DNA of 64,000 nucleotides from Parasedimentitalea maritima (lineage in GTDB: Bacteria; Pseudomonadota; Alphaproteobacteria; Rhodobacterales; Rhodobacteraceae), in the NCBI RefSeq assembly GCF_005771405.1, contig NZ_VAUA01000003.1, forward strand, positions 62,001 through 126,000, written 5' to 3'. Numbering within the stretch: the first letter of the stretch is position 1; every line of letters begins with the position of its first letter. The position numbers and the translations under genes are program-made. Below, piece after piece: positions 1 to 64,000 of the stretch. The notes beneath the pieces are model-generated. The model was not told where the DNA came from. It worked only from the letters and a program-made list of their open reading frames with translations, and searched no databases.

Positions 1-111
1 ATACCTTGCCCCAATCATTGCCCTCGTATTGACTGCAACGCTTAGATGCCGATTAAAATCACCTGAAGCTGCCATCTTTCAAATCTGTTTCCCGCCCTTT
101 CCGGACGCCTG

Positions 112-1215
112 TCAATCAGAGCCAAAACAAATGACGGTGCGCCCCTTTTCCCGGTGCGTCACGAGTTTTTGCACTGCGTCCCTGATTGCATCAATTTCAA
201 ACGGAATGGCGGCAGGCACGGGCATTCGAATGTTGTGCTCCAGCAATTGCTCAACCGCGTCATCTACAACCAATCGGGGGAACTTTGCGCCAAAACTATA
301 CTTTGGCCCGGTGGTGAGACGTGTCACCAGCATGCGCCATCCGATATGCGACATCACCTTGAGGACTGCAGGCCAAGACAGTTTTTCCTCGCCAATGTAC
401 TGACGTGGGCCAACCACCGTTACAAAAGTACCGCTATTTTTAAGGCACCTGAAAGCGCTGGCTTCGATGTCTCGCCCCCCCACGCAGTCAAACACTGCAT
501 CGACAGGGTCATTGCCTGCAGAAAACACCTCGCCGAAATCATCCTTCGTATAATCAACCACCTGGTCAGCGCCGTGGCTGCGAACAAATTCTTCGTTGGC
601 GCCACTGCAGACCGCCGTCACCCGGCAGTTAAGCGATTTGAGATATTGCAAGACCATGACCCCGATCGCTCCGGAGGCGCCAACCACGACACAATTGTCG
701 CCCGCATTCACCTTAGCAAACCCAATTGCGCCCCAAGACACGCAGGCCGCCATAACCGCAGCTGCTGCCTCTACATGCGACAGTTGATCCGGTTTGTGCA
801 TGATCCATTTTTCATCAAAGCACTGGTAAGTTGCCCAAGATCCGGCCTGCGGATATTCCGACGGAATTATGATGACGTCATCACCAATTTTGAAGTTTTC
901 AGCCCCCTCACCCAGCCCGACAATCGTGCCCGTTGCGCAGGACCCAATCCGCGCCGGATTGGCTTTGGACACGTTCTTTGGGCCATAAAACCGGCCAAGG
1001 GCAGTTCCCTGCGCAGCATATATTTCGTCAACATGCATCGAAGAGGCTGCAATTCTGACGGTCACTTCCCCCTTGGCAGGGCGCGGTGTAGGCATCTGTA
1101 GCATTTGTAATTCGCGGGCGACCTGGCCAATCGCGGGATCGTTCACCATCCCCACGGCCTGCATTTCAGCTGCATCGTTGTAGGCATCGACCAAAGGCTT
1201 GATGTGGTCTTCCAT
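112..1215 (-). CDS. Zinc-independent MDR-family quinone oxidoreductase / enoyl reductase-like protein
   Basis: This is a 367-residue member of the medium-chain dehydrogenase/reductase superfamily. A GroES-like domain covers roughly residues 45-140. The Rossmann fold follows, with the nucleotide-binding stretch VVVGASGAIGVM at residues 176-187. The cysteine/histidine pattern of the zinc-dependent alcohol dehydrogenases is not visible, which points to the quinone oxidoreductase or acyl-CoA reductase branch using NADPH. The substrate cannot be told from sequence. The ATG at 1215 is preceded by a purine-rich AGAGAG. The gene stands apart from the GNAT pair on its 5' side. The family call is confident; the exact reaction is unknown. 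Confidence 0.85.
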   Translation of the reverse strand: MEDHIKPLVDAYNDAAEMQAVGMVNDPAIGQVARELQMLQMPTPRPAKGEVTVRIAASSMHVDEIYAAQGTALGRFYGPKNVSKANPARIGSCATGTIVGLGEGAENFKIGDDVIIIPSEYPQAGSWATYQCFDEKWIMHKPDQLSHVEAAAAVMAACVSWGAIGFAKVNAGDNCVVVGASGAIGVMVLQYLKSLNCRVTAVCSGANEEFVRSHGADQVVDYTKDDFGEVFSAGNDPVDAVFDCVGGRDIEASAFRCLKNSGTFVTVVGPRQYIGEEKLSWPAVLKVMSHIGWRMLVTRLTTGPKYSFGAKFPRLVVDDAVEQLLEHNIRMPVPAAIPFEIDAIRDAVQKLVTHREKGRTVICFGSD

Positions 1216-1302
1216 TTACGTCTCTCTGGTTTTTCCGCTTTGACACAAAATGAGATGAAGTTGTTGGACTTGGTACTCTGGTTGAGGTCTGCAGGCCGGA
1301 AT

Positions 1303-1521
1303 CTACTCCCCTGCCTCAATCATTTCACGCACCTTCACCGCTTTTTCAAAATGATCCAGCGCATGCGTTTCGATCCACCATGTCGCTGCCTCCATCAGCA
1401 GCTCGGGATTGTCATTTTTGTTGGCAAAGAAGGCGTAGAAGGACAGCCCTACCCCCTCGCCCTTGGCGGCGATCTTCTTGTTACAGATCTCAATCGCTTT
1501 GGCACGCAAACTGGCTCGCAT
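1303..1521 (-). CDS. Small conserved hypothetical protein (72 aa)
   Basis: This is a 72-residue soluble protein rich in Lys, Ala and Glu, without a signal peptide or membrane segment. Its start codon (1519-1521) directly abuts the stop codon of the acetyltransferase gene upstream (TAG at 1522-1524), so the two are almost certainly co-transcribed and translationally coupled. The run YAFFANKNDNPELLMEA and a predicted helical C-terminus are the only recognisable features. I do not recognise the family with confidence and assign no function. Confidence 0.7.
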   Translation of the reverse strand: MRASLRAKAIEICNKKIAAKGEGVGLSFYAFFANKNDNPELLMEAATWWIETHALDHFEKAVKVREMIEAGE

Positions 1522-2061
1522 CTATGTCGTTTCCTTTTCTTCCCAATCGGAACTGGTCAACCTGAAGCACATCCAGCGCGCAGCACCGGTGCCCAAATCC
1601 AGTTCCTCTTCGCCCATGTTGACAGCCCCCAGTTTGGCGGTGGCCTTTTGGGAGCGGATGTTTGTCGGATCGATGTGAAACCAGACCTCGGGCCGGAATT
1701 TGAACACATGACCCATCATTAGTGATTTCAGTTCAGCATTCACAGTGCCGCCCCAACAGGCGCGCTCCAGAAAGGTATAGCCGATCGAAATGTCCTGATC
1801 CGATGTGGGGGCCTCGTAATAGCGCGAGCAGCCGATGACCTTACCTGTACTTTTTTCCAGCACAACAACTGTTGCCTCAGTTGCAAGCAGCATATCGAAA
1901 TATGGCCTGAAGACTTCCTTTTCGTGGCGATCCTTGGCCGGGTGCCCCGCCCAAACCAAGGGATCACTTGCGGCCAGATACAAGCCGTCAAAATCATCCG
2001 CCTTTAGCGGGCGAACAACCAGCGTTTCACCAATTATGTAAGGTTGGAAGTCAAAATCCAT
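1522..2061 (-). CDS. GNAT-family N-acetyltransferase (RimJ/RimL-like)
   Basis: This 179-residue GNAT acetyltransferase transfers an acetyl group from acetyl-CoA to an amine of an unknown acceptor. The RimJ/RimL-type pattern is visible: TLVVRPLKADDFDGLYLAA near the N-terminus, IGCSRYY on a central strand, then IGYTFLERACWGG followed by NAELKSLMMGHVF, which is the acetyl-CoA-binding helix region of this subgroup. It is followed without a gap by the 72-residue hypothetical gene, so the two form a small operon on the minus strand. The family assignment is strong; whether the acceptor is a protein N-terminus or a small molecule cannot be read from the sequence. Confidence 0.85.
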   Translation of the reverse strand: MDFDFQPYIIGETLVVRPLKADDFDGLYLAASDPLVWAGHPAKDRHEKEVFRPYFDMLLATEATVVVLEKSTGKVIGCSRYYEAPTSDQDISIGYTFLERACWGGTVNAELKSLMMGHVFKFRPEVWFHIDPTNIRSQKATAKLGAVNMGEEELDLGTGAARWMCFRLTSSDWEEKETT

Positions 2062-2121
2062 GTCTCAATCCACTTCTTACAAACTGCGACCGTTGTATAA
2101 CCAAAGTCGTTTTTCAGAGCG

Positions 2122-2724
2122 TTACGCGCTGGCGTTAAACTCGCCCAGCCGGGCCACATAACGGGCCAGCGTGTCAATCTCGAGGTTGATCTGTGCTCCC
2201 AGCTTGACGTCCCCCCAGGTGGTCACCTCTTTGGTGTGGGGGATAAAATTGATGTCAAAGTCGCAGCCCCGCACGTCGTTCACCGTCAGCGAGGTACCGT
2301 TCAGCGCAACGGAGCCTTTAGGGGCAATGAATTTGGCCAGAGCTTCGGGTGCGCGCAAAGTGACACGGGTGCTGTCGCCTGTTTCAACCATCTCGACCAC
2401 TTCGGCGACGCCATCGACATGGCCTGACACGATATGACCGCCCAATTCGTCGCCCACTTTCAAGGCACGTTCCAGATTGATACGTTTACCAGCATGCCAA
2501 CCATTGCGGCCAATATTGGTCTTTGACACGCTCTCAGCCGAGATCTGCACGTCGTACCAATCCTCACCCAGTGCGATCACTGTCAGGCACACACCATCGC
2601 TGGCAATTGATGCCCCTATATCGATGCTCTCTGTGTCATATCCCGTACGGATCCGCGCCCGCAGGTCGCCCTTTTGCTCGAGCTCGACAATGGTGCCGAC
2701 GTCAGTGATGATACCTGTGAACAT
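2122..2724 (-). CDS. ribE: Riboflavin synthase, alpha subunit type
   Basis: Riboflavin synthase dismutates two 6,7-dimethyl-8-ribityllumazine molecules into riboflavin and a pyrimidinedione. The protein has the expected length (200 residues) and opens with the invariant MFTGIITDVG. Two lumazine-binding repeats are seen: the first carries SDGVCLTV and the second NGTSLTVNDV, with HIVSGHVDGV between them. ribD (8124-9224) lies only 5 kb away on the same strand, but the capsule genes intervene, so the riboflavin genes are split here. The ATG at 2724 fixes the N-terminus. No FMN riboswitch is seen upstream. Confidence 0.95.
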   Translation of the reverse strand: MFTGIITDVGTIVELEQKGDLRARIRTGYDTESIDIGASIASDGVCLTVIALGEDWYDVQISAESVSKTNIGRNGWHAGKRINLERALKVGDELGGHIVSGHVDGVAEVVEMVETGDSTRVTLRAPEALAKFIAPKGSVALNGTSLTVNDVRGCDFDINFIPHTKEVTTWGDVKLGAQINLEIDTLARYVARLGEFNASA

Positions 2725-2882
2725 GGCGTGCCCCTTGATGGTCTGAAACTATATTCGAAACAGGTAGTCAGTGCGCCACAGCTGCACAAGCCCAGATCAT
2801 CCTCCACTTGCCAACCGCCCTGCCCCGGACTTAGTTTCGCCGCAGTGATGCGTTAACCATTGTGTTATTCCGCAGGGCTAAT

Positions 2883-4187
2883 ATGAGTGCCAATATGCCG
2901 ACACCAAGCGACACCAACCGCGTTTTTTTGTTCCTGCAGGGACCACACGGGCCGTTTTTTAATGCGCTTGGCAAAATGTTGCGCGCTGCCGGATGTGATG
3001 TCTGGCGGGTCGGGTTTAATGCCGGGGATCGCGCTTTTTGGTTTCATCCCGCCAGCTATATCCCTTTTCGTGGCACCCCAGAAGACTGGGAACAGACGCT
3101 AGAAGATCTGTTCGAAAACCGCCAAGTCACCGATATAGTCCTCTATGGCGACACGCGCCCCATTCATGCGCAGGCTGTTGATCAGGCCAAGGCCCGCGGT
3201 ATTCGCGTACATGTGTTTGAAGAAGGCTATTTGCGCCCCTACTGGGTCACCTACGAACGTGGTGGATCAAACGGCAATTCAAAGCTGATGAACATGTCGA
3301 TCGAAGACATGCAGCAGGCACTGGAACTGTCGGATATGGAGGCCCCACTGCCGCCGTCGCATTGGGGTGACATGCGCCAACACGTTTTCTACGGGGCGCT
3401 ATACCACTGGTTTGTGATGTTCAGAAACGGCGACTACCGCAATTTCAAACCTCATCGGTCCATCCCTGTGACCAAAGAATTTCAACTCTATCTGAAACGC
3501 CTGCTGTTGATGCCTGTGCTGGCGGTCCAGCGCCGCCTTGCCACCTGGCGCATCCGCAGCGGTGGATTTCCCTATCATCTTGCCCTGCTGCAACTGGAGC
3601 ATGACAGCTCGTTCCAAAAACACTCACCGTTTTCCACCATGAACGAGTTTTTGAGCGAAATCATCGAAGGCTTTGCCAAAGGCGCCCCGCGGCATCATCA
3701 TCTGGTGGTCAAAGCACATCCGCTGGAAGACGGACGGGTGCCGCTACGCCGTGAGGTCAAACGGTTGGCGCGCGAACAGGGCCTTTCTGACAGGGTTCAC
3801 TATGTGCGGGGGGGCAAGCTGGCACAGCTTCTGAACGAAGCCCGAACCGCTGTGACGGTGAATTCGACCGCAGGTCAGCAGGTCTTGTGGCGCGGCATTC
3901 CGCTGAAGGTGTTTGGACAGGCTGTCTATGCCAAGCCACAGTTTGTTTCGACCCAGGCCCTTCCAGATTTTTTCGCTGCGGCATCGCGCCCAGACAACCG
4001 CGCTTACAAGGATTATCGACGGTATTTGCTGGAAACCTCGCAGCTTCCGGGTGGTTTTTATTCGCGTAAAGGACGCCGCCAACTGATGCGTCAGGTGGTC
4101 GACATGATGCTAAGTGGCGACGATCCCTACGACGCCTTGAGATCAGGCACCGCGGCCCCGCGGCAACAGTTGCATGCGGTGAACTAA
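2883..4187 (+). CDS. kpsS: KpsS/LipB-family capsular polysaccharide biosynthesis (Kdo transferase) protein
   Basis: KpsS-type enzymes add beta-Kdo to a lipid to start the linker on which group 2 capsules are exported. The protein (434 residues from ATG 2883) has the family features: an N-terminal FLFLQGPHGPFF segment, GDTRPIHAQAV, the EEGYLRPYWVT box, a KAHPLEDGR motif and the C-terminal TVNSTAGQQVLWRGIPLKVF. I chose ATG 2883, preceded by GCAGGGCTAAT, rather than the upstream in-frame GTG at 2862. It is followed by the export lipoprotein and kpsC on the same strand, so the three genes probably build the lipid anchor of a capsule or surface polysaccharide. Confidence 0.88.
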   Translation: MSANMPTPSDTNRVFLFLQGPHGPFFNALGKMLRAAGCDVWRVGFNAGDRAFWFHPASYIPFRGTPEDWEQTLEDLFENRQVTDIVLYGDTRPIHAQAVDQAKARGIRVHVFEEGYLRPYWVTYERGGSNGNSKLMNMSIEDMQQALELSDMEAPLPPSHWGDMRQHVFYGALYHWFVMFRNGDYRNFKPHRSIPVTKEFQLYLKRLLLMPVLAVQRRLATWRIRSGGFPYHLALLQLEHDSSFQKHSPFSTMNEFLSEIIEGFAKGAPRHHHLVVKAHPLEDGRVPLRREVKRLAREQGLSDRVHYVRGGKLAQLLNEARTAVTVNSTAGQQVLWRGIPLKVFGQAVYAKPQFVSTQALPDFFAAASRPDNRAYKDYRRYLLETSQLPGGFYSRKGRRQLMRQVVDMMLSGDDPYDALRSGTAAPRQQLHAVN

Positions 4188-4285
4188 GTCGTATCAGTTG
4201 CAGCACTGGATTTTTGTTCTGCATTACGCTAGTTTGACAAAAAAAGACCTGAGGCAGAACAATAATAGGTCGAGGAGACCGAGCA

Positions 4286-5419
4286 GTGAATTCCGTTCCC
4301 TTTCGGTGGGCACGCCCCATCGCTATGCTGGCCGCGCTTACGCTTGCTGCCTCGTGCAGTCTGCCCAAAGTTGGCCCCAACAAGCGTGAAATTTTTGCCG
4401 GATCGGTGCAAAAAGAGGGTGATGCCTTTATTGTATCAGTAAATGATCGGGTGACCCGCGCCACAGCTGTGGTCCCTGCCCTTGGCTTTTCCAATGGGTT
4501 CCAATCTGCCGGGCAGCTGACATCAGACACTATTCGCCCCGGCGATGTCCTGGGTCTGACGATCTGGGAAAACGTTGATGACGGGCTGCTGGCCGGCGAA
4601 GCCACAAATTCAACAGTTCTGGAAGAAGTCCAGGTCGACAGTGCCGGATTTATCTTTGTGCCTTATGCAGGCCGCGTGCGTGCATCGGGCAATACGCCGG
4701 ATCAATTGCGTGAAACCATCACCACCAAGCTGGAAGACCAGACCCCGGACCCACAGGTGCAGGTGCGTCGTCTGGCCGGTGATGGCTCAACCGTCAGCCT
4801 GATTGGTGCCGTTGGTGCACAGGGCGTCTACCCAATCGAACGTCCGACCCGGACACTGGCCACCATGCTGGCCAACGCTGGCGGTGTGGCGATCCAACCA
4901 GATATCGCTCAGGTCACAGTGATCCGTGGCAATGAAAGCGGCAAAATCTGGTTCCAAGATTTGTATGATCACCCAGAGCTGGACATAGCACTGCGCGGTG
5001 GCGACCGGATTCTGGTCGAAGAAGACACCCGTGCCTTCACTGCATTGGGGGCAACCAGTGCGCAAGCCCGTGTTCGGTTTGAAAGCCAGGATCTGTCAGC
5101 CCTTGAGGCAATTGCCCAGGTCGGCGGCCTGATCTCCACCGCCTCTGATCCCACTGGCGTATTTGTGTTCCGCAATGAACCAGCCGAAATTGCAGGTCAG
5201 GTCCTGGGCCGTGATGATCTGGAGGGGGCACAGCGCATGGTCTATGTGTTAAACCTGACCCAACCCAACGGGTTGTTCATCGCCCGTGACTTTGTCATTC
5301 GCGACGATGACACGCTCTATGTAACCGAGGCTCCATATGCGCAGTGGACGAAGACCATCTCGCTGCTAGCCGCACCACTGACGCCACTGGCAAACGTCAA
5401 TACTCTGTTCGGCGGCTAA
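4286..5419 (+). CDS. Polysaccharide export outer-membrane lipoprotein (Wza/KpsD/BexD-like)
   Basis: This is a 377-residue outer-membrane export lipoprotein. A signal peptide ends in a lipobox LAASC, with the lipidated Cys at residue 24. A polysaccharide-export (PES) domain follows (around TIRPGDVLGLTIWENVDDG), then two SLBB-like repeats (VSLIGAVGAQGVYPI and the region around GGLISTASDPTGVFVFRN). Proteins of this family form the multimeric channel that passes capsule through the outer membrane. It lies between kpsS and kpsC with short gaps, so one operon is likely. The ABC transporter (KpsM/T) and KpsE partners are not in the window. The length matches the group 2 capsule BexD/CtrA type. Confidence 0.88.
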   Translation: MNSVPFRWARPIAMLAALTLAASCSLPKVGPNKREIFAGSVQKEGDAFIVSVNDRVTRATAVVPALGFSNGFQSAGQLTSDTIRPGDVLGLTIWENVDDGLLAGEATNSTVLEEVQVDSAGFIFVPYAGRVRASGNTPDQLRETITTKLEDQTPDPQVQVRRLAGDGSTVSLIGAVGAQGVYPIERPTRTLATMLANAGGVAIQPDIAQVTVIRGNESGKIWFQDLYDHPELDIALRGGDRILVEEDTRAFTALGATSAQARVRFESQDLSALEAIAQVGGLISTASDPTGVFVFRNEPAEIAGQVLGRDDLEGAQRMVYVLNLTQPNGLFIARDFVIRDDDTLYVTEAPYAQWTKTISLLAAPLTPLANVNTLFGG

Positions 5420-5424
5420 CACCG

Positions 5425-7437
5425 ATGACCCGTCTTGACGACAGACATCAGGCCGGGGGCAAACGCTCCCGGTTGTTTGTTTATAACGGCGGATTCGTCA
5501 GGCAAAAACGACTACGCCGAATCCTGAAACTGGCGGGTTATGATATCCGGCTCGGACTTCCCGGCCCTGAAGATCTGGTTGGCATCTGGGGCAATTCCCC
5601 TACCGCCCACCGTGGACGGACCGTCGCCAAAAGACGCGAGGTAGGGCTGCTAAGGGTTGAAGACGCCTTTTTACGGTCCATCCACCCCGGACGCGCCGGT
5701 GAACCACCCGTTGGTCTGCAACTGGACCATTCCGGCGTTCATTTTGATCCGGCAACGCCATCAGATCTGGAACAGCTACTTGCGACCCATCCGCTGGATG
5801 ACAGCGCCCTGATGCGTCGCGCCCGTGATGCGGTGGCGCGCCTGACCGAAGTGCAGCTGAGTAAATACAACGCCTTTGATCCTGCCTCTCCAGCCCCCGA
5901 ACCCGGGTATGTACTGGTGGTTGATCAGGCGCGCGGCGATGCCTCGGTTCGCGCCAGTAACGCGGATAAGGCCCGGTTCCTTGAAATGCTGGTCTTTGCG
6001 CAAGAGGAAAACCCCGGCGCCCGTATTGTCATCAAGACCCACCCGGAAACCGAGCAAGGGTATCGGCCCGGCCACTATGGCCCCGAACAGGCCAACGACC
6101 GTATCACCCTCCTCTCTACGCCTGTCTCCCCTTGGAAGCTACTGGACGGGGCCATCGGCGTTTACACAGTGTCGTCACAAATGGGGTTCGAAGCCATTCT
6201 GGCCGGTCACAAGCCCCGTATTTTTGGGCAACCGTTCTATGCAGGCTGGGGCCTGACACAGGATGAGTTCCCACTGGCACGCCGCCAGCGAAACCTTACC
6301 CGGCAACAGCTTTGTGCCGCCACCATGTTCCTGTACCCTACGTGGTATGATCCGTTTCAGGACCAGCTCTGTGAGCTGGAGACCGTGCTTGATAATCTTG
6401 AAGCTCAAGTTGGTGCCTGGCGGCAAGATCGCCACGGTTGGGCGGCATCTGGGATGCGGCTGTGGAAACGCCGCCCCATGCAAAAAATGTTTGGCCGCGA
6501 GAAAAAGGTTCTGTTCACCGAGGATGTCCACAAGGCGCAGTCCAGCGGCCGCAACTGGATGGTCTGGGCGGGCAAAGCCACCGCGGATCACATCGGTGTC
6601 ACACGGGTCGAAGACGGATTTCTGCGCTCACGCGGTCTGGGCGCCGAACTGGTGCCGCCCTTGTCGCTGGTGACGGATCGCCAAGGCATCTATTACGACC
6701 CCAGCCAGTCGAGTGATCTGGAAGATCTGATTGCCCAACGCACCCGCCTGACCGAAACGCAGGAACGTCGCGCTGAAAACTTGCTGCGCAGTCTGGTCCA
6801 ATCCAGTCTGTCCAAATACAATCTGGGTGGCGATAGCCCGGACCTGCCCGCTGGTCGCCGTATTCTGGTGCCGGGTCAGGTCGAAGATGATGCGTCGATC
6901 CTGACCGGTGCGGGCAAGGTCAAGAACAACCTCGATTTACTGCGTACCACTCGCACAGCGAACCCTGATGCAGTGATCATCTACAAACCGCACCCAGACG
7001 TTGAGGCAGGCCTACGCAACGGCGAGATAGAGGCCGAAGAACTGGCCGATGTCATTGCCACCAAGGCGGATCCGGCTGCGCTATTTGATCATGTGGACGA
7101 GGTCTGGACCATGACCTCTTTGATGGGGTTTGAGGCGCTGCTGCGGGGGGTAAAGGTCACCACACTGGGGGTACCATTTTATGCAGGCTGGGGGCTGACC
7201 CAAGATCTGGGCAAGATCCCCGAACGCCGCAAAGCCCGCCCCGGACTGCTGGGGTTAGTTCATGCGACGCTCATCGACTACCCACGCTATTTTGACCCCG
7301 TCACCGGCCTGCCCTGCCCGGTTGAAGTGGCTGTTCAACGGTTACAAACGGGTGAGATCCCACACCCCGGCGCAGCCAACCGGATTTTATCCAAGTTGCA
7401 GGGCTTGCTGGCCACCTACGCACATATTTGGCGGTAA
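5425..7437 (+). CDS. kpsC: KpsC-like capsular polysaccharide beta-Kdo transferase (two-domain)
   Basis: KpsC elongates the Kdo linker of lipid-anchored capsule. The protein (670 residues from ATG 5425) is a tandem duplication, as known for this family. Motifs occur twice: VEDAFLRSIHPGR and VEDGFLRSRGLG; HFDPATPSDLEQLL and YYDPSQSSDLEDLI; IKTHPETEQG and YKPHPDVEAG; and in both halves a GFEA box ending PFYAGWGLTQD. I chose the ATG five bases after the stop of the export lipoprotein; a longer in-frame opening from 5344 would overlap that gene and adds non-homologous residues. It is probably transcribed with the two upstream genes. Confidence 0.92.
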   Translation: MTRLDDRHQAGGKRSRLFVYNGGFVRQKRLRRILKLAGYDIRLGLPGPEDLVGIWGNSPTAHRGRTVAKRREVGLLRVEDAFLRSIHPGRAGEPPVGLQLDHSGVHFDPATPSDLEQLLATHPLDDSALMRRARDAVARLTEVQLSKYNAFDPASPAPEPGYVLVVDQARGDASVRASNADKARFLEMLVFAQEENPGARIVIKTHPETEQGYRPGHYGPEQANDRITLLSTPVSPWKLLDGAIGVYTVSSQMGFEAILAGHKPRIFGQPFYAGWGLTQDEFPLARRQRNLTRQQLCAATMFLYPTWYDPFQDQLCELETVLDNLEAQVGAWRQDRHGWAASGMRLWKRRPMQKMFGREKKVLFTEDVHKAQSSGRNWMVWAGKATADHIGVTRVEDGFLRSRGLGAELVPPLSLVTDRQGIYYDPSQSSDLEDLIAQRTRLTETQERRAENLLRSLVQSSLSKYNLGGDSPDLPAGRRILVPGQVEDDASILTGAGKVKNNLDLLRTTRTANPDAVIIYKPHPDVEAGLRNGEIEAEELADVIATKADPAALFDHVDEVWTMTSLMGFEALLRGVKVTTLGVPFYAGWGLTQDLGKIPERRKARPGLLGLVHATLIDYPRYFDPVTGLPCPVEVAVQRLQTGEIPHPGAANRILSKLQGLLATYAHIWR

Positions 7438-7521
7438 TGGCCGTGACCATCCAAGCTGTCGACACCCGCCAAGCAAGGGAATGGTTTAAATATTTTTGCT
7501 TGTTAGAGGCCCAATTCAATC

Positions 7522-8013
7522 ATGTTCATCGCACATCTTCCAGCGGGCTATTTGACCGCTAACCTGCTTGCCAGGAAACACAAAAACAGATCTAGTTTGA
7601 TAGCTGTCGGGCTTGTTTGCTCAATTTTGCCAGACTTTGATTTGTTATGGTTCTATCTGGTCGATAACCGGCAAACCGCGCACCACGAGTATTTCTTTCA
7701 CTGGCCATTGTTCTGGTGCTTCCTTGCCTTTGCAACTTGGATTCTGTCTTGGGTTCTGGGGCAAGAACAAATACGACGCTACATTCTGGTAGCACTGACA
7801 TGCTTACTTGTTCACACGCTGCTAGATAGTTTTGCAGCAGAAATTTACTGGCTTAGGCCCTTCTCAGATTTTCACCTCAATGCTGTCGAAGTCCCAGCAA
7901 AATTTGACTGGTGGGTTTGGAGTTTCGTCTTTCACTGGACTTTCGCCGTTGAGATTATCATCTGTTTGGCCGCTGCAATTGTATTTTTGCGCAGAAAGAA
8001 GAACGCGACCTGA
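7522..8013 (+). CDS. Membrane-bound metal-dependent hydrolase-like protein (DUF457/YdjM type)
   Basis: This is a 163-residue inner-membrane protein with about four hydrophobic segments. The N-terminus MFIAHLPAGYLTANLLARK and the following ILPDFDLLWFYLVD contain the histidine/aspartate pattern of the YdjM/DUF457 family, in which HxxH-like and PDxD residues are thought to bind metal. HHEYFFHWPLFW adds two more histidines in the right place. The biological role of the family is poorly known. The gene stands alone, 84 bases after kpsC on the same strand, and could be read through from the capsule operon. It is more AT-rich than its neighbours. Confidence 0.7.
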   Translation: MFIAHLPAGYLTANLLARKHKNRSSLIAVGLVCSILPDFDLLWFYLVDNRQTAHHEYFFHWPLFWCFLAFATWILSWVLGQEQIRRYILVALTCLLVHTLLDSFAAEIYWLRPFSDFHLNAVEVPAKFDWWVWSFVFHWTFAVEIIICLAAAIVFLRRKKNAT

Positions 8014-8123
8014 GATCAGACTGAGATACCGATACGATCAGTTTGGTGCGCACAGCCAAACCAGGCGAAGATCCAAATTTGGGCGCCGTTGTCGCGTTCA
8101 GCCCACCCGTGGATTCTGCCACC

Positions 8124-9224
8124 CTATTTGAGCGCCCGAATCCAGCGATGCTCTATGTCCTGCCCAATCTGACGTGTGCCAACCAACTGAAACTTTGGCG
8201 CTTGCTCCAGGCGGCTCAGCCCAAGCGCACCAATCATTGGCAGACCTTCAGCACCGATACCCAACCCAGCAGTAAAACCTACCAGTTCATCCACCAGATC
8301 ATTGGCCAACAAAGAGGCCGCAAGCGCACCGCCGCCTTCGCAGAATACCCGTGTCAGCCCAGCCCGACCCAATTGCTGCAAGATGTCAGATGCATCCAGC
8401 TGCGTTCCCTGCACCGCACAGGGGATTAATCGGGCGCCTAACCCCTCCCAGGCTCGCAGCCGCTCTGTATCCGCTCCGGGACCATGGCAGAGCCACAGCG
8501 GGATCTCTGTTGCGCTGCGGGCAAGTTGGCTGAGCAGGGGCAGATCCAGATGTCTTGAAATCACAACGCGTGTCGGCTGCTGATCAATCCCCAGATCCCG
8601 CACAGTCAACGAAGGATCGTCTGCCCGCGCGGTGCCCGCCCCGACCATCACCGCATCATGACGCGCGCGCATGGCATGGGTCGCGCGGCGTGCTTCGGGG
8701 CCGGTGATCCATTTGCTTTGGCCGGTTGCAGTTGCAATACGCCCATCAAAACTGCTGGCCAGCTTTAACGTAACAAGGGGGCGCCCCTGCTCGGTTTTCA
8801 AAAAGAAGCCCGCGTGGTCCTGCGCCGCCTGTTCAGCCATCGCGCCAGTTTTAACATCAATCCCAGCCCGGCGAAGGATCTCAAACCCCTGGCCTGCAAC
8901 CCTTGGATCGCTGTCTTCAATAGCAGCCACAACCCGTGTGACACCTGCATCGATCAGGGCCTGCGCACAGGGTGGCGTTTTGCCGTGGTGCGAACAGGGT
9001 TCAAGCGTCACGTATGCAGTAGCCCCCAGCGCCAATCCCCCGGCCTGCGCCAATGCCATGGTTTCAGCATGAGGACGGCCACCCGCCTGTGTCCAGCCAC
9101 GTCCAATGATCCGACCATCCAGAACAACAACACAGCCCACCGCAGGGTTAGGCCAGCATGAGCCCTGCCCTCGCCGCCCCAAGCTAAGGGCCAGCGCCAT
9201 GTATCTGCTGTCAGCGCTGCTCAC
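8124..9224 (-). CDS. ribD: Bifunctional diaminohydroxyphosphoribosylaminopyrimidine deaminase / 5-amino-6-(5-phosphoribosylamino)uracil reductase
   Basis: RibD carries out the second and third steps of riboflavin synthesis. The N-terminal deaminase domain shows the zinc-binding HAE motif (residues 52-54) and [11 protein letters not shown] (76-86). The C-terminal reductase domain (about 150-366) shows [14 protein letters not shown] and [12 protein letters not shown]. The length, 366 residues, is normal. The start is a GTG at 9224 that overlaps the stop of nrdR in a GTGA junction, so translation is coupled. The nrdR-ribD pairing is common in proteobacteria. The C-terminus converges on the plus-strand membrane gene with about 110 bases between. 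Confidence 0.93.
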
Positions 9225-9688
9225 TCTTCTGGCGGCACATCAGGCCGCAGCTCGTGGACAAAGTCCTCAAAATCATCAGCCGCCTGGAAGTTTTTGTAGA
9301 CACTGGCAAAACGGACATAGGCAACGGTGTCAATCCGGGCCAAAGACTCCATCACAATCTCACCAATACGGCTCGACTGAATGTCGGTATCGCCCATGCT
9401 TTCCAAGCGCCGTACAATACCCGAGATCATCTGATCAATCCGTTCAGGATCAACCGGGCGTTTCTGCATCGAAATACGGATCGAGCGCTCCAGCTTGTCA
9501 CGATCAAAATCTTCGCGTTTCCCCTTGGATTTGATCACCACCAAATCTCGCAGCTGAACCCGTTCGTAGGTGGTGAAACGGCCACCACAGGCCGGGCAAA
9601 ACCGGCGTCGCCGGATCGCTACATGATCCTCGGCCGGGCGAGAGTCTTTGACTTGGGTATCAACATTTCCGCAAAACGGACAGCGCAT
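9221..9688 (-). CDS. nrdR: Transcriptional repressor NrdR
   Basis: NrdR is the ATP/dATP-sensing repressor of ribonucleotide reductase genes. The 155-residue protein opens with MRCPFCGN, and FCPACG completes the CxxC...CxxC zinc ribbon; FTTYERVQL leads into the ATP-cone domain, with [14 protein letters not shown] as a recognisable part. I use ATG 9688, with AAGGGA upstream in GAAGGGAACGATTG, rather than the TTG one codon earlier. The next gene, ribD, overlaps by four bases. A perfect DnaA-box sequence lies about 55 bases upstream of the start. Confidence 0.95.
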
Positions 9689-9740
9689 CAATCGTTCCCT
9701 TCATCCAATTCGACTATAAATTGTACGCAATTCCGCACAG

Positions 9741-9749
9741 TTATCCACA
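9741..9749 (+). promoter_or_regulatory. Perfect DnaA-box sequence upstream of nrdR
   Basis: The nine bases TTATCCACA match the high-affinity DnaA box exactly, about 55 bases upstream of the nrdR start. A single box is not an origin; no cluster of boxes or AT-rich unwinding region is nearby. It could let DnaA influence nrdR transcription, or it could be chance. Confidence 0.35.
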
Positions 9750-9808
9750 GTTATAGGACAGCCGCTAGGATTTGGGTAGAGGGATATTCGCACCGCTAAA
9801 TAAGGCCC

Positions 9809-10228
9809 TCACGACAGGTGCGCGACCACCTTGCGCAGGTGTGGTGCTGTCCTGTGCTCGAACAGATAAATGCCCTGCCAGGTCCCAAGCATCAGCTGCC
9901 CATCTTTGACTGGCACAGACAGGCTAACCGGCATCATCGCCGCCTTGATATGGGCTGGCATATCATCCGGGCCTTCATAGGTATGGCGCAGATAGTGCAT
10001 CGAAGGATCACTGCTGGGCGGCACCAAGCGACTGAAAAACGCCTGCAGATCTCCCTGCACTTCTGGATCAGCGTTTTCCTGGATCAAGAGCGAGCAAGAG
10101 GTGTGCTGGACAAACAGGGTCAACAGGCCGCAATGATCTGCCTGGCTCGCAACCCACTGTGCGGGTTGCCGGGTAAATTCGTACAGCCCCGTCCCGCGTG
10201 TCTCTATTTCAAACAAAATGTGCGGCAT
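9809..10228 (-). CDS. yjbQ: YjbQ/UPF0047-family protein (secondary thiamine-phosphate synthase-like)
   Basis: This is a 139-residue protein of the YjbQ family, members of which have weak thiamine-phosphate synthase activity but whose true role is unsettled. Family signatures are clear: HTSCSLLIQENADP, DPSMHYLRHTYEGPDDMPAHIK and the C-terminal LGTWQGIYLFEHR. I chose ATG 10228 because the family begins at this point; the longer reading frame starts at a TTG (10312) and adds a non-homologous hydrophobic stretch that overlaps the next gene. It stands alone, between nrdR and the exported paralogue pair, on the same strand as both. Confidence 0.88.
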   Translation of the reverse strand: MPHILFEIETRGTGLYEFTRQPAQWVASQADHCGLLTLFVQHTSCSLLIQENADPEVQGDLQAFFSRLVPPSSDPSMHYLRHTYEGPDDMPAHIKAAMMPVSLSVPVKDGQLMLGTWQGIYLFEHRTAPHLRKVVAHLS

Positions 10229-10238
10229 AAGCGGTTGA

Positions 10239-10661
10239 TCAGAACCAAAGAGGGTTAAACAAGCGGCGATCGCAGTAATGAAAAGCAGCGGTGACACTGC
10301 GTGAATACCCAACCGTCAGAATGTTACTTACCCAGCTTTTTTCATATGGAACCACCCCAACCGCTTCTGGGTTGATGGTGAATTGGACCGCTGATCTGGC
10401 GCCAGTGGTTACACCACGGCCAATCTCGCTAACCACATAAATTTCAGTACTCCAAGGCAGACGCAATTGACGTCGCAAATAGTCACCAGCGCCACACCAG
10501 TAATCTTCTTTAAACGCACCAGCGCGCCCAATCACTTCGAAAACGTTGCTATCAACCTGGTTAACCTGCAGTGAGTTCACCGCACGAAAGGCCAACGCCG
10601 CAGTTGGCAGCGCAACCGCTATGGCAGCTATCAGAGCAAAAGACCTGTAAAGTGGTTTCAT
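10239..10661 (-). CDS. Small exported protein, paralogue A
   Basis: This is a 140-residue protein with a Sec signal peptide (MKPLYRSFALIAAIAVA followed by ALA). The start at ATG 10661 has GGAG 9-12 bases upstream. The mature part contains the pattern DYWCGAGDYLRRQL, then STEIYVVSEIG, RSAVQFTINPE and a second Cys near the end. The same pattern appears in the neighbouring lipoprotein (10751-11164), so the two arose by duplication. The two conserved cysteines might form a disulfide in the periplasm. I do not recognise the family and propose no function. Confidence 0.7.
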   Translation of the reverse strand: MKPLYRSFALIAAIAVALPTAALAFRAVNSLQVNQVDSNVFEVIGRAGAFKEDYWCGAGDYLRRQLRLPWSTEIYVVSEIGRGVTTGARSAVQFTINPEAVGVVPYEKSWVSNILTVGYSRSVTAAFHYCDRRLFNPLWF

Positions 10662-10750
10662 CAATATGACTCCATTGTCAGTCCAAATAAATATATCCGC
10701 CACAACCCCATGGTCACGTCAAAATTTGCGCGTCAGGCGGGTCTTGTGGC

Positions 10751-11164
10751 CTAAAACCAGCGCGGGAAGATCTTACATTGATTTTCCCCGGCCTGAACGG
10801 TCATCGAGTCCCCGACGTGAAAGGCGCCGAGCCGCCGCACAGGAATATGCGGAACTTCAGACACAACCGGATTAAGCGTGAACAGGACTGTTGATCTGCG
10901 CCCGGAGGCCTCACCCGGCGCCATACCACGGTTTATATAGATCGGCGTCTCCCAACTGGCGCCAAGTTGGCGACGCGCATAATCAGAGGCCGCGCACCAA
11001 TAGTCTGAGGCGGTACTCCCTATCGGCGGCACCACTTCAAAGATGCCCCCCTCAAGCGGATAGACCCGAGCGCCTAGCGTGGTGCTCTTGAAATCAGCTG
11101 TATCACCGGTGCAGGCAGAGATAGTAAAGGCAACGATCGCCAGACCAAACAGGGGTTTTTTCAT
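10751..11164 (-). CDS. Small exported lipoprotein, paralogue B
   Basis: This is a 137-residue putative lipoprotein. The N-terminus MKKPLFGLAIVAFTISAC is a short signal peptide with a lipobox-like TISAC (Cys 18). The mature part shares the pattern of paralogue A: DYWCAASDYARRQLG, then ETPIYINRG, RRSTVLFTLNP and a late Cys, ending in PRWF where paralogue A ends in PLWF. It lies 89 bases upstream of paralogue A on the same strand, so a tandem duplication followed by divergence (lipidated versus freely exported) is the simplest reading. Function unknown. Confidence 0.72.
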   Translation of the reverse strand: MKKPLFGLAIVAFTISACTGDTADFKSTTLGARVYPLEGGIFEVVPPIGSTASDYWCAASDYARRQLGASWETPIYINRGMAPGEASGRRSTVLFTLNPVVSEVPHIPVRRLGAFHVGDSMTVQAGENQCKIFPRWF

Positions 11165-11311
11165 CTATTTACCAATGATAGCGGCACCCAAATTGGCACC
11201 TTTATAACTTTGGTCCATCATAGATCACAGCTGCCGTGCTGCGCCACCCCTGCCATGATCGATTTGTGAAACCAGCCATTTATGGCGCAAAAGACGACGA
11301 ATCTGCGGGGA

Positions 11312-11593
11312 TCACCTGCTCGGAAAGGGAATGATATCTGCTGATTGTCGTGGCGCGAGTATCTGTTCAAGCAGAGCCAGAACCTCTTCATGGTTCTCAT
11401 CTTCGCCAAATCTTGCCCTCGCCGATTGGCGCAGAAAACCACGAGCACCTTCAGCATCGAGAGCCTTTAGTACCGGTTCTTTTTCCCGCAGCGCATCGAC
11501 AAGAAACTGGTTGGCCTGTGTCATCGCCTGCAACGACTGGAGCTTTTCATCCAGCACACCTAGTGCTGTTGTCAGATTTGAATTTGCAGACAT
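11312..11593 (-). CDS. Small hypothetical protein (helical, 93 aa)
   Basis: The ATG at 11593 (MSANSNLTTALGVLDEKLQSL) has GGGGAA upstream, and I prefer it to the longer opening at 11659. The 93-residue product is mostly helical with no signal peptide; it is rich in Leu, Ala, Glu and Gln and may form a coiled coil in its first half. The C-terminus SADIIPFPSR, with a IIPFP motif, is a tail seen on many short alphaproteobacterial cytosolic proteins. I do not recognise the family. It is read on the same strand as the HlyU-like gene upstream. Confidence 0.6.
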   Translation of the reverse strand: MSANSNLTTALGVLDEKLQSLQAMTQANQFLVDALREKEPVLKALDAEGARGFLRQSARARFGEDENHEEVLALLEQILAPRQSADIIPFPSR

Positions 11594-11717
11594 CGGATTC
11601 CCCAGTCGAATTTTCATCACCACCGGGAACAGTCTACGTCCGAGACCAGTGCAGAGCAACGCATCGGGTTAGCAAATGGTTAACGCCTTGGGTGGTGCGG
11701 AGCTGCGTTGAGTGGGC

Positions 11718-11996
11718 TCAGTTGAACAACCGGTCGCCCATCTGGTCGATCACAAGTTTTGCTTTCTGGATCGCAGCCTCACCAGCGGCTTCGCTTGAAT
11801 TGAGCGTGTCGGCCCGGATGAGCCTGTGTATCTTTAGCTCACCATCGATCTCTTTCTCGATCCGTGCAGCAAGACGGTAATGTTTATCCTCTGCGATGGG
11901 ATCGGGGAAAATTGTGAAATCCTTGTAGATTTCAGGCTCGGGACCCTTAGGGGCCGCCGCATCAGACCCGCCAAAGAGTTTTTTCAAAAGGGACAT
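11718..11996 (-). CDS. HlyU-family protein
   Basis: This is a 92-residue protein that begins MSLLKKLFGGSDAAAPKG and continues EIYKDFTIFPDPIAEDKHYRL, a pattern I recognise from proteins annotated HlyU (domain name taken from the Vibrio haemolysin activator). In roseobacters it is a common small cytosolic protein of unproven function and should not be taken as a haemolysin regulator. ATG 11996 is preceded by AGGAG at ideal distance; the longer frame from 12101 runs into an intergenic repeat and is not coding there. It is the first gene after that repeat. Confidence 0.75.
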   Translation of the reverse strand: MSLLKKLFGGSDAAAPKGPEPEIYKDFTIFPDPIAEDKHYRLAARIEKEIDGELKIHRLIRADTLNSSEAAGEAAIQKAKLVIDQMGDRLFN

Positions 11997-12090
11997 ATCG
12001 GGCTCCTTACACTTTTGATGGATGGTGACATATCGGGTGGGGCTTGGAAAGTGAACGGGCGGTATTCTCTGAGGGGCGCGCTTGACCTTG

Positions 12091-12185
12091 GGGTGGCGCA
12101 AAGCGCCTTCGTCGTGCTGAAAGCACGCCTGCGGCGTGATGGGAAGGTCAGGCGCGGCCGGGCGTTGCCGGGCAGTGGTGAGAAC
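12091..12185. repeat. Intergenic hairpin repeat of Roseobacter type
   Basis: This stretch lies between two minus-strand genes and carries two tight hairpins: GGCGC-AAA-GCGCC (12095-12107) and CGTGCT-GAA-AGCACG (12113-12127). A GC-rich segment with GGCGTGATGGGAAGGTCAGG follows. Sequences of this form recur between genes in many roseobacter genomes, to my recollection; only one copy is seen in this window, so repetition cannot be shown here. It may act as a transcript-end or mRNA-stability element. Spurious reading frames run through it on both strands. Confidence 0.4.
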
Positions 12186-12212
12186 TTCCGTCTCATTTTT
12201 AATCGCCGCTAG

Positions 12213-12590
12213 TCAGTTCCAAATGCTGCTCAATTGAAAAGAAGAAACCGGAAGGGCAAAACTCCCTCCATGGCTGGCCATCTCAAGTCCTAGCAAACAG
12301 TTGCCAATATAGTAGGCTATCGCACATGCGCCGTTTTCTATTTGATCACTCTCGATGAGGATATCGAGGGGTTCCAGCACGAAACCTTCAGGATATCCGT
12401 CTGTAAAATCAGCCCGAAAATATGTATAAAGGCCATGGACAGTATAGTCGCGACAAGAGACTTTCAGGGTATCATTCTCTGCATTCTTCAAAGCAGGGAT
12501 CTGCAAAAAGGCAGTGTCCACAACCGCGCTCTCCAACGCAGTAAGGGCATCGCTAGGCGTATACTTTTTTGTACAAGGAACAGCGGTCAT
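12213..12590 (-). CDS. Hypothetical protein (125 aa), coupled to the upstream gene
   Basis: The ATG at 12590 overlaps the stop of the upstream gene in an ATGA junction (12587-12590), so translation is coupled; the longer frame from 12665 would lie deep inside that gene. The 125-residue product has no signal peptide at this start. It is acidic and contains three or four cysteines (around VPCTKKY, VSCRDYTVHG and ENGACAIAYYIGNC). I do not recognise a domain. Its partner upstream is an unknown protein with a C-terminal membrane anchor, and the pair follows rpoD. Confidence 0.6.
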   Translation of the reverse strand: MTAVPCTKKYTPSDALTALESAVVDTAFLQIPALKNAENDTLKVSCRDYTVHGLYTYFRADFTDGYPEGFVLEPLDILIESDQIENGACAIAYYIGNCLLGLEMASHGGSFALPVSSFQLSSIWN

Positions 12591-13180
12591 CTTACTTGTT
12601 GCTTCAACCAAAACACCAAACCTCCGAACATTACCGCTACCCCCATAATCAAGCGTGCCTTCCACGTTTCCATTGGGTCATGACGTTGAGGTTTGAGGGC
12701 TTGGTCCGAATACTCAACCGAGTACAATTTCCCATCGAAGAACGCGAAACTCACGTACAACGCATTTTGTAGCTTGTAGTTCAGGGTATCATTCGTACCC
12801 CAAGGCACTTCAATCGACAGACCTACCGAGTTGCCCCGTCCGTGTGACAAAGGTGAACCAAGAATCTTTCTGACACCATCAACAGTCAAATCCCAATGTA
12901 AACCGTCCGGCAAAGGCTGGCGTGCACTGAGTTTCACTTGGTCCGAAGCGTCCTTGGGGGCATTTTCGTAGAAAGTCACCGAGTCGTACGAAAAAGGTGG
13001 CGTGTCGCAAAAACTGACGGTTGCCCCCCGGTCTGGAAAATCCAGCGCCAGTAATCCGTATTCTCCCCAAGGGTAGGCCTCCCCCACTTCCGTTCGTACA
13101 GGCCCCTTTTCAAAAGCAAAGGGCTCGCCAGGGAATGGCGAGCCCAATAGTCCAAGCAAATCTTCAGGCTTGGCAATCAC
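12587..13180 (-). CDS. Hypothetical protein with C-terminal membrane anchor (197 aa)
   Basis: The gene starts at a GTG (13180) overlapping the rpoD stop in a GTGA junction, which is unusual behind rpoD and implies translation coupled to sigma factor synthesis. The 197-residue product has a soluble N-terminal part ([18 protein letters not shown]) and a single hydrophobic segment near the end ([18 protein letters not shown]) followed by basic residues, so it is probably tail-anchored. Its C-terminus overlaps the next gene by four bases. I do not recognise the fold. Its base composition is lower in GC than rpoD, which hints at later acquisition. Confidence 0.62.
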
Positions 13181-15162
13181 TGATCCAAGAAACTCCGCAG
13201 CTTCCTGCTCCGGCTTGGGTGCTTCAGCTTACGCAGTGCCTTGGCTTCGATCTGACGGATCCGTTCGCGGGTCACGCTGAACTGCTGGCCGACTTCTTCC
13301 AGCGTGTGGTCGGTGTTCATGCCGATACCAAAGCGCATCCGCAACACGCGTTCTTCACGCGGTGTCAGCGAAGACAGAACCCGCGTGGTGGTTTCCTTCA
13401 GGTTTTCCTGAATGGCGGAATCCAGCGGCAGGACCGCGTTCTTGTCTTCGATGAAATCGCCCAGTTGGCTGTCTTCTTCGTCGCCAATTGGGGTTTCCAG
13501 TGAAATCGGCTCTTTGGCGATCTTCATCACCTTGCGAACCTTCTCCAGTGGCATCTGCAGCTTTTCAGCCAGTTCTTCCGGTGTAGGCTCGCGGCCGATT
13601 TCGTGCAGCATCTGGCGACCGGTGCGGACCAGTTTGTTGATGGTCTCGATCATATGCACCGGAATACGGATGGTGCGGGCCTGATCAGCAATCGAACGGG
13701 TGATCGCCTGACGGATCCACCATGTCGCATAAGTCGAGAACTTGTAGCCACGACGGTATTCGAACTTGTCCACCGCCTTCATCAGGCCGATGTTACCTTC
13801 CTGGATCAGATCCAGGAACTGCAGGCCACGGTTGGTGTATTTTTTGGCAATCGAGATCACCAGACGCAGGTTGGCCTCGACCATTTCTTTCTTGGCAGCG
13901 CGGGCTTCTTTTTCGCCCTTTTGTACCTGCTGAACGATGCGGCGGAATTCCGAGATGTCCAAACCAACATACTGACCGACCTGAGCGATGTCAGCGCGCA
14001 GCTCTTCAACCTTGTCGGTCGAACGCTCGATAAACATTTTCCAGCCGCGACCCGGCTTTTCGCCCATCTCGGCCAACCAGTTTGGATCCAGTTCGCGACC
14101 ACGGTAGGCGTCGACAAACTCGCGGCGGTTGATACGAGCCTGGTCAGCCAGCTTCACCATCGAACCGTCAATCTGCATAACCCGGCGGTTGATGCCGTAC
14201 AGCTGGTCGATCAGCGCGTCGATACGGTTGTTATGCAGGTGAAGTTCATTCACCAACTCGACGATTTCAGAGCGCAGAGCCTGATACCGGGACTCATCCT
14301 GTTTGCTGAACGAGCCATCTTCGTTCAGGGTTGCCGAAATCCGGCTGTCCTGCATTTCCGACAGTTCAGCATAGTCCGACGAGATCCGCTCTAACATGGT
14401 CAGAACCTGATCCTTCAGCGCGGCTTCCATCGCGGCCAAAGACAGGTTTGCCTGATCGTCTTCATCATCGTCATCGTCGTCGCTGCTGATTGCATTGCCA
14501 TCAGCGTCTACTTCGGGGCTACTGGCCTCGGGCTTTTCTGTCTTGACCTCTGAGTTCGCAACAACCGGTTCCTGAGGTGTTCCGTCCTCATTCATCGTGT
14601 TGCCAAAGGTGGTTTCCAGATCAATGACGTCGCGCAGCAGAATATCTTCGGTCAGAAGTTCGTCATGCCAGATGGTGATAGCCTGAAAGGTCAGAGGGCT
14701 TTCACACAGGCCAGCAATCATCGTGTTGCGGCCAGCTTCGATCCGCTTGGCGATGGCGATTTCGCCCTCGCGGCTGAGCAGTTCAACCGAGCCCATTTCC
14801 CGCAGGTACATGCGAACCGGATCATCGGTACGATCCAGTTTCTCAGACGCAGCAGAAGCTACGGCAACTTCACGGGTGCCCTCAGCAGTGACCAGTTCGG
14901 TTGAGCCTTTTTGCTCTTCCTCTTCGGCTTCCTCGTCCTCGATGATGTTGATGCCCATTTCCGAGAGCATCGACATCACGTCTTCGATCTGTTCCGAGCC
15001 CACCTGATCGGGTGGCAAAACCTTGTTCAGCTGATCGTAGGTGATGTAGCCCTTTTCACGGGCCTCAGCGATCATCTTTTTGACGGCGGCCTGACTCATA
15101 TCCAGAGAAGTTTCCGGTTCCTGGTCGTCACGTTTGCGGTCGTCGGTGTCTTTGGCGGCCAT
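13177..15162 (-). CDS. rpoD: RNA polymerase primary sigma factor RpoD (sigma-70)
   Basis: This is the housekeeping sigma factor, 661 residues, a usual alphaproteobacterial length. Region 1.1 is at the N-terminus, followed by [11 protein letters not shown] (region 1.2) and a long non-conserved region with an acidic run of aspartates. Region 2 follows with [19 protein letters not shown] and [17 protein letters not shown], then region 3. Region 4 carries [12 protein letters not shown] and the helix-turn-helix [20 protein letters not shown]. It directs core RNA polymerase to most promoters. dnaG lies upstream on the same strand, the classical dnaG-rpoD macromolecular-synthesis arrangement. GGAGC precedes the ATG at 15162. 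Two unknown genes are coupled downstream. Confidence 0.98.
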
Positions 15163-15191
15163 TAAAAGCTCCTGCAGGGACTAAGGGCGAT

Positions 15192-15222
15192 TCGGTTCAC
15201 GTTGGTGATTCGCGTGAACCGA
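15192..15222. promoter_or_regulatory. Perfect 10-bp inverted repeat between dnaG and rpoD
   Basis: TCGGTTCACG (15192-15201) and its exact complement CGTGAACCGA (15213-15222) flank an 11-base spacer, 30 bases upstream of the rpoD start. Two copies of ACCCGGTTT follow at 15233-15251. The repeat may be an operator, an rpoD leader hairpin or part of a dnaG terminator. No run of T lies directly after the stem on the minus strand, which argues against a simple terminator. Confidence 0.45.
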
Positions 15223-15277
15223 GTGATTCGTTACCCGGTTTACCCGGTTTTTTTAAGCACTTCCTTATCAAAACGAC

Positions 15278-17260
15278 TCAGCGCTGTTTTCGTGAGAAGT
15301 TGATTCCATCTGTTAGCGCACTTAAGAGGTCGCGTTCTTCTCTATCCAGACGCGCGCCGTTGTCTGCAATATCATATTGAGCGCGGTCTTCGTTTTCACT
15401 GCGGACGGCCTTGTTTCGGGCTTCGGCAGCCTGCCCCAAACGCCAGGTAACGGCTTCATCTGCCAGACCTGACAGGTCCTCCTCGGCCTCGGCGAGTTCA
15501 GCATCCAACCCATGTCGCGCTTCTATTTTGGCGAATTCTTCACTTAACGTCAGGCTGGCGATTTCCAGATTGCCGGGTTTGCGCAGGCAGGGACTGATTG
15601 CGACATGGCGAAGCGCATGCAGGTTTTCAAGGGCGTACGGTCCCAAAGCATAGAGTATTTCGTCGCGCAACTGATCCGGTGCGCCCAGCCCATAGCGCAG
15701 GATCAGGTCGCGCAGGATGGCATGATCCGGATCCGCGCAGGGCATGCGTTCAAAGTTGGCTTCGAATTCAACGATTACCGCCGGAGTGGCAATGGCACTG
15801 GCCAGGATCACGGCCTCGCGCATTGCAATGGCCGCCTGATCGTCAGCAGCGGCCAACATCGAGCTCTTGGTGCTGGCCAGAGGCTGCGGCACTGGCTTGC
15901 CCGGCTTCCATTTCCCGCGCGCGCCATCCTTGAAGCCGCCACTGGGGTTAAACCCTGCCCGCGGCGGCTTGCGGCTGCCCCGAAACAGCGCCCAGCGCAT
16001 TTCCTTGATGTCATCGCCATAGTGTTTACGGATTGAAGGGTCGCGGATCAGTTTGATCTTTTCGCGTAAGCTTTTGTCCAACCCGGCCTTGCGTTCGGGA
16101 CTGTCAAACACCTTGCCGTCGGTTTCGCGTTGCCACAGCAGCCGCACCATTGGCACCGCCTGATCCAGTAGCGCCTGTACGGCCTGCGGCCCCTGACTAC
16201 GGATCAAATCATCGGGGTCTTTGCCCTCGGGCATCATGGCAAAGCGCAGGGATTTACCGGCCTCTAGCAGCGGCAGGGCTAAATCGATCAGCCGCATCGC
16301 GGCGCGCAGACCCGCAGTATCACCGTCCAGCGCAATGATCGGCTCATCCGCGATGCGCCACATCATCATCAACTGGTTTTCTGTGACAGCAGTCCCCAGT
16401 GGCGCCACGGCGGCCTCAAACCCGCCATCCGCCAGAGCAATCACATCCATATAGCCTTCGGCAACCAGCAGCGGCTGGCCTTTACCGGCCGCGGTGCGGG
16501 CGGGTGCGTGATTGTAAAGGCTGCGGCCCTTGTCGAACAGTTCAGTCTCGGGAGAGTTCAGATACTTGGCATTATCATTAGGATCCATCGCGCGACCGCC
16601 AAAGGCAATGGCACGCCCTCGTGCATCGCGGATTGGGAACATGATACGGTTGCGGAAGGTGTCATAAGGCTTGCCGCCCTTGGTTGACGGTTTCGCCAAT
16701 CCGGCGCCAATGATCAGGTCTTCCTCGACGCCTTTACCACGCAGATGATCCCACAAGTTCTGCCAGCCATCGGGGGCAAAGCCGATCTCCCAGCGCTCCA
16801 GCGACTGCGCCGACATCCCGCGCCGATCCAGATAGGCCCGTGCATCATGGGCCCGACCAGTGTTCAGCTGCAGACGGAAGAATTGTACCGCCTGTTCCAT
16901 CACATCCACCAATAATGTGCGGCGATCCTGTTTCTGTTGCGCTTTGGGGTCGCGGGCGGGCATTTCCATCCCGGCTTCGGTTGCGATGATCTGGACCGCT
17001 TCCATGAAACCGACATTTTCAGTTTCCTGTACAAATCCAATTGCATCGCCCTTGGCCTGACAACCAAAGCAATAATAGAATCCCTTGCGGTCATCGACGT
17101 GAAAACTGGCAGACTTTTCATGGTGAAACGGGCACGGCGCCCACATGTCACCCTTACCCATATTCGATTTACGCTGATCCCACATGACTTTACGCCCGAC
17201 AACCTGGCTTAGGCTGACACGGGTGCGCAGTTCATCAAGGAAACCTGGAGGCAAAGACAT
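15278..17260 (-). CDS. dnaG: DNA primase DnaG
   Basis: DnaG makes RNA primers at the replication fork. The 660-residue protein starts at MSLPPGFLDELR (ATG 17260); the longer frame from 17323 adds unrelated residues. The N-terminal zinc finger is seen as CPFHHEKSASFHV followed by FYYCFGCQAKGDAIGF. The catalytic core with FPIRDARGRAIAFGGR follows, and the TOPRIM domain includes LLVAEGYMDVIAL and IIALDGDTAGLRA. The C-terminal third is the helicase-binding part. It is the gene before rpoD on the same strand, as in many proteobacteria. Confidence 0.97.
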   Translation of the reverse strand: MSLPPGFLDELRTRVSLSQVVGRKVMWDQRKSNMGKGDMWAPCPFHHEKSASFHVDDRKGFYYCFGCQAKGDAIGFVQETENVGFMEAVQIIATEAGMEMPARDPKAQQKQDRRTLLVDVMEQAVQFFRLQLNTGRAHDARAYLDRRGMSAQSLERWEIGFAPDGWQNLWDHLRGKGVEEDLIIGAGLAKPSTKGGKPYDTFRNRIMFPIRDARGRAIAFGGRAMDPNDNAKYLNSPETELFDKGRSLYNHAPARTAAGKGQPLLVAEGYMDVIALADGGFEAAVAPLGTAVTENQLMMMWRIADEPIIALDGDTAGLRAAMRLIDLALPLLEAGKSLRFAMMPEGKDPDDLIRSQGPQAVQALLDQAVPMVRLLWQRETDGKVFDSPERKAGLDKSLREKIKLIRDPSIRKHYGDDIKEMRWALFRGSRKPPRAGFNPSGGFKDGARGKWKPGKPVPQPLASTKSSMLAAADDQAAIAMREAVILASAIATPAVIVEFEANFERMPCADPDHAILRDLILRYGLGAPDQLRDEILYALGPYALENLHALRHVAISPCLRKPGNLEIASLTLSEEFAKIEARHGLDAELAEAEEDLSGLADEAVTWRLGQAAEARNKAVRSENEDRAQYDIADNGARLDREERDLLSALTDGINFSRKQR

Positions 17261-17342
17261 AGGAACAGTGTGCCAGAATTGGGGGCGAAATCCAAGACCG
17301 AGACAGGCCTGGAGCGACGTCATTCAGAGAAAAGGTAGAGGC

Positions 17343-17660
17343 TTACTGGGACTGCGCCAGACACTGTTCGTTCCAAACAGCGCCCAGATCCTCATTGCGG
17401 ATCACTTTCATTTTTTGATCATAAATCCAGGGCGCGATCAGCGGAATGGCGGCATTGTAATTCTCGGGCCAGCTTGTTTCATCAGTGATCAACACATCAC
17501 TCAGATCGCGTTCCTTGACACGGTCCAGCCGTGCCTGCTGAATTGCCGCCACCACGTCCGCCTGATACCCGCAGGTTTCCTTGGCACTTTCAGCGGCAAC
17601 AACAGGTGAGGCCATTACAACCGCAGTCAGAACGGGGATCAGGGCAGTTCGGATCGTCAT
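17343..17660 (-). CDS. Small exported hypothetical protein (105 aa)
   Basis: A Sec signal peptide is clear (MTIRTALIPVLTAVVMASPVVA, cleaved before AES). The mature part is about 82 residues with two cysteines (CGYQADVV and NEQCLAQ), which could form a disulfide in the periplasm. GGAG lies upstream of ATG 17660. I do not recognise a family. It lies 82 bases before dnaG on the same strand and after the sarcosine oxidase operon. Confidence 0.65.
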   Translation of the reverse strand: MTIRTALIPVLTAVVMASPVVAAESAKETCGYQADVVAAIQQARLDRVKERDLSDVLITDETSWPENYNAAIPLIAPWIYDQKMKVIRNEDLGAVWNEQCLAQSQ

Positions 17661-17698
17661 TGGGGCAGCTCCGGTGAATCAGATAAGTTGCGCACAGA

Positions 17699-18244
17699 CT
17701 AACCGCGTGCATCCACCGCCGCCATCGCTGTTTTCAAATCATGGACCAATGTACGGGCCATCGAGCGAAACACCATAATCTGAAACGCCTCTGGCCCCAC
17801 CCGAGTGATCGAGCCCATCATGTGCGACACTTCACAGCGTGCGGTGTGTCCACGTTTGAAAACCTGACTACGAAGGTCAACGGGCGCCAACCGGGCCAAG
17901 ACTTCCGCCGCGGATTTACCCTCCAGCCGCACCACGGCCCAAGCGTCGCTTTGGTCGGTGAGCGCTGCGATATCCGCCAACTCCTGCGTCGCAGCAGATC
18001 CCTGCAGCAACGCTGCCCCCTGTCCAAACCAGATGGCCCGCGCACCAGCCTTACCAGTGCTGCGGTTTGCTGCAGGAAATGCCATACCGTGTGCGGCCTC
18101 CAACCTTTCGCTCACTGCCTCTTCCTGTCCTGCATAGGGCGCGATCAGGGTCATGGCCTCTGGAACATCTTCGGTCAGATTTATGCTGCCGATGGTTACA
18201 GGCAGCAACCCGTCGCAGGGTGTCAATGCTATTAGATCAGCCAC
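17699..18244 (-). CDS. soxG: Sarcosine oxidase gamma subunit
   Basis: This is the last gene of the heterotetrameric sarcosine oxidase operon. The 181-residue product shows TLIAPYAGQEEAV, the basic segment with AIWFGQGAALLQG, and DQSDAWAVVRLEGKSAAEVLARLAPVDLR, which belong to the gamma subunit and resemble part of the folate-binding GcvT fold. I chose GTG 18244, which overlaps the soxA stop by eight bases; the longer frame from 18379 runs inside soxA. The subunit is structural. The enzyme oxidises sarcosine to glycine, hydrogen peroxide and 5,10-methylene-tetrahydrofolate. Confidence 0.9.
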   Translation of the reverse strand: MADLIALTPCDGLLPVTIGSINLTEDVPEAMTLIAPYAGQEEAVSERLEAAHGMAFPAANRSTGKAGARAIWFGQGAALLQGSAATQELADIAALTDQSDAWAVVRLEGKSAAEVLARLAPVDLRSQVFKRGHTARCEVSHMMGSITRVGPEAFQIMVFRSMARTLVHDLKTAMAAVDARG

Positions 18245-21167
18245 GGGCACGGGTTCCTTCCGGGTCAAAGAATACCGGATCGACCACCTCGCAGAGCGCA
18301 TCAATGCCCCGCAGATGATCCACCAAGCGCACGGTATCACCGATGCGGTCAGGGCCGGATTTAAGGAATGCCAGGCCAATCATATGGCCCAGCGCCGGTG
18401 AGAACCCAACCGAGGTGACATAGCCCTGATCATAGATCCGTTCGACCGGATCATCAGGGTTGAACAGATGGGCTCCGCTGGTCAGCTGTTTCACCGCTCC
18501 GATGGGTTTCAGCCCCACCAGCCGCTGGCGGTCTTCAGCCATGAGCCCCGGACGCGCCGACATGGGTTTGCCGATGCAGTCTTTCTTTTTCGACACCATA
18601 CCCTGCAGTCCAAGATCAAAGGCGGTGACGGTGCCGTTCAGCTCAGCATGGGTCAGAAAACCCTTTTCAATGCGCAAAACATTCAGGGCCTCCATACCGT
18701 ATGCCCCACCGTCAAGGGTTTTGGCACGGCTTACCAATTCACGAAACAGCGCATCGCCATAACGGGCTGGCACCGCTAGTTCATAGGCCATCTCCCCCGA
18801 AAAGGAGATCCTGAACAACCGCCCCTGCACCCCCATCACATCAACCGTCCCGCAGCCCATAAAGGGCCAACTGTCGTTGTCGATTTTTTCGCTCAAGATA
18901 CCGTTCAACAGCTCGCGCGACTTGGGACCAGCCACAGCAAACTGCGCCCATTGCTCGGTCACCGAGGTGATTTGCACATCCCATTCAGGACGCAGCGCCT
19001 GACGCACAAACTCCAGATGCGCCATCACCTGCCCTGCGGCCGCGGTAGTAGTGGTCATCACATAATGATGCTCGCCCATGCGTGCAGTGGTGCCATCATC
19101 CATGACAAAACCATCTTCGCGCAACATCAACCCATAACGGACTTTGCCAACCTTCAGGGTGCTGAAGGTGTTGCTATAGACGAAATCCAGTAGTTTGGCC
19201 GCGTCTGGCCCCTGAATATCAATCTTACCCAGGGTCGACACATCGCAGACACCGACATGATCACGCACCAACCCGATCTCACGATCACAGGATTGCCGCC
19301 AGTTGCTTTCATCACCTTCAGGGAAGTAACTGGCGCGGTACCACAACCCTACTTCGATCTGCTCTGCGCCCAGTTCCTTGCTGGCCAGATGGGAAGTAAG
19401 GAACCGCTGTGGTTTGAACCCCATGCCCGCTGCCCCTGCCCCCATGGCCGCCATGGACACTGGTACAAATGGCGGGCGGAAGGTTGTTGTTCCGGTTTCC
19501 GGTATCCCCCGGCCGGTTGCATCCGCCAGCACCGCCAGCGCTGCAACGTTCGAGTTCTTGCCCTGATCCGTCGCCATACCCTGTGTTGTGTAGCGCTTCA
19601 TATGCTCGACCGAACGAAAGTTCTCGGTCGCGGCCTGCTTCACATCTTTGACCGTCACATCATTCTGAAAATCCAGCCAAGCGCGCCCCTTCCCGGGCAC
19701 GGCCCATATTGCGGTCATGTTATAGGCATCATCCCCCGCCTGCGGCAGCGCGGCATCAACAACCTTCAGCCCGAGCTCCTGCAAGGCCTGCCCGGCGACC
19801 TCAACCCCTTCACGTAGTGCGCCAGCGGTTGAGAATTCACCGTTGCAAGCCCCGGCGCAGGCCAGTCCCGGAACAGTTCCTGGCGTTGGCACAAAGCTGG
19901 CGATATCGCGATTCCACTGCGGTCGGCCGTTCAAATGACAGGTCAGGTGCAGCGTCGGGTTCCAGCCGCCGGACATCGCCAGACAATCGGTCTGGATACG
20001 TTCTTCACCCGCCACCGAACGCACAGTGATACTGTCAATCCGTTTGCGCCCGCCTGTGTTACAAACCTGAGCCCCCTTCATCACCGGGAACAGATCGCTG
20101 TCTGGGGCATCATGGCGACTGTCCACCACCATTGCCACATGCATCCCCGCCTGCACCAAGTCACGCGCGGTGTGATGGGCCTGATCGTTGTTGGCAAACA
20201 GCGTCACCCGCAGCCCCGGCGCCACGCCCCAACGGTTCAGATAGCTGCGCACCGCGCTGGCGGTCATGATGCCTGGACGGTCGTTGTTGGCAAAGGCAAT
20301 GGGGCGCTCGATTGCCCCGGCCGCCAAGACAGCCCGCTTAGCCACGATACGCCAAAAGCACTCGCGCGGCAGACCGGCACGGCGGGGGTGATGATGCGCC
20401 ACTCGTTCCAATGCGCCGTAAGTGCCCTGATCATAAGCGCCGGTTACAGCGGTGCGCGGCATCAGACGGACATTGTCCATGTCCCCCAGCTCTGCCAGAA
20501 CCTGAGCCACCCAGTCCACACCGGGCAGACCGTCAATTTGCTCAACCTCGGACAACAGCCGGCCACCCATGCTGGCATCTTCTTCGGCCAAAATCACGTC
20601 AGCACCAGCGCGACCTGCCACCAATGCCGCCATCAACCCCGCAGGGCCAGAGCCAATCACCAGCAGATCACAGAAGGCATAGGCCTTTTCCGAGATATCT
20701 GGATCCGGTTGCCCCGATAATGCCCCTAGTCCGGCTGCCTTACGGATAATGGGTTCATAGATTTTCTCCCAGAAGGCCGAGGGCCACATGAAAGTCTTGT
20801 AATAGAACCCGGCCCCAAAAAACGGCGCGGCCAAATCGTTGACCGCCTGCACATCGTGTTCAACCGAGGGCCAGCAGTTCTGGCTGCGGGCTTCTAACCC
20901 TTCGAATATTTCTTGCTGGGTGGCACGGACATTTGGATCCTGCTGCGCACCCGACCCAACGGTCACCAGCGCGTTTGGCTCTTCACTGCCTGCGGTCAGA
21001 ATTCCACGCGGGCGGTGGTACTTGAACGAGCGTCCAACCAGATGCACACCATTGGCCAACAAGGCCGAGGCCAAGGTGTCGCCTTCCAGGCCCATCATGT
21101 GGCGACCATTGAACGAGAAGGTTACAGGTTTTGCGCCCTGCAACAGACCTTTGCCAGCGACCCTCAT
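18237..21167 (-). CDS. soxA: Sarcosine oxidase alpha subunit
   Basis: This is the large (976-residue) subunit that binds NAD and tetrahydrofolate. The N-terminal part has GDTLASALLANGVHLVGRSFKYHRPRG (read in two pieces), as in the alpha subunit family. The dinucleotide-binding motif LLVIGSGPAGLMAAL lies near residue 170. The C-terminal 400 residues form a GcvT-like aminomethyltransferase domain (VGVCDVSTLGKIDIQGPDAA, AVAGPKSRELL, YGMEALNVLRIEKGF). ATG 21167 overlaps the soxD stop in ATGA. The order soxB-soxD-soxA-soxG is the classical one. Together the genes let the cell use sarcosine, derived from glycine betaine and choline, as carbon and nitrogen source. Confidence 0.97.
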   Translation of the reverse strand: MRVAGKGLLQGAKPVTFSFNGRHMMGLEGDTLASALLANGVHLVGRSFKYHRPRGILTAGSEEPNALVTVGSGAQQDPNVRATQQEIFEGLEARSQNCWPSVEHDVQAVNDLAAPFFGAGFYYKTFMWPSAFWEKIYEPIIRKAAGLGALSGQPDPDISEKAYAFCDLLVIGSGPAGLMAALVAGRAGADVILAEEDASMGGRLLSEVEQIDGLPGVDWVAQVLAELGDMDNVRLMPRTAVTGAYDQGTYGALERVAHHHPRRAGLPRECFWRIVAKRAVLAAGAIERPIAFANNDRPGIMTASAVRSYLNRWGVAPGLRVTLFANNDQAHHTARDLVQAGMHVAMVVDSRHDAPDSDLFPVMKGAQVCNTGGRKRIDSITVRSVAGEERIQTDCLAMSGGWNPTLHLTCHLNGRPQWNRDIASFVPTPGTVPGLACAGACNGEFSTAGALREGVEVAGQALQELGLKVVDAALPQAGDDAYNMTAIWAVPGKGRAWLDFQNDVTVKDVKQAATENFRSVEHMKRYTTQGMATDQGKNSNVAALAVLADATGRGIPETGTTTFRPPFVPVSMAAMGAGAAGMGFKPQRFLTSHLASKELGAEQIEVGLWYRASYFPEGDESNWRQSCDREIGLVRDHVGVCDVSTLGKIDIQGPDAAKLLDFVYSNTFSTLKVGKVRYGLMLREDGFVMDDGTTARMGEHHYVMTTTTAAAGQVMAHLEFVRQALRPEWDVQITSVTEQWAQFAVAGPKSRELLNGILSEKIDNDSWPFMGCGTVDVMGVQGRLFRISFSGEMAYELAVPARYGDALFRELVSRAKTLDGGAYGMEALNVLRIEKGFLTHAELNGTVTAFDLGLQGMVSKKKDCIGKPMSARPGLMAEDRQRLVGLKPIGAVKQLTSGAHLFNPDDPVERIYDQGYVTSVGFSPALGHMIGLAFLKSGPDRIGDTVRLVDHLRGIDALCEVVDPVFFDPEGTRARG

Positions 21168-21433
21168 CGTTTGGCTCCCAGATCCGCAGTTGCAGCCAAC
21201 CGTGTAGACACGATTTCATGGCTAACGGTATTGCGGCAGACTTCGATCCAGGCACTGCAACCCATCTCGTGATACCATAGCTCTTTGGTTTCACCGGCAC
21301 GGTTATCGCGCAGGTTCACGTGCTCGTGCCAGTCTTCCAGCGTCGCGCTGGCTTCGGGTCGTGCCAAAGCCGCGCCTTTGACATAGAACTCTCGTCGGTC
21401 CCGGTCGCCGCAAATGGGACATGTAATCCTCAT
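21164..21433 (-). CDS. soxD: Sarcosine oxidase delta subunit
   Basis: This 89-residue zinc-binding structural subunit has CPICGDRDRREF at the N-terminus and a downstream HEMGCSAWIEV. These supply the Cys/His ligands for the single zinc of the delta subunit. DWHEHVNLRDN is the other family signature. It overlaps soxA by four bases (ATGA), so stoichiometric translation is likely. There are 93 bases to soxB upstream. Confidence 0.95.
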   Translation of the reverse strand: MRITCPICGDRDRREFYVKGAALARPEASATLEDWHEHVNLRDNRAGETKELWYHEMGCSAWIEVCRNTVSHEIVSTRLAATADLGAKR

Positions 21434-21526
21434 ACGCCAAGCCCCTTCTTTTTGCTAAAATTACTCCGGGGTTGAGGCCGCTTGGCCGAGGGGGCAGCGC
21501 CCCTTAGCCGATGGCCGTTCACCAGA

Positions 21527-22780
21527 TCAATGCAGGTTGTGTTGCGCACCGGTCCCCTCCTCATCCATCAGCCCCTGCCCCGAGCGGAACCGGTCCAGTT
21601 TAAATTTGGTGGCCGCCCCGTGCGGGCGGTCCGTGGCAATCAGATGTGCATAGGCATTGCCGGATCCGGGAATTGCCTTGAAGCCACCATAGCACCAACC
21701 ACAATTCAGGTAGAGCCCTTCAATCCCCGAATGATCAATGATCGGAGAGCCATCCGGCGTCATATCCATGATGCCACCCCAGCTGCGCAGCACTTTAGCC
21801 TTGGCCAGTGCCGGAACCATTGAGACGCAGGTTTCCATCGTGTGTTCGACCATCGGCAAGTTACCCCGCGCCGCATAAGAACTGTAGAAATCAAGATAGC
21901 TGCCAAACACCAACCCGCCCTTATCGGACTGGCTGACATAGAGATGGCCTTCGGCAAAAGACACAACATGGTCCAGAACCGGTTTGATGCCTTCGCTGAC
22001 AAAGGCCTGCAGCACGTGGCTTTCGATCGGCAATCGCAGCCCTGCCATCGCCGCAACCTGCCCCGACCGACCCGCAGCGGCAAGTGCAACCTTCTTGGCG
22101 CGGATGACACCACGGCTGGTTTGCACTCCCCGCACCTTGCCATTCTCAACGTCGATTCCAGTGACTTCGCAGTTCTGGATCAGGTCCACCCCGCGCTGGT
22201 CAGCGCCGCGGGCAAATCCCCAGGCAACGGCATCGTGCCGGGCCGTGCCCGCGCGACGCTGCAACAAGCCACCCATGATTGGAAAACGTGCATTGTCGTA
22301 ATTCAGAATTGGCACCAATTTGCGCAGGGCTTCGCGGCTTAGTAGTTCCGCATCGTCACCCTGATTAATGATTGCATTGCCGCGCCGCACCATAGCATCG
22401 CGCTGACCATCGTTATGATACACCATGATTTGACCACGCTGGGACATCATCACGTTATAGTTCAGCTCTTCTTCCAGCCCTTCCCACTGTTTCAGTGAGT
22501 GCGAATAGAATTCAGAGTTGCCCGGAAGATAATAATTGGCGCGCACGATGGTGGTATTGCGGCCCACGTTGCCGCCGCCAAGATAGCCCTTTTCAAGCAC
22601 CGCCACATTGGTAATGCCGTGTTCTTTGGCCAGATTATAGGCTGTGGCCAGCCCATGGCCACCACCGCCGATGATCACCACATCGTATTCAGGCTGTGGT
22701 TCAGGGTCCCGCCAATGCGGCGCCCAGCCTTTGTTGCCTGTCAGCCCTTCCTTGAGCACGCGCCAGCCTGAAAACCGCAT
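21527..22780 (-). CDS. soxB: Sarcosine oxidase beta subunit
   Basis: This is the catalytic flavoprotein subunit, 417 residues, first gene of the operon. The FAD-binding dinucleotide fold is YDVVIIGGGGHGLATAYNLA (residues 32-51), followed by GYLGGGNVGRNTTIVRANY. RHDAVAWGFA contains His 182, in the region where the family attaches FMN covalently to a histidine; the exact residue is inferred by position. DGSPIIDH and NCGWCYGGFKAIPGSG near the C-terminus complete the FAD site. No folD, purU or glyA partners are seen beside it here. The promoter must lie in the 460-base gap upstream. Confidence 0.97.
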   Translation of the reverse strand: MRFSGWRVLKEGLTGNKGWAPHWRDPEPQPEYDVVIIGGGGHGLATAYNLAKEHGITNVAVLEKGYLGGGNVGRNTTIVRANYYLPGNSEFYSHSLKQWEGLEEELNYNVMMSQRGQIMVYHNDGQRDAMVRRGNAIINQGDDAELLSREALRKLVPILNYDNARFPIMGGLLQRRAGTARHDAVAWGFARGADQRGVDLIQNCEVTGIDVENGKVRGVQTSRGVIRAKKVALAAAGRSGQVAAMAGLRLPIESHVLQAFVSEGIKPVLDHVVSFAEGHLYVSQSDKGGLVFGSYLDFYSSYAARGNLPMVEHTMETCVSMVPALAKAKVLRSWGGIMDMTPDGSPIIDHSGIEGLYLNCGWCYGGFKAIPGSGNAYAHLIATDRPHGAATKFKLDRFRSGQGLMDEEGTGAQHNLH

Positions 22781-23196
22781 GGCATACCTCCAAATTCGAA
22801 TATCGGGACACCACCAAACTAGCTGCCGTATCCCGCTAGAGCATTGCTAGCCGCTTTCCCGCCGTGCTCCTACCCCTATTGAAAGAAACACTTCGGTCCG
22901 GCCGCTGGTCTCGGTACAAGTGCATGCACTGGGCAGATCTGTCTAGTGAAGATTGCGACATCCTGCGTCGTTCTTTGGCGGTGCCCAAGTCATACCTCTG
23001 GCGCAGGCACAACGCTGATCAAATGCCCCCATTCAATAAGGCCTGAAGAACACCCAAGAATATGATTAGGAATGGAACCGATCTGGAAAAGACGGTCGCA
23101 ATTGTGATATATTAGCTGCCGCTAAGGTTTCTGGCCGTGGATTTCATCAGCCCGTTTTCAGGGTCTCAGATGGGCTAAGAGACATTACAACGTAAA
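22781..23196. other. Non-coding gap between soxB and the gdhA terminator
   Basis: About 415 bases without a convincing gene. It must hold the soxB promoter at its left end. A 60-codon plus-strand frame (22864-23046) has no ribosome-binding site and no recognisable content. No RNA gene or repeat is seen. Confidence 0.5.
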
Positions 23197-23222
23197 ACGG
23201 CGCGCTGATGTCAGCGCGCCGT
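23197..23222 (-). terminator. Rho-independent terminator of gdhA
   Basis: A perfect 12-bp stem, ACGGCGCGCTGA / TCAGCGCGCCGT with a two-base loop centre, lies about 20 bases after the gdhA stop. Read on the minus strand it is followed by a short T run (CCGTTTTACG). This is a strong intrinsic terminator for the minus-strand gene. Confidence 0.85.
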
Positions 23223-23243
23223 CATAATCTTCTGGCTGGTGGT

Positions 23244-24674
23244 TTACAGACCTTTGGCGCGGTAGCTGGCAGCCACCTTGCCGATCGACACCAGATAGGC
23301 AGCGGTCCGCAGATCCGTGACATCATCACGACTGTGCCAGACTTCACGCATTGACTGATATGCAATCCGCATAGTGTCATCGAGACCCGAACGCACCAGT
23401 TCCAGTTCGCCCGCACCGCGCAGATACTTCTGGCGGAAACCGGGTGACATCGACCAGCGGCCTTCCATCACGTTTTCCAGCTGTTCCAGCTCGTTCAGAA
23501 CCAGCTGGTGGCGTGCTTCTTCCTGGCGGCGTTGCATCCGACCAAAGCGGATGTGCGACAGGTTTTTCACCCATTCGAAATAGGACACCGTTACACCACC
23601 TGCGTTGGCATACATATCTGGGATAATCACGATACCCTTGTCGCGCAGGATCTCGTCCGCGCCAGCCGTCACTGGACCGTTGGCTGCTTCGATGATCAGT
23701 GGGGCCTGGATACGGGCTGCGTTAGAGAGGTTGATCACCCCTTCCAGCGCGGCGGGCACCAGGATGTCGCACTCGGCTTCGAGCAATGGTGAGCCATCCT
23801 CGGAATAGGTCGCATCAGGGTAGCCCTTAACGCCTCCGTGCTGACCAATCCACTGACGGACAGCTTCGACATCCAGACCGTTGGCGTCAAACAGGCCACC
23901 ATCATATTCAATGATGCCGATGACCTTTGCGCCGTCTTCTTCGCTCAGGAACTTAGCGGCGTGGTAGCCCACATTCCCCAGCCCCTGCACAATGACCCGT
24001 TTGCCATCCAGCGACCCAGTCAGGCCAGCCTGTTCCATATCGCGCGGATCACGGAAGAATTCCTGGAGCGCATATTGAACGCCACGCCCTGTGGCCTCGA
24101 CACGGCCAGCAATACCACCAGCATTCAGCGGCTTACCCGTAACACAGGCACGCGCATTGATATCAGTTGTATTCATCCGAGCATATTGGTCGGCAATCCA
24201 TGCCATTTCACGCTCACCCGTGCCCATATCTGGCGCAGGAACGTTCTGGCTAGGATGGATCAGGTCTCGCTTGGCCAGCTCATAGGCAAAGCGACGGGTA
24301 ATCCGCTCCAGCTCATGTTCTTCATACTGACGGGGATCAATGCATAACCCGCCTTTGGAGCCGCCAAACGGGGCCTCAACCAGCGCACATTTGTAAGTCA
24401 TCAGCGCCGCCAGCGCTTCGACCTCATCCTGGTTCACGCCCATCGCAAAACGAATACCGCCTTTGACCGGTTCCATATGTTCGGAGTGCACCGAACGATA
24501 TCCGGTAAAGGTCTGGATCTCACCGCGCAGGCGCACACCAAAGCGCACGGTATAAGTGGCGTTGCAGACCCGGATTTTCTCTTCCAACCCAGGTGGTAGG
24601 TCCATCAGGGCGACTGCCCGGCTGAACATCAGGTCCACACTTTCGCGGAAACTGGGTTCGTTGAGATTGCTCAT
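23244..24674 (-). CDS. gdhA: Glu/Leu/Phe/Val-type glutamate dehydrogenase
   Basis: This is a 476-residue amino acid dehydrogenase that interconverts glutamate and 2-oxoglutarate with NAD(P). The catalytic lysine motif KCALVEAPFGGSKGG and the Rossmann motif VQGLGNVGYHAAKFL are clear. EPVKGGIRFA and PAPDMGTGEREMAW are further family signatures. I chose ATG 24674 (MSNLNEPSFRES), preceded by GGAGAACAGCTA; the longer frame starts 17 codons earlier without support. It stands as a single gene with its own terminator. Next to the sarcosine operon it fits nitrogen release from amino acids, though leucine dehydrogenase activity cannot be excluded. Confidence 0.93.
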   Translation of the reverse strand: MSNLNEPSFRESVDLMFSRAVALMDLPPGLEEKIRVCNATYTVRFGVRLRGEIQTFTGYRSVHSEHMEPVKGGIRFAMGVNQDEVEALAALMTYKCALVEAPFGGSKGGLCIDPRQYEEHELERITRRFAYELAKRDLIHPSQNVPAPDMGTGEREMAWIADQYARMNTTDINARACVTGKPLNAGGIAGRVEATGRGVQYALQEFFRDPRDMEQAGLTGSLDGKRVIVQGLGNVGYHAAKFLSEEDGAKVIGIIEYDGGLFDANGLDVEAVRQWIGQHGGVKGYPDATYSEDGSPLLEAECDILVPAALEGVINLSNAARIQAPLIIEAANGPVTAGADEILRDKGIVIIPDMYANAGGVTVSYFEWVKNLSHIRFGRMQRRQEEARHQLVLNELEQLENVMEGRWSMSPGFRQKYLRGAGELELVRSGLDDTMRIAYQSMREVWHSRDDVTDLRTAAYLVSIGKVAASYRAKGL

Positions 24675-25008
24675 TAGCTGTTCTCCATGATCTTGAGGCG
24701 ACTCGCCTCCCTTTGTCACAACCAAGTTATGACGACTTCTTTAAGAAGTGCGACCTTTTTGACCATTCCCATTCCAAAAATCTTGTTTTTGACGATTCGA
24801 CGCCAGCATTCCCCCTAACCGTCAGGAGACGGCGAACCAAGAGGCCAATCAAATTCAGCACAAAATTGCCTTAATTTTATAGCTTAATTGAATATTAACA
24901 CCATATGAGCGCCCCATTTCCGCCATCTTCATCAAGCATTAACGATTTGAATTATTGCAACTGTATCCATGCGGGCCCAATTCCGTTTATGGGCCGGAGA
25001 GGATTGAA
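24675..25008. other. Divergent intergenic region between gdhA and the tadG-like gene
   Basis: About 330 bases that must contain the promoters of the leftward gdhA and the rightward pilus-protein genes. The right two thirds are AT-rich. No operator, riboswitch or RNA gene stands out. An in-frame extension of the tadG-like gene from 24955 lacks a ribosome-binding site and is not used. Confidence 0.5.
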
Positions 25009-26694
25009 ATGCTAACGCGCCTTCGCGAAACAACTGCCCTATCCACAAACATGACCCACCCCTGTTGGGTCGCCTTGCGACGGTACGCACGCGAAGAAGA
25101 CGGCGTCCTGATCAAACCGACCATTGCGACATTTCTTTCAATGTTGGCCGTGGGTGGGATTGGCGTCGACCTGATGCGGATGGAACGTGACCGCACACAG
25201 TTACAGTATACCCTGGACCGGGCGGTTCTGGCCGCAGCAGATCTGGATCAGACCCAGACGCCAGCGGCGGTTGTTCTCGACTATCTGACCAAATCGGGCA
25301 TGGCTGACTATTACCAGACACCAACCTCGGAAATTGGTTTAGGATACCGTCGGGTATCAAGTACAATCGAAACAGATTTCATCACGCAATTCCTAAACTT
25401 CACAGGTGTTTCCACAATGCCGCTCAATGCGGTTGCGACGGCTGAAGAAAGTATTGATGGGTTGGAAATCTCGCTGGTGCTTGATGTCTCTGGCTCGATG
25501 AACTCAAACAGTCGCCTCAGCCGACTAAAAGTCGCGGCGAAAGATTTCATTGATACAATGGTGGCCAATACCACCGACGGTAAGATGTCTATTTCGATCA
25601 TCCCCTACGCCACGCAGGTGTCTGCACCTGATGAGCTGTTCAACCAATACAACGTTACAGATGAACACAATTACTCGCGCTGCATAAACTTTGAATCGTC
25701 CGACTATAACACAACGGTCCTGTCAAACACCGCAGAGCTGGAACGCACGATGCATTTCAGCCCCTGGGCGAGTTATGACTACCGCACCAGATATACGACA
25801 CCTAGATTGGTGGATAAACCTGTCTGCGATCCCCGTGAGAGCCGCGAAATGCTGCTCTTCGAAAAGAGTGCTGCAACGCTGAAGGCCTTTATTGGCAATC
25901 TTTCGGCCTGGGGTAACACCTCAATCGATATCGGAATGAAATGGGGAACCACACTGCTGGACCCGAGTGCTCAGCCAGTGATCAGTGCACTCACCTCGGG
26001 CCCTGACGCAATTATTCCAGTCGATTTTGCGGCCCGGCCGTCGAGTTACACCGATGGAGATACGATCAAAATTGTGGTGCTAATGACTGACGGTCAGAAT
26101 ACCTCACAATATTACATCGAAGATGACCATCGCCGCGGTGACTCCAACGTATTCTACACGCATGACTCTGACAGAGACAGGCGGCGGTACTCCACTTACG
26201 TTCCTGCCTACAATCAATACTATTGGGACCGGAGAGCTGATTACAGCTATGGTCAGTGGGAAGATCATCCATTTGGCGAGGGAGCATCGTTGTGCACCAG
26301 CAGCAGCTGTTACAACCGTGTTGATGAACCGGGCGACCCGGTGCGACTTAGCTATGCCGACCTTTGGGCTTACACCTCTCTGAAGTACAACTACAATTAC
26401 ATCTACGGCGATTGGATGGGCTCCAGTTCTGCCAGGAGTGAGTGGTATTACGGTGTTTACGACTCATACGGCACCAGCACCAAAAACACCCGAACCAAGA
26501 GCATATGCGACGCAGCCAAAGGGGCGGGCATAATCGTCTACACAATTGGCTTTGAGGCCCCCAGCGGTGGTCAGGCAGTGCTCCAAGACTGTGCCAGCTC
26601 GGACGCCCACTACTTTGATGTGGACGGTCTAGAAATCTCGGAGGCGTTTGCCTCGATTGCAACGTCGATCCGCCAACTGAGGCTCACCCAATGA
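25009..26694 (+). CDS. TadG-like pilus assembly protein with von Willebrand factor A domain
   Basis: This is a 561-residue protein (ATG 25009 after GGAGAGGATTGAA). A single membrane segment near the N-terminus (TIATFLSMLAVGGIGVDLM) is followed by the typical TadG stretch with LQYTLDRAVLAAADLDQ. Near residue 160 the von Willebrand domain begins with LVLDVSGSMNSNS, a complete MIDAS metal site. VVLMTDGQNTSQYY is a second conserved strand. An insertion of roughly 120 residues, from about residue 365, is remarkably rich in Tyr, Asp, Arg and Ser. The C-terminal part returns to the vWA fold (IIVYTIGFEAPSGG). Two TadE-like genes follow, so it probably serves a Flp/tight-adherence pilus, but no tad ATPase or platform genes are present. 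Confidence 0.85.
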   Translation: MLTRLRETTALSTNMTHPCWVALRRYAREEDGVLIKPTIATFLSMLAVGGIGVDLMRMERDRTQLQYTLDRAVLAAADLDQTQTPAAVVLDYLTKSGMADYYQTPTSEIGLGYRRVSSTIETDFITQFLNFTGVSTMPLNAVATAEESIDGLEISLVLDVSGSMNSNSRLSRLKVAAKDFIDTMVANTTDGKMSISIIPYATQVSAPDELFNQYNVTDEHNYSRCINFESSDYNTTVLSNTAELERTMHFSPWASYDYRTRYTTPRLVDKPVCDPRESREMLLFEKSAATLKAFIGNLSAWGNTSIDIGMKWGTTLLDPSAQPVISALTSGPDAIIPVDFAARPSSYTDGDTIKIVVLMTDGQNTSQYYIEDDHRRGDSNVFYTHDSDRDRRRYSTYVPAYNQYYWDRRADYSYGQWEDHPFGEGASLCTSSSCYNRVDEPGDPVRLSYADLWAYTSLKYNYNYIYGDWMGSSSARSEWYYGVYDSYGTSTKNTRTKSICDAAKGAGIIVYTIGFEAPSGGQAVLQDCASSDAHYFDVDGLEISEAFASIATSIRQLRLTQ

Positions 26695-27227
26695 TTACGC
26701 GCATTCAAAACTCGATCCGCAACTTTCGCTCCCGCGAAGACGGCAGCTCCTCGGTTGAATTTGCCCTGGTGATCCCTGCCTTTATCATCATTTTGTTGTC
26801 TACAGTCGAATTGGGACTGATCACGATCCGGCAAACGATGCTTGAACGGGCCATGGACCAAACCGTGAGAGACCTGAGACTGGGAACCGGCACGGGGCAA
26901 ACCCACGACGGTATTCGCAACTCAATCTGCGAGCGGTCTGGTTTCATCGACGATTGCGGCACCTCATTGCGGTTAGAAATGGTTCAGGTTGATCCCTTCA
27001 ACTGGGGCAACATCAACGAAGTTCCAGACTGCATCGATCAGGCCGAAGTCGTTCTGCCCGTGCGTGAGTTCACCAATGGCCAGTCCAATGAACTGATGTT
27101 CATTCGCGCCTGTATGAAATTTGAACCCATCTTCCCATTCTGGGGCTTGGGAAACAGCTTGCACAAAGATGGCGAAGGTCGGGTCAGCCTGTTTGCCTCC
27201 TCTGCATTTGTTCAGGAACCGAGGTAG
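26691..27227 (+). CDS. TadE-like pseudopilin
   Basis: This is a 178-residue protein of the TadE/TadF family. After a short basic start comes FRSREDGSSSVEFALVIPAF and a hydrophobic helix (IIILLSTVELGLITI). The glutamate in SSVEFAL corresponds to the conserved Glu of prepilin-like proteins. ATG 26691 overlaps the stop of the TadG-like gene in ATGA. The C-terminal part has several cysteines probably paired outside the membrane. It is likely processed by a TadV/CpaA-type peptidase encoded elsewhere. Confidence 0.85.
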   Translation: MITRIQNSIRNFRSREDGSSSVEFALVIPAFIIILLSTVELGLITIRQTMLERAMDQTVRDLRLGTGTGQTHDGIRNSICERSGFIDDCGTSLRLEMVQVDPFNWGNINEVPDCIDQAEVVLPVREFTNGQSNELMFIRACMKFEPIFPFWGLGNSLHKDGEGRVSLFASSAFVQEPR

Positions 27228-27229
27228 TC

Positions 27230-27829
27230 ATGAAAAACCTTTTCACAAACCGCCTAAAAGCATTCCGCCGCGAAACAGAGGGGATGGTCTCAGTCGAATT
27301 TGCCTTCTACGCTCCCTTTCTGCTGTTGATTTTTGCGTCGATCTACACCTTTTTCGACGCTTTCAAGCAGGAAAGTGCAAACCTGAAGGCCGCCTATACG
27401 GTATCAGATCTGATCTCTCGCGAGACCAATGCCATCAACAACGATTACATTGATAGCATGCATAAACTGACTGAGCTTCTGATCCGCTCCGACTCGGCAA
27501 TCTCATTGCGTGTTTCGGTCATCCGCTGGGATGAAGCCGATAATCGCTACTATGTTGACTGGTCAGTTGTACGCGGCACGGCTCTCAGCGCCTGGGCAGA
27601 TGGCACAATCAGCGATGTTGAGAGCAATTTGCCCACCATGCCTGACCAAGAACGGGTCATTTTGGTTGAAACGCAAAACAACGTCGACACAGCTTTTCAA
27701 ATTGGCCTCCCAAGCATGGAGATCTTCAACTTTGTCTTCACCCGGCCACGCTTTGCCCCACAAATCGTGTTTGAAGGATCAACAGCAAGTGGCGGAGCCC
27801 ATGATGACGCCGTTGATCCGCTAGACTAA
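27230..27829 (+). CDS. TadE/TadG-like pseudopilin
   Basis: This is a 199-residue member of the same family. ETEGMVSVEFAFYAPFLLL contains the conserved Glu at the start of the membrane helix. It follows the preceding TadE-like gene by two bases, so the three genes form one operon. The last four bases overlap the convergent membrane gene on the minus strand. The pair probably forms minor pilins of a Flp-type pilus. Its specific role is unknown. Confidence 0.8.
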   Translation: MKNLFTNRLKAFRRETEGMVSVEFAFYAPFLLLIFASIYTFFDAFKQESANLKAAYTVSDLISRETNAINNDYIDSMHKLTELLIRSDSAISLRVSVIRWDEADNRYYVDWSVVRGTALSAWADGTISDVESNLPTMPDQERVILVETQNNVDTAFQIGLPSMEIFNFVFTRPRFAPQIVFEGSTASGGAHDDAVDPLD

Positions 27830-28320
27830 AGTCGACCGTCACCTGCCTGGTCGCGCATTGCTATCATCGCGGCCAGGATTTCCGACATCGCCTTACTCTG
27901 AGATCCTGGTGTCACACCACCAACACCAATCTGTCGACCGAAACGCCACCACAACCCCGGCCGCCAGATACGACTGGCTGGAGTTTTGGTTTTGATCAGA
28001 AATCCATTTGACGGTTTGAACGCAAAGAAGCCCCGGTCGATGTTCTGAATATCGTCGATCCGCGCTATCACGTTGCCATCGGTGCAGCGCAGTTCAGTCT
28101 TAGTCAGCTCGATCTGAAATTGGGTGGCTTGCCACATTCGCGCCGCCAGCCAGAGTGCGGCTGACCCGACCACCAGCAGAAAGACCAGCCAGGCCATCGA
28201 AGGTGGTGTAGATAGCGCCACATAGATGACCAGTCCGCCGACCATCGAGAGCATCCCTACCCCCATGTACCGGCGTGCCTCGGAGGCCTTTACCGTTGCC
28301 ACGATTTCGTCGCTCATCAT
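27826..28320 (-). CDS. Two-helix membrane protein with PH-like C-terminal domain
   Basis: This 164-residue protein has two adjacent hydrophobic helices (MLSMVGGLVIYVALS and MAWLVFLLVVGSAALWLAA). A soluble C-terminal domain follows, resembling bacterial PH-like domains (IELTKTELRCTDGNVIARID, then FLIKTKTPASRIWRPGLWW). I do not recognise a named family and cannot assign a role. It converges on the last TadE gene with a four-base overlap, so the two transcripts must interfere or end inside one another. Confidence 0.65.
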   Translation of the reverse strand: MMSDEIVATVKASEARRYMGVGMLSMVGGLVIYVALSTPPSMAWLVFLLVVGSAALWLAARMWQATQFQIELTKTELRCTDGNVIARIDDIQNIDRGFFAFKPSNGFLIKTKTPASRIWRPGLWWRFGRQIGVGGVTPGSQSKAMSEILAAMIAMRDQAGDGRL

Positions 28321-28405
28321 TCACTCCCCATGTCGCGCCGATCAAAGGCGCGCGCTGGGTTTAGCTTGAAATGGACAAAACGAACAGCCCCCACAATTGG
28401 GTAGG

Positions 28406-29374
28406 CTATTGTACAGGTTCACGGTTGATCACCACCTCATAGCCAATCTCTTCTGGCTCATCGTCGATCAATTCAGTTGGAAAACCATCTGCCAGAACCT
28501 TGTGCCCGGTCACCTCTTCCAACCGCTCGATAATGCGATCAGACTGGGCCCGCTCCCCATAACGTTGCTGCCCGTCTTTCATGATACGAATGACTTCGGG
28601 GGACAATTCCAGCGGAACGTCATTGCGATCTGCTATGGCCTGGAACAATCCGATATCTTTGAGTACCAGATCCATGGTGAAATTTACATCTCTTGCCCCG
28701 GATAAGATCAGCTGGCTTTCAGTTTCGTGGGTGAACGATGTGCCCGAGCTGATCTTGATCGCTTCATAGGTGGTTGCCATATCCAGTCCAGCGGCTTTCA
28801 TCGTCACCATGGCCTCTGACAGTGTCAGCAAGTTAGCAGTGGCGAGATAGTTGGTCATCACCTTCAGGATGCTGGCCGTTCCTATCTCGCCTGTGTGCAA
28901 CACACGACGCCCCATCAGGGTGAGCAGCGGTAAGATACGTTCAAACGTGAGGCGGTCGCAGCCCGCAAAGATTGAGATATTGCCGGTATCAGCCCGATGA
29001 CAACCGCCCGAAACCGGGCATTCGACCGCTGCACCGCCACGTGCAATCACTGCGGCCCCCAAACGCCGGACTTCGGCTTCATCGGTGGTAGACATCTCCA
29101 TCCAAACCTTACCATCGGTCACCTCAGGCATCATTTCCTGCAACACCGCATCCGACGCGGTTGGCGAGGGAAGACAGGTGATCACGACATCACAATCCCG
29201 CATCAGCGCCGCAGCGCTATCACCTGCCTTTGCGCCCCTAGCAACAAAACCCTGCACAAGATCTGGATTCAAATCATGCGCAACCAAATCCACACCATTG
29301 CGAAGCAGGCTACCCGCCAGTTTGCCCCCCACATTGCCAAGGCCGATAAAGCCCACGTTCAGTCCCATTGTCAT
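28406..29374 (-). CDS. NAD(P)-dependent beta-hydroxyacid dehydrogenase (3-hydroxyisobutyrate dehydrogenase family)
   Basis: This is a 322-residue 6-phosphogluconate/3-hydroxyisobutyrate dehydrogenase superfamily member. The N-terminal nucleotide motif is VGFIGLGNVGGKLAGSLL. The substrate-binding signature lies near ECPVSGGCHRADTGNISIFAG, and the catalytic-lysine region is ASILKVMTNYLATANLL. It likely oxidises a beta-hydroxyacid with NAD(P). It is divergent from a LysR regulator with 103 bases between, which suggests that the regulator controls it in response to the substrate or product. AGGGG precedes ATG 29374. The exact substrate is unknown. Confidence 0.87.
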   Translation of the reverse strand: MTMGLNVGFIGLGNVGGKLAGSLLRNGVDLVAHDLNPDLVQGFVARGAKAGDSAAALMRDCDVVITCLPSPTASDAVLQEMMPEVTDGKVWMEMSTTDEAEVRRLGAAVIARGGAAVECPVSGGCHRADTGNISIFAGCDRLTFERILPLLTLMGRRVLHTGEIGTASILKVMTNYLATANLLTLSEAMVTMKAAGLDMATTYEAIKISSGTSFTHETESQLILSGARDVNFTMDLVLKDIGLFQAIADRNDVPLELSPEVIRIMKDGQQRYGERAQSDRIIERLEEVTGHKVLADGFPTELIDDEPEEIGYEVVINREPVQ

Positions 29375-29477
29375 GTTTTCAGCCCCTGAAGATCATTGCT
29401 GACCCACGGCTAACTTGACCCCATCCAATAATAAAACGAATAATAAGGCGTCCTGACCCCAAGAAAATTAGCAGCGC

Positions 29478-30353
29478 ATGTCCGATCTTCCCAATCTTGT
29501 CTGGCTGCGTGCATTTGAGGCGTCAGCCCGGTTGCGCAGCTTTACCGCCGCAGCCGAAGAGCTGGGGTTAAGCCAAGCTGCTGTCTCGCATCAGATCCGC
29601 AGTCTGGAGGCGAGTTTTGGCGTCGCGCTCTTCCTGCGTCGTGCCCGTCATCTGGAATTGACGGCATTGGGTCATGCCTATTACCCGACTGTCGCGCAGG
29701 CGTTGGATGATATTGCCTATTCCACCCGCGGATTGCTGCGCCCCATGGAAGCGCGCGTCATTACCCTACGGGCCCCGATCTCAACCGCAGTCTTGTGGAT
29801 CGCACCACGTCTTAATGAATTTCAGATCCAGCACCCACACATCAAACTGCGGCTGATCTCTGCAATCTGGGCGGATAGCACCAGTGACAATGATGTGGAT
29901 ATCGACCTGCGCCTTGGGCCCTCCAGCTGGTTTGACCGTCGCGCTCATCTGCTATCGACTGAACATGTGGTTCCAGTGACCTCGCCGGAACTGGCCGCCC
30001 AACTGACCAATGCCCGTGATATTCTCAGCCAAAACTTGATTCACATTCATGGCTACCAAGACAACTGGCTGCGCTTCTCCAGGAGCCAAGGGTTAGACCC
30101 AAAAGATGGTCACGCCGACTTGTTGACGGATACATCACTGGCAGCCATCGAGATGGCCGCAGCGGGTGCAGGTGTGGCAATGATCATGCACCGGTATGCG
30201 CAAACAGCTTTGGATCAAGGTCGGATTACACGGGTGAAGGATTTTGAGATGCCTATGGGTCAGGGACATTACTTGATGCCGACCACCGGATCAGGCCCCA
30301 ACAGCGCCGAAGAAATGCGCGTACGGGATTGGATCACTGCGATTTTCTCCTGA
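29478..30353 (+). CDS. LysR-family transcriptional regulator
   Basis: This 291-residue LysR regulator has an N-terminal winged helix (LVWLRAFEASARLRSFTAAA, then LGLSQAAVSHQIRSLEA) and a C-terminal effector-binding domain. The N-terminus resembles the GcvA subgroup. It is divergent from the dehydrogenase gene, the usual arrangement for a LysR protein and its target; operator half-sites should lie between 29375 and 29477 but I could not pick out a clear T-N11-A motif. The ligand is unknown. Confidence 0.9.
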   Translation: MSDLPNLVWLRAFEASARLRSFTAAAEELGLSQAAVSHQIRSLEASFGVALFLRRARHLELTALGHAYYPTVAQALDDIAYSTRGLLRPMEARVITLRAPISTAVLWIAPRLNEFQIQHPHIKLRLISAIWADSTSDNDVDIDLRLGPSSWFDRRAHLLSTEHVVPVTSPELAAQLTNARDILSQNLIHIHGYQDNWLRFSRSQGLDPKDGHADLLTDTSLAAIEMAAAGAGVAMIMHRYAQTALDQGRITRVKDFEMPMGQGHYLMPTTGSGPNSAEEMRVRDWITAIFS

Positions 30354-30433
30354 AAACGGGGCGGGATACTTCGCGGGGATTGGCGGCCACAGAAGATGTT
30401 GCACCCCCCTGCACGGGTCGCTAGCTTCGCGAT

Positions 30434-31612
30434 ATGGTCTGGCCCAACAACACTCCGCCCCAACGTGATGGCGACGCCAACGCTGGCATCGACGTCACCG
30501 ATGATTTTGAGGGCTTTGCCCAGCGTAACGATGTCTTCACCCGCGCCTTTTGGGATGATCGGGTGATCTCAAAACACAGTGCTAAATTCTTTGCCTCCTA
30601 CAGGATGGAGGCCGCGCCACGCCGTGGTGATGGGTTTAGCCGCCGTGATTTTGCCTTGCGCAACGCGTCTTGGCTGATCTCGGACATGGTGTCGAACCGC
30701 ACCGCGGATCAGGGCCTGCGTCAGGGGTTTCAGGCACCGATCCAATCTGACACCCCTGTTGCCGATGAAACCATTGAGGTTGATGACCCGGCGCAAATGT
30801 CGGCCGAGATCAAACGTATCGCCAAGTTTTTTGGTGCTGACCTCTGCGGTGTCACCGATCTGGATGAACGCTGGCTGTATACCAGCCGCGTTGATACCCG
30901 CGACATGACTGACGCGCCGCATGATTTGCCCGAGGGCCTGACAAACGTGATTGTTCTGGGCCATGAGATGGACGAGGAACTTGTCGCCACCTACCCGTCT
31001 GCACTGGCCGGGGCGGCGACGGGGCGTGAGTACAGCCACGAAGCGTCAATTGTGATGCAACTGGCCGCCTATATTCGTAATCTGGGCTATGAGGCGGTCC
31101 CCTCGATGAATGACACCGGGTTGGTCATCCCCTATGCGGTCAAGGCCGGTCTGGGCGAATATGCCCGCAACCAGATGGTCATCACCCCTGAATTTGGCCC
31201 CCGTTTGCGGTTCTCCAAGATCTTCACCAACCTGCCACTATCCCATGACAGTGCCAAACCCAAAGGTGTGCGCGACTTTTGCGACATCTGCACCAAATGC
31301 GCCACTGCCTGCCCGGTCAAAGCCTTGCCCTTTGGCCCGCCTGAGGTGGGCGGCAGCAATGTCTCGGCGATCAAAGGCGTGCGCAAATGGACGTCTGATG
31401 CCGAGAAATGCTTCTCGTTCTGGGCCAAGCTATCGTCGGACTGCGCCATCTGCATGCGGGTTTGTCCCTTCAACCGCGACTATACCAAGCCACAACACAG
31501 GTTGTGGCTCAAACTTGCCCTGTCCCCACTGCGCCACCTGGCGCTAAGATTATCCAAATCCCATGGAGCGCGTAAAAAGCCCGGAGGGTGGTGGTCCAAA
31601 AACGCCAACTAG
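30434..31612 (+). CDS. Reductive dehalogenase-like iron-sulfur protein
   Basis: This is a 392-residue protein with the core pattern of the RdhA/epoxyqueuosine-reductase superfamily. Residues 196-270 carry TGREYSHEASIVMQL, then SMNDTGLVIPYAVKAGLGEY and ITPEFGPRLRFSKIFTNLPL, which read like cobalamin-binding reductive dehalogenases rather than QueG. Two 4Fe-4S clusters are bound by C283-C286-C289-C293 (CDICTKCATACP) and C326-C337-C340-C344 (CAICMRVCPF). No twin-arginine signal is seen, so it is cytosolic, unlike respiratory dehalogenases. A CbiX-like chelatase gene follows 33 bases later. A true dehalogenase, or a corrinoid-dependent enzyme of another kind, remains possible. Confidence 0.72.
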   Translation: MVWPNNTPPQRDGDANAGIDVTDDFEGFAQRNDVFTRAFWDDRVISKHSAKFFASYRMEAAPRRGDGFSRRDFALRNASWLISDMVSNRTADQGLRQGFQAPIQSDTPVADETIEVDDPAQMSAEIKRIAKFFGADLCGVTDLDERWLYTSRVDTRDMTDAPHDLPEGLTNVIVLGHEMDEELVATYPSALAGAATGREYSHEASIVMQLAAYIRNLGYEAVPSMNDTGLVIPYAVKAGLGEYARNQMVITPEFGPRLRFSKIFTNLPLSHDSAKPKGVRDFCDICTKCATACPVKALPFGPPEVGGSNVSAIKGVRKWTSDAEKCFSFWAKLSSDCAICMRVCPFNRDYTKPQHRLWLKLALSPLRHLALRLSKSHGARKKPGGWWSKNAN

Positions 31613-31645
31613 TGCTTTCAAAATTCAGCCCAAACAGCCAGCCAA

Positions 31646-32362
31646 ATGATAATGCCAAACGCCCGTCCCATAGCCCTGATCACCGCCCATGGCCAACCTT
31701 CGGCTCCCAAGTCACCTGAGGCAGCGCTGGCGCGGTTAGCGGCACAGTTGCAGGATCTATTGCCAGACTGGCAGATCCGATCGGCCACCTTATCAACACC
31801 GGGTCGGTTTGAAGCTGAACTGACACCCGGCACTGTCATCTATCCGTTTTTTATGGCCCGCGGCTGGTTTGTCGGCAAAGTACTGCCCAGCCGGATCGGC
31901 AACATCCCACATCAGATGGCCTGCCCCTTTGGGCTCGACCCTGCCCTGCCCGCGCTTGTCGCTTCAGCACTGGATCACGAAGTTGCCCAACGCGGCTGGA
32001 CCGGTCAAACTTATGACCTATTGCTGGCAGCACATGGCTCGGCGCGTGGCCCCAAGGCCGCCGAGGCCGCCGAGGCTTTTGCAAAGGTCCTGCGCCCCCT
32101 GCTGCCCTGCGCCCGGATTTCCCTTGGATTTGTGGAACAGAATCCAACGATTGAAACAGCTGCCAAGATCTTGAGAGCCCGCGCTCTATGCCTCCCCTTT
32201 TTCGCCCAAGCCGGGGATCACAGCCGCACCGATGTTCCACAGTCCCTTATCGCGGCAGGGATCCACGACACGCCCTTGACAGTGACCGGCGCCCTCCCTG
32301 GGACCGCCGCGCTAATTGCCGGGGCCCTGCAGGCTTGCAGAAAAGAGAGTGAAATCCGATAA
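31646..32362 (+). CDS. CbiX-like sirohydrochlorin chelatase family protein
   Basis: This is a 238-residue protein with two halves of the CbiX/SirB type. The N-terminal half starts IALITAHGQPSAPKSPE and the second half has YDLLLAAHGSARGPKAAEAA, each with the AHG histidine expected to hold the metal. LCLPFFAQAGDHSRTDVP adds a further family motif. CbiX enzymes insert cobalt, nickel or iron into sirohydrochlorin. It follows the reductive-dehalogenase-like gene with 33 bases between, so the pair may be co-transcribed. Whether it makes cobalamin precursor or siroheme cannot be told; other cobalamin genes are absent from the window. Confidence 0.75.
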   Translation: MIMPNARPIALITAHGQPSAPKSPEAALARLAAQLQDLLPDWQIRSATLSTPGRFEAELTPGTVIYPFFMARGWFVGKVLPSRIGNIPHQMACPFGLDPALPALVASALDHEVAQRGWTGQTYDLLLAAHGSARGPKAAEAAEAFAKVLRPLLPCARISLGFVEQNPTIETAAKILRARALCLPFFAQAGDHSRTDVPQSLIAAGIHDTPLTVTGALPGTAALIAGALQACRKESEIR

Positions 32363-33134
32363 AAATATCCAATCGTGCTTCTTTGAGAATTGGGCCCATG
32401 TTCACTTCGGACACCTATCATGGATCATGGCACGCACCTTAGCCAGCGGGTTGGCCGAGTGGTCATGCAGCTGACTGCCAATTCGACGGTTTCCCCTTGA
32501 TATAGTTAAGTAGAATGCGTTTGAAACTTGCGTGATATTGGGGGAACAAAACATGAAAATATGCCAGGATATTTCAAACATCCCGCTTCAATTTTAGTTG
32601 GACATATTAGTGCTGATCTTCCTGATTGAAATCAAAACCTAAGACAGCCACCAAGACGTGCCCTTCATACAGTAGATCTAAACTATCCGCGTTTGTGTTT
32701 TGGAACCCACGCCAACTTCGATAAGTAGTTCGGTCAGGAACGGTTGCAAGGCATCTACTAGCTCCAGAGAGAATTGCCGAGGCAACTGTCTTGTTTCAAA
32801 ATTTAGGACAGATAGATATCTTTTCTGCACCTGCTCTGATTCCATCATAAGATGAAAATGGATCATACCCCCGAATGAAACGACCTCAAGAACTTAGCCA
32901 CAAACCTATACTCGTATAAAATTCGGGCGGTGTTATTCGGGTAAGAATCGAACAGAATATTGACGAAAACAAATGAGATCCAGAGCCTACAAAATGGCAA
33001 TGGATCCAACTCAACACAGTACAGAACTTTCCGCAAATAGTATTGCTTAACTACCCCCTGCATTGCATACACGTAGAGCTTTTCAACCAAAACTAAAATC
33101 TAACATTAGCGATATAGTCGAAGAAGGTATTTCA
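32363..33134. other. AT-rich gene-poor stretch
   Basis: About 770 bases with no convincing gene. Two minus-strand frames (32678-32866 and 32863-33090) lack ribosome-binding sites and family resemblance. A tRNA-Cys-like fragment is at 32446-32485. The region is visibly more AT-rich than the chromosome to its left and may mark the edge of acquired DNA. Confidence 0.5.
32446..32485 (+). pseudogene. Degraded tRNA-Cys-like fragment
   Basis: The 40 bases from GCGGGTTGGCCGAGTGG onward match positions 37291-37330 of the intact tRNA-Cys at 32 of 40 bases by eye: the 5' acceptor part, the D arm and most of the anticodon arm. The anticodon would read GCC rather than GCA. The T arm and 3' acceptor are not recognisable. 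It may be the relic of an earlier integration or duplication, or a chance likeness to D-arm sequences. Confidence 0.35.
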
Positions 33135-34565
33135 ATGAAAAAATTGCTTTTCATCGCTGCGGCCTACGTGTCGTCCTTAGGGGCCGCATCAGCTGAGTTT
33201 TCTTGGCATAACAGCACAGCAACATCATGCTTAAGTGTATGCAATGCTTCAAAGCAGGCCCCTGTCTCCACGGGCACTTACGATGGTGAAAATTACTATA
33301 TATGTTCGTTCAAAACGGATTCGGATACCAGCCCTCGTCCCGGCTACAATCTCATTCAAGGATGGTCACCAAAAGGCGAAAGTTGTTTTTCTGCAGCAGG
33401 GAAGAATTCGGCTGCGAGTGAGACATTTAGCTGTTTGTGCAATAAAGAATCGCCAAAGTATCCGCTTGGAACTTTTGATGTAGCTACCGTTCCTGCACCG
33501 GGAGGTTTGCAAAAGGATCTGCTTAATCTCTCAGATGGAAGCTTTGCCGTTCGTTGGGCTGACAAACTGTCAATCTATAGCAATAAGGGTGTAAGGACAG
33601 GCGCCATTTTGCAAATCCCCGGGGAAATCGTCAAGCTGCCCGACGGAGGGTTTCTTGCGTTCTATGACGAAGTGACAGGACACGTCGACCGTTCCGTCAT
33701 TCGTTCTTCCTACATCCAGAAATATGATAATTCGGGCCAGAGTGTTGGTGAACGGCTAACAGTGAAAATTGGTGACAATGAAGCCAATACAGTCTCTGCG
33801 TCTGTAGTCAAAATTTTGAAACTATCTCCTCAAACCGGACATAGATATGTCCTGGCAATGTATGGAGGATTTGTGATCTACGATGCGAACACACATACGA
33901 TCGATGACTTTCAACCTGTTCTACCAATTCCAAAATATGGTTCGCCTGACAACGTCATCAGCGATGTGGCGCTTCTCTCCAATGGCTCTTTCGAAGTTTT
34001 GTCATATTCTGACAATATGGGAGAAGACTGGAAGTACATTTCCCGGTTCAATTCAAAAGGCACCAATGTATCGGCCGCAAAAAAACTTTACACAAAAGAA
34101 ACAAACCACTTTGCAAATGGAAGAATCTTTGCAACTCCAGATGGTGGATTTGAGGCGTTTTGGCCAACCTATGTCAACGGAGATGGCAACACACACTGGT
34201 TAGCTCGAAGCTTTGACGCGAGTGGTAGCAGCATAGGGGACTCAGTTTCAGTTTCTAACCTAACAGCGCCGCAAAGTGCTTATTTGAATCTTGCCTCAGT
34301 TGGGGAGAATTGCAAACTGGCCACCTTTGCAGAAGTACTAAGCGATGGAAATTTTGATATCAAAATGAGTTTGGTAAACTCAAAATTTAAAGCCTCAACA
34401 CCTATATCCATCATTAACAGTGATAATGGAAATCCAATGAATGCAATTGGATTGAGACTGGACGATGGAAGTGTACTGATGTCTTGGGAAGCGTATCAAA
34501 CTAACGACACCAAGATTGTACGAGGTCAAATCTTCCCTAGTTCGATGTTTGCGTGCCAAGGTTAA
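33135..34565 (+). CDS. Exported protein with beta-propeller-like repeats
   Basis: This is a 476-residue exported protein. The signal peptide MKKLLFIAAAYVSSLGAASA is cleaved before EFSWHNS. ATG 33135 is preceded by GAAGG, and the longer frame from 33063 has no support. A cysteine-rich N-terminal part (CLSVCNAS, CSFKTDS, CFSAAG, CLCNKES) covers about 100 residues. It is followed by repeats of about 50 residues with the recurring phrases LSDGSFAVRW, LPDGGFLAFY, LSNGSFEVLS, TPDGGFEAFW and LSDGNFDIKM. Such repeats are typical of beta-propellers. The gene is AT-rich and flanked by gene-poor DNA, suggesting transfer. The function is unknown; surface adhesion or polymer binding is possible. Confidence 0.72.
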   Translation: MKKLLFIAAAYVSSLGAASAEFSWHNSTATSCLSVCNASKQAPVSTGTYDGENYYICSFKTDSDTSPRPGYNLIQGWSPKGESCFSAAGKNSAASETFSCLCNKESPKYPLGTFDVATVPAPGGLQKDLLNLSDGSFAVRWADKLSIYSNKGVRTGAILQIPGEIVKLPDGGFLAFYDEVTGHVDRSVIRSSYIQKYDNSGQSVGERLTVKIGDNEANTVSASVVKILKLSPQTGHRYVLAMYGGFVIYDANTHTIDDFQPVLPIPKYGSPDNVISDVALLSNGSFEVLSYSDNMGEDWKYISRFNSKGTNVSAAKKLYTKETNHFANGRIFATPDGGFEAFWPTYVNGDGNTHWLARSFDASGSSIGDSVSVSNLTAPQSAYLNLASVGENCKLATFAEVLSDGNFDIKMSLVNSKFKASTPISIINSDNGNPMNAIGLRLDDGSVLMSWEAYQTNDTKIVRGQIFPSSMFACQG

Positions 34566-34585
34566 CGTTTTTCTTGCTAACTATC

Positions 34586-34619
34586 TAGCTGGCAAAGTTT
34601 CCATTGACCTTGCCAGCTA
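34586..34619 (+). terminator. Probable terminator after the exported repeat protein
   Basis: A 10-bp stem TAGCTGGCAA / TTGCCAGCTA with a 14-base loop begins 20 bases after the stop codon. A weak T-rich tail (TTCTGT) follows. The position and stem suit an intrinsic terminator; the poor U tract lowers confidence. Confidence 0.45.
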
Positions 34620-35552
34620 TTCTGTACTGATTTCATTGGCGGTAGTTTTTTTCCAACACAGCACTGTTCGAACTATTGTTGTAGCCAGAGCGGACTACGC
34701 TTCATACTGCAATGTGAAAGCTACGATGTAGGAACAGCATGGCTTATATGGGGCTGTTTTACCCCTTCCAAATCCTGTGCGCTGCAAGTTGTCTCTACTT
34801 TAACATCGTTGGCTTATCGCACAGTGTCTGTCAGCAATCCGCACTTTGTGTCGTATGCTACGGCTGTGGAAGGCCCTTAACCGACTTTGTAGCTGATCGG
34901 TCCATTTGGTCGCTGCAAAAAGAGCGCTCTGAAGAACAACGAAGTGCCAACGATTCTTAAGGAAGCATTTGGCGGCCATAAGTCTAATGACTTTCACCAT
35001 CCCTTTTAGTTTTGAACACAACAAACGTGGCTGCGGTTTAGACGGTTCTTCCCATCGTTGCTTGAAGTAACATGCGCGACATTCCAAATGGCTCAAGAAC
35101 TGAGATCCGCCCCCGCAAAACGTTGAGGGTACTCGGCTCACCTCAAGTGACGCTTGTCGAAATAGGACAAATTCTTGACAACCATACGGTGAGGGAGCAC
35201 TTCAATTCACACGGAAAATCCATTCTTCAGATGAGACCTCATGTTAGTAACACATTGAAATTACTACTTTCTATATAACCAGCATCTATTTCATGCTCTC
35301 ACAGCTCTCGAACAAAAACTTGCGACAGGAATGTCGTCGGCCACCAAATTTGTTTGTTTTCTCTAAATCCGCCTTTGCGTTAGCGATTTGTTTTCTTGTC
35401 TAGAACTAGTGTCCAATTGCACCTCTTACCAAAGGTGGCATGCAGACCTGAGGGTCAAGCGTAATGTCAGAATGACCCCCATCAACAGTTTCGAAGAAGG
35501 CCTCAAAACGGGCCCATATTTCGAACAACCGTGACCACTAGGAGCACTACCA
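34620..35552. other. Gene-poor region before the flagellin gene
   Basis: About 930 AT-rich bases. Several frames of 60-110 codons exist on both strands but none has a ribosome-binding site or recognisable family. The flagellin promoter must be near the right end. No RNA gene or repeat array is seen. Confidence 0.5.
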
Positions 35553-36401
35553 ATGACAAGTATTCTGACAAACAATGGCGCAATGGTTGCCTTGCAGACT
35601 CTGCAGTCCGTGAACGACAACCTGACCACTGCCCAGAACGAAATCTCCACCGGTAAACGCGTTGGATCCGCCAGCGACAACGCCGCTGTATGGGCGATTT
35701 CGAAAACAATGGAATCCGATATCGCGGGTTTTGAAGCCATCTCCGAAAGCCTGTCAGTTGGTGAAGCCACTGTTTCGGTTGCTTCGGCCGGTGCTGAACA
35801 GATCGTGGAAAAACTAACTGAAATCAAAGAACTGATCGTTTCCGCTCAGTCTGAAAACGTCGACCACACCAAGATCCAAAACGACATCGACGCGAAGGCT
35901 GAACAGGTTGCTGCCATCATTGGTGCCGCCCAATTCAATGGCGCCAACCTGTTGGCCACTGACGTTGATGGCAACGGTGCTACCTCGTTGGGCGTTCTGG
36001 CATCCCTTGATCGCGTTGGAGCAACAGGCACCCCAACTGCAACCGAAATCACGGTTACTACGGTAGATTTTGAAGCCAATGTTGACTTGGCAGCTAACCT
36101 AACATCAATTGCAGATGTCACCACTGCGGCCACAGCTTTAGGTGAAATCGAAGGCTTCCTGACCGTGGCTATTACTGGTGCCGCCGCACTGGGTTCCGAT
36201 ACCGCGCGTCTGAAGGACCAGGGTGATTTTGTCGGTAAGCTGACAGACTCCATGAAGATGGGTGTCAGCTCGATGACCGACACCAACATGGAAGAGGCCT
36301 CTGCCCGATTGAAGGCCCTGCAGACCCAGCAGCAGCTGGCAGTGCAGTCCCTCTCGATCGCAAATGGTGCGCCACAGTCGATCATGACACTGTTCCGCTA
36401 A
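35553..36401 (+). CDS. fliC: Flagellin
   Basis: This is a 282-residue short flagellin typical of Rhodobacterales. The N-terminal D0/D1 helices are present (MTSILTNNGAMVALQTLQ, NEISTGKRVGSASDNAAVWA). The C-terminal D1/D0 helices include ASARLKALQTQQQLAVQSLSI and end ...SIMTLFR. The surface-exposed middle is short, about 100 residues. The leader contains TAGGAGC before the ATG. Other flagellar genes are absent from the window, so the filament gene is separated from its apparatus here. A strong terminator follows. It is exported by the flagellar type III system without a cleaved signal. Confidence 0.93.
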   Translation: MTSILTNNGAMVALQTLQSVNDNLTTAQNEISTGKRVGSASDNAAVWAISKTMESDIAGFEAISESLSVGEATVSVASAGAEQIVEKLTEIKELIVSAQSENVDHTKIQNDIDAKAEQVAAIIGAAQFNGANLLATDVDGNGATSLGVLASLDRVGATGTPTATEITVTTVDFEANVDLAANLTSIADVTTAATALGEIEGFLTVAITGAAALGSDTARLKDQGDFVGKLTDSMKMGVSSMTDTNMEEASARLKALQTQQQLAVQSLSIANGAPQSIMTLFR

Positions 36402-36408
36402 GTAAAAT

Positions 36409-36435
36409 AAACCGGGGCGCCTGATCGCCCCGGTT
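36409..36435 (+). terminator. Rho-independent terminator of the flagellin gene
   Basis: A 10-bp stem AACCGGGGCG / CGCCCCGGTT with a short loop lies 8 bases after the flagellin stop. The stem ends in TTT but the T run is short. The position and stem strength make it a convincing terminator for a highly expressed gene. Confidence 0.8.
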
Positions 36436-36888
36436 TCCCAACCGCTCGACTATGTAAAACTGGACTAAAAGCACAAGTTCCACAAAACGAGTGTAATTCG
36501 ACATTTGAAATGTCAGGACATTTTCTGGCCGGTCCAACAGCGACTCTGTTTCGGAGCCAGAAAACGGGCGGTCAATTACCTGATATGCCATCCATTCACC
36601 AGTTGGCAGATCGCCCCCCAATTCGAGAATGCACTGCACTATCCGTCGACCAATGTTCGGTATCTTGTTGCTTTATCCGCGTGACATTGGGACCGTGCCC
36701 CGGTTTGCTCCTAATGATCATCACCGCCAATGGATCGCTGACATTAACTGCCAGAACCTGCCCTGCTGTGTTGGTGCTTGTTTCGTCCCCAAAAGGAGCA
36801 ACAGAATTACGGACTAGGTTGACCTAGGTCCACTGCTCCCTGCCAGCCGAAAACTGACCAAACCCAAAGCCCAGCATCATTCTTAACT

Positions 36889-37077
36889 ATGGGCAGTTGC
36901 TGTTATTCCGGCGGTTTCAAACTGGCACATTACCGCGCCACTGGCCCTAGATCTTATCGTGGAGCAGCTGATGGCGTATTGAGGATCCGGCGACAGATCG
37001 GCTCTGAGGCTTATGGCATTCACGCTTTGAAGCACACCACGGTGACCGAGTTTTGCCTAACGGGTACCGATGATTAA
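36889..37077 (+). pseudogene. Remnant of a tyrosine recombinase (phage-type integrase)
   Basis: A 62-codon frame contains DGVLRIRRQIGSEAY directly followed by GIHALKHTTVTEF and LTGTDD. The first part resembles the strand before the catalytic core of tyrosine recombinases. The second aligns with the HGLRKNATIELYLAGCDD box of the intact integrase at 37432-38463 (7 of 18 identical by eye). The rest of the gene is missing and the joint between the boxes is shortened. It lies 213 bases before tRNA-Cys, on the side opposite to the present element, so it may be left from an older integration. Confidence 0.42.
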
Positions 37078-37289
37078 ACGATAGCAGCGTAACAGGGCAA
37101 AGCCACAAAATCGCGCAGCGCTGTACCCGCGCCGTTCGCCAAAAGGCACGAGCTTCGATCAAATGACATCGCAATCGAACAGCGTGCCCCCCCTAAAAGA
37201 GAAGAACGAAAATGTATGGTAAACTGAGTAGCAGAGGCCCTTGCGCTCTTCTATGGAATCGCCTAATACGCCTGCACCACAGCGACTTG

Positions 37290-37363
37290 GGCGAGTTGGC
37301 GGAGTGGTGACGCAGCGGATTGCAAATCCGTGTACACCGGTTCGATTCCGGTACTCGCCTCCA
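37290..37363 (+). tRNA. tRNA-Cys (GCA anticodon)
   Basis: The 74 bases fold into a full cloverleaf. The acceptor stem is GGCGAGT (37290-37296) with ACTCGCC (37353-37359), the discriminator base is T and the encoded CCA is at 37361-37363. The anticodon loop is TTGCAAA within GCGGA/TCCGT, giving GCA. The T arm is CCGG-TTCGATT-CCGG. It is the apparent integration target of the element to its right, whose integrase gene begins 69 bases further on. Confidence 0.96.
37345..37363. other. Probable left attachment site (3' end of tRNA-Cys)
   Basis: Integrases of this kind recombine at tRNA 3' ends, and here the integrase gene lies directly behind tRNA-Cys and points towards it. The core site should be within the T arm and acceptor end (GATTCCGGTACTCGCCTCCA region). 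The matching right-hand copy is not in the window, so the exact borders are unknown. Confidence 0.4.
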
Positions 37364-37431
37364 ATAAAATCAATGACTTGCGTCATCCCTTCTCTCCTTC
37401 ACTGCCATTTTTGAAACAACCGTTGAAACTT

Positions 37432-38463
37432 TCACGTTTCGGCCTTGCTTCGTTCCATTTGATTTCTTGCCTCTTGAGCGCGCTTCGCGAGCTCTCTTTG
37501 CCGGATCGGCCCACCGTACTTTTTCAGCATTTCGACGCCTGAATGGCCGGTGACGGCCTTGACCATCTCGTCATCACATCCAGCCAGATACAGCTCGATC
37601 GTCGCATTTTTCCTGAGCCCATGCGTTTTGTAGTAGCTCGCCTTCTCGTGCTTCATCTTCTTTTTGATGGTGCGCATTTCCTCCGCAACGATCCGATAGC
37701 TTACCGGTCGCCCCTTCGCGTCGGTTACAACAGTGCCGTCTGTCCGCGCGATGCCTTCGAGATGGGCTCTCAGGCGGTCGGTAAGCGGGATCCACAACGG
37801 TTTGTCGGTTTTGCCCTGCGTGAAATCGAATCCTTCATCGGAGAAATGCTCCCACTTCATTTTCACGACATCACCAATGCGCTGGCCTGTACCAACGCAA
37901 AGCTCGTAGACCAGCCGCGCCCGCTTTGAAGCCAGCGCCTCGAACTCTGCTCGAACATCGTTTGGCCAAGGCTCCCACCCGTCGCTTTGCTGCTTGAAGA
38001 GCGGAATGCCCTTCGCCGGATTGCCATGCTCTTTCTTGATAAAACCAATCAGACGGGCGTGGTTCATCAAGACGACCATGACCTGGACGAGATAGTTGGC
38101 TTGCCGCCAGTGATCCGCATTGGCGCGGTGCAATTCGTAAATGTGATGGGTTTCGATCCTGGCCGGGTCTTTCTCCGCCCATATCTCACGAATGTGGCTG
38201 ATGTAACGCCGATAGTCGGATCTCGTCCGGGGCTTCAGCTTCTTGTAGGCATCGCTCTCATAGTAGCTGAGAATCAACGCCTCAAAATTGCGCTTCACCG
38301 GCGCAGGCGCTGGTTTTCCCTTCAGCAAGCGATTGTAGTGATCCCAAAATTCCGGTGTGCCCGCTTCCTCGTGCATCATAACAGAGATGCCGCGCGATCG
38401 CCGGATGAACCGTAGGTAACCCCTGTCACTATAGACGTATTTTGGCAGGCTCTTGCGGGTCAT
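37432..38463 (-). CDS. int: Tyrosine recombinase / integrase of the element
   Basis: This is a 343-residue site-specific recombinase. The N-terminal part (to about residue 170) holds a SAM-like core-binding domain. The catalytic residues are seen as R195 (GTGQRIGDVV), H281 and R284 (HGLRKNA), H307 (TGHSG) and the tyrosine Y316 (KKYGG). The gene starts with ATG 38463, overlapping the stop of the preceding small gene in ATGA. It is read towards tRNA-Cys and ends 69 bases from it, which is the classical integrase-at-attL arrangement. It should integrate and, with an excision factor, excise the element. Confidence 0.95.
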   Translation of the reverse strand: MTRKSLPKYVYSDRGYLRFIRRSRGISVMMHEEAGTPEFWDHYNRLLKGKPAPAPVKRNFEALILSYYESDAYKKLKPRTRSDYRRYISHIREIWAEKDPARIETHHIYELHRANADHWRQANYLVQVMVVLMNHARLIGFIKKEHGNPAKGIPLFKQQSDGWEPWPNDVRAEFEALASKRARLVYELCVGTGQRIGDVVKMKWEHFSDEGFDFTQGKTDKPLWIPLTDRLRAHLEGIARTDGTVVTDAKGRPVSYRIVAEEMRTIKKKMKHEKASYYKTHGLRKNATIELYLAGCDDEMVKAVTGHSGVEMLKKYGGPIRQRELAKRAQEARNQMERSKAET

Positions 38464-38651
38464 TCGCCCATTCTCAAGTCGCTGTTGAGAAAGTCGTCGG
38501 CGGCCTCTGGCGCGACCATATTCGCATCGACGATGACACTGCCATCAGGCTTGATTTCGAACTTTGCGCGCTGCCAACCTGCCTCCCGCGCCTCGCGGAT
38601 AAAGGCTGAGGCCGCTTGTTTCGCTTTCGTCTGTGCACTTGCTTTGGTCAT
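38460..38651 (-). CDS. Small protein coupled to the integrase gene (63 aa)
   Basis: This is a 63-residue protein with a basic, alanine-rich N-terminal helix (AKQAASAFIREAREAGWQ) followed by a short beta-like part (RAKFEIKPDGSVIVDA). It overlaps the integrase start by four bases and must be translated with it. A role as an excision factor or integrase helper is a guess from position only; I do not recognise the family. Confidence 0.6.
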   Translation of the reverse strand: MTKASAQTKAKQAASAFIREAREAGWQRAKFEIKPDGSVIVDANMVAPEAADDFLNSDLRMGE

Positions 38652-38675
38652 CGTCTCGACACCTCTCTCACCTCG

Positions 38676-38870
38676 TTAACAACGCGCATTATCACACTGA
38701 TTCATATTGATATTTCCAATTGAACCGAGTGTGGAACGCCTGTCCTTCGCCGCGCGAATGGCTCGGATAACTTCAGAGTTTTGGGAGTTGCCATTGCGAT
38801 CGGACTCCGCCTTGATCCACTCCTTGAGCTCTTGCGGAAGCCGAAGCTGCATTGGTTTACGACTATTCAT
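38676..38870 (-). CDS. Arc-type ribbon-helix-helix DNA-binding protein
   Basis: This is a 64-residue Arc-like protein: KPMQLRLPQELKEWIKAESD gives the beta-strand and first helix, and NSQNSEVIRAIRAAKDR the second helix. ATG 38870 has GGAGG six bases upstream. It is divergent from a second Arc-like gene with 84 bases between, holding two inverted repeats. It probably represses one or both genes and may control the integrase operon that follows on the same strand. Confidence 0.8.
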   Translation of the reverse strand: MNSRKPMQLRLPQELKEWIKAESDRNGNSQNSEVIRAIRAAKDRRSTLGSIGNINMNQCDNARC

Positions 38871-38901
38871 GAAACGCCTCCAGGTTGAAAACATACCCCG
38901 T

Positions 38902-38952
38902 TAGTGGCACTTAGCCACTATTGCGTCAATCGAATCTTATGGCACAGTGCCA
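38902..38952. promoter_or_regulatory. Two inverted repeats between divergent Arc-like genes (probable operators)
   Basis: Site 1 is TAGTGGC-ACTTA-GCCACTA (38902-38920), a perfect 7-bp repeat with a five-base spacer. Site 2 is TGGCACAGTGCCA (38940-38952), a 6-bp repeat around one base. Both contain the half-site TGGCAC/GTGGC. Site 2 ends two bases before the ATG of the rightward gene, so a bound repressor would block its transcription or start. Ribbon-helix-helix proteins bind such short repeats. Confidence 0.55.
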
Positions 38953-38954
38953 CC

Positions 38955-39269
38955 ATGTCAGAACAAAGTGCTCAAAATCAGGACAAGTTCATCGTGCGAT
39001 TGCCGGATGGCCTTCGTGACCGGATACGGCTTGCGGCCGAGAGCAACCACCGTAGCATGAACGCTGAGGTCGTTGCCGTCCTTGAAGAAAACTACCCCGC
39101 GCCAGTCCCGGAAAACATCAGCGACCCCGCAGCCCGAATGCTATTCTGGCTCGCCAAACGAATCCGACGGAGAAGCCCGCAACCGGGCTCACCCAGAGAC
39201 AAGCAAGCCGCCCTATACGAGCGTATTGCGGGCGATATATCGGAACGCATGAAGGATATCGGGGAATAG
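38955..39269 (+). CDS. Arc-family ribbon-helix-helix DNA-binding protein
   Basis: This 104-residue protein starts at ATG 38955 (MSEQSAQNQDKFIVRLPDGL), with no clear ribosome-binding site, since an operator-like repeat abuts the start. DKFIVRLPDGLRDRIRLAAE and SMNAEVVAVLEEN form the strand-helix-helix of the Arc family. The C-terminal 50 residues are basic. It converges on a secreted-protein gene with two bases between. It is probably an autoregulated repressor of the element. Confidence 0.8.
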   Translation: MSEQSAQNQDKFIVRLPDGLRDRIRLAAESNHRSMNAEVVAVLEENYPAPVPENISDPAARMLFWLAKRIRRRSPQPGSPRDKQAALYERIAGDISERMKDIGE

Positions 39270-39271
39270 CC

Positions 39272-39913
39272 TTAGTAGGCCACCCACTCGTATCCATGGT
39301 TGCCTTCGTGATCTTCCCATTCAACGCCAACCCCGCGTCGCCAATTCGATGACGAACAGCGCCGCGACGGCAACACCCACTGCGGGGCGGCCGCCGGTGT
39401 CGTGCGTTGCCATCCGAATTCGCCCTGCGTGCCATAGGTCCCGAGGCGAATATTGTAGCTTTCAGAGCAGTCATCGTCGCGACCGCGTTCGCGATGGCTG
39501 TAGTACCGAACATCCCAGACGCGGATCGAGCGCACGAAATCGAATTCCAGACCACTGATGTCGATATCGGCACCGCCTTCAGCCATCTGTGTCAGAATGA
39601 CTTGGCCGAGCGTCTGACCTGTTTGGTTGCTGGCCTCCCAGATCTTTGGGGCCGTGCTTTGCAAAGGCACCCGCTCAGAAACACCCATCGGGCAGCGCCA
39701 GATTTGCAACGGCGGCTCGATCGGCCAAGGCGTAATCCGCCTAATGAAAACCGCACGAGCATGGGCACATTCTGCTGAAGCTGGCCACCCGCCAGCCAGG
39801 CAAAGCAGAATGGCGCAATCAACTTGGTAGGCTTTTGCTGCCTGCGGTGCCAAGCTAGAAACGACACTTATGGCGACCCCGCCAAGCAAATTTCGGATGG
39901 ATTTGAGCCACAT
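39272..39913 (-). CDS. Exported hypothetical protein of the mobile element (213 aa)
   Basis: A signal peptide (MWLKSIRNLLGGVAISVVSS to AKA) is followed by CAILLCLAGGWPASAEC and FIRRITPWPIEPPLQIWRC, a cysteine-rich block I have seen in proteins of alphaproteobacterial conjugative elements. The C-terminal half has DISGLEFDFVRSIRVWDVRY and further cysteines. It may be a periplasmic accessory of conjugation, but its distance from virB makes this a guess. The two-base gap to the convergent Arc-like gene leaves no room for a terminator. Confidence 0.6.
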   Translation of the reverse strand: MWLKSIRNLLGGVAISVVSSLAPQAAKAYQVDCAILLCLAGGWPASAECAHARAVFIRRITPWPIEPPLQIWRCPMGVSERVPLQSTAPKIWEASNQTGQTLGQVILTQMAEGGADIDISGLEFDFVRSIRVWDVRYYSHRERGRDDDCSESYNIRLGTYGTQGEFGWQRTTPAAAPQWVLPSRRCSSSNWRRGVGVEWEDHEGNHGYEWVAY

Positions 39914-40071
39914 ATCAATAAGCGCCTTTCGACTTCATTACTATAATCTTGATGGTTGTTGCCCAACTTCGCCCCGCACACCATATGCGAGCAAGGGATT
40001 AGATCCACTCGCGCGCATTTTGTGGAATATATTCCGTAGCTCAATTCTTGTGATCTGGCCGAATACAGGCC

Positions 40072-40284
40072 ATGAAATTGAGGGAAACAGTAGGGTTAAA
40101 TATTCGGAATCTAAGAAATTCCAAAGGATTGAGCCAAGAACAATTAGCTTTAGCTGCTGACCTGGATCGCAGCTATATCAGCGAGATCGAGCTCGCGAAA
40201 TTCTCAGCATCGATCGATGTTCTAGAGCGGATCGCGCATGCTCTCGAGGTCGCTCCCAAGGAATTGTTTAACGAGAGGGGCTAG
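40072..40284 (+). CDS. XRE-family helix-turn-helix regulator
   Basis: This is a 70-residue single-domain Cro/C1-type regulator. NIRNLRNSKGLSQEQLALAA and DRSYISEIELAKFSASIDVL form the helix-turn-helix, followed by LERIAHALEVAPKELF. It overlaps the next small frame by one base. It is likely a repressor of the element, but its operator is not identified. Confidence 0.85.
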   Translation: MKLRETVGLNIRNLRNSKGLSQEQLALAADLDRSYISEIELAKFSASIDVLERIAHALEVAPKELFNERG

Positions 40285-40487
40285 TGTTGCCCGAATTTGA
40301 GAGTGGTCGCACAACAGCCGAAGCCATCGGCCGCATTACGTGCATCAAAACAGGCGTCGAAATCGGCCTACTTTATCTGTGGGATAACGGCGACACGCAG
40401 GCCGCGCTGCACGAAGACGGCCAGCTTCGATCGACAATCTGCCCAGAGCAACAGGCAGGACCGGACCTTGGTGCAAATCGCGGCTAA
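40284..40487 (+). CDS. Small hypothetical protein after the XRE regulator (possibly truncated)
   Basis: This 67-residue frame starts at a GTG overlapping the TAG stop of the XRE gene by one base. RTTAEAIGRITCIKTGVEIGLLYLWDNGDTQ has the look of a conserved protein, but the C-terminus (PEQQAGPDLGANRG) does not, and the gene may be cut short by the neighbouring cargo insertion. Function unknown. Confidence 0.45.
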   Translation: MLPEFESGRTTAEAIGRITCIKTGVEIGLLYLWDNGDTQAALHEDGQLRSTICPEQQAGPDLGANRG

Positions 40488-40558
40488 GAGCCGGAATGAG
40501 CCCAGATTGACCGATGCTGCGCAACGCAGGAATGACGGCTTCGGTGATCTGCGACACG

Positions 40559-41110
40559 TCACAAAAACCTTCTGACCCTTCGCATGTAGTCCTGAAATGC
40601 CGACCCATATTGTGCTTTTAGCCAAGGTTCCTCTGCAAATGGTGCGGCGATCAAAATGGCAATTCCTGCGAGGCCCACAGCAGCGACTGACCCGGACGCG
40701 GATAGGATGATCCAGCCTCCAACTATCGCAATATCGGCCACATACTGAGGATTGCGAGAGTAACGATACATGCCCTCCGTCCGAAGGGAACCTTTGGCAC
40801 CACCTGTTTGCGGGATGCCGAAATGGGAAGCCTCTGACCAGACGACGATATTTCCCGCCACGATCAGGGGAACACCCAAGCCAAAACGAATCCAAGCGGG
40901 CACTGCGAGGCTATTCCATTCCATGACACCCAAAACCAGAAGAACTCCAAACAGCGTAAAAGTGGGAACCCAGACCAGAACCGGTGTCATCGTTGTATAG
41001 CGTTTTGGTGGCCATAGACGATGCGCAGGAAAAGCAATTGACCAAAAGATTGCTACAAATGTTGCCGCTGCAACGCCCAGACCGAGGCTAACTAAGAAAA
41101 TCTTCATCAT
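40559..41110 (-). CDS. Isoprenylcysteine carboxyl methyltransferase (ICMT)/PEMT-like membrane methyltransferase
   Basis: This is a 183-residue membrane protein with four to five hydrophobic segments. The C-terminal signature GSLRTEGMYRYSRNPQYVADI followed by AEEPWLKAQYGSAFQDY is that of the ICMT/PEMT methyltransferase superfamily, which uses S-adenosylmethionine at the membrane. Its start overlaps the CDF exporter stop in ATGA, so the two are translated together. The substrate is unknown. ICMT-like genes next to metal exporters occur in several bacteria, but their contribution to metal resistance is not established. Confidence 0.78.
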   Translation of the reverse strand: MMKIFLVSLGLGVAAATFVAIFWSIAFPAHRLWPPKRYTTMTPVLVWVPTFTLFGVLLVLGVMEWNSLAVPAWIRFGLGVPLIVAGNIVVWSEASHFGIPQTGGAKGSLRTEGMYRYSRNPQYVADIAIVGGWIILSASGSVAAVGLAGIAILIAAPFAEEPWLKAQYGSAFQDYMRRVRRFL

Positions 41111-41742
41111 ACTTCCGCGTGCTTGTGGTTTAGCACCTCCCGACGTTCTCCGAGGGCTTGGCGCACGATCTGGAATGCCGAAGAAAGAAATAGACCCGCC
41201 ATGATTGTTGCAACGATCAGATCAGGCCAACCGCTTGCCGTCCCCCAGACACCAAGAGCCGCAAACATCACGGCTACATTGCCAATGGCATCGTTGCGCG
41301 AACACAGCCAAACCGAACGCACATTGGCGTCGCCGTCTTTGTAACGCACCAACAGAAACACGCTCGCAAGATTGGTCAGCAGAGCCAGAAAACCAACAAC
41401 GCCCATAATTTCTGCCGTTGGAACGCCAACGTAGAAAACGCGGTATACGGTTGAACCCAATACCCATAACCCCATCAAGAGCAAGGTTATGCCCTTAAAC
41501 AATGCGGCATTGGTGCGGGCGCGTAGGGATGCCCCGATTACCGCAAGCGATAGGCCATAGGTGAGCGCATCCCCTGCAAAGTCCAATGCGTCCGCCTGCA
41601 ATGCTTGGGACTTTGCCAGATGTCCCGCCGTCATTTCCACGAAGAACATCGTTGCGTTAAGGGCTATGACGATCCAAAGCCGTCGTTTGTAGTCGTCTGA
41701 AACGCCATCAAATTTGGCGTCATGTCCACAGCAACCAGCCAT
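41107..41742 (-). CDS. Cation diffusion facilitator (CDF) metal exporter
   Basis: This is a 211-residue CDF transporter with six membrane helices and no long cytosolic domain. The metal-site aspartates are seen in QALQADALDFAGDALTYG (helix 2) and CSRNDAIGNVAVM (helix 5). The short N-terminus MAGCCGHDAKFDG carries a Cys-Cys-His cluster that may bind metal. I chose ATG 41742, with AGAGGA upstream; the ATG at 41760 would leave an eight-base leader from the predicted promoter. It probably exports a divalent cation such as zinc, cobalt or cadmium in exchange for protons. A MerR-type regulator is divergent from it. Confidence 0.85.
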   Translation of the reverse strand: MAGCCGHDAKFDGVSDDYKRRLWIVIALNATMFFVEMTAGHLAKSQALQADALDFAGDALTYGLSLAVIGASLRARTNAALFKGITLLLMGLWVLGSTVYRVFYVGVPTAEIMGVVGFLALLTNLASVFLLVRYKDGDANVRSVWLCSRNDAIGNVAVMFAALGVWGTASGWPDLIVATIMAGLFLSSAFQIVRQALGERREVLNHKHAEV

Positions 41743-41774
41743 TTGGGAATCCTCTTTCATCTTTGGTTACCCAC

Positions 41775-41805
41775 AGTGTAATGTCTCTAGTAACTAGAGG
41801 TTCAA
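41775..41805 (-). promoter_or_regulatory. MerR-type promoter/operator of the CDF exporter operon
   Basis: On the minus strand a -35 element TTGAAC (41800-41805) and a -10 element TACACT (41775-41780) are separated by 19 bases, the overlong spacing typical of promoters activated by MerR-family regulators. The spacer contains the perfect dyad CTCTAGT-T-ACTAGAG (41785-41799). The regulator gene is divergent and starts 12 bases from the -35 box. Confidence 0.8.
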
Positions 41806-41816
41806 GAGGTTTCTTT

Positions 41817-42245
41817 ATGTTTTCTATTGGCGAGCTTTCGAAGCGCACAAAAGTCAAAGTTCCGACGATCCGCTACTATGAGGAAATGGGATTGCTGGCA
41901 GAGGCAGAGCGGACAGTAGGCAATCAAAGGCGCTATGACAAAGCAGGGTTGGAACGGCTCGGTTTCATACGCCATGCCCGCGATCTTGGCTTCTCAATTG
42001 AGGCGATTTCATCGTTGATAGAGCTGCAAGGACACCCAGACCGTTCGTGCGAGGCGGCAACCAATATCACAACATCTCAGCTTGTGGACGTGCGTGCCAA
42101 AATCAAACGGCTCAAAGCCCTAGAAAAGGAACTTGTCCGAATATCTAAGGGCTGTGATGGGCATGGCGTTTCGGAAGATTGCTATGTTTTGGCGTCTTTG
42201 GCTGATCACGGTCTATGCGATCGAGAACATACACGAGGCGCTTAG
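41817..42245 (+). CDS. MerR-family metal-responsive regulator (ZntR/CadR/PbrR-like)
   Basis: This is a 142-residue MerR-family activator. ATG 41817 opens MFSIGELSKRTKVKVPTIRYYEEMG, the winged helix; a dimerisation helix follows (VDVRAKIKRLKALEKELVRI). Three cysteines are placed as in metal sensors: DRSC, and KGC with SEDC eight residues later, a spacing like ZntR (C-x8-C) rather than the mercury-specific MerR of the same element (C-x7-C). It should bend the 19-bp-spaced promoter of the divergent CDF exporter on binding a divalent metal. The upstream in-frame start at 41763 lies in the promoter and is not used. Confidence 0.85.
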   Translation: MFSIGELSKRTKVKVPTIRYYEEMGLLAEAERTVGNQRRYDKAGLERLGFIRHARDLGFSIEAISSLIELQGHPDRSCEAATNITTSQLVDVRAKIKRLKALEKELVRISKGCDGHGVSEDCYVLASLADHGLCDREHTRGA

Positions 42246-42373
42246 CATACGTTACTTAGGCGTGATCGAACGGCGGTTTGTGCGGCAAATGCTACGGAAG
42301 GGCCCATTTTCTTCGCTTTCTGCTTCGCAGAGAATGACTGGTTTTGGTGAACTCGTATCGCTATGGCTATTGC

Positions 42374-42784
42374 ATGAAGGGCACAAAAACATCGTCCACT
42401 CGCATCCAACAAACTGCTGCTGTTCTTCAAGTGAGCAGTCGGACGATAAGATCAATGCGGGACTTTTTTGTTGATCGGCTCGGTTTTGAAATTGGAGCTG
42501 AAGTTGGAAATGGCCCCAGCTTTGTGACTTTGGATAGAGATGGTCAAACAATCATGCTTGCTTGCCGCCGATCATTTGGGCTTCGCAAACGTGGATGGGC
42601 CGCGTATTTCTGGGTTGATGACATTGAAAGTTTGCTGGCCGAATTCAGAAGTCGCGGCGCAAAACTCAAAGGTCAAATTGTCGACAAGGCTTACGGATGT
42701 CGAGAAATCATTGCCGTAGCTCCGGACGGTCGAGAAATTGTCTTTGGTGAGCGGACTGAAACCCCAACAGAACAGAACCGTTGA
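42374..42784 (+). CDS. VOC-superfamily (glyoxalase/bleomycin-resistance-like) protein
   Basis: This protein of about 136 residues has the VOC fold: IQQTAAVLQVSSRTIRSMRD, then FVDRLGFEIGAEV, SFVTLDRDGQTIMLA and FWVDDIESLLAEFRSRGA with IIAVAPDGREIVFGE at the end. VOC proteins include glyoxalases, dioxygenases and antibiotic-binding proteins; the metal ligands are not certain here. The start is unclear (42374 or the ATG at 42344). It converges on merA with three bases between. It may be resistance cargo like its neighbours. Confidence 0.65.
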   Translation: MKGTKTSSTRIQQTAAVLQVSSRTIRSMRDFFVDRLGFEIGAEVGNGPSFVTLDRDGQTIMLACRRSFGLRKRGWAAYFWVDDIESLLAEFRSRGAKLKGQIVDKAYGCREIIAVAPDGREIVFGERTETPTEQNR

Positions 42785-42787
42785 TGA

Positions 42788-44221
42788 CTATCCCGCGCAG
42801 CAGGACAACTTTGCCACATCCTTTTCGAAAGTCTGCGCTGCCAATTTCAGCCCTTCGACAGTTGTGAGGTAGGGAAAGATCATCGCACCCAAATCATCGT
42901 AGGTCATGCCCATTTTGAGCGCCATGGCCGCTGTCTGGATGCTGTCAGCGCCTTCTGGCGCGATGATATGTGCGCCCAAGAGCATCTTGCTGTTCTTGTC
43001 GGCAATCAGCTTAATCAGTCCACGTGTGTCGCGTGCAGCTAATGCGCGGGGGACATGCTCAAGACCTAAGACCGACGAAACGACCTCATGTCCAGCAGAG
43101 ATGGCCTGTGCCTCCGTAAGACCAACACTGGCCACTTGTGGATCAGAAAACACAACGGCAGGCATGACGCTGTTGTCGTAATTCAACGTGTTTCCATTCA
43201 TAGCGTTTTTGGCCGCAAGTTTTGCACCGTATGCAGCCATATAGACGAACTGATCTGTTCCGGTCACATCACCCGTGGCATAAACCCCGTCTCGCGTGCT
43301 GCGCATTTGCGGATCGATGACAATCCCGCCCCGCGCATTCGTGTCGATACCGGCGACATCAAGCGCCAATGAGCCAGTGTTCGGGACACGGCCCGTCGCC
43401 AGCAGGAGCTTTTCGGCCTCGATCCTGACCGCCACACCGTTATGCGCGGCGTGAAGGGTGACACCATCGCCTGACTGTTCAAATCTGTCATATGACAGCC
43501 CGTCCAGCACCTTGATGCCCTCATCGACAAAGGCTTTCGTCAGGGCATCGCTGACCTCCGGTTCGGCCTCTGGCAGCAAACCACGACGCGTGACGATGGT
43601 TACATCGACGCCTGCACGGGCAAATATCTGGGCAATCTCAACGCCGATATAGCCACCTCCCATCACCATCAATGATTTCGGGAGCTGCGTCTGTTCAAGT
43701 GCAGAAGTGCTGTCCAGCCAATCGACGCCGTCCAGTCCTAGGATATCGGGGACATGCGGGGCCGAACCCGTTGCAATGATGACTTTTGGTGCACGAATGG
43801 TGCGGTCGCCAACCTTCAAAGAACCATCGTTTGCGAAGCTCGCCTGACCTTCGATGTAGGTGACGCCTTCATAGTTTGGCAGAACATCAACGTATTTTGC
43901 GGCACGAAGATCATCCACCAGTGCTTGTTTCTGGGCCACCATCGCCGCCCAATCGGTTACTTTTGCCGTAGCCTCCACGCCATCAAACCGATCAGCGCCT
44001 TTGGCTGAATGCAGTGTTTCCACTGCGCGGATCATTGCTTTTGACGGGACACACCCGACGTTGACGCAAGTGCCGCCGATGGTGCCAAAGCCTATCAGAG
44101 CAACCTGCGCACCGTCTTCGGCTGCGGTGATTGCAGCGGAAAATCCAGCAGAGCCAGCACCAATGACGGCAAGGTCAAATGTATCGGCGTCCACCGCGTT
44201 TGGGTTCAGTAAATCAAGCAT
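42788..44221 (-). CDS. merA: Mercuric ion reductase MerA (without N-terminal HMA domain)
   Basis: MerA reduces Hg(II) to volatile Hg(0) with NADPH. This 477-residue form starts with the FAD fold (FDLAVIGAGSAGFSAAI, residues 15-31) and the redox-active disulfide GGTCVNVGCVPSK (C52, C57). The NADPH fold is MVMGGGYIGVEIAQIF, and the C-terminal vicinal pair is LSCCAG, which takes mercury in the partner active site. The NmerA heavy-metal domain present in longer MerA proteins is lacking. It is the last gene of merT-merP-merF-merA. It follows merF by 18 bases. Confidence 0.97.
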   Translation of the reverse strand: MLDLLNPNAVDADTFDLAVIGAGSAGFSAAITAAEDGAQVALIGFGTIGGTCVNVGCVPSKAMIRAVETLHSAKGADRFDGVEATAKVTDWAAMVAQKQALVDDLRAAKYVDVLPNYEGVTYIEGQASFANDGSLKVGDRTIRAPKVIIATGSAPHVPDILGLDGVDWLDSTSALEQTQLPKSLMVMGGGYIGVEIAQIFARAGVDVTIVTRRGLLPEAEPEVSDALTKAFVDEGIKVLDGLSYDRFEQSGDGVTLHAAHNGVAVRIEAEKLLLATGRVPNTGSLALDVAGIDTNARGGIVIDPQMRSTRDGVYATGDVTGTDQFVYMAAYGAKLAAKNAMNGNTLNYDNSVMPAVVFSDPQVASVGLTEAQAISAGHEVVSSVLGLEHVPRALAARDTRGLIKLIADKNSKMLLGAHIIAPEGADSIQTAAMALKMGMTYDDLGAMIFPYLTTVEGLKLAAQTFEKDVAKLSCCAG

Positions 44222-44239
44222 GATGTTGGTCTTTCGGGT

Positions 44240-44446
44240 TCAGGTTTTCCGCGCACGGCGGATGACGGCGTAAATCGTGATCAGCACGAACACGGCAAGG
44301 GCAGGCAACAAAACATAGTCGAGGTAGCCGACGATGACCGACAGACCCACAACGCCAAAAAGGATTGCGAGGACAGGCGTGAAACAGCACAGCGCCGCTA
44401 TGATGGTGCCTATGACGCCAACCATGAGAAGTGATTTATCGTTCAT
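44240..44446 (-). CDS. merF: Mercury transport protein MerF
   Basis: This is a 68-residue, two-helix inner-membrane protein. The first helix carries the vicinal cysteines in IAALCCFTPVLAIL, expected to bind Hg(II) during uptake. The second helix (DYVLLPALAVFVLITIYAV) is followed by RRARKT and the stop. The second vicinal Cys pair found at the C-terminus of described MerF proteins is absent, so this form may pass mercury to MerA differently. It follows merP with two bases between. Confidence 0.85.
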   Translation of the reverse strand: MNDKSLLMVGVIGTIIAALCCFTPVLAILFGVVGLSVIVGYLDYVLLPALAVFVLITIYAVIRRARKT

Positions 44447-44448
44447 GT

Positions 44449-44739
44449 TCAGGATTTCGGCTCTAAAATAACGGCTTCATAGCCCGCAGACGTGGATGCA
44501 AAGGCAATATCGTCTGCGTTGGTAATGGCGTCATCAAAGATAACCAGAGCTGTGCGTGTGTCGGAATCGGCACTCACTGTAACAACGCCATCGACCCCGC
44601 TCATCGCGGATTCAACGATATAGGGACAACTGGCACAGGTCATGCCGGGGACAGAGAATGTCACGGTCTGCTCCGCCGCAAAGACAGGGGCGGCGGCCAT
44701 AAAACCAATCAGGGCCAAGGCGGAAGTGTAGAGTTTCAT
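44449..44739 (-). CDS. merP: Periplasmic mercury-binding protein MerP
   Basis: This is a 96-residue protein with a signal peptide (MKLYTSALALIGFMAAAPVFA). A heavy-metal-associated domain follows with the Hg-binding motif GMTCASCPYIVESAM. MerP collects Hg(II) in the periplasm and hands it to MerT or MerF. I chose ATG 44739; the long frame from 44922 lies within merT. It follows merT with 11 bases between. Confidence 0.93.
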   Translation of the reverse strand: MKLYTSALALIGFMAAAPVFAAEQTVTFSVPGMTCASCPYIVESAMSGVDGVVTVSADSDTRTALVIFDDAITNADDIAFASTSAGYEAVILEPKS

Positions 44740-44750
44740 TGTATGTCCTT

Positions 44751-45155
44751 TCACAGACCAAGAAGAATGGGGGCAACGACCGGTGCGATCCAGTTCCAGA
44801 ACAGCGCGATCACGATGAGAAATGTTGATGCCCAAAGCGCGGATTTGACCACGCGATTGGGAAGTGGCCGCGCACAGGTTTCGCCCTCTGCGCAGGCCTT
44901 GGGCTTGCGGTACACCATCCAATAGCCGTAGCCGAGAAACCCCAGCGTGATCACGATGAAGATTGGCTTGTAAGGTTCAAGAGCAGTCAGATTGCCGATC
45001 CATGCGCCGGATACGCCAAGGCTAAACAGGATCAACGGAACAATGCAGCATGTTGAGGCCGCAAGAGCGCCGAGAATACCACCTGCTGCAATCATGTGCG
45101 CCTTGCGGCTGTCAGGATCGCTCTGGTTTAGGTCAACGTCTATTGTGTCAGTCAT
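44751..45155 (-). CDS. merT: Mercury transport protein MerT
   Basis: This is a 134-residue inner-membrane protein. The first helix holds the vicinal cysteines of LAASTCCIVPLILF and the cytosolic loop holds the second pair CAEGETC, as in MerT. About three membrane helices are seen. It carries Hg(II) from MerP into the cytosol. ATG 45155 (MTDTIDVDLNQSD) lies just downstream of the mercury promoter; the longer frame to 45242 runs into merR and is not used. First gene of the operon. Confidence 0.92.
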   Translation of the reverse strand: MTDTIDVDLNQSDPDSRKAHMIAAGGILGALAASTCCIVPLILFSLGVSGAWIGNLTALEPYKPIFIVITLGFLGYGYWMVYRKPKACAEGETCARPLPNRVVKSALWASTFLIVIALFWNWIAPVVAPILLGL

Positions 45156-45185
45156 ACCGCACTCGCAATTTAGGTTTCTTAATGT

Positions 45186-45216
45186 AAGATGCGGTCTGTA
45201 GCCACTACAGAAGCAA
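45186..45216 (-). promoter_or_regulatory. MerR operator/promoter of the mer operon
   Basis: On the minus strand the -35 element TTGCTT (45211-45216) is followed by a 19-base spacer that holds the dyad CTGTAG-TGG-CTACAG (45196-45210), then CATCTT (45186-45191) as a weak -10. Overlong spacing with a central dyad is the hallmark of MerR control. The divergent merR starts 12 bases from the -35 box. The -10 is poor, so its position is less certain than the dyad. Confidence 0.7.
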
Positions 45217-45228
45217 GAGGTTTTTTCG

Positions 45229-45648
45229 ATGTCTGACATCACGAACGCGCGAGGTTATCCTATTGGTGAAATGTCCAAGCGCACCGGAGTGAATATCGAA
45301 ACAATCCGCTATTATGAGCGCATCAACATCATGCCGCAGCCGGACCGCACGGCAGGTGGCAACCGACAGTACAATCACGAGCAGTTAAAACGGCTGTCTT
45401 TCATCAAGACGTCCCGAGAACTTGGGTTCAGCATTGATGAGATACGCGCACTGCTGGAAATGGTGGACAGGCAAGATTTCACATGTGGCGAGGTGCATGG
45501 ACTGACCATCGGGCACTTGGCGTCTGTACGTGAAAAGATCAAAGGATTGCGCAAATTGGAAAAGGCGCTTGTCGGCATGGCGGCAGAATGTAGCCAAGGC
45601 GATTTGCCAGACTGCCCGATCCTGGAAACGCTGTTTGAGGCAAGGTGA
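45229..45648 (+). CDS. merR: Mercury-responsive regulator MerR
   Basis: This is a 139-residue MerR. The winged helix is PIGEMSKRTGVNIETIRYYE, and the dimerisation helix LASVREKIKGLRKLEKALVGM. The three mercury ligands are seen as QDFTC, AAEC and LPDC. It represses merTPFA without mercury and activates it with mercury by untwisting the 19-bp-spaced promoter. ATG 45229 lies just after GCAAGAGG. It is divergent from merT with the operator between. Confidence 0.95.
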   Translation: MSDITNARGYPIGEMSKRTGVNIETIRYYERINIMPQPDRTAGGNRQYNHEQLKRLSFIKTSRELGFSIDEIRALLEMVDRQDFTCGEVHGLTIGHLASVREKIKGLRKLEKALVGMAAECSQGDLPDCPILETLFEAR

Positions 45649-45753
45649 ACTAAAGGTCTGACGCCGCGAGGTAATGAAGCTCAGCGGACATTGGATTTTT
45701 AAGGACCAATGGTCGGTTTGTCCCGCATTGGCGACCTTCGCCACCATGATTGT

Positions 45754-45785
45754 GAGTGGCTGCTTTCGCGACGACGCAGCCACTC
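45754..45785. terminator. Hairpin between merR and a convergent small gene
   Basis: GAGTGGCTGC / GCAGCCACTC form a perfect 10-bp stem with a 12-base loop, ending exactly at the stop codon of the minus-strand gene at 45786. No T run follows on either strand. It may protect the 3' end of merR mRNA or be a bidirectional terminator of weak type. Confidence 0.4.
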
Positions 45786-46070
45786 CTAACTACCACTCCT
45801 CAAAACTTCCAAAACGCGCGCATAGTCTTCGCTGACTGCCCGCACTTGCTCAAAAACCTCACGTCGCTCTTGGTCCTGGCACCGGAAGTACTGTTCGGCA
45901 TCGTCAAAGTATGCCTCTGCGTCACGCCTCAACAGGTCAGCATATGCCCTGACATCATCGGGATCGGTGGGCATCCATGGCGGCACAGGCGGCAGGCAAC
46001 TGCCCGCGATTGCGGCAGAACTCCAACTCAAAATAGCCAGTGCTGCCCATGTTTGTTTCAAAAGCGCCAT
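45786..46070 (-). CDS. Small exported hypothetical protein (94 aa)
   Basis: A signal peptide (MALLKQTWAALAILSWSSAAIA) is followed by a short mature part with CLPPVPPWMPTDPDDVRAYA and a Glu/Asp/Arg-rich helix. Two cysteines could form a disulfide. It is divergent from the virB operon and convergent with merR. Genes of this appearance accompany virB clusters in related elements, to my recollection; no function is known. Confidence 0.6.
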   Translation of the reverse strand: MALLKQTWAALAILSWSSAAIAGSCLPPVPPWMPTDPDDVRAYADLLRRDAEAYFDDAEQYFRCQDQERREVFEQVRAVSEDYARVLEVLRSGS

Positions 46071-46233
46071 ATTATCTTGGCTCAGCCACTCCGTTGCAGT
46101 AAATTCGTTTCAACGCATCAAAGGTGCAATAACTCAAACTACACCTATTGATTGCAAGATTATAATATTGTATCGGTTGGGTAGTCCACGAAGGACTGCC
46201 GGGCCAATGCACAATTCTGTAAGGCTCGATCCT

Positions 46234-46560
46234 ATGAATTTGATGCAAGACGCCCCCAATGTTGTCAGCGAAGACGGGCTGCGCACACTGCTTGCCGAAA
46301 GACATTCGGCGGATGTCGTGTGCCGAGTTACGCCCAAACGTACAGGTGCTCAGTGGTCCGGAGTTTGGACCGTGCATTGCGTCTCGCCAGATGGCGAGAC
46401 GCGTCGCCTGCTTGTCACCGCGCGCAACAACATGGCCGCGCGAGAGTTCAAGACAATCAACGGCTTATCCAGCTTCCTTGCCGGGCTTGGCGTTTCGATC
46501 ATTTCTATCCCGATGTTCGAAGGCAAGGTCGCCTCGCACACACTGGACGACTCGAGTTAA
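46234..46560 (+). CDS. Conserved hypothetical protein preceding virB1 (108 aa)
   Basis: The ATG at 46234 (MNLMQDAPNVVSEDG) has GTAAGG upstream; the frame extends back to 45967 but only this start has a ribosome-binding site. The 108-residue product is soluble, with RRLLVTARNNMAAREFKTIN in its middle. It is the first gene of the virB transcription unit and strongly overlaps the N-terminal part of virB1 in another frame. I do not recognise the family. Confidence 0.6.
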   Translation: MNLMQDAPNVVSEDGLRTLLAERHSADVVCRVTPKRTGAQWSGVWTVHCVSPDGETRRLLVTARNNMAAREFKTINGLSSFLAGLGVSIISIPMFEGKVASHTLDDSS

Positions 46561-47203
46561 GGCACTTGCTGTCCTCGCAGCATTCCTTGCTACACCCGCC
46601 TATTCTGAAGGTTTCGTTCTTTCTATGTGGGCCGATGGCCAGCTGGAGACCAAAACACCCCAATCAGGTTTTGCGCAAAGTTATGTCGACGGGATTGGCA
46701 CAAACCCAACAGAGCTGATCGTTTTCGCAGCACCTGAGCCTGAAGTGCCGCGATCTGCACCCGCTCCGGCACTCCCTCGCCCTGAAATCCTCGCAGCTCT
46801 TGAAAGCACCGCGCATCGTTATGGCGGGCATCCTGCACTGCGCCGCGCCGGGCTGTCGGTGACGGAATGGCAGGCACTCTTCCAAGCCAACATTGAGATC
46901 GAAAGCGCTTATCGGCCGAATGCGCGCAGCTCGGCAGGCGCGATCGGCCTCGGCCAGTTGATGCCAGCCACAGCTGCGCAGCTTGGTGTGGACCCTCTCG
47001 ACTGGCAGGCCAACCTAGATGGCTCCGCTCGATACCTTCTGATGATGCTCGCGCAGTTCGGCACGCCCGAACTCGCGCTTGCTGCCTATAACGCCGGACC
47101 AGACGCGGTCGCGCGCTACGGCGGCATTCCCCCTTACCAAGAAACCCAAAATCACGTGCGCCGCGTCATGGCCGTGCGTGACCGACTGACTGGAGCCTCC
47201 TGA
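46487..47203 (+). CDS. virB1: VirB1-like lytic transglycosylase
   Basis: VirB1 locally opens peptidoglycan for the secretion channel. The SLT domain is clear: FQANIEIESAYRPNARSSAG holds the catalytic Glu, then GLGQLMPATAAQLG and LALAAYNAGPDAVARYGG. A signal-peptide-like stretch (VKALAVLAAFLATPAYSE) precedes it. The start is not settled: no ATG lies in the right place, and the TTG at 46487 is the best in-frame choice I can find. The frame stays open to 46259 but overlaps the previous gene. Its stop overlaps the virB2 start by one base. Confidence 0.8.
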   Translation: MAFRSFLSRCSKARSPRTHWTTRVKALAVLAAFLATPAYSEGFVLSMWADGQLETKTPQSGFAQSYVDGIGTNPTELIVFAAPEPEVPRSAPAPALPRPEILAALESTAHRYGGHPALRRAGLSVTEWQALFQANIEIESAYRPNARSSAGAIGLGQLMPATAAQLGVDPLDWQANLDGSARYLLMMLAQFGTPELALAAYNAGPDAVARYGGIPPYQETQNHVRRVMAVRDRLTGAS

Positions 47204-47493
47204 TGCACACACAATTCCGCATAATCCTGTCGCTGGCTCTGGCCAGCTTGATGATAGCCAATCCCGCCCTTGCGCAGAGCATCGACCTCTCACCGGTCCA
47301 AAACCTTCTGCAAGGCATCGTCGACACGATCACCGGCCCCTTGGGTATTGTCATCGGCACCTTGGCCTTGATTGGCGTGTTCCTCTCCTGGCTCTTTGGC
47401 ATTCTGGATTTCCGCCAGGCCCTCTGGGTACTGGTTGCCATCGCAGGCATCGCAGCTGCGCCGACCATCGTGACCGCGATCTGGGGCGCGTAA
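47203..47493 (+). CDS. virB2: VirB2/TrbC-like major pilin
   Basis: This is a 96-residue prepilin. The signal peptide ends in NPALAQ, and two hydrophobic helices (DTITGPLGIVIGTLALIGVFL and QALWVLVAIAGIAAAPTIV) form the mature subunit, the usual VirB2 pattern. It builds the conjugative pilus. The ATG overlaps the virB1 stop by one base. It is followed by virB3 after seven bases. Confidence 0.9.
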   Translation: MHTQFRIILSLALASLMIANPALAQSIDLSPVQNLLQGIVDTITGPLGIVIGTLALIGVFLSWLFGILDFRQALWVLVAIAGIAAAPTIVTAIWGA

Positions 47494-47500
47494 CTCCGAC

Positions 47501-47779
47501 ATGGCAACGCAAACCCGCCTCTTCTTGGGCCTGATCCGGCCGCCAAAGCTCATCGGCTTGCCGATCATTTATGCTATGGTCTGGCTCTTCGGGTTTGTGT
47601 TGTTGTTTTTATGGGTTCAGAGCTGGCCGGTGATCGTCATCGCCGCTCTGGCCTATCCAGCCTTATGGAAAGCGGCTGACTGGGATCCCGCGTTTCTTGA
47701 AGTGATGGTCACCGCTTTGCAGGAAACGCCACCGACCCCGAACCGCAAGATCCATTCGGGGGACAGCTATGCTCCGTGA
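47501..47779 (+). CDS. virB3: VirB3-like inner-membrane protein
   Basis: This is a 92-residue protein with a short soluble N-terminus (LGLIRPPKLIGLP) and two hydrophobic helices (IIYAMVWLFGFVLLFLW and WPVIVIAALAYPAL), the VirB3 signature. It is an inner-membrane partner of VirB4 and VirB6. Its end overlaps virB4 by 11 bases. Confidence 0.88.
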   Translation: MATQTRLFLGLIRPPKLIGLPIIYAMVWLFGFVLLFLWVQSWPVIVIAALAYPALWKAADWDPAFLEVMVTALQETPPTPNRKIHSGDSYAP

Positions 47780-50135
47780 TCCTTCGGATGATCTTGTGAT
47801 GCTGCCGGACTGGGCGCGCAAAGAGCGCCCTATGGCCAGCATGCTGCCCTATGTCAGCCTGGTGAATGACGTGACGATCCGCACGCGCGGCAATGCCTTG
47901 TTCCAGTGCATCCGCCTTGATGGCGTCAACAGCATGACCACCGATGATGCGCATTTGGAAAAGATCCGCGCGCTCTTCGCGGCGATCATCGCGCAGATCG
48001 GGCCGGAGTACAGTTTCTATGTGCACAAGGTCTCAAAAGCGATTGAGACCGCCTTGCCACCAGTGCCCAGTGAAGGGTTTGCCCAAGCTTTGGATGCCCG
48101 TTGGCATGCCGCCATGACGCGTGCGGGCCTTCGAGATAAAACACTCACGCTCACGGTGCTGAAACGTCCTCCCCTCGGCGCGCGGCTGCGCCTGAATCGT
48201 GCAGACTCAATCGCACAGCTGAAAGACCAGACGGCCAAGCAGCTGCGCAAGCTCGAAGAAGTCGTTGGGTTTCTGCTCTCATCTTTTGCCGAGATGAACC
48301 CACGCCTGCTTGGGGCTGAGAGCGGCGAACTGCTGGGGTTCCTCGGGGCGCTCAACATCGGCCAGGAACGACCGCTCTTCGCAAAATCCCGCCTTGGCAT
48401 CATCGCTGAGGATGTGGCCAATACGCGGATAACGTTTCACGGGCGAGGTTTTACCCTTGACGATGGGTCGGCGAGCAAGTGGTTTGGTACCAGTTTCGCG
48501 ATCAAGACCTATCCGGCCAAAACCAATTGCACCATGTTCGATGAGCTGAACCTGCCTGTCGACATGGTGGTTACGCACTCCTTCACGCCGATCAACAGCA
48601 ACATCATGGCCAGCCGGATCAAACGCCAACAGCGTCTGATGAAGGCCAGCGATGATGGCGCGATATCTCTCGCCGAAGAGCTGGTCGACGCGCTGGACGA
48701 TCTTGAATCCAAGCGGCTCAGCTTCGGCGATCATCACATGACAGTCACGGCCTTCGCGGAGACCGAGGAAAAGCTGGAAGCAATCGCCGCCGAGGTGCGC
48801 AACATCGCGGCCAGTGAAGGCGTCAATCTGGTAAACGAGAGTTTTGCGGCTCGGACCCATTATTTCGCGCAGCATCCGGGCAACGGGCAGATGCGCAGCC
48901 GCAAGGCCGCCATCACCAACACGAACTTTGCCGACCTCGCAGCGCTTCATCGCGGTCAATTGGGCAAACCCGGACACAAAGTACCTTGGGGCAAGCCGAT
49001 TACTCTGTTCCCGACACCCGAACGCTCGGGCTTCCTGTTCAACTACCATGAAACGGGTCAGTCAGACAAAGAGCCGACAGGCGGGCACACCTTGATCCTC
49101 GGCCGCCCTGGCTCTGGCAAGTCGGTGTTGTCAGCCTTTCTCATGACCCAAGCCCGGCGCTGCGAAGCGCGCGTCTTTGTTTTCGACTATCGCGCTGGCA
49201 TGGAAATGGCGGTGCGGGCCAATGGCGGGCGCTACAGCGCCATCAAGGCGGGTGAAGCGACAGGCCTAAACCCGCTGCACACCGAAATCGACGGGCGCGG
49301 CCAAGCCTGGCTTTCTGATTGGCTGGCAACACTGCTGCATCGCACCGACAAGCCCCTGAGCCCGGTTCAGATCAACCGCATTCAAGAGGTGGTGCGCCAG
49401 AACGCCGGAGCCAGCGACGCCGCGCTTCGCAACTGGCAGGATCTGGCCTCGCTCTTTGTGGCCGGGGCGGATGAAGGGGATCTGTTCGAACGGATCCAGG
49501 AATGGACCGCCGAGGGCCGCTACGGCTGGATCTTCGGTCAAAGCGCTGAGGATACCTTCTCGCTCGATGGTGATGTCGTGGGGTTCGACTTGACCGGCAT
49601 TCTCGACAGCGAAAGCGAGAAGGAACGCATGGCGGTCCTGTCCTATCTGTTTCGGCGGGTGGAGCGCGTGATCGAGGATCGCAAGCCGACGCTGATCATC
49701 ATCGATGAGGCCTGGAAGGCTCTGGATAACCCGTATTTTGCGGATCGGCTGAGCAACTGGCTCGTGACCGCGCGCAAACAAAACGCGGTCGTCGTTATGA
49801 TGACCCAATACGCAAGCCAGCTTGAGAAAACCCGCATCGGCAAGACGATTGTCGAGGCCGTACCGACGCAGCTTTTGCTTCCCAACATTCGCGCCTCGGC
49901 CAGCGACTACACCATGCTGGGGCTCACTGACAAAGAGCTGAGCGTATTGCTCGGCACAGGCAGCAGCTCCCGCCTGGCACTGGTGCGTGATGATCAAGGA
50001 TCGGTGGTAATCGACGCTGATCTGAGCGCCCTTGGCACTTACCTCACGATCCTTGGCGGCATGGAGAAAGGCGAAGCGCTGGTCGGCGCGGATTATCGCC
50101 AGAACCCCGAATTTTGGAGACAGATTGATGCGTAG
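47769..50135 (+). CDS. virB4: VirB4-like conjugation ATPase
   Basis: This is a 788-residue ATPase of the type IV secretion system, which energises pilus assembly and substrate transfer. The Walker A motif ILGRPGSGKSVLSAF lies near residue 445 and Walker B TLIIIDEAWKALDN near 640, followed by QNAVVVMMTQYASQLEKTRIG. The N-terminal domain (VSLVNDVTIRTRGN) is the VirB4/CagE part. The length and spacing of motifs are normal. It overlaps both neighbours, so translation of the operon is coupled throughout. Confidence 0.95.
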   Translation: MLRDPSDDLVMLPDWARKERPMASMLPYVSLVNDVTIRTRGNALFQCIRLDGVNSMTTDDAHLEKIRALFAAIIAQIGPEYSFYVHKVSKAIETALPPVPSEGFAQALDARWHAAMTRAGLRDKTLTLTVLKRPPLGARLRLNRADSIAQLKDQTAKQLRKLEEVVGFLLSSFAEMNPRLLGAESGELLGFLGALNIGQERPLFAKSRLGIIAEDVANTRITFHGRGFTLDDGSASKWFGTSFAIKTYPAKTNCTMFDELNLPVDMVVTHSFTPINSNIMASRIKRQQRLMKASDDGAISLAEELVDALDDLESKRLSFGDHHMTVTAFAETEEKLEAIAAEVRNIAASEGVNLVNESFAARTHYFAQHPGNGQMRSRKAAITNTNFADLAALHRGQLGKPGHKVPWGKPITLFPTPERSGFLFNYHETGQSDKEPTGGHTLILGRPGSGKSVLSAFLMTQARRCEARVFVFDYRAGMEMAVRANGGRYSAIKAGEATGLNPLHTEIDGRGQAWLSDWLATLLHRTDKPLSPVQINRIQEVVRQNAGASDAALRNWQDLASLFVAGADEGDLFERIQEWTAEGRYGWIFGQSAEDTFSLDGDVVGFDLTGILDSESEKERMAVLSYLFRRVERVIEDRKPTLIIIDEAWKALDNPYFADRLSNWLVTARKQNAVVVMMTQYASQLEKTRIGKTIVEAVPTQLLLPNIRASASDYTMLGLTDKELSVLLGTGSSSRLALVRDDQGSVVIDADLSALGTYLTILGGMEKGEALVGADYRQNPEFWRQIDA

Positions 50136-50286
50136 ATTGTTCGCCTTGACCCTCACCCTTTTGACCCTGACAGCCTGCGCGGAGTACCGACCGTCTGAAG
50201 CTGAATGCTTCAACTCCTTTGCCGAGGTGAGCCGCAGCAATTGCAATTTCGAGCCGCTCGGGCCGATTGGTGGACTGAGTGAATAG
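50128..50286 (+). CDS. Small VirB7-like lipoprotein (52 aa)
   Basis: The ATG at 50128 overlaps the end of virB4. MRRLFALTLTLLTLTAC is a lipoprotein signal with the lipobox LTAC, leaving a mature part of 36 residues with further cysteines (AECFNSF and SRSNC). Size, lipidation and position in the operon suggest the VirB7 role of anchoring VirB9 at the outer membrane, but the sequence itself is not diagnostic. Confidence 0.6.
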   Translation: MRRLFALTLTLLTLTACAEYRPSEAECFNSFAEVSRSNCNFEPLGPIGGLSE

Positions 50287-51427
50287 TTTTCGCCCGCATA
50301 TCCTAGCGGGCTTGTTGTTGCTGGCCGCGCCAATTGCCTCGGCCCAAGGCGTGCCCACATTCGATGCGGGCATGTTCTTGCAGCGTGAGCGCGTGTTGCA
50401 GCAGGGCGAACAAGATCTGGCGCTGCAGCGGGATCGGTTAACCAAAGAGGAAGAGCTTGAAGAGCTCGAACAAGAACAACTCCAGGCGCTGGAAGACATC
50501 CTCGATGCCACGACGTTGGTCAGCGGGAATTCCGGCGAACTGATCGCGAGTTTGGAAGCTGGTTCATCACCTGAAAGCGCCGCAAACACGCTCTACGGTC
50601 CGGTCGATCCAAACCCCGGCGCTGCCCAGATGTTCGGCGATGCGTCTGGCTCGATCGAACAGCTGATCATTCGCGCCGCTCAAGAAACGCACCATATGTC
50701 CGGCGTGCGCGCTGCGGGTCTGTCGCCTAAGCAATGGCGCTGCCTGTTGCAGGCGCTGATCTGGCAGGAAAGCCGCTTCACCGTCGGCGCGCGCTCCCCT
50801 GTCGGCGCTTTTGGCCTGACCCAGATTATGCCCGGCACAGCGCAGGATCTCGGGATCTATCCAGCCTATTACGAAAACCCCTACATCCAAGTCGCGGGCG
50901 GCGCGCGCTACCTGGCACAGATGCTGGCCATGTTTGACGGCAACATCATTCACGGTCTGGCCGCCTACAATGCCGGTCCCGGCAATGTGCAACGTTATGC
51001 TGGTGTGCCGCCCTTTGCTGAGACCCAGCACTACGTGCAGGTGATCCCCGAACGCTACAATCTCTACCTTGCCCGCGTTGGCGGCGTCGATGCGCTCGGC
51101 ACCATCGATCCCGTTCTGCTTGCCAACTCCACCATGAGCCTCACCTCTTTTGGCGCGGGGGTTTACGGTGACTATTCCATGGTCTCCGTGCGCGCAGCTG
51201 CCCTGCGCGTACAGGATATCATCACCCGTATTGGCGAGACCGATGACATTCATGCGGCCATGTCACTCAACACCTATGCGCGGGCAGAACTCGCCCGGCT
51301 GATCGCGATCCGCACGCGTCTCAAGGCCGCCCACACCCGTCCGCTTAGCGCGGCCGAGCTGGCCATGGCCTCGGCGCAGGCCCGCGAACAAGACTTCATG
51401 CAATTCGATCTGGAGGCACTCCGATGA
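50279..51427 (+). CDS. Second lytic transglycosylase of the T4SS, with coiled-coil N-terminus
   Basis: This is a 382-residue exported protein starting at GTG 50279, overlapping the lipoprotein stop. The signal peptide ends in IASA. The first 90 mature residues (QGVPTFDAGMFLQRERVLQQ onward) form a coiled coil that resembles the N-terminus of the following VirB5 (QGVPTVDTRNIAQEIRQLQQ). The SLT domain follows: LIWQESRFTVGARSPVG with the catalytic Glu, GLTQIMPGTAQDLG and LAAYNAGPGNVQRYAG. The operon therefore has two transglycosylases. The VirB5-like N-terminus may dock the enzyme on the channel. Confidence 0.85.
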   Translation: MNSFRPHILAGLLLLAAPIASAQGVPTFDAGMFLQRERVLQQGEQDLALQRDRLTKEEELEELEQEQLQALEDILDATTLVSGNSGELIASLEAGSSPESAANTLYGPVDPNPGAAQMFGDASGSIEQLIIRAAQETHHMSGVRAAGLSPKQWRCLLQALIWQESRFTVGARSPVGAFGLTQIMPGTAQDLGIYPAYYENPYIQVAGGARYLAQMLAMFDGNIIHGLAAYNAGPGNVQRYAGVPPFAETQHYVQVIPERYNLYLARVGGVDALGTIDPVLLANSTMSLTSFGAGVYGDYSMVSVRAAALRVQDIITRIGETDDIHAAMSLNTYARAELARLIAIRTRLKAAHTRPLSAAELAMASAQAREQDFMQFDLEALR

Positions 51428-52203
51428 TCCGCTTTCTATCCACCGTCGCCACTTGCACGTTGCTGGTTGCCTCACCCGTATCTGCCCAAGGCGTTCCCAC
51501 GGTCGACACACGCAACATCGCCCAAGAAATTCGCCAGCTGCAGCAGATGCTGGAGGACTTCGGGATCCAGACCGACCAGCTCGACACGCTTCTCGAACAG
51601 CTCGACCTGGTGCAGCAGCAACTCGACACACTCAATGAGACCTACGCTGCCCTGACCGGCGCGACGGATATCATAGAGATGGCCATGGGTGGGGACCTTG
51701 ACGGCCTCCTCGACCAAGAATTCGGCGATCTGCTTGGCACCATCCGGCAAATCCAAAGCGGCAATTTCAGCGGTCTCATCGGCAACGCCGCCCCTCAAAT
51801 GGAAGGCCGCATGACGCAAGCCCTGGAAGATGCTGGCTTTGACCAAGACAGCCTGTCGGACATGGCCAGCAGCGGCAATCCGGGAGCTGAGCGTATTGCC
51901 AGCCAAGCAGGAACCGGCGCGGTGATGTCGGCAGCCGCTGAGAACAGCTACGAAGAGGCCGCGCAGTCCCTCGAGCGGGTCGAGCAGCTTGTTTCGCTGA
52001 TCCCGGACATGGAAACGCTCAAGGAAGCCGTCGATCACAACACCCGCGTCACAGCCGAGCTGGCCATTGCTATGACGCGCATGTGGGAGCTCGAAGCCAT
52101 TCAAACCGTCGGCGCGGGCCAATCCGGGGTGGTGGATGCCGCCACCCTGGCCGAAGAGCGCCGCTACATGGACTTTACCCTTCCAGACCTGCGTGCGGAC
52201 TGA
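51424..52203 (+). CDS. virB5: VirB5/TrbJ-like minor pilus protein
   Basis: This is a 259-residue exported protein with signal peptide (MIRFLSTVATCTLLVASPVSA) and long coiled-coil stretches (LDTLLEQLDLVQQQLDTLNE; SLERVEQLVSLIPDMETLKE). The position between the transglycosylase and virB8 and the helical nature fit VirB5 or TrbJ, which sits at the pilus tip and is involved in contact with recipients. It overlaps the previous stop in ATGA. Next is virB8, five bases after its stop. Confidence 0.8.
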   Translation: MIRFLSTVATCTLLVASPVSAQGVPTVDTRNIAQEIRQLQQMLEDFGIQTDQLDTLLEQLDLVQQQLDTLNETYAALTGATDIIEMAMGGDLDGLLDQEFGDLLGTIRQIQSGNFSGLIGNAAPQMEGRMTQALEDAGFDQDSLSDMASSGNPGAERIASQAGTGAVMSAAAENSYEEAAQSLERVEQLVSLIPDMETLKEAVDHNTRVTAELAIAMTRMWELEAIQTVGAGQSGVVDAATLAEERRYMDFTLPDLRAD

Positions 52204-52207
52204 ACCG

Positions 52208-52858
52208 ATGAGCAGCGAGGCAGAAATCATCGAAGAAGAGCTCGTGTACGGCGCACGACGACGCGAGCTCATGTGGCAGAAACTGGGGCTTACAGGCATG
52301 GCGTTTGGCATGGCAGGCTGCCTTGCCGCCGCCCTCGTGGCCCTACTCGACGTGGACCCGCCGCCCATGATCGTGCCCTATGATAGCGAAACCGGCATGG
52401 CCCTCCCCAATGCCGTGGTTGAAGCGGTCTCACTCACGGAACGCCCCGCTATTATTGAGGCACAGATCTATCGCTATGTGACTGATCGAGAGACATACAA
52501 TCAGCTCGACAATGACGTGCGCGTGCGGCGGGTCCTGGACCAGTCGGACGGCGCGGCCGCCGCTGGACTGCGCGCGCTTTGGACCAGCGGCCATGAGGCT
52601 TATCCGCCGGATAGCTACGGCACAGATGCCCGCCTTGAAGTCGAAGTTCTGTCGATCACCCATATCAGTGCCAACCGTGCCCAGGTCCGCCTTCGCAAGC
52701 GACTGAATTCACCGCGCGGTTCTCAAAACGGGCTCTTCACCGCAACTCTGATGTTTGAGTTTTGGCCCGAGAATAGCCGGTCGATCGACGACGTCTGGCA
52801 GAACCCTTTCGGCTTCACCGTCACAGAATACGCGATCCGCTCGGATCGTTTGGAGTAA
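52208..52858 (+). CDS. virB8: VirB8-like inner-membrane core protein
   Basis: This is a 216-residue bitopic protein. A short cytosolic N-terminus is followed by one helix (GMAFGMAGCLAAALVALL) and a periplasmic domain with IEAQIYRYVTDRETYNQLDN, RVRRVLDQS and NPFGFTVTEYAIRSDRLE at the C-terminus. VirB8 nucleates the assembly between the inner membrane and the VirB9/10 core. ATG 52208 is used; the frame extends back into virB5 in a different reading. It is followed by virB9 after three bases. Confidence 0.88.
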   Translation: MSSEAEIIEEELVYGARRRELMWQKLGLTGMAFGMAGCLAAALVALLDVDPPPMIVPYDSETGMALPNAVVEAVSLTERPAIIEAQIYRYVTDRETYNQLDNDVRVRRVLDQSDGAAAAGLRALWTSGHEAYPPDSYGTDARLEVEVLSITHISANRAQVRLRKRLNSPRGSQNGLFTATLMFEFWPENSRSIDDVWQNPFGFTVTEYAIRSDRLE

Positions 52859-52861
52859 CCA

Positions 52862-53557
52862 ATGCGCCGCATATTCCTGATCCTCGCCCTCGTTGTTCCG
52901 CTCGCTGGCACCGCCTATGCAGAGACCCAGCCGCGCCAAGGTCCCTATGATGCCCGCGTCCGGCTGGCCACCTATCAAGATGGGCAGGTCTATCGCATCC
53001 GCACAAGCCTGACCCACGTGACCAGCATCGAGTTTGGCCAGGGTGAGACCATCCGCTCAATCATCGCGGGAGACACCGAAGGATTCCTTTTGGACGGCGT
53101 GCCCGGCGGTCAGGCCTTTGCGATCAAGCCGGTCTCGCGCGGCGCGCATACCAACATCACGGTCTACACAAATCGGCGCAGCTATTATTTCAACGTGACC
53201 GAGGCGAGTTCGCCGACTTTCTACGTTATTCGTTTCACCTATCCCGAAGCGGCACCACGGCAATCCCGAGTGGCCGCAAGCCAACCTGCAAACCACGCTT
53301 ACGGCGTCAGTGCGCGATCCGAGATCACCCCACGCGAAATCTGGGACGACGGCACCTTCACCTATTTCCGTTTTGCCACGAACGCACCGCTTCCCGCGAT
53401 CTTTCGTTGGTCTGGGGGCAATGAGCGGAGCGTGAATGCGCACGCGCGGCCAGACGGCGTGATCCGCGTGTCAGGTGTCAGCGATCGATGGGTTCTCAGG
53501 CTCGGCGAGGACGAGATTTGCGTCCAAGAGATGAGCGAGGCAAACCGCGATGAGTGA
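52862..53557 (+). CDS. virB9: VirB9-like outer-membrane core protein
   Basis: This is a 231-residue exported protein (signal peptide MRRIFLILALVVPLAGTAYA). ITVYTNRRSYYFNVTEA and GTFTYFRFATNAPLPAIFRW lie in the N- and C-terminal VirB9 domains; ISDRWVLRLGEDEICVQE-like residues end it. With VirB7 and VirB10 it forms the outer-membrane ring. GGAG lies upstream of the ATG. The last eight bases overlap virB10. Confidence 0.9.
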   Translation: MRRIFLILALVVPLAGTAYAETQPRQGPYDARVRLATYQDGQVYRIRTSLTHVTSIEFGQGETIRSIIAGDTEGFLLDGVPGGQAFAIKPVSRGAHTNITVYTNRRSYYFNVTEASSPTFYVIRFTYPEAAPRQSRVAASQPANHAYGVSARSEITPREIWDDGTFTYFRFATNAPLPAIFRWSGGNERSVNAHARPDGVIRVSGVSDRWVLRLGEDEICVQEMSEANRDE

Positions 53558-54863
53558 AACAGCTGAGCTTAAGAAGCGCCTCGAAGCGCTTGAAGGAAAA
53601 CGACAAAACCCAATGGCACGGCCGTCTGTTGTCACTATCGCCCTGGGCATCGGGGCAATCGCCGCCCTTGGCGGCCTCTTGCTGTTGTTCTCTGGCGGCT
53701 CTGAACCCGAAAGCCTGGAAACAGCCTCACCGGATGAATTCCAAGCGGCAGGACCGGGGTTTGGTACGCTCGAACCCACGCCTGCACCGATTGAAACATC
53801 GCCACCGCCTGAGCCGGAACCAGCCAGCGAAACAGAAGAGCTGCGTGCGCAAATGGACGCCATGCGGTCCGAGCTCGAAGCCCTGCGCAACGCACCTGCA
53901 CCTGAAGCCCCAACCGTCGACCTCGAGGCATTGGAAACCTTGGGCGCAGAGATCGACGCCCTGCGCAGCGAGGCAGCTGCAACGCAAACCGCCTTGCGCG
54001 AAGAGTTGGAAGAACGTGCGCGGCAAATCCAGCGCCTGCAGAACGATCTTGAGCTTGCACGCCTGGAAACCCCTCGCACGCCTGCGCCAACTGGCCCTTC
54101 GGCCGAAGAAATGCGCCTTCAGGAGCTCGAGCGGCGGCGGCAAGCCGAGCTTGAGGAGCTGCAAGCCCGTATCGCCAGCCCAATCATCGCCTTTGGGGGC
54201 ACCGGAGGCGGCAACGATGAAACCGCCGCGCAGCAGCGGCGACTTGATGGCGACACAGAGTTTGTCCGCAACGGCGCTAAACCCGCTGACGTGACACAAG
54301 CCCTGTTGATCGTGAACCCGTCAAACACGGTCGTTCAGGGCACGATGATCCAGGCCGTGCTCGAGACTGCGATCGACAGCTCGCTCGCCGGTCAAGTGCG
54401 GGCCATGGTCTCAGAAGATGTCCATGCCTATGACGGCTCGCGGATCCTGATCCCGCGCGGGGCACGCCTGATCGGGCGGTATCAATCCGGCCTCGATATC
54501 GCGCAACAACGCGTAATGATCGCCTGGGACCGGATCATTCTGCCCAGCAACCAGACCGTCGAAATCAGCGCCTTTGGTGGTGATGAACTAGGGCGTTCCG
54601 GCACGACCGGTTTCGTTGACAGCCGTTTTGGCACGCGGTTCGGGTCCGCAGCCCTGATATCGTTGATCGGAGCCTTGCCTGCCGTGGCGGCCCAGAACAC
54701 CGAAGATGAAATCACCTCTGATGTGCTCGAGGGCATTGGCGAAGACCTGCAAGACAGCGCCCAAAGCGTGATCGGCGAATATCTCTCCGTCTCGCCCGTG
54801 ATCTACGTCGATCAAGGTGCCCGGGTCACAGTGATGGTCGACCGCGATCTGGAGATTTTCTGA
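53550..54863 (+). CDS. virB10: VirB10-like core protein
   Basis: This is a 437-residue protein spanning the envelope. A short cytosolic part precedes one helix (TIALGIGAIAALGGLLLLF). A proline- and glutamate-rich linker with coiled coil follows (ELRAQMDAMRSELEALRN to RQAELEELQARI). The C-terminal TrbI/VirB10 domain holds GTMIQAVLETAIDSSLAGQV, DGSRILIPRGARLIGRY and ISLIGALPAVAAQ. It senses ATPase energy and opens the channel. Family length is normal. Confidence 0.93.
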   Translation: MSETAELKKRLEALEGKRQNPMARPSVVTIALGIGAIAALGGLLLLFSGGSEPESLETASPDEFQAAGPGFGTLEPTPAPIETSPPPEPEPASETEELRAQMDAMRSELEALRNAPAPEAPTVDLEALETLGAEIDALRSEAAATQTALREELEERARQIQRLQNDLELARLETPRTPAPTGPSAEEMRLQELERRRQAELEELQARIASPIIAFGGTGGGNDETAAQQRRLDGDTEFVRNGAKPADVTQALLIVNPSNTVVQGTMIQAVLETAIDSSLAGQVRAMVSEDVHAYDGSRILIPRGARLIGRYQSGLDIAQQRVMIAWDRIILPSNQTVEISAFGGDELGRSGTTGFVDSRFGTRFGSAALISLIGALPAVAAQNTEDEITSDVLEGIGEDLQDSAQSVIGEYLSVSPVIYVDQGARVTVMVDRDLEIF

Positions 54864-54865
54864 TC

Positions 54866-55861
54866 ATGGCCGCAAGCTATCTGCAAAGCTCATTGGACAA
54901 AATTCCCGAGGCGCGTGATCCGAAGCTGATCGAGCTTTGCATAAATCCTGACAGCACGTTGTGGGCCGAGTTTCAGGGTGATCACTTCATGCGGTCCCTC
55001 AGTCGTCGGCTCTCGCCCAATGAGATCAAAGACCTTGGCAATCAGATTGCCTCCGCTGCGAACACCACGCTCAGCCGAACGAAGCCCATCGTCTCGGTCA
55101 GCATCACCTACCGCGACCGCCCAATCCGAGCGCAGGTCATCCAGCCTCCCGCCGTTGATGGCGGTTACGCGATTTCCCTGCGGTTCTTCGCCGATTTGCC
55201 ATTGGAACAGATCAAGCTTTCTTACTTGTTCGGAAAAGAGCGCAGCAACGAGGGCGCAAGACGCAAGCGCAATGCCGAGCTGCGCGATGTCGTGGCCACC
55301 GGCGATATCGACGCCGCGATCAAGTTCTGCGTCACCCACAAGCTCAACATGATCGTGTCCGGCGGGACCTCGACCGGCAAGACCGTCACGGCGCGCAAGA
55401 TCCTCTCCTTCGTGCCCACCGACGAACGTATCATCACGATCGAAGAGGCCGCCGAGCTACGTCCGACGCAGCCCAATATCGTGACGCTGATGTCTGATCG
55501 CGATGAAGCTACGCGCAGCGCTGATGTCCTGCTGACCTCCACCCTGCGTATGCGGCCAGACCGTATTGTCCTGGGCGAAGTACGCGGCAAAGAGGCCATG
55601 ACATTCCTCGAGGCGATCAACACCGGCCACGGTGGCTCACTCACCACGCTCCACGCTGAAACCCCTCAGTTGGCGGTCCAGCGCCTGGCTATCGCAGCTC
55701 TGAAAACCGACGTGCCGATGACTTACCAGGATATGAACGACTACATCACTCGCTCGATCGATGTGATCATCCAGGCCGGTCGCCATGAAGGCGCGCGCGG
55801 CATCACCGAATTCTACCTGCCGGTCGATCCGGCCCATTCAAAGGAAACAGCCCATGTTTGA
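54866..55861 (+). CDS. virB11: VirB11-like ATPase
   Basis: This is a 331-residue hexameric traffic ATPase. The Walker A motif VSGGTSTGKTVTARKIL lies near residue 165, the Asp box ERIITIEEAAELRP near 190, Walker B RPDRIVLGEVRGKEA near 232 and the His box TGHGGSLTTLHAETP near 255. It drives pilus production and DNA transfer with VirB4 and VirD4. It overlaps the following small gene by eight bases. Confidence 0.95.
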   Translation: MAASYLQSSLDKIPEARDPKLIELCINPDSTLWAEFQGDHFMRSLSRRLSPNEIKDLGNQIASAANTTLSRTKPIVSVSITYRDRPIRAQVIQPPAVDGGYAISLRFFADLPLEQIKLSYLFGKERSNEGARRKRNAELRDVVATGDIDAAIKFCVTHKLNMIVSGGTSTGKTVTARKILSFVPTDERIITIEEAAELRPTQPNIVTLMSDRDEATRSADVLLTSTLRMRPDRIVLGEVRGKEAMTFLEAINTGHGGSLTTLHAETPQLAVQRLAIAALKTDVPMTYQDMNDYITRSIDVIIQAGRHEGARGITEFYLPVDPAHSKETAHV

Positions 55862-56030
55862 ATACAAGATTGAACTGATCAACACCGCCAAAACTAAGCC
55901 CCCGAAGATCGAAGCGCAGCTGACCGCCCTTGGACAAGATGGCTGGGAGCTGGTCTCGGTCGTGCCGGATTTCGACGGCGAGCACATCCTGAAAGCCTTC
56001 CTGAAACGTAGCACTGGTGACAGCGCCTAA
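55854..56030 (+). CDS. Small DUF4177-like protein (58 aa)
   Basis: A 58-residue protein, MFEYKIELINTAKTKPPKIE and then LGQDGWELVSVVPDFDG, which is the DUF4177 pattern of short beta-rich proteins. It overlaps virB11 and precedes virB6 by 20 bases, so it belongs to the T4SS operon. Its role in conjugation is unknown. Confidence 0.7.
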   Translation: MFEYKIELINTAKTKPPKIEAQLTALGQDGWELVSVVPDFDGEHILKAFLKRSTGDSA

Positions 56031-56050
56031 ATCCAACCGAGGAGGATCCG

Positions 56051-57049
56051 ATGGGCGTCGTTACTTGGATGGTTGAGACAACCGACAACTTTCTGGAAGA
56101 CGCGGCCCAAACCACTTTTGGCAACGTCGCCGGGCAGCTTGGCGGTGTCATTGCGGTGGCCTCGACGCTCGCCGTGATCGGCGTCTTCCTCAACATGGTG
56201 TTTCAATACAAATCCATGGATGGGCGGACCGCCTTCTGGTTCGCCCTCAAGCTCATGCTCATCTCCCTGTTTGCGATGAACTGGGTCCAATTCAATGCCG
56301 TGGCCAGCGCTCTCACCAACGGGCTTGACCAGCTCGCGGGCGGCATGGTGGCAGGACTTGGCGGGGGCGGTGCAGGTGCGTCCTACTTTGCCGAGGCCTT
56401 CGACGATCTCATCGAAGAGTTCGGCGACTACCTGAACGCGGCCGGTGACAACATGCATTGGATGGCCGGAGCCCTGATCGGCGCGATCGGCGCTTTCCTC
56501 CTTGGTGTGATCGGCGCGCTCTGCGGCCTTGTCCTGATTTTCGCGAAGATCATGCTGGCCTTCATGATCGGCATCGCCCCAATCATGATCGCGCTTTCGC
56601 TGTTCGACGTAAGCAAGGACTACTTCCACCGCTGGCTGTCTAGCACAGTGTCATACGCGCTCTACCCTCTCGTAATCGCTGGCGTGTTTTCCACCGTCGT
56701 CGGCATGTCCCGTTCCCTCATGACCGAACTTGGCGATCCCTCGGGCGCAAGCAACATCGGTGCGCTGGTACCGTTCTTCATGATGATGTTCCTCGCAGGC
56801 GGCATGATCATCGCCACCCCGCTGATAGTACGTTCGATATCAGGCAACTTCATGATGGCCGGGCCGCCGAGCATTCCGGGTCCGGGCGGTTTCACCAAAG
56901 GCTTGATCGGCACCAAAGGCTCGCGGGCGCGGGCAAGGTTTGGGACCAGGTCGAACGCTGAAATTGCGGGGGCCGGGATACGGCAGGCAGGCAATGCGAC
57001 CGTTTCGATGGTTCAGAGGGTGGCTGAACGGGCGAAGCGGTTGGAGTGA
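56051..57049 (+). CDS. virB6: VirB6/TrbL-like polytopic inner-membrane protein
   Basis: This is a 332-residue protein with about six to seven hydrophobic helices (for example VIAVASTLAVIGVFLNMVF, GALIGAIGAFLLGVIGAL, IMLAFMIGIAPIMIALSLFD). The last of these contains the conserved VirB6 loop. The C-terminus is basic and cytosolic. The ribosome-binding site GAGGAGG is strong. It is the last gene of the virB operon, unlike the order of classic systems where virB6 precedes virB8. The defence operon starts 76 bases later on the other strand. Confidence 0.9.
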   Translation: MGVVTWMVETTDNFLEDAAQTTFGNVAGQLGGVIAVASTLAVIGVFLNMVFQYKSMDGRTAFWFALKLMLISLFAMNWVQFNAVASALTNGLDQLAGGMVAGLGGGGAGASYFAEAFDDLIEEFGDYLNAAGDNMHWMAGALIGAIGAFLLGVIGALCGLVLIFAKIMLAFMIGIAPIMIALSLFDVSKDYFHRWLSSTVSYALYPLVIAGVFSTVVGMSRSLMTELGDPSGASNIGALVPFFMMMFLAGGMIIATPLIVRSISGNFMMAGPPSIPGPGGFTKGLIGTKGSRARARFGTRSNAEIAGAGIRQAGNATVSMVQRVAERAKRLE

Positions 57050-57125
57050 AATCGCCACTGGTGTCATCCACTTTCAATCTCGATGCCACAGTGCGGCGAT
57101 ACTGAACTGGTCGCTCGACGTCCAA

Positions 57126-59150
57126 TCACCCAGTTAGACCAGATGGTTGGTTGAGCAGTACAGACAGACGCATGGGGGCCAGATCCTTTTGCTCGACTAC
57201 TCTGACTCTTCCGTTTTCTCCAATGCCTAACTGAAGACGTTTGGCTGCCCCTGGCCCTAAAACCGGCATCTTTCTGCAGATCAGGTCTGCTAACGCCGGG
57301 TCTTCAACCGCGCAAATAACTTGCCTACCTTCAGAAACTAGCTGTCCAAGCAGTTCTGAGAGATGAACACTTCGGAAATCGTCTATATGTTGAACTGGAT
57401 CGTCTAGCATGATCGATGACCATCGGCTCCATGCCATGGAAAGGTTCACAGCAATCAGAAAAGCAAGGCCAGTCGCTCGTCTTTGTCCGCTTGAGTAGAC
57501 AAATTGCGGGTTGATATCATCTCCTACACTGAAACTGAGATGGCGTCTAAGCTCTCCACGTATCTTGTAGTTGATCTCCTGAAAGTTTGGATGCGGCCGC
57601 AAACGCGCATAGAGTTCTGTGATTAGTGGAAGAATTCGATCTAACCTTTGATTCAGTGCGTCGTTTGCGGCTTTTCGAACAGAGTCATACAGTTCTTTCG
57701 CGTCGGCTTCTTTTTGACGAGCCCGAGACAAAACTCGTTCCGCTTCGCGGTCACGTGCAAGTTTTTCTGCGTAGGCATTAGAAGCGCGATCCAATGAGGC
57801 TGACAGACCAGTCAAATTTAAATCAGGAAGTACATTTCTTAGTCTCTCGCTCCGACCGGTAAGCTCTTCCAGCTCAGCGGTCAGACTACTTCGATTTGTC
57901 TCAGCAGAAAAACCGTTATCTTCAACTATTTTTGTCGCTTGCGTGATACGCCGAACATGGCTGGTCAAGCGCTGCTCGAGACGATCCTTGCTCTCATGCA
58001 AGTTTTTGAGCTTGAGCTTTAATTCGGTTACTTCTCCCCTAAGCTTTGTTTCTCTTGAGATTTCGGCATTGATGGCTTCCGCGCTTTCTCTTAGCGCGGC
58101 TATACCTGAACGATACCGGGAGAGATCAATGTTGGATTTGCAAAGCGGACAAGTATTATCCTCACAGCCAATCTCTTCGCCCAGCATAGCCAGCTGGCTT
58201 AAACGTGATGCCAAGGTATCTGAGGAGGCTGACAAATCGATTGAAGCCAAAGTAGCTTCCTTCGGTTGAAGCTCGCCCCTAACTTCCTCAATATCAACGT
58301 CAAATCCAGCGACTGCTGCTTCGGCCTCTACCTTCGCCTGTCTAGCATCGACAAGCTCGTCGTACCTGTCCAATACCAATCGAACCCTCGATATTTGAGA
58401 ATGAACGCGTTCCAATTCGCTACCGACTAGTTCAAACGCCTCATCTACCGGCAGTCGAAGTCCCATCACCTCTTCAGCATCTCTTAGTGCTACCTGCACA
58501 CGACGGTCACTCTGTGCTCTAGATCGCGTACTGTCCAATTCGTTTTGCGCCACTGCGGCATCGGTTTTTGCCCGTTCCGAGCGTTCTGCAGCAGCCTTCA
58601 CCTCTCTCTTTGTTGCCTCATGAATTTCCTTAGCTTTCGCTATCCATTCGTCCGCACCAATTGCTCCAATAGCGGAGCTCAAAATTGAATACCGTTCTGT
58701 CTCTTTAAGGTCCAAACTCAATGCCGCAATGTGCTCGTCACGAATGATTGTCGACGAACAAACTTGTTGCAATGCGGCCGCTGGAGCCGCTTTTTCGTCG
58801 AATAGCTCCTTGGCAACCAGTTCAATATTTTCGGCAACCTCTGGCTGGAGGCTGCTTCTGGTGACAATAGTTTCGACCCCATCTAGAGTGAATCCAACAG
58901 ATACATATCTCTCGTCAGGACCGTCACTCTCGCCAAGCCACCAAATATAATCGTCGACTGTCTCTTGATTTGCCTTTGCATCCTGATACTTAGCGATCGA
59001 GCCAGTTAAAGCGAACTCGACAGCGTCAAAGATCGAGCTTTTCCCGACGCCGTTTCTGCCGTCGATTATGGTTGCGTCTGATCCGAAGTTAATCCGAACG
59101 GGCTCGCAGTAACCTCGAAAGCCGGACATTTCGACAAACTTAAGTTTCAT
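57126..59150 (-). CDS. SMC/Rad50-like ATPase of a Lamassu-type (ABC-three-component) defence system
   Basis: This is a 674-residue ATPase. The N-terminus has the AAA/ABC core with Walker A DGRNGVGKSSIFDAVEF (from residue 30). Coiled coils cover about 170-330 and 350-500, separated by a zinc-hook-like CPLC (residues 334-337). The C-terminal core holds the ABC signature YSSGQRRATG (552-561) and Walker B SIMLDDPVQHIDD (579-591). In Lamassu (LmuB) and DdmC such proteins sense foreign DNA ends or structures and release the effector. It is the third gene of an operon with a SIR2 protein and a middle protein, with an 11-base overlap to the latter. It is more AT-rich than the T4SS genes around it. 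Confidence 0.85.
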   Translation of the reverse strand: MKLKFVEMSGFRGYCEPVRINFGSDATIIDGRNGVGKSSIFDAVEFALTGSIAKYQDAKANQETVDDYIWWLGESDGPDERYVSVGFTLDGVETIVTRSSLQPEVAENIELVAKELFDEKAAPAAALQQVCSSTIIRDEHIAALSLDLKETERYSILSSAIGAIGADEWIAKAKEIHEATKREVKAAAERSERAKTDAAVAQNELDSTRSRAQSDRRVQVALRDAEEVMGLRLPVDEAFELVGSELERVHSQISRVRLVLDRYDELVDARQAKVEAEAAVAGFDVDIEEVRGELQPKEATLASIDLSASSDTLASRLSQLAMLGEEIGCEDNTCPLCKSNIDLSRYRSGIAALRESAEAINAEISRETKLRGEVTELKLKLKNLHESKDRLEQRLTSHVRRITQATKIVEDNGFSAETNRSSLTAELEELTGRSERLRNVLPDLNLTGLSASLDRASNAYAEKLARDREAERVLSRARQKEADAKELYDSVRKAANDALNQRLDRILPLITELYARLRPHPNFQEINYKIRGELRRHLSFSVGDDINPQFVYSSGQRRATGLAFLIAVNLSMAWSRWSSIMLDDPVQHIDDFRSVHLSELLGQLVSEGRQVICAVEDPALADLICRKMPVLGPGAAKRLQLGIGENGRVRVVEQKDLAPMRLSVLLNQPSGLTG

Positions 59151-59682
59151 CCGAACGCCCCATCAATCTCAATACCTCTGAATTAGGCGCATCCAGAAGG
59201 AAAGCGTCGACTGCCTTAGTCGGCAAGCCGGCCGAACGCGCCCTGATTTCTGCGACCATGTCAACGACACCTAGAACTGGAGGGTTCTGAATCCTAAGAA
59301 GCGGCAGCAGACCTTGCCTTATTCCATCTTCGTCCGCATTCACCCCTCTCGCGATCTTTCTGGTTCCGGACAAATCCTCTTCGATCCGCGCAAGAAGCGC
59401 TACAGCGCTTTCATCCGGTCGCTCGAAAGCCAAAAACACTGAATATGCATTCCAGGCTTTGTCACCGGATGACCTAATCTGAAATTGAAACATTGAAAGT
59501 GTTTTTTCGCTCTCGGCTCTCCAGCTACGCAGCAGGCCGCCTAGATCTGAATAGCAATGGATGAATCCAAAGCTCACGCGGTTTTCAAAAGCAAGACAGT
59601 TGCCATTCTCTACTTCGACAATGGAGCACGAATATTCTGCTTCTTCCAAAACAGACGAAATCAAGTCGAGCTTGGCCTTCAT
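59140..59682 (-). CDS. Middle component of the Lamassu/ABC-three-component system
   Basis: This is a 180-residue protein without membrane segments. RKIARGVNADEDGIRQGLLP and LLRIQNPPVL recall the middle components described for ABC-three-component systems, and its size and place match LmuC / DdmB. It starts in an ATGA overlap with the SIR2 gene and ends 11 bases inside the ATPase gene, so all three are translated together. Its presumed role is to link the effector to the ATPase. Family assignment rests on position and a weak motif. Confidence 0.65.
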   Translation of the reverse strand: MKAKLDLISSVLEEAEYSCSIVEVENGNCLAFENRVSFGFIHCYSDLGGLLRSWRAESEKTLSMFQFQIRSSGDKAWNAYSVFLAFERPDESAVALLARIEEDLSGTRKIARGVNADEDGIRQGLLPLLRIQNPPVLGVVDMVAEIRARSAGLPTKAVDAFLLDAPNSEVLRLMGRSDET

Positions 59683-61007
59683 ATTCCTAGCTCCTGTTCT
59701 GCCTGCTCATCCGTAAGAAACCTTGAGGATCGACTTCTCACCACATTTGTTGGCCTTCCCGAACGGGCGATATCGGATTTGAGGCCAAAGTCTCTCGCAC
59801 CGCATGCGATCGTTATGTCTGGGGCACTTAACGGGGAGGACTCTCCAGCGTGCATTTTTTCGAATTCGTTTAGAGCTTTTCCAGAAGCACGTACCACTCG
59901 AACCTTTTGCCCATTGAGATACCAGAGATTTCCCTCCAGCACTGCCCCCGCATGTCTTAGAATGATGATCATTCGTCCAACCGTGGCTGCATCAACAGGC
60001 TGACTTTCCGTACATGGTCCGCCTGGGTCAACTCCTTCGAGATCACGCCTAATCGCCCAAAGTTGATCGACGTTTGCGTTTGGCGGTTCGCAATTATCAA
60101 GAGCCGCTCTTTGATCATTGGTATCCTCCAGTAACTGATTGCCTGACGTCAACGCTCGCCGAACGAAGCTAAGGGACCATTTTCGACGCAATTCGTTAAG
60201 GAAATCTGCTCCAGAGCACTGAACATGGTAGAATCCACCACTTGCTCGTTCCCCAACGTTGAACAATGCGGGTGCCTTTCCTGCCAGATCTGCGGTCGAA
60301 CTTGGGTCTACGACAACTACATTGCTTGGATTAACGGCACCCAAGCATCTCTCCAATAGCGAGTTCAAGTAGTCCCAATCAGTAAAGTAACCGACAACGA
60401 TGAGGTCGCGGTTAAGCATTTGTTGCTCAATCCACTGAGAGCAGTCGGCGATCCTGCTCTGGTTCGGTTCACATTGCAATTGGCTTGGTGCCCAAACGGT
60501 TTGTCTGGGATCAGATTTCCAACATCCATGAATTTTTAAGAGCGGCGCTTTGGCAGGATAAAATGCGGCAGCGTCATCTCTTCGGGTAGCAGTGACGATT
60601 CCACCGTAGAGTTGATCACCAGCGAATTCTATCAATGCATCAACGTTTGTGCTTACGGCAATTTGAGCCGTCTTGGTCAGCAGAAAGTCAGCGACGGCAA
60701 TGTGGCCAGCATTGGGAGGAGCCGAAAAAGTGTTGATATCTACGAGCTTTGTTAGGTATGTGCTGGCAAGTCGCCCCTGCGCGTGGAAGAACTCGGCCTG
60801 CTCTTCGATGTCGTCTGATAGCGGGTTTGCTTCGGCACCATAGATAGCATCGTATTTGCGTTTTGCCGATGCGGCCACTGACCACGCGCCAGGAATGTTA
60901 CTCGGATCAGCCATCGAAAGGCCTGCGCCACAAATCAACGCCAGCCTCTCCTCGACTATTGCGTCGAAAGCAAGCTGTACTCCGTCGGCCAATTCCTTAT
61001 TTTCCAA
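59679..61007 (-). CDS. SIR2-domain effector of the Lamassu-type defence system (LmuA-like)
   Basis: This is a 442-residue protein. The N-terminal SIR2 domain (about 1-260) shows LICGAGLSM (residues 24-32), STNVDALIEF (119-128) with the NAD-contacting Asn, KIHGCWK (158-164) with the catalytic His 160, and DLIVVGYFTDWDYL. These are the expected residues of an NAD-hydrolysing SIR2 effector. The C-terminal 180 residues should be the LmuA-type domain that binds the partners. The gene begins at TTG 61007, preceded by GAGG at five bases. In related systems activation depletes NAD and stops growth of infected or plasmid-bearing cells. Activity here is inferred. Confidence 0.8.
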   Translation of the reverse strand: MENKELADGVQLAFDAIVEERLALICGAGLSMADPSNIPGAWSVAASAKRKYDAIYGAEANPLSDDIEEQAEFFHAQGRLASTYLTKLVDINTFSAPPNAGHIAVADFLLTKTAQIAVSTNVDALIEFAGDQLYGGIVTATRRDDAAAFYPAKAPLLKIHGCWKSDPRQTVWAPSQLQCEPNQSRIADCSQWIEQQMLNRDLIVVGYFTDWDYLNSLLERCLGAVNPSNVVVVDPSSTADLAGKAPALFNVGERASGGFYHVQCSGADFLNELRRKWSLSFVRRALTSGNQLLEDTNDQRAALDNCEPPNANVDQLWAIRRDLEGVDPGGPCTESQPVDAATVGRMIIILRHAGAVLEGNLWYLNGQKVRVVRASGKALNEFEKMHAGESSPLSAPDITIACGARDFGLKSDIARSGRPTNVVRSRSSRFLTDEQAEQELGI

Positions 61008-61195
61008 TGAAGCCTCGAAAACAAATGTTCATCAAACAGGTCTGCTGTTGGGCCAAGTTCACACGTAAAAAGAGTGGAATCAAAGTATTTCGTCGGACAG
61101 CGCGAGCCGCGGCAAAAAAAATTAGGATAACCCAACAGCTTGACGGAGCGGTAGGACTTCAGTTTTTGGGTAAGATCAACGTCATCTTTAGCTGA
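61008..61195. other. Intergenic region between virD4 and the defence operon
   Basis: This 188-base AT-rich stretch lies after the virD4 stop and before the SIR2 start, both on the minus strand. It should hold the defence promoter. No clear -10/-35 pair, terminator or operator repeat stands out. A left or right scar of insertion (direct repeat) is not visible. Confidence 0.4.
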
Positions 61196-63088
61196 TTATC
61201 CCCGAGCGGCCTCCTCCATAAATCTCTCAACTCGCTCTGTTCCAGCCTGATACTCGCCCAAACTCGGCTCGTCGTCGGACGCCACCCTCCGCTCTTCGGT
61301 GGCCAAATCATCGATCTCTTCGCGCCGTTTCCCTTCAACTTCAGGACCATCACCCGAAACCGCTGTCGGCATTTCAAGCGCCCCAATCTTAGCCTCCAGC
61401 GCCTTGATCTGCCCCTGAAGCCCGCGCATCTGGTCTCCTGCTGAGGGATATGGCAGATCGCCGCTTTGCTTGTCGAAGATCTGCTTAAAGAACCGATCCT
61501 CATAGTATTTGATCCGCTTGGCCCGCACGGGCATTTGCGCGTCAACCACCAGAACGATGTCACCAAGGTCCATGCGCCGCACCTCATCCTCTGGTAGCAA
61601 CGCGGTCTCTTCGGTCCGCTCAGACATGCTGCGACCAGCGAAAGGGTTGCGGCCGACCGATCGTGATCGGGTCACAACGCGCTTGGTAGTTTTGCCGACG
61701 GCTTTGCTGAGCTCTTCGATGGTTTTTTCGTCTGAGGGGGTCAGATAGAGCTTGATACCCGCGTTGCCCTGAAGGGCGCGGCGCGCATTTTCTCCGTAGA
61801 TTTCATCTAGTGCCGGGATCGTCTGAGTGACGATCGCGAGGTTGGCTCGGTAGGATCGCAGAGTTTCGATGCTATCGAGCACAATCGGCATTTTGCCCAG
61901 GCGATTGAATTCGTCGAGCATAATCATCACTGGCCAAGGTTCGTCCTTGCCGGGTTCATGGTCTTGCAGCGATGCCAGCAAATCCGAGAAGAACAAGCGG
62001 ATCAACGGCGCGAGCGGTTTCACCATCAGCGGCTCGACCACAAGATAGACGGAAATTGGCGTCTTACGGATATCGCTGAAATCAAAGTCTGAGGTTGCTG
62101 TTGCACGGTCGATTGCAGGGTTAGACCATTGCTTGAGGCCCGATGTCATTAGGAGTGACAGGTAGGACGTCAGCGTGTCGTTGTTGGTCGAGGCCATGCG
62201 CATGAAGATCAACTTGGCAGCTGGATTGACCACCTCGTCGGCGCGGCGGCGATATTCCTTCTGCTTGTCACCGCCTGATGCGGTGATGCGGTAGATCTCG
62301 CCTAGGGTCGGCCGCTTGCGCTCAAACGCTAAAAGTCCCGCAGCCACGAACAGGTCAATCCCGCCATCAAGGAGCCCCTGAACACGGTCGTTTTCGGCTT
62401 GCAGATACAGCGACGCCAAGAGCTGCAACTCCATCTGCTGGCGGTCGACATTTTCTAGCGCCGATATCCGCAGCAATGGGTTGTAGCGGTGCGAGCGGCC
62501 GTCCTTCCAATCTGTGGGCGCAAACCGAAAGACCTTGTCACCCTGCATGGCCCGATGGCGCGCCGTCGCCCCAAAGTTTTCGCCCTTCACGTCCAGCACC
62601 ACCGCACTGCCCTGATAGGTCAGAAGGTTCGGGATGACGAAACCCGTGGTCTTGCCGCGACCGGTTGGGGCCACGATAAGGGCATGGGGAAAGACCTTAG
62701 ACATGACGAAGGGTTTTCGGCTAGTTGGCTTGCCCATTTTGCCGAGGACAAACCCTTGGCCGGGCTTGCCGAAAAAGCCGTTCCGCTTCATCTCTGACAT
62801 GTACTGCCAATGGGTTTCACCGAATTTGGTCAGCGCGTCGTTCATCAACACAGCACTTAGCAAAACACCGGCGCAGGTGCATATCCCGACGATCAAGTGA
62901 ACGATCTGCATATCGGCCGGATGGGTCGCACGAAGCCCTCCATAGCCGCGCGCCAGCATCAGAAAATCGATATCCGCGCCGACCCCGAACCAGCGGAACG
63001 TCAGAAAGGCCGACGCCAGAACATAGCCCAAAGCCGCGCCCAGAGCAGCAAAGCTCATGACGCCGAATGCGATCCGCGCCTTACCCAT
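61196..63088 (-). CDS. virD4: VirD4-like type IV coupling protein
   Basis: This is a 630-residue coupling ATPase that brings the relaxase-DNA complex to the channel. Two N-terminal helices are seen (MSFAALGAALGYVLASAFL and IVGICTCAGVLLSAVLM). Walker A is APTGRGKTT (residues 140-148), Walker B VMIMLDEFNRLGKM, and NLAIVTQTIPALDEIYG and LYLTPSDEKTIEELS follow. The C-terminal 100 residues are acidic, with a coiled-coil-like part. It is on the strand opposite to virB, and its start overlaps the gene before it by eight bases. Confidence 0.94.
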   Translation of the reverse strand: MGKARIAFGVMSFAALGAALGYVLASAFLTFRWFGVGADIDFLMLARGYGGLRATHPADMQIVHLIVGICTCAGVLLSAVLMNDALTKFGETHWQYMSEMKRNGFFGKPGQGFVLGKMGKPTSRKPFVMSKVFPHALIVAPTGRGKTTGFVIPNLLTYQGSAVVLDVKGENFGATARHRAMQGDKVFRFAPTDWKDGRSHRYNPLLRISALENVDRQQMELQLLASLYLQAENDRVQGLLDGGIDLFVAAGLLAFERKRPTLGEIYRITASGGDKQKEYRRRADEVVNPAAKLIFMRMASTNNDTLTSYLSLLMTSGLKQWSNPAIDRATATSDFDFSDIRKTPISVYLVVEPLMVKPLAPLIRLFFSDLLASLQDHEPGKDEPWPVMIMLDEFNRLGKMPIVLDSIETLRSYRANLAIVTQTIPALDEIYGENARRALQGNAGIKLYLTPSDEKTIEELSKAVGKTTKRVVTRSRSVGRNPFAGRSMSERTEETALLPEDEVRRMDLGDIVLVVDAQMPVRAKRIKYYEDRFFKQIFDKQSGDLPYPSAGDQMRGLQGQIKALEAKIGALEMPTAVSGDGPEVEGKRREEIDDLATEERRVASDDEPSLGEYQAGTERVERFMEEAARG

Positions 63089-63989
63089 GCGTCACACCCT
63101 TTTCGCCATCGGTATCGACGTGCCGCTCGCGCTGAACATCAATTTCTTCATTGGCGATCTCATCAAGGACATGCTCCATCGCCACACTGTTCGCCAGAGC
63201 GGCGTCGCTCTGCAGATAGGCCTTGGCCGCATACAGCCGGTCCAGCCGATCGCCCACGTGGTGCTCTAGCGTGGTTTCATCGCCGATCGCCAAGTCGGGG
63301 GCCTGCTCTTCACCGACTAGTTCCTCCAGCTCGGCCCGCAAGGTCTCGCGCTCCAGGTCGCTGCGGAATGGATCTGCGGTTGGGTCGTCCCTCATTCGGC
63401 TAAGGATTTCTGATGTGGTCGGCGGCAACCTGTCGACCACGCCTTCCTGCCGGTCGGCCTCTACCGCCCCACTGTCTTTGAGAACCTCCCCCTCGGCCAA
63501 AACACGGCCCAGATCGCTGTGCACCTGGTCGAGACGGTCAATCGCCTTCTCCAGCTCATCGGCGCGAGACAGGTCAAAGCCCTCCTTCTCGGCAATCGCC
63601 TTCAAATCCTGACCAAGCCATTGCCGCTCCAGCGCGGCATTACCTGCGCCCATTTCGACGCGACGCGTCACCTCATGCGCTTCAATGCCAGTGCCTTTCA
63701 AAGCCTGTTCAAGACGTCCTGTGAGCGCGGGATCCTGCAGTGCACTTTCGGCGTCGGCCTGAATGTTCGCGGTCGAATAGATCCCACTTTTGGACGCATC
63801 TTCGAGCAAGATGTGGGACTGCGCTCCCATTGGGCTCAGATGTGACAAAGAGCGATAAATGTCGTTCAGCTCATGCTCCAGCGCGGCGCGCCGCTCCACC
63901 GGGGCGTCCGCTACGATGCGTTCAGCTTGGTGGATCTTGTCGTGAAAGGCATCCACGACCTCATCAAACGAATGCTGTTCTTCGGCCAT
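63081..63989 (-). CDS. Hypothetical conjugation-associated protein upstream of virD4 (302 aa)
   Basis: This is a 302-residue soluble, acidic, strongly helical protein (FDEVVDAFHDKIHQAERIV; LDQVHSDLGRVLAEGEVL; LEHHVGDRLDRLYAAKAYL). No catalytic motif is recognised. It overlaps virD4 by eight bases and is read with it, so a role in DNA processing or as a substrate-recognition partner is plausible. The relaxase gene expected in such elements may lie directly upstream, outside the window. The window ends 11 bases before its start. Confidence 0.65.
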   Translation of the reverse strand: MAEEQHSFDEVVDAFHDKIHQAERIVADAPVERRAALEHELNDIYRSLSHLSPMGAQSHILLEDASKSGIYSTANIQADAESALQDPALTGRLEQALKGTGIEAHEVTRRVEMGAGNAALERQWLGQDLKAIAEKEGFDLSRADELEKAIDRLDQVHSDLGRVLAEGEVLKDSGAVEADRQEGVVDRLPPTTSEILSRMRDDPTADPFRSDLERETLRAELEELVGEEQAPDLAIGDETTLEHHVGDRLDRLYAAKAYLQSDAALANSVAMEHVLDEIANEEIDVQRERHVDTDGEKGVTHG

Positions 63990-64000
63990 ACCATATACCT

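Follow-up and report, generated by a model that had tools for sequence, protein, structure and literature searches.

The question raised by this locus of Parasedimentitalea maritima is whether two adjacent genes, one for a short protein resembling reductive dehalogenases and the other for a CbiX-like chelatase, form a partnership in which the second provides for the cofactor of the first, and what reaction the first would carry out. The original prediction had placed two open reading frames at 30434-32362 of the window (the whole stretch of 64,000 nucleotides that was analysed), and both are present there, on the forward strand and separated by 33 nt (Table 1). The first is far beyond what chance would produce, because orthologs with 45–85% identity, some of them partial, are read in 39 other genomes of a family sample of 295.

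The explanation that we regard as highly probable is that this first gene encodes a stand-alone cytosolic dehalogenase with a cobamide and two [4Fe-4S] clusters, orthologous to the debrominase Ros_A3X954, and that its neighbour is a siroheme ferrochelatase. If so, two low-potential electrons from a separate donor would pass through the two clusters to a Co(I) cobamide, and a halophenol-like substrate would be cleaved at its carbon-halogen bond; Tyr200 would give the proton, in a pocket shaped by Asn226 and Arg259. The dehalogenase would have a conserved promoter to itself and a leaderless transcript, and the siroheme ferrochelatase would adjoin the dehalogenase without being the source of its cofactor.

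Table 1. Features of the locus, with positions numbered from the first letter of the window.
Feature	Position	Strand	Basis
3-hydroxyisobutyrate-dehydrogenase-like gene	28406-29374	divergent from the LysR/dehalogenase pair	
LysR-family regulator (GcvA-like), directly upstream of the dehalogenase	29478-30353	+	Pfam/NCBIfam
Putative -35 box TTGCAC of the dehalogenase gene	30399-30404	+	column peak at -35 to -32 in 72 orthologous upstream regions
Putative -10 box TAGCTT, 17-nt spacer	30422-30427	+	column peak inside -12 to -7; inferred +1 at the first base of the ATG
Predicted cytosolic reductive dehalogenase ORF, 392 aa	30434-31612	+	TIGR02486; 79% identity to L169; PceA/NpRdhA by sequence and predicted fold
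Tyr200 codon	31031-31033	+	aligned with PceA Tyr246 (likely proton donor); gap-free, offset 46
Asn226 codon	31109-31111	+	aligned with PceA Asn272
Arg259 codon	31208-31210	+	aligned with PceA Arg305
First cluster motif CDICTKCATACP, residues 283-294	31280-31315	+	cysteines invariant in 47/47
Cys326 and second cluster motif CAICMRVCP (residues 337-345)	31409-31468	+	cysteines invariant in 47/47
CbiX-type chelatase ORF, 238 aa	31646-32362	+	4ccs match; essential His pair; distribution test

The family assignment of the first protein draws on several models. It obtains 168.1 bits on TIGR02486 (cut-off 160.35), 40 bits on the 4Fe-4S double-cluster model (cut-off 30) and 24.8 bits on PF13486 Dehalogenase, where the margin over the cut-off of 24.3 is 0.5 bit, and all 47 members of the ortholog alignment match TIGR02486 (E ≤0.001; best 9.4e-55). 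When solved structures were searched with the single sequence, PceA came first (E 4e-49), followed by the tetrachloroethene dehalogenase structure 8q4h (7e-48), NpRdhA (5e-30) and QueG (5e-12); in a profile search 8q4h and PceA were on top and QueG last, and the same ranking, again with QueG last, is given by the fold predicted with AlphaFold2, a model used for this ranking only because its confidence is middling (mean pLDDT 64.1). Residues 1-110 fall outside the family-model and PDB matches.

The two 4Fe-4S sites and the RdhA-like core motifs that had been noticed in the letters are borne out by the alignments: the eight cysteines of the two clusters are invariant in the 47 aligned orthologs, and PceA aligns without gaps, at a constant offset of 46, across residues 159-348, therefore Tyr200, Asn226 and Arg259, each of them invariant in all 47 sequences, correspond to Tyr246, Asn272 and Arg305 of PceA. 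In the published accounts, the proton is likely given by Tyr246 (Tyr426 in NpRdhA), and Arg305 and Asn272 belong to the ring that limits access to the cobalt (PMC5500849, PMC7565698). From its sequence, then, the product is predicted to be a true reductive dehalogenase. The pocket is not identical to that of PceA, and the range of substrates may differ, because the position of Tyr382, described as belonging to the PceA pocket, is occupied by Asp336 in all 47 rows.

What this dehalogenase would act on is suggested by an enzyme that has already been studied. In a scan of named genomes 279 relatives came to light, the best 80 of which were kept for comparison, and among these best 80 of 279 is a protein of Roseobacter sp. 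MED193 (L169) with 79% identity, with cluster motifs at 283-294 and 337-345 and a PF13486 match at 174-269. The motif and domain coordinates published for Ros_A3X954 of strain MED193 are the same (PMC13101508), and we take L169 to be that protein because of these two coincidences, of strain and of coordinates. According to the same account, Ros_A3X954, when expressed in E. coli, debrominates 2,6-dibromophenol to 2-bromophenol with a kcat of 1.1 per s; the enzyme is described as oxygen-sensitive and free of a Tat signal, and as 72.2% identical to a Pararhodobacter enzyme reported to deiodinate triiodophenol (PMC13101508). The function is therefore established, as of April 2026 and in the terms of that account, for an ortholog (PMC13101508). 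By sequence comparison the window enzyme is an ortholog of this cytosolic debrominase and, because Ros_A3X954 has been characterised, it is very likely a cytosolic halophenol debrominase or deiodinase by analogy.

An alternative explanation would be that we are dealing with a corrinoid and Fe-S enzyme that has the dehalogenase fold and a native reaction other than dehalogenation. The change from Tyr382 to Asp336 could be read in this way, as could the surroundings, where no halogen-related gene was recognised beside the dehalogenase among the annotated neighbours. The commonest neighbour over 39 loci is a divergent gene resembling 3-hydroxyisobutyrate dehydrogenase, present in 13 of them including the window (12/38 in other genera, upstream), and it may point to a link with another pathway. 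Clustering of the neighbours in these 39 loci gives syntenic, mostly housekeeping genes: Tad pilus, glutamate dehydrogenase, pirin, TetR, homoserine dehydrogenase, GlpX and RecJ, with glucose-6-phosphate dehydrogenase in another group of loci (from pirin onwards these are named from one representative each, and some neighbours are left without annotation). We take the 3-hydroxyisobutyrate-dehydrogenase-like gene for a case of synteny rather than of functional linkage. A native reaction of another kind is unlikely, given the activity of the ortholog with 79% identity, which removes bromine from 2,6-dibromophenol at the rate mentioned, and that of the relative of this ortholog with ~72% identity, which is reported to remove iodine from triiodophenol.

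Returning to the second gene, the claim that a CbiX-like chelatase follows the dehalogenase is confirmed: it is of the two-half CbiX type (PF01903, 34.5 bits against a cut-off of 22) and matches the Paracoccus CbiX (PDB 4ccs) with E 9.6e-37 across 222 residues. His130 and His192, in its C-terminal half, align with His127 and His187, which are described as essential in the ‘CbiX’ of Paracoccus pantotrophus, a sirohydrochlorin ferrochelatase that by the same account took iron in preference to added cobalt (PMC4063343). The two proteins are thus alike in keeping both essential histidines, and they differ in context, as only the chelatase of the window adjoins a dehalogenase.

The further suggestion that the chelatase could supply a cobalt corrinoid precursor has fared less well. 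In its strict form it would make this protein a cobalt chelatase devoted to feeding the corrinoid synthesis that serves the dehalogenase, and a CbiX of anaerobic pathways is indeed described as putting cobalt into sirohydrochlorin (PMC4063343). Seven of the eight genomes of the genus have both genes, with the chelatase immediately downstream in 7/7, and the eighth, which is 85% complete, has neither; in three members of the genus the CbiX linked to the dehalogenase is the sole CbiX match. This genus-wide adjacency counts in itself as an argument for a link. Against it, no CbiX lies beside the dehalogenase in 38 neighbourhoods of other genera (38 of the 39 other ortholog-bearing genomes, some of the stretches being short), and among the best 80 of the 279 named relatives there are three loci with an adjacent CbiX, all on contigs of genus members.

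The distribution of the genes points in the same direction. With CbiX counted at E ≤1e-30 (75 genomes) and Met8/CysG at E ≤0.001 (197 genomes), 20 of the 295 genomes have both, 55 only CbiX, 177 only Met8 and 43 neither, so that CbiX and Met8/CysG avoid each other (Fisher p = 7e-17, for related genomes that are not independent samples), with 20 of the 75 CbiX genomes, which also have Met8, as exceptions to the replacement. No association appears between the dehalogenase and CbiX: 13 genomes have both, 27 only the dehalogenase, 62 only CbiX and 193 neither (p = 0.33, with the same dependence among the 295 related genomes). In other words, CbiX occurs where Met8/CysG is absent and shows no such relation to the dehalogenase, and a pairing of the two genes was observed in a single genus, because of which a partnership for corrinoid supply is not supported.

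The genome of P. maritima agrees with this. TIGR01470 has no match in it, and a search of the genus with PF13241 gave no clear Met8, only weak and mostly paired matches in frames of 462-478 aa, which by inference belong to a TrkA-like protein. Sulfite/nitrite reductase domains (PF01077) are present; a CbiX paralog, 43% identical to the window chelatase, belongs to a locus for heme d1, where NirJ is two genes away; and elsewhere there is a frame of 1087 aa of the CobN family, the large-subunit type of the aerobic cobalt chelatase, although PF02514 also covers magnesium chelatase, from which this frame is not told apart.

By its distribution and its histidine pair, the chelatase is most likely a sirohydrochlorin ferrochelatase for siroheme synthesis. 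This is the most economical interpretation of a protein whose metal preference is not readable from its sequence, and the gene probably adjoins the dehalogenase through a lineage-specific gene order and not as a supplier of cofactor. A dedicated cobalt chelatase is distinctly unlikely, weighed against the preference for iron described for the Paracoccus enzyme (PMC4063343) and the CobN-family frame, and with 0/38 neighbourhoods and p = 0.33 this partnership was dropped as the leading idea. The lesson would be a general one: a ‘CbiX’ beside a B12 enzyme is not, alone, evidence of cofactor supply.

A bolder scenario can be imagined, in which the siroheme chelatase was recruited into the dehalogenase operon in this genus only and would load cobalt under anoxia, while the dehalogenase would be a constitutive, stand-alone debrominase, translated from a leaderless mRNA and supplied with electrons by a ferredoxin or flavodoxin of general use. 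We consider it highly unlikely, but if it were true, marine heterotrophs would debrominate natural bromophenols in anoxic microniches without dedicated pathway genes.

As regards the place of the enzyme in the cell, the original prediction spoke of a short protein with no twin-arginine signal, and on both points it holds. The 392 aa compare with 482 and 493 aa in two Tat-type homologs used as controls, and no N-terminal Tat signal was found: the sole RRxF-like word is SRRDFAL at residue 69, followed by no strongly hydrophobic segment and poorly kept (its first Arg is present in 4 of 47 rows), unlike the controls, in which SRRDF stands at residue 9 and a hydrophobic stretch comes next. PceA of Sulfurospirillum multivorans is a respiratory, exported enzyme, and the fact that its score lies above that of the cytosolic NpRdhA might be taken to suggest a respiratory, Tat-exported and membrane-anchored dehalogenase here too; such an enzyme is extremely improbable, given the missing signal and the lack of a small RdhB-type anchor ORF directly downstream, where the chelatase begins after the short gap and where the Sulfurospirillum homolog has an ORF of 225 bp that is absent at the window locus. 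Nor was a reductase fused to the dehalogenase or recognised next door, a fused reductase or Fer2 domain giving no match at E up to 1 within the 392 aa, and a separate electron donor would therefore be expected, as would the binding of a cobamide in an enzyme of this family. The anatomy is that predicted for a cytosolic (“catabolic”) reductive dehalogenase. The same genome contains a second, fused dehalogenase of 1069 aa (L072, contig C21, 9295-12504) with a C-terminal 2Fe-2S (Fer2) domain, and dehalogenase-matching frames of ~1069 aa are common in the family sample.

That the gene encodes a QueG-type tRNA epoxyqueuosine reductase, the case that the original prediction had named as its own refutation, is almost certainly wrong and was rejected, for although the fold is common to both and the 47 orthologs all match the QueG model at E ≤0.001, they do so more weakly (best 8e-17), the window protein stays at 50.4 bits under a cut-off of 200, a tree of 22 proteins separates QueG from all dehalogenases with support 100/99, and a separate gene of 351 aa in the same genome groups with QueG. 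Much of this tree lies on long branches and the unfused dehalogenase clade holds together in no more than 20% of the bootstrap trees, and because of several such branches a finer placement inside the dehalogenases is unsafe. The non-respiratory cytosolic dehalogenase that had been put forward as possible has accordingly gained ground: the protein is without a Tat signal, it is not QueG, and its ortholog is described as acting on 2,6-dibromophenol (PMC13101508).

The expression of the gene can be approached through its upstream region, for which 72 of 81 orthologous regions were used, nine being left out as their aligned start is not a start codon. Columns above 0.35 bit occur only at -35 to -32 (TTGC), at -12, -11, -9, -8 and -7 (TA-CGT) and at -1. 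After thinning to <60% identity (72 to 53 regions), the exact TTG and TAnnnT words are found at the promoter positions in 27/53, as opposed to at most 4/53 in any other register tried, and a Shine-Dalgarno-like word in 2/53. A sigma-70-like promoter is thus conserved across the clade, at 30399-30436 of the window. Because the spacing of the boxes puts the +1 on the ATG and Shine-Dalgarno words are nearly absent, a leaderless mRNA is predicted for the dehalogenase. This promoter signature offers a simple, testable statement on dehalogenase expression, and among the papers of the library searched none joined ‘reductive dehalogenase’ and ‘leaderless’.

The boxes are present with and without a LysR neighbour, and in 14 of the best 80 of the 279 relatives a LysR gene immediately precedes the dehalogenase; control by the LysR regulator of the window is possible. 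A candidate LysR box, TGCA-N6-TGCA, upstream of the window gene was dropped, being found in 0/31 other upstream stretches, those with LysR included. At Rfam gathering scores no corrinoid riboswitch was found upstream, the sole match in the whole window being a tRNA, and ten related loci gave four matches, all tRNAs, and no riboswitch.

Beyond the chelatase, the stretch 32363-38463 is likely an integrated island: a tRNA at 37290-37360 is followed by a phage-type integrase (37432-38463, minus strand) and preceded by ~4.9 kb of ORFs with lower third-position GC, which include a flagellin gene and an ORF of 500 aa without a family match. In the relatives L140, L144 and L111 a tRNA lies ~90-540 nt past the chelatase gene, and in L139 ~2 kb past it. 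Further along, a VirB4/TrbE-type ATPase gene (47769-50135) and a lytic transglycosylase (46259-47203) may belong to a cluster for type IV secretion or conjugation.

At the level of the family, sampled as one genome per genus, the ortholog (E 1.1e-110 or better) is found in 40 of 295 genomes, that of P. maritima included, with some copies partial. Two orthologs have an internal stop or a split frame (G136:C14:5638-6777 and G137:C32:27782-28928), and the gene may be decaying in some genera. The family is rich in marine heterotrophs and, because a characterised type of debrominase can now be placed in 40/295 of its sampled genera, bromine cycling may be a wide and quiet trait within it. A third group of short dehalogenase-like proteins, of ~335 aa, is also seen in the family (L074 9759-10766 and seven more frames, 329-337 aa), 30-36% identical to the window protein and with one tree member on a very long branch. 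Among the best 80 of the 279 named relatives, those from other orders are metagenome bins, perhaps misbinned; L195, L196, L214 and L217, with 73-76% identity, come from bins labelled Nitratireductor, Salaquimonas, Deltaproteobacteria and Cohaesibacteraceae, and may represent either transfer or misbinning.

When the window protein is set beside known systems, the fused enzymes BhbA of Comamonas 7D-2 and JtRdhA are of the same cytosolic type and share its core, but they are self-sufficient, carrying a reductase domain that the window protein does not have (BhbA, L230, measures 1013 aa); its identity to the four fused dehalogenases compared is 27-31%, and the substrates described for JtRdhA are phenols bearing bromine or iodine (PMC10463259). 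NpRdhA of Nitratireductor pacificus (PDB 4ras, 704 residues), by published account a catabolic and cytosolic enzyme with a tyrosine proton donor (PMC7565698), differs in an additional N-terminal half resembling a dehalogenase and is a more distant match than PceA. The latter is the best solved relative in the single-sequence search, with the three active-site residues aligned, and is set apart by the tyrosine that stands where the window protein has its aspartate. The nearest characterised system is Ros_A3X954, which shares with the window protein the positions of both cluster motifs as well as the absence of a Tat signal and of a fused reductase; it comes from another species, the first motifs of the two differ, with CATACP in place of CADACP, and its locus in MED193, unlike that of the window, has neither a LysR nor a CbiX neighbour within 6 kb on each side.
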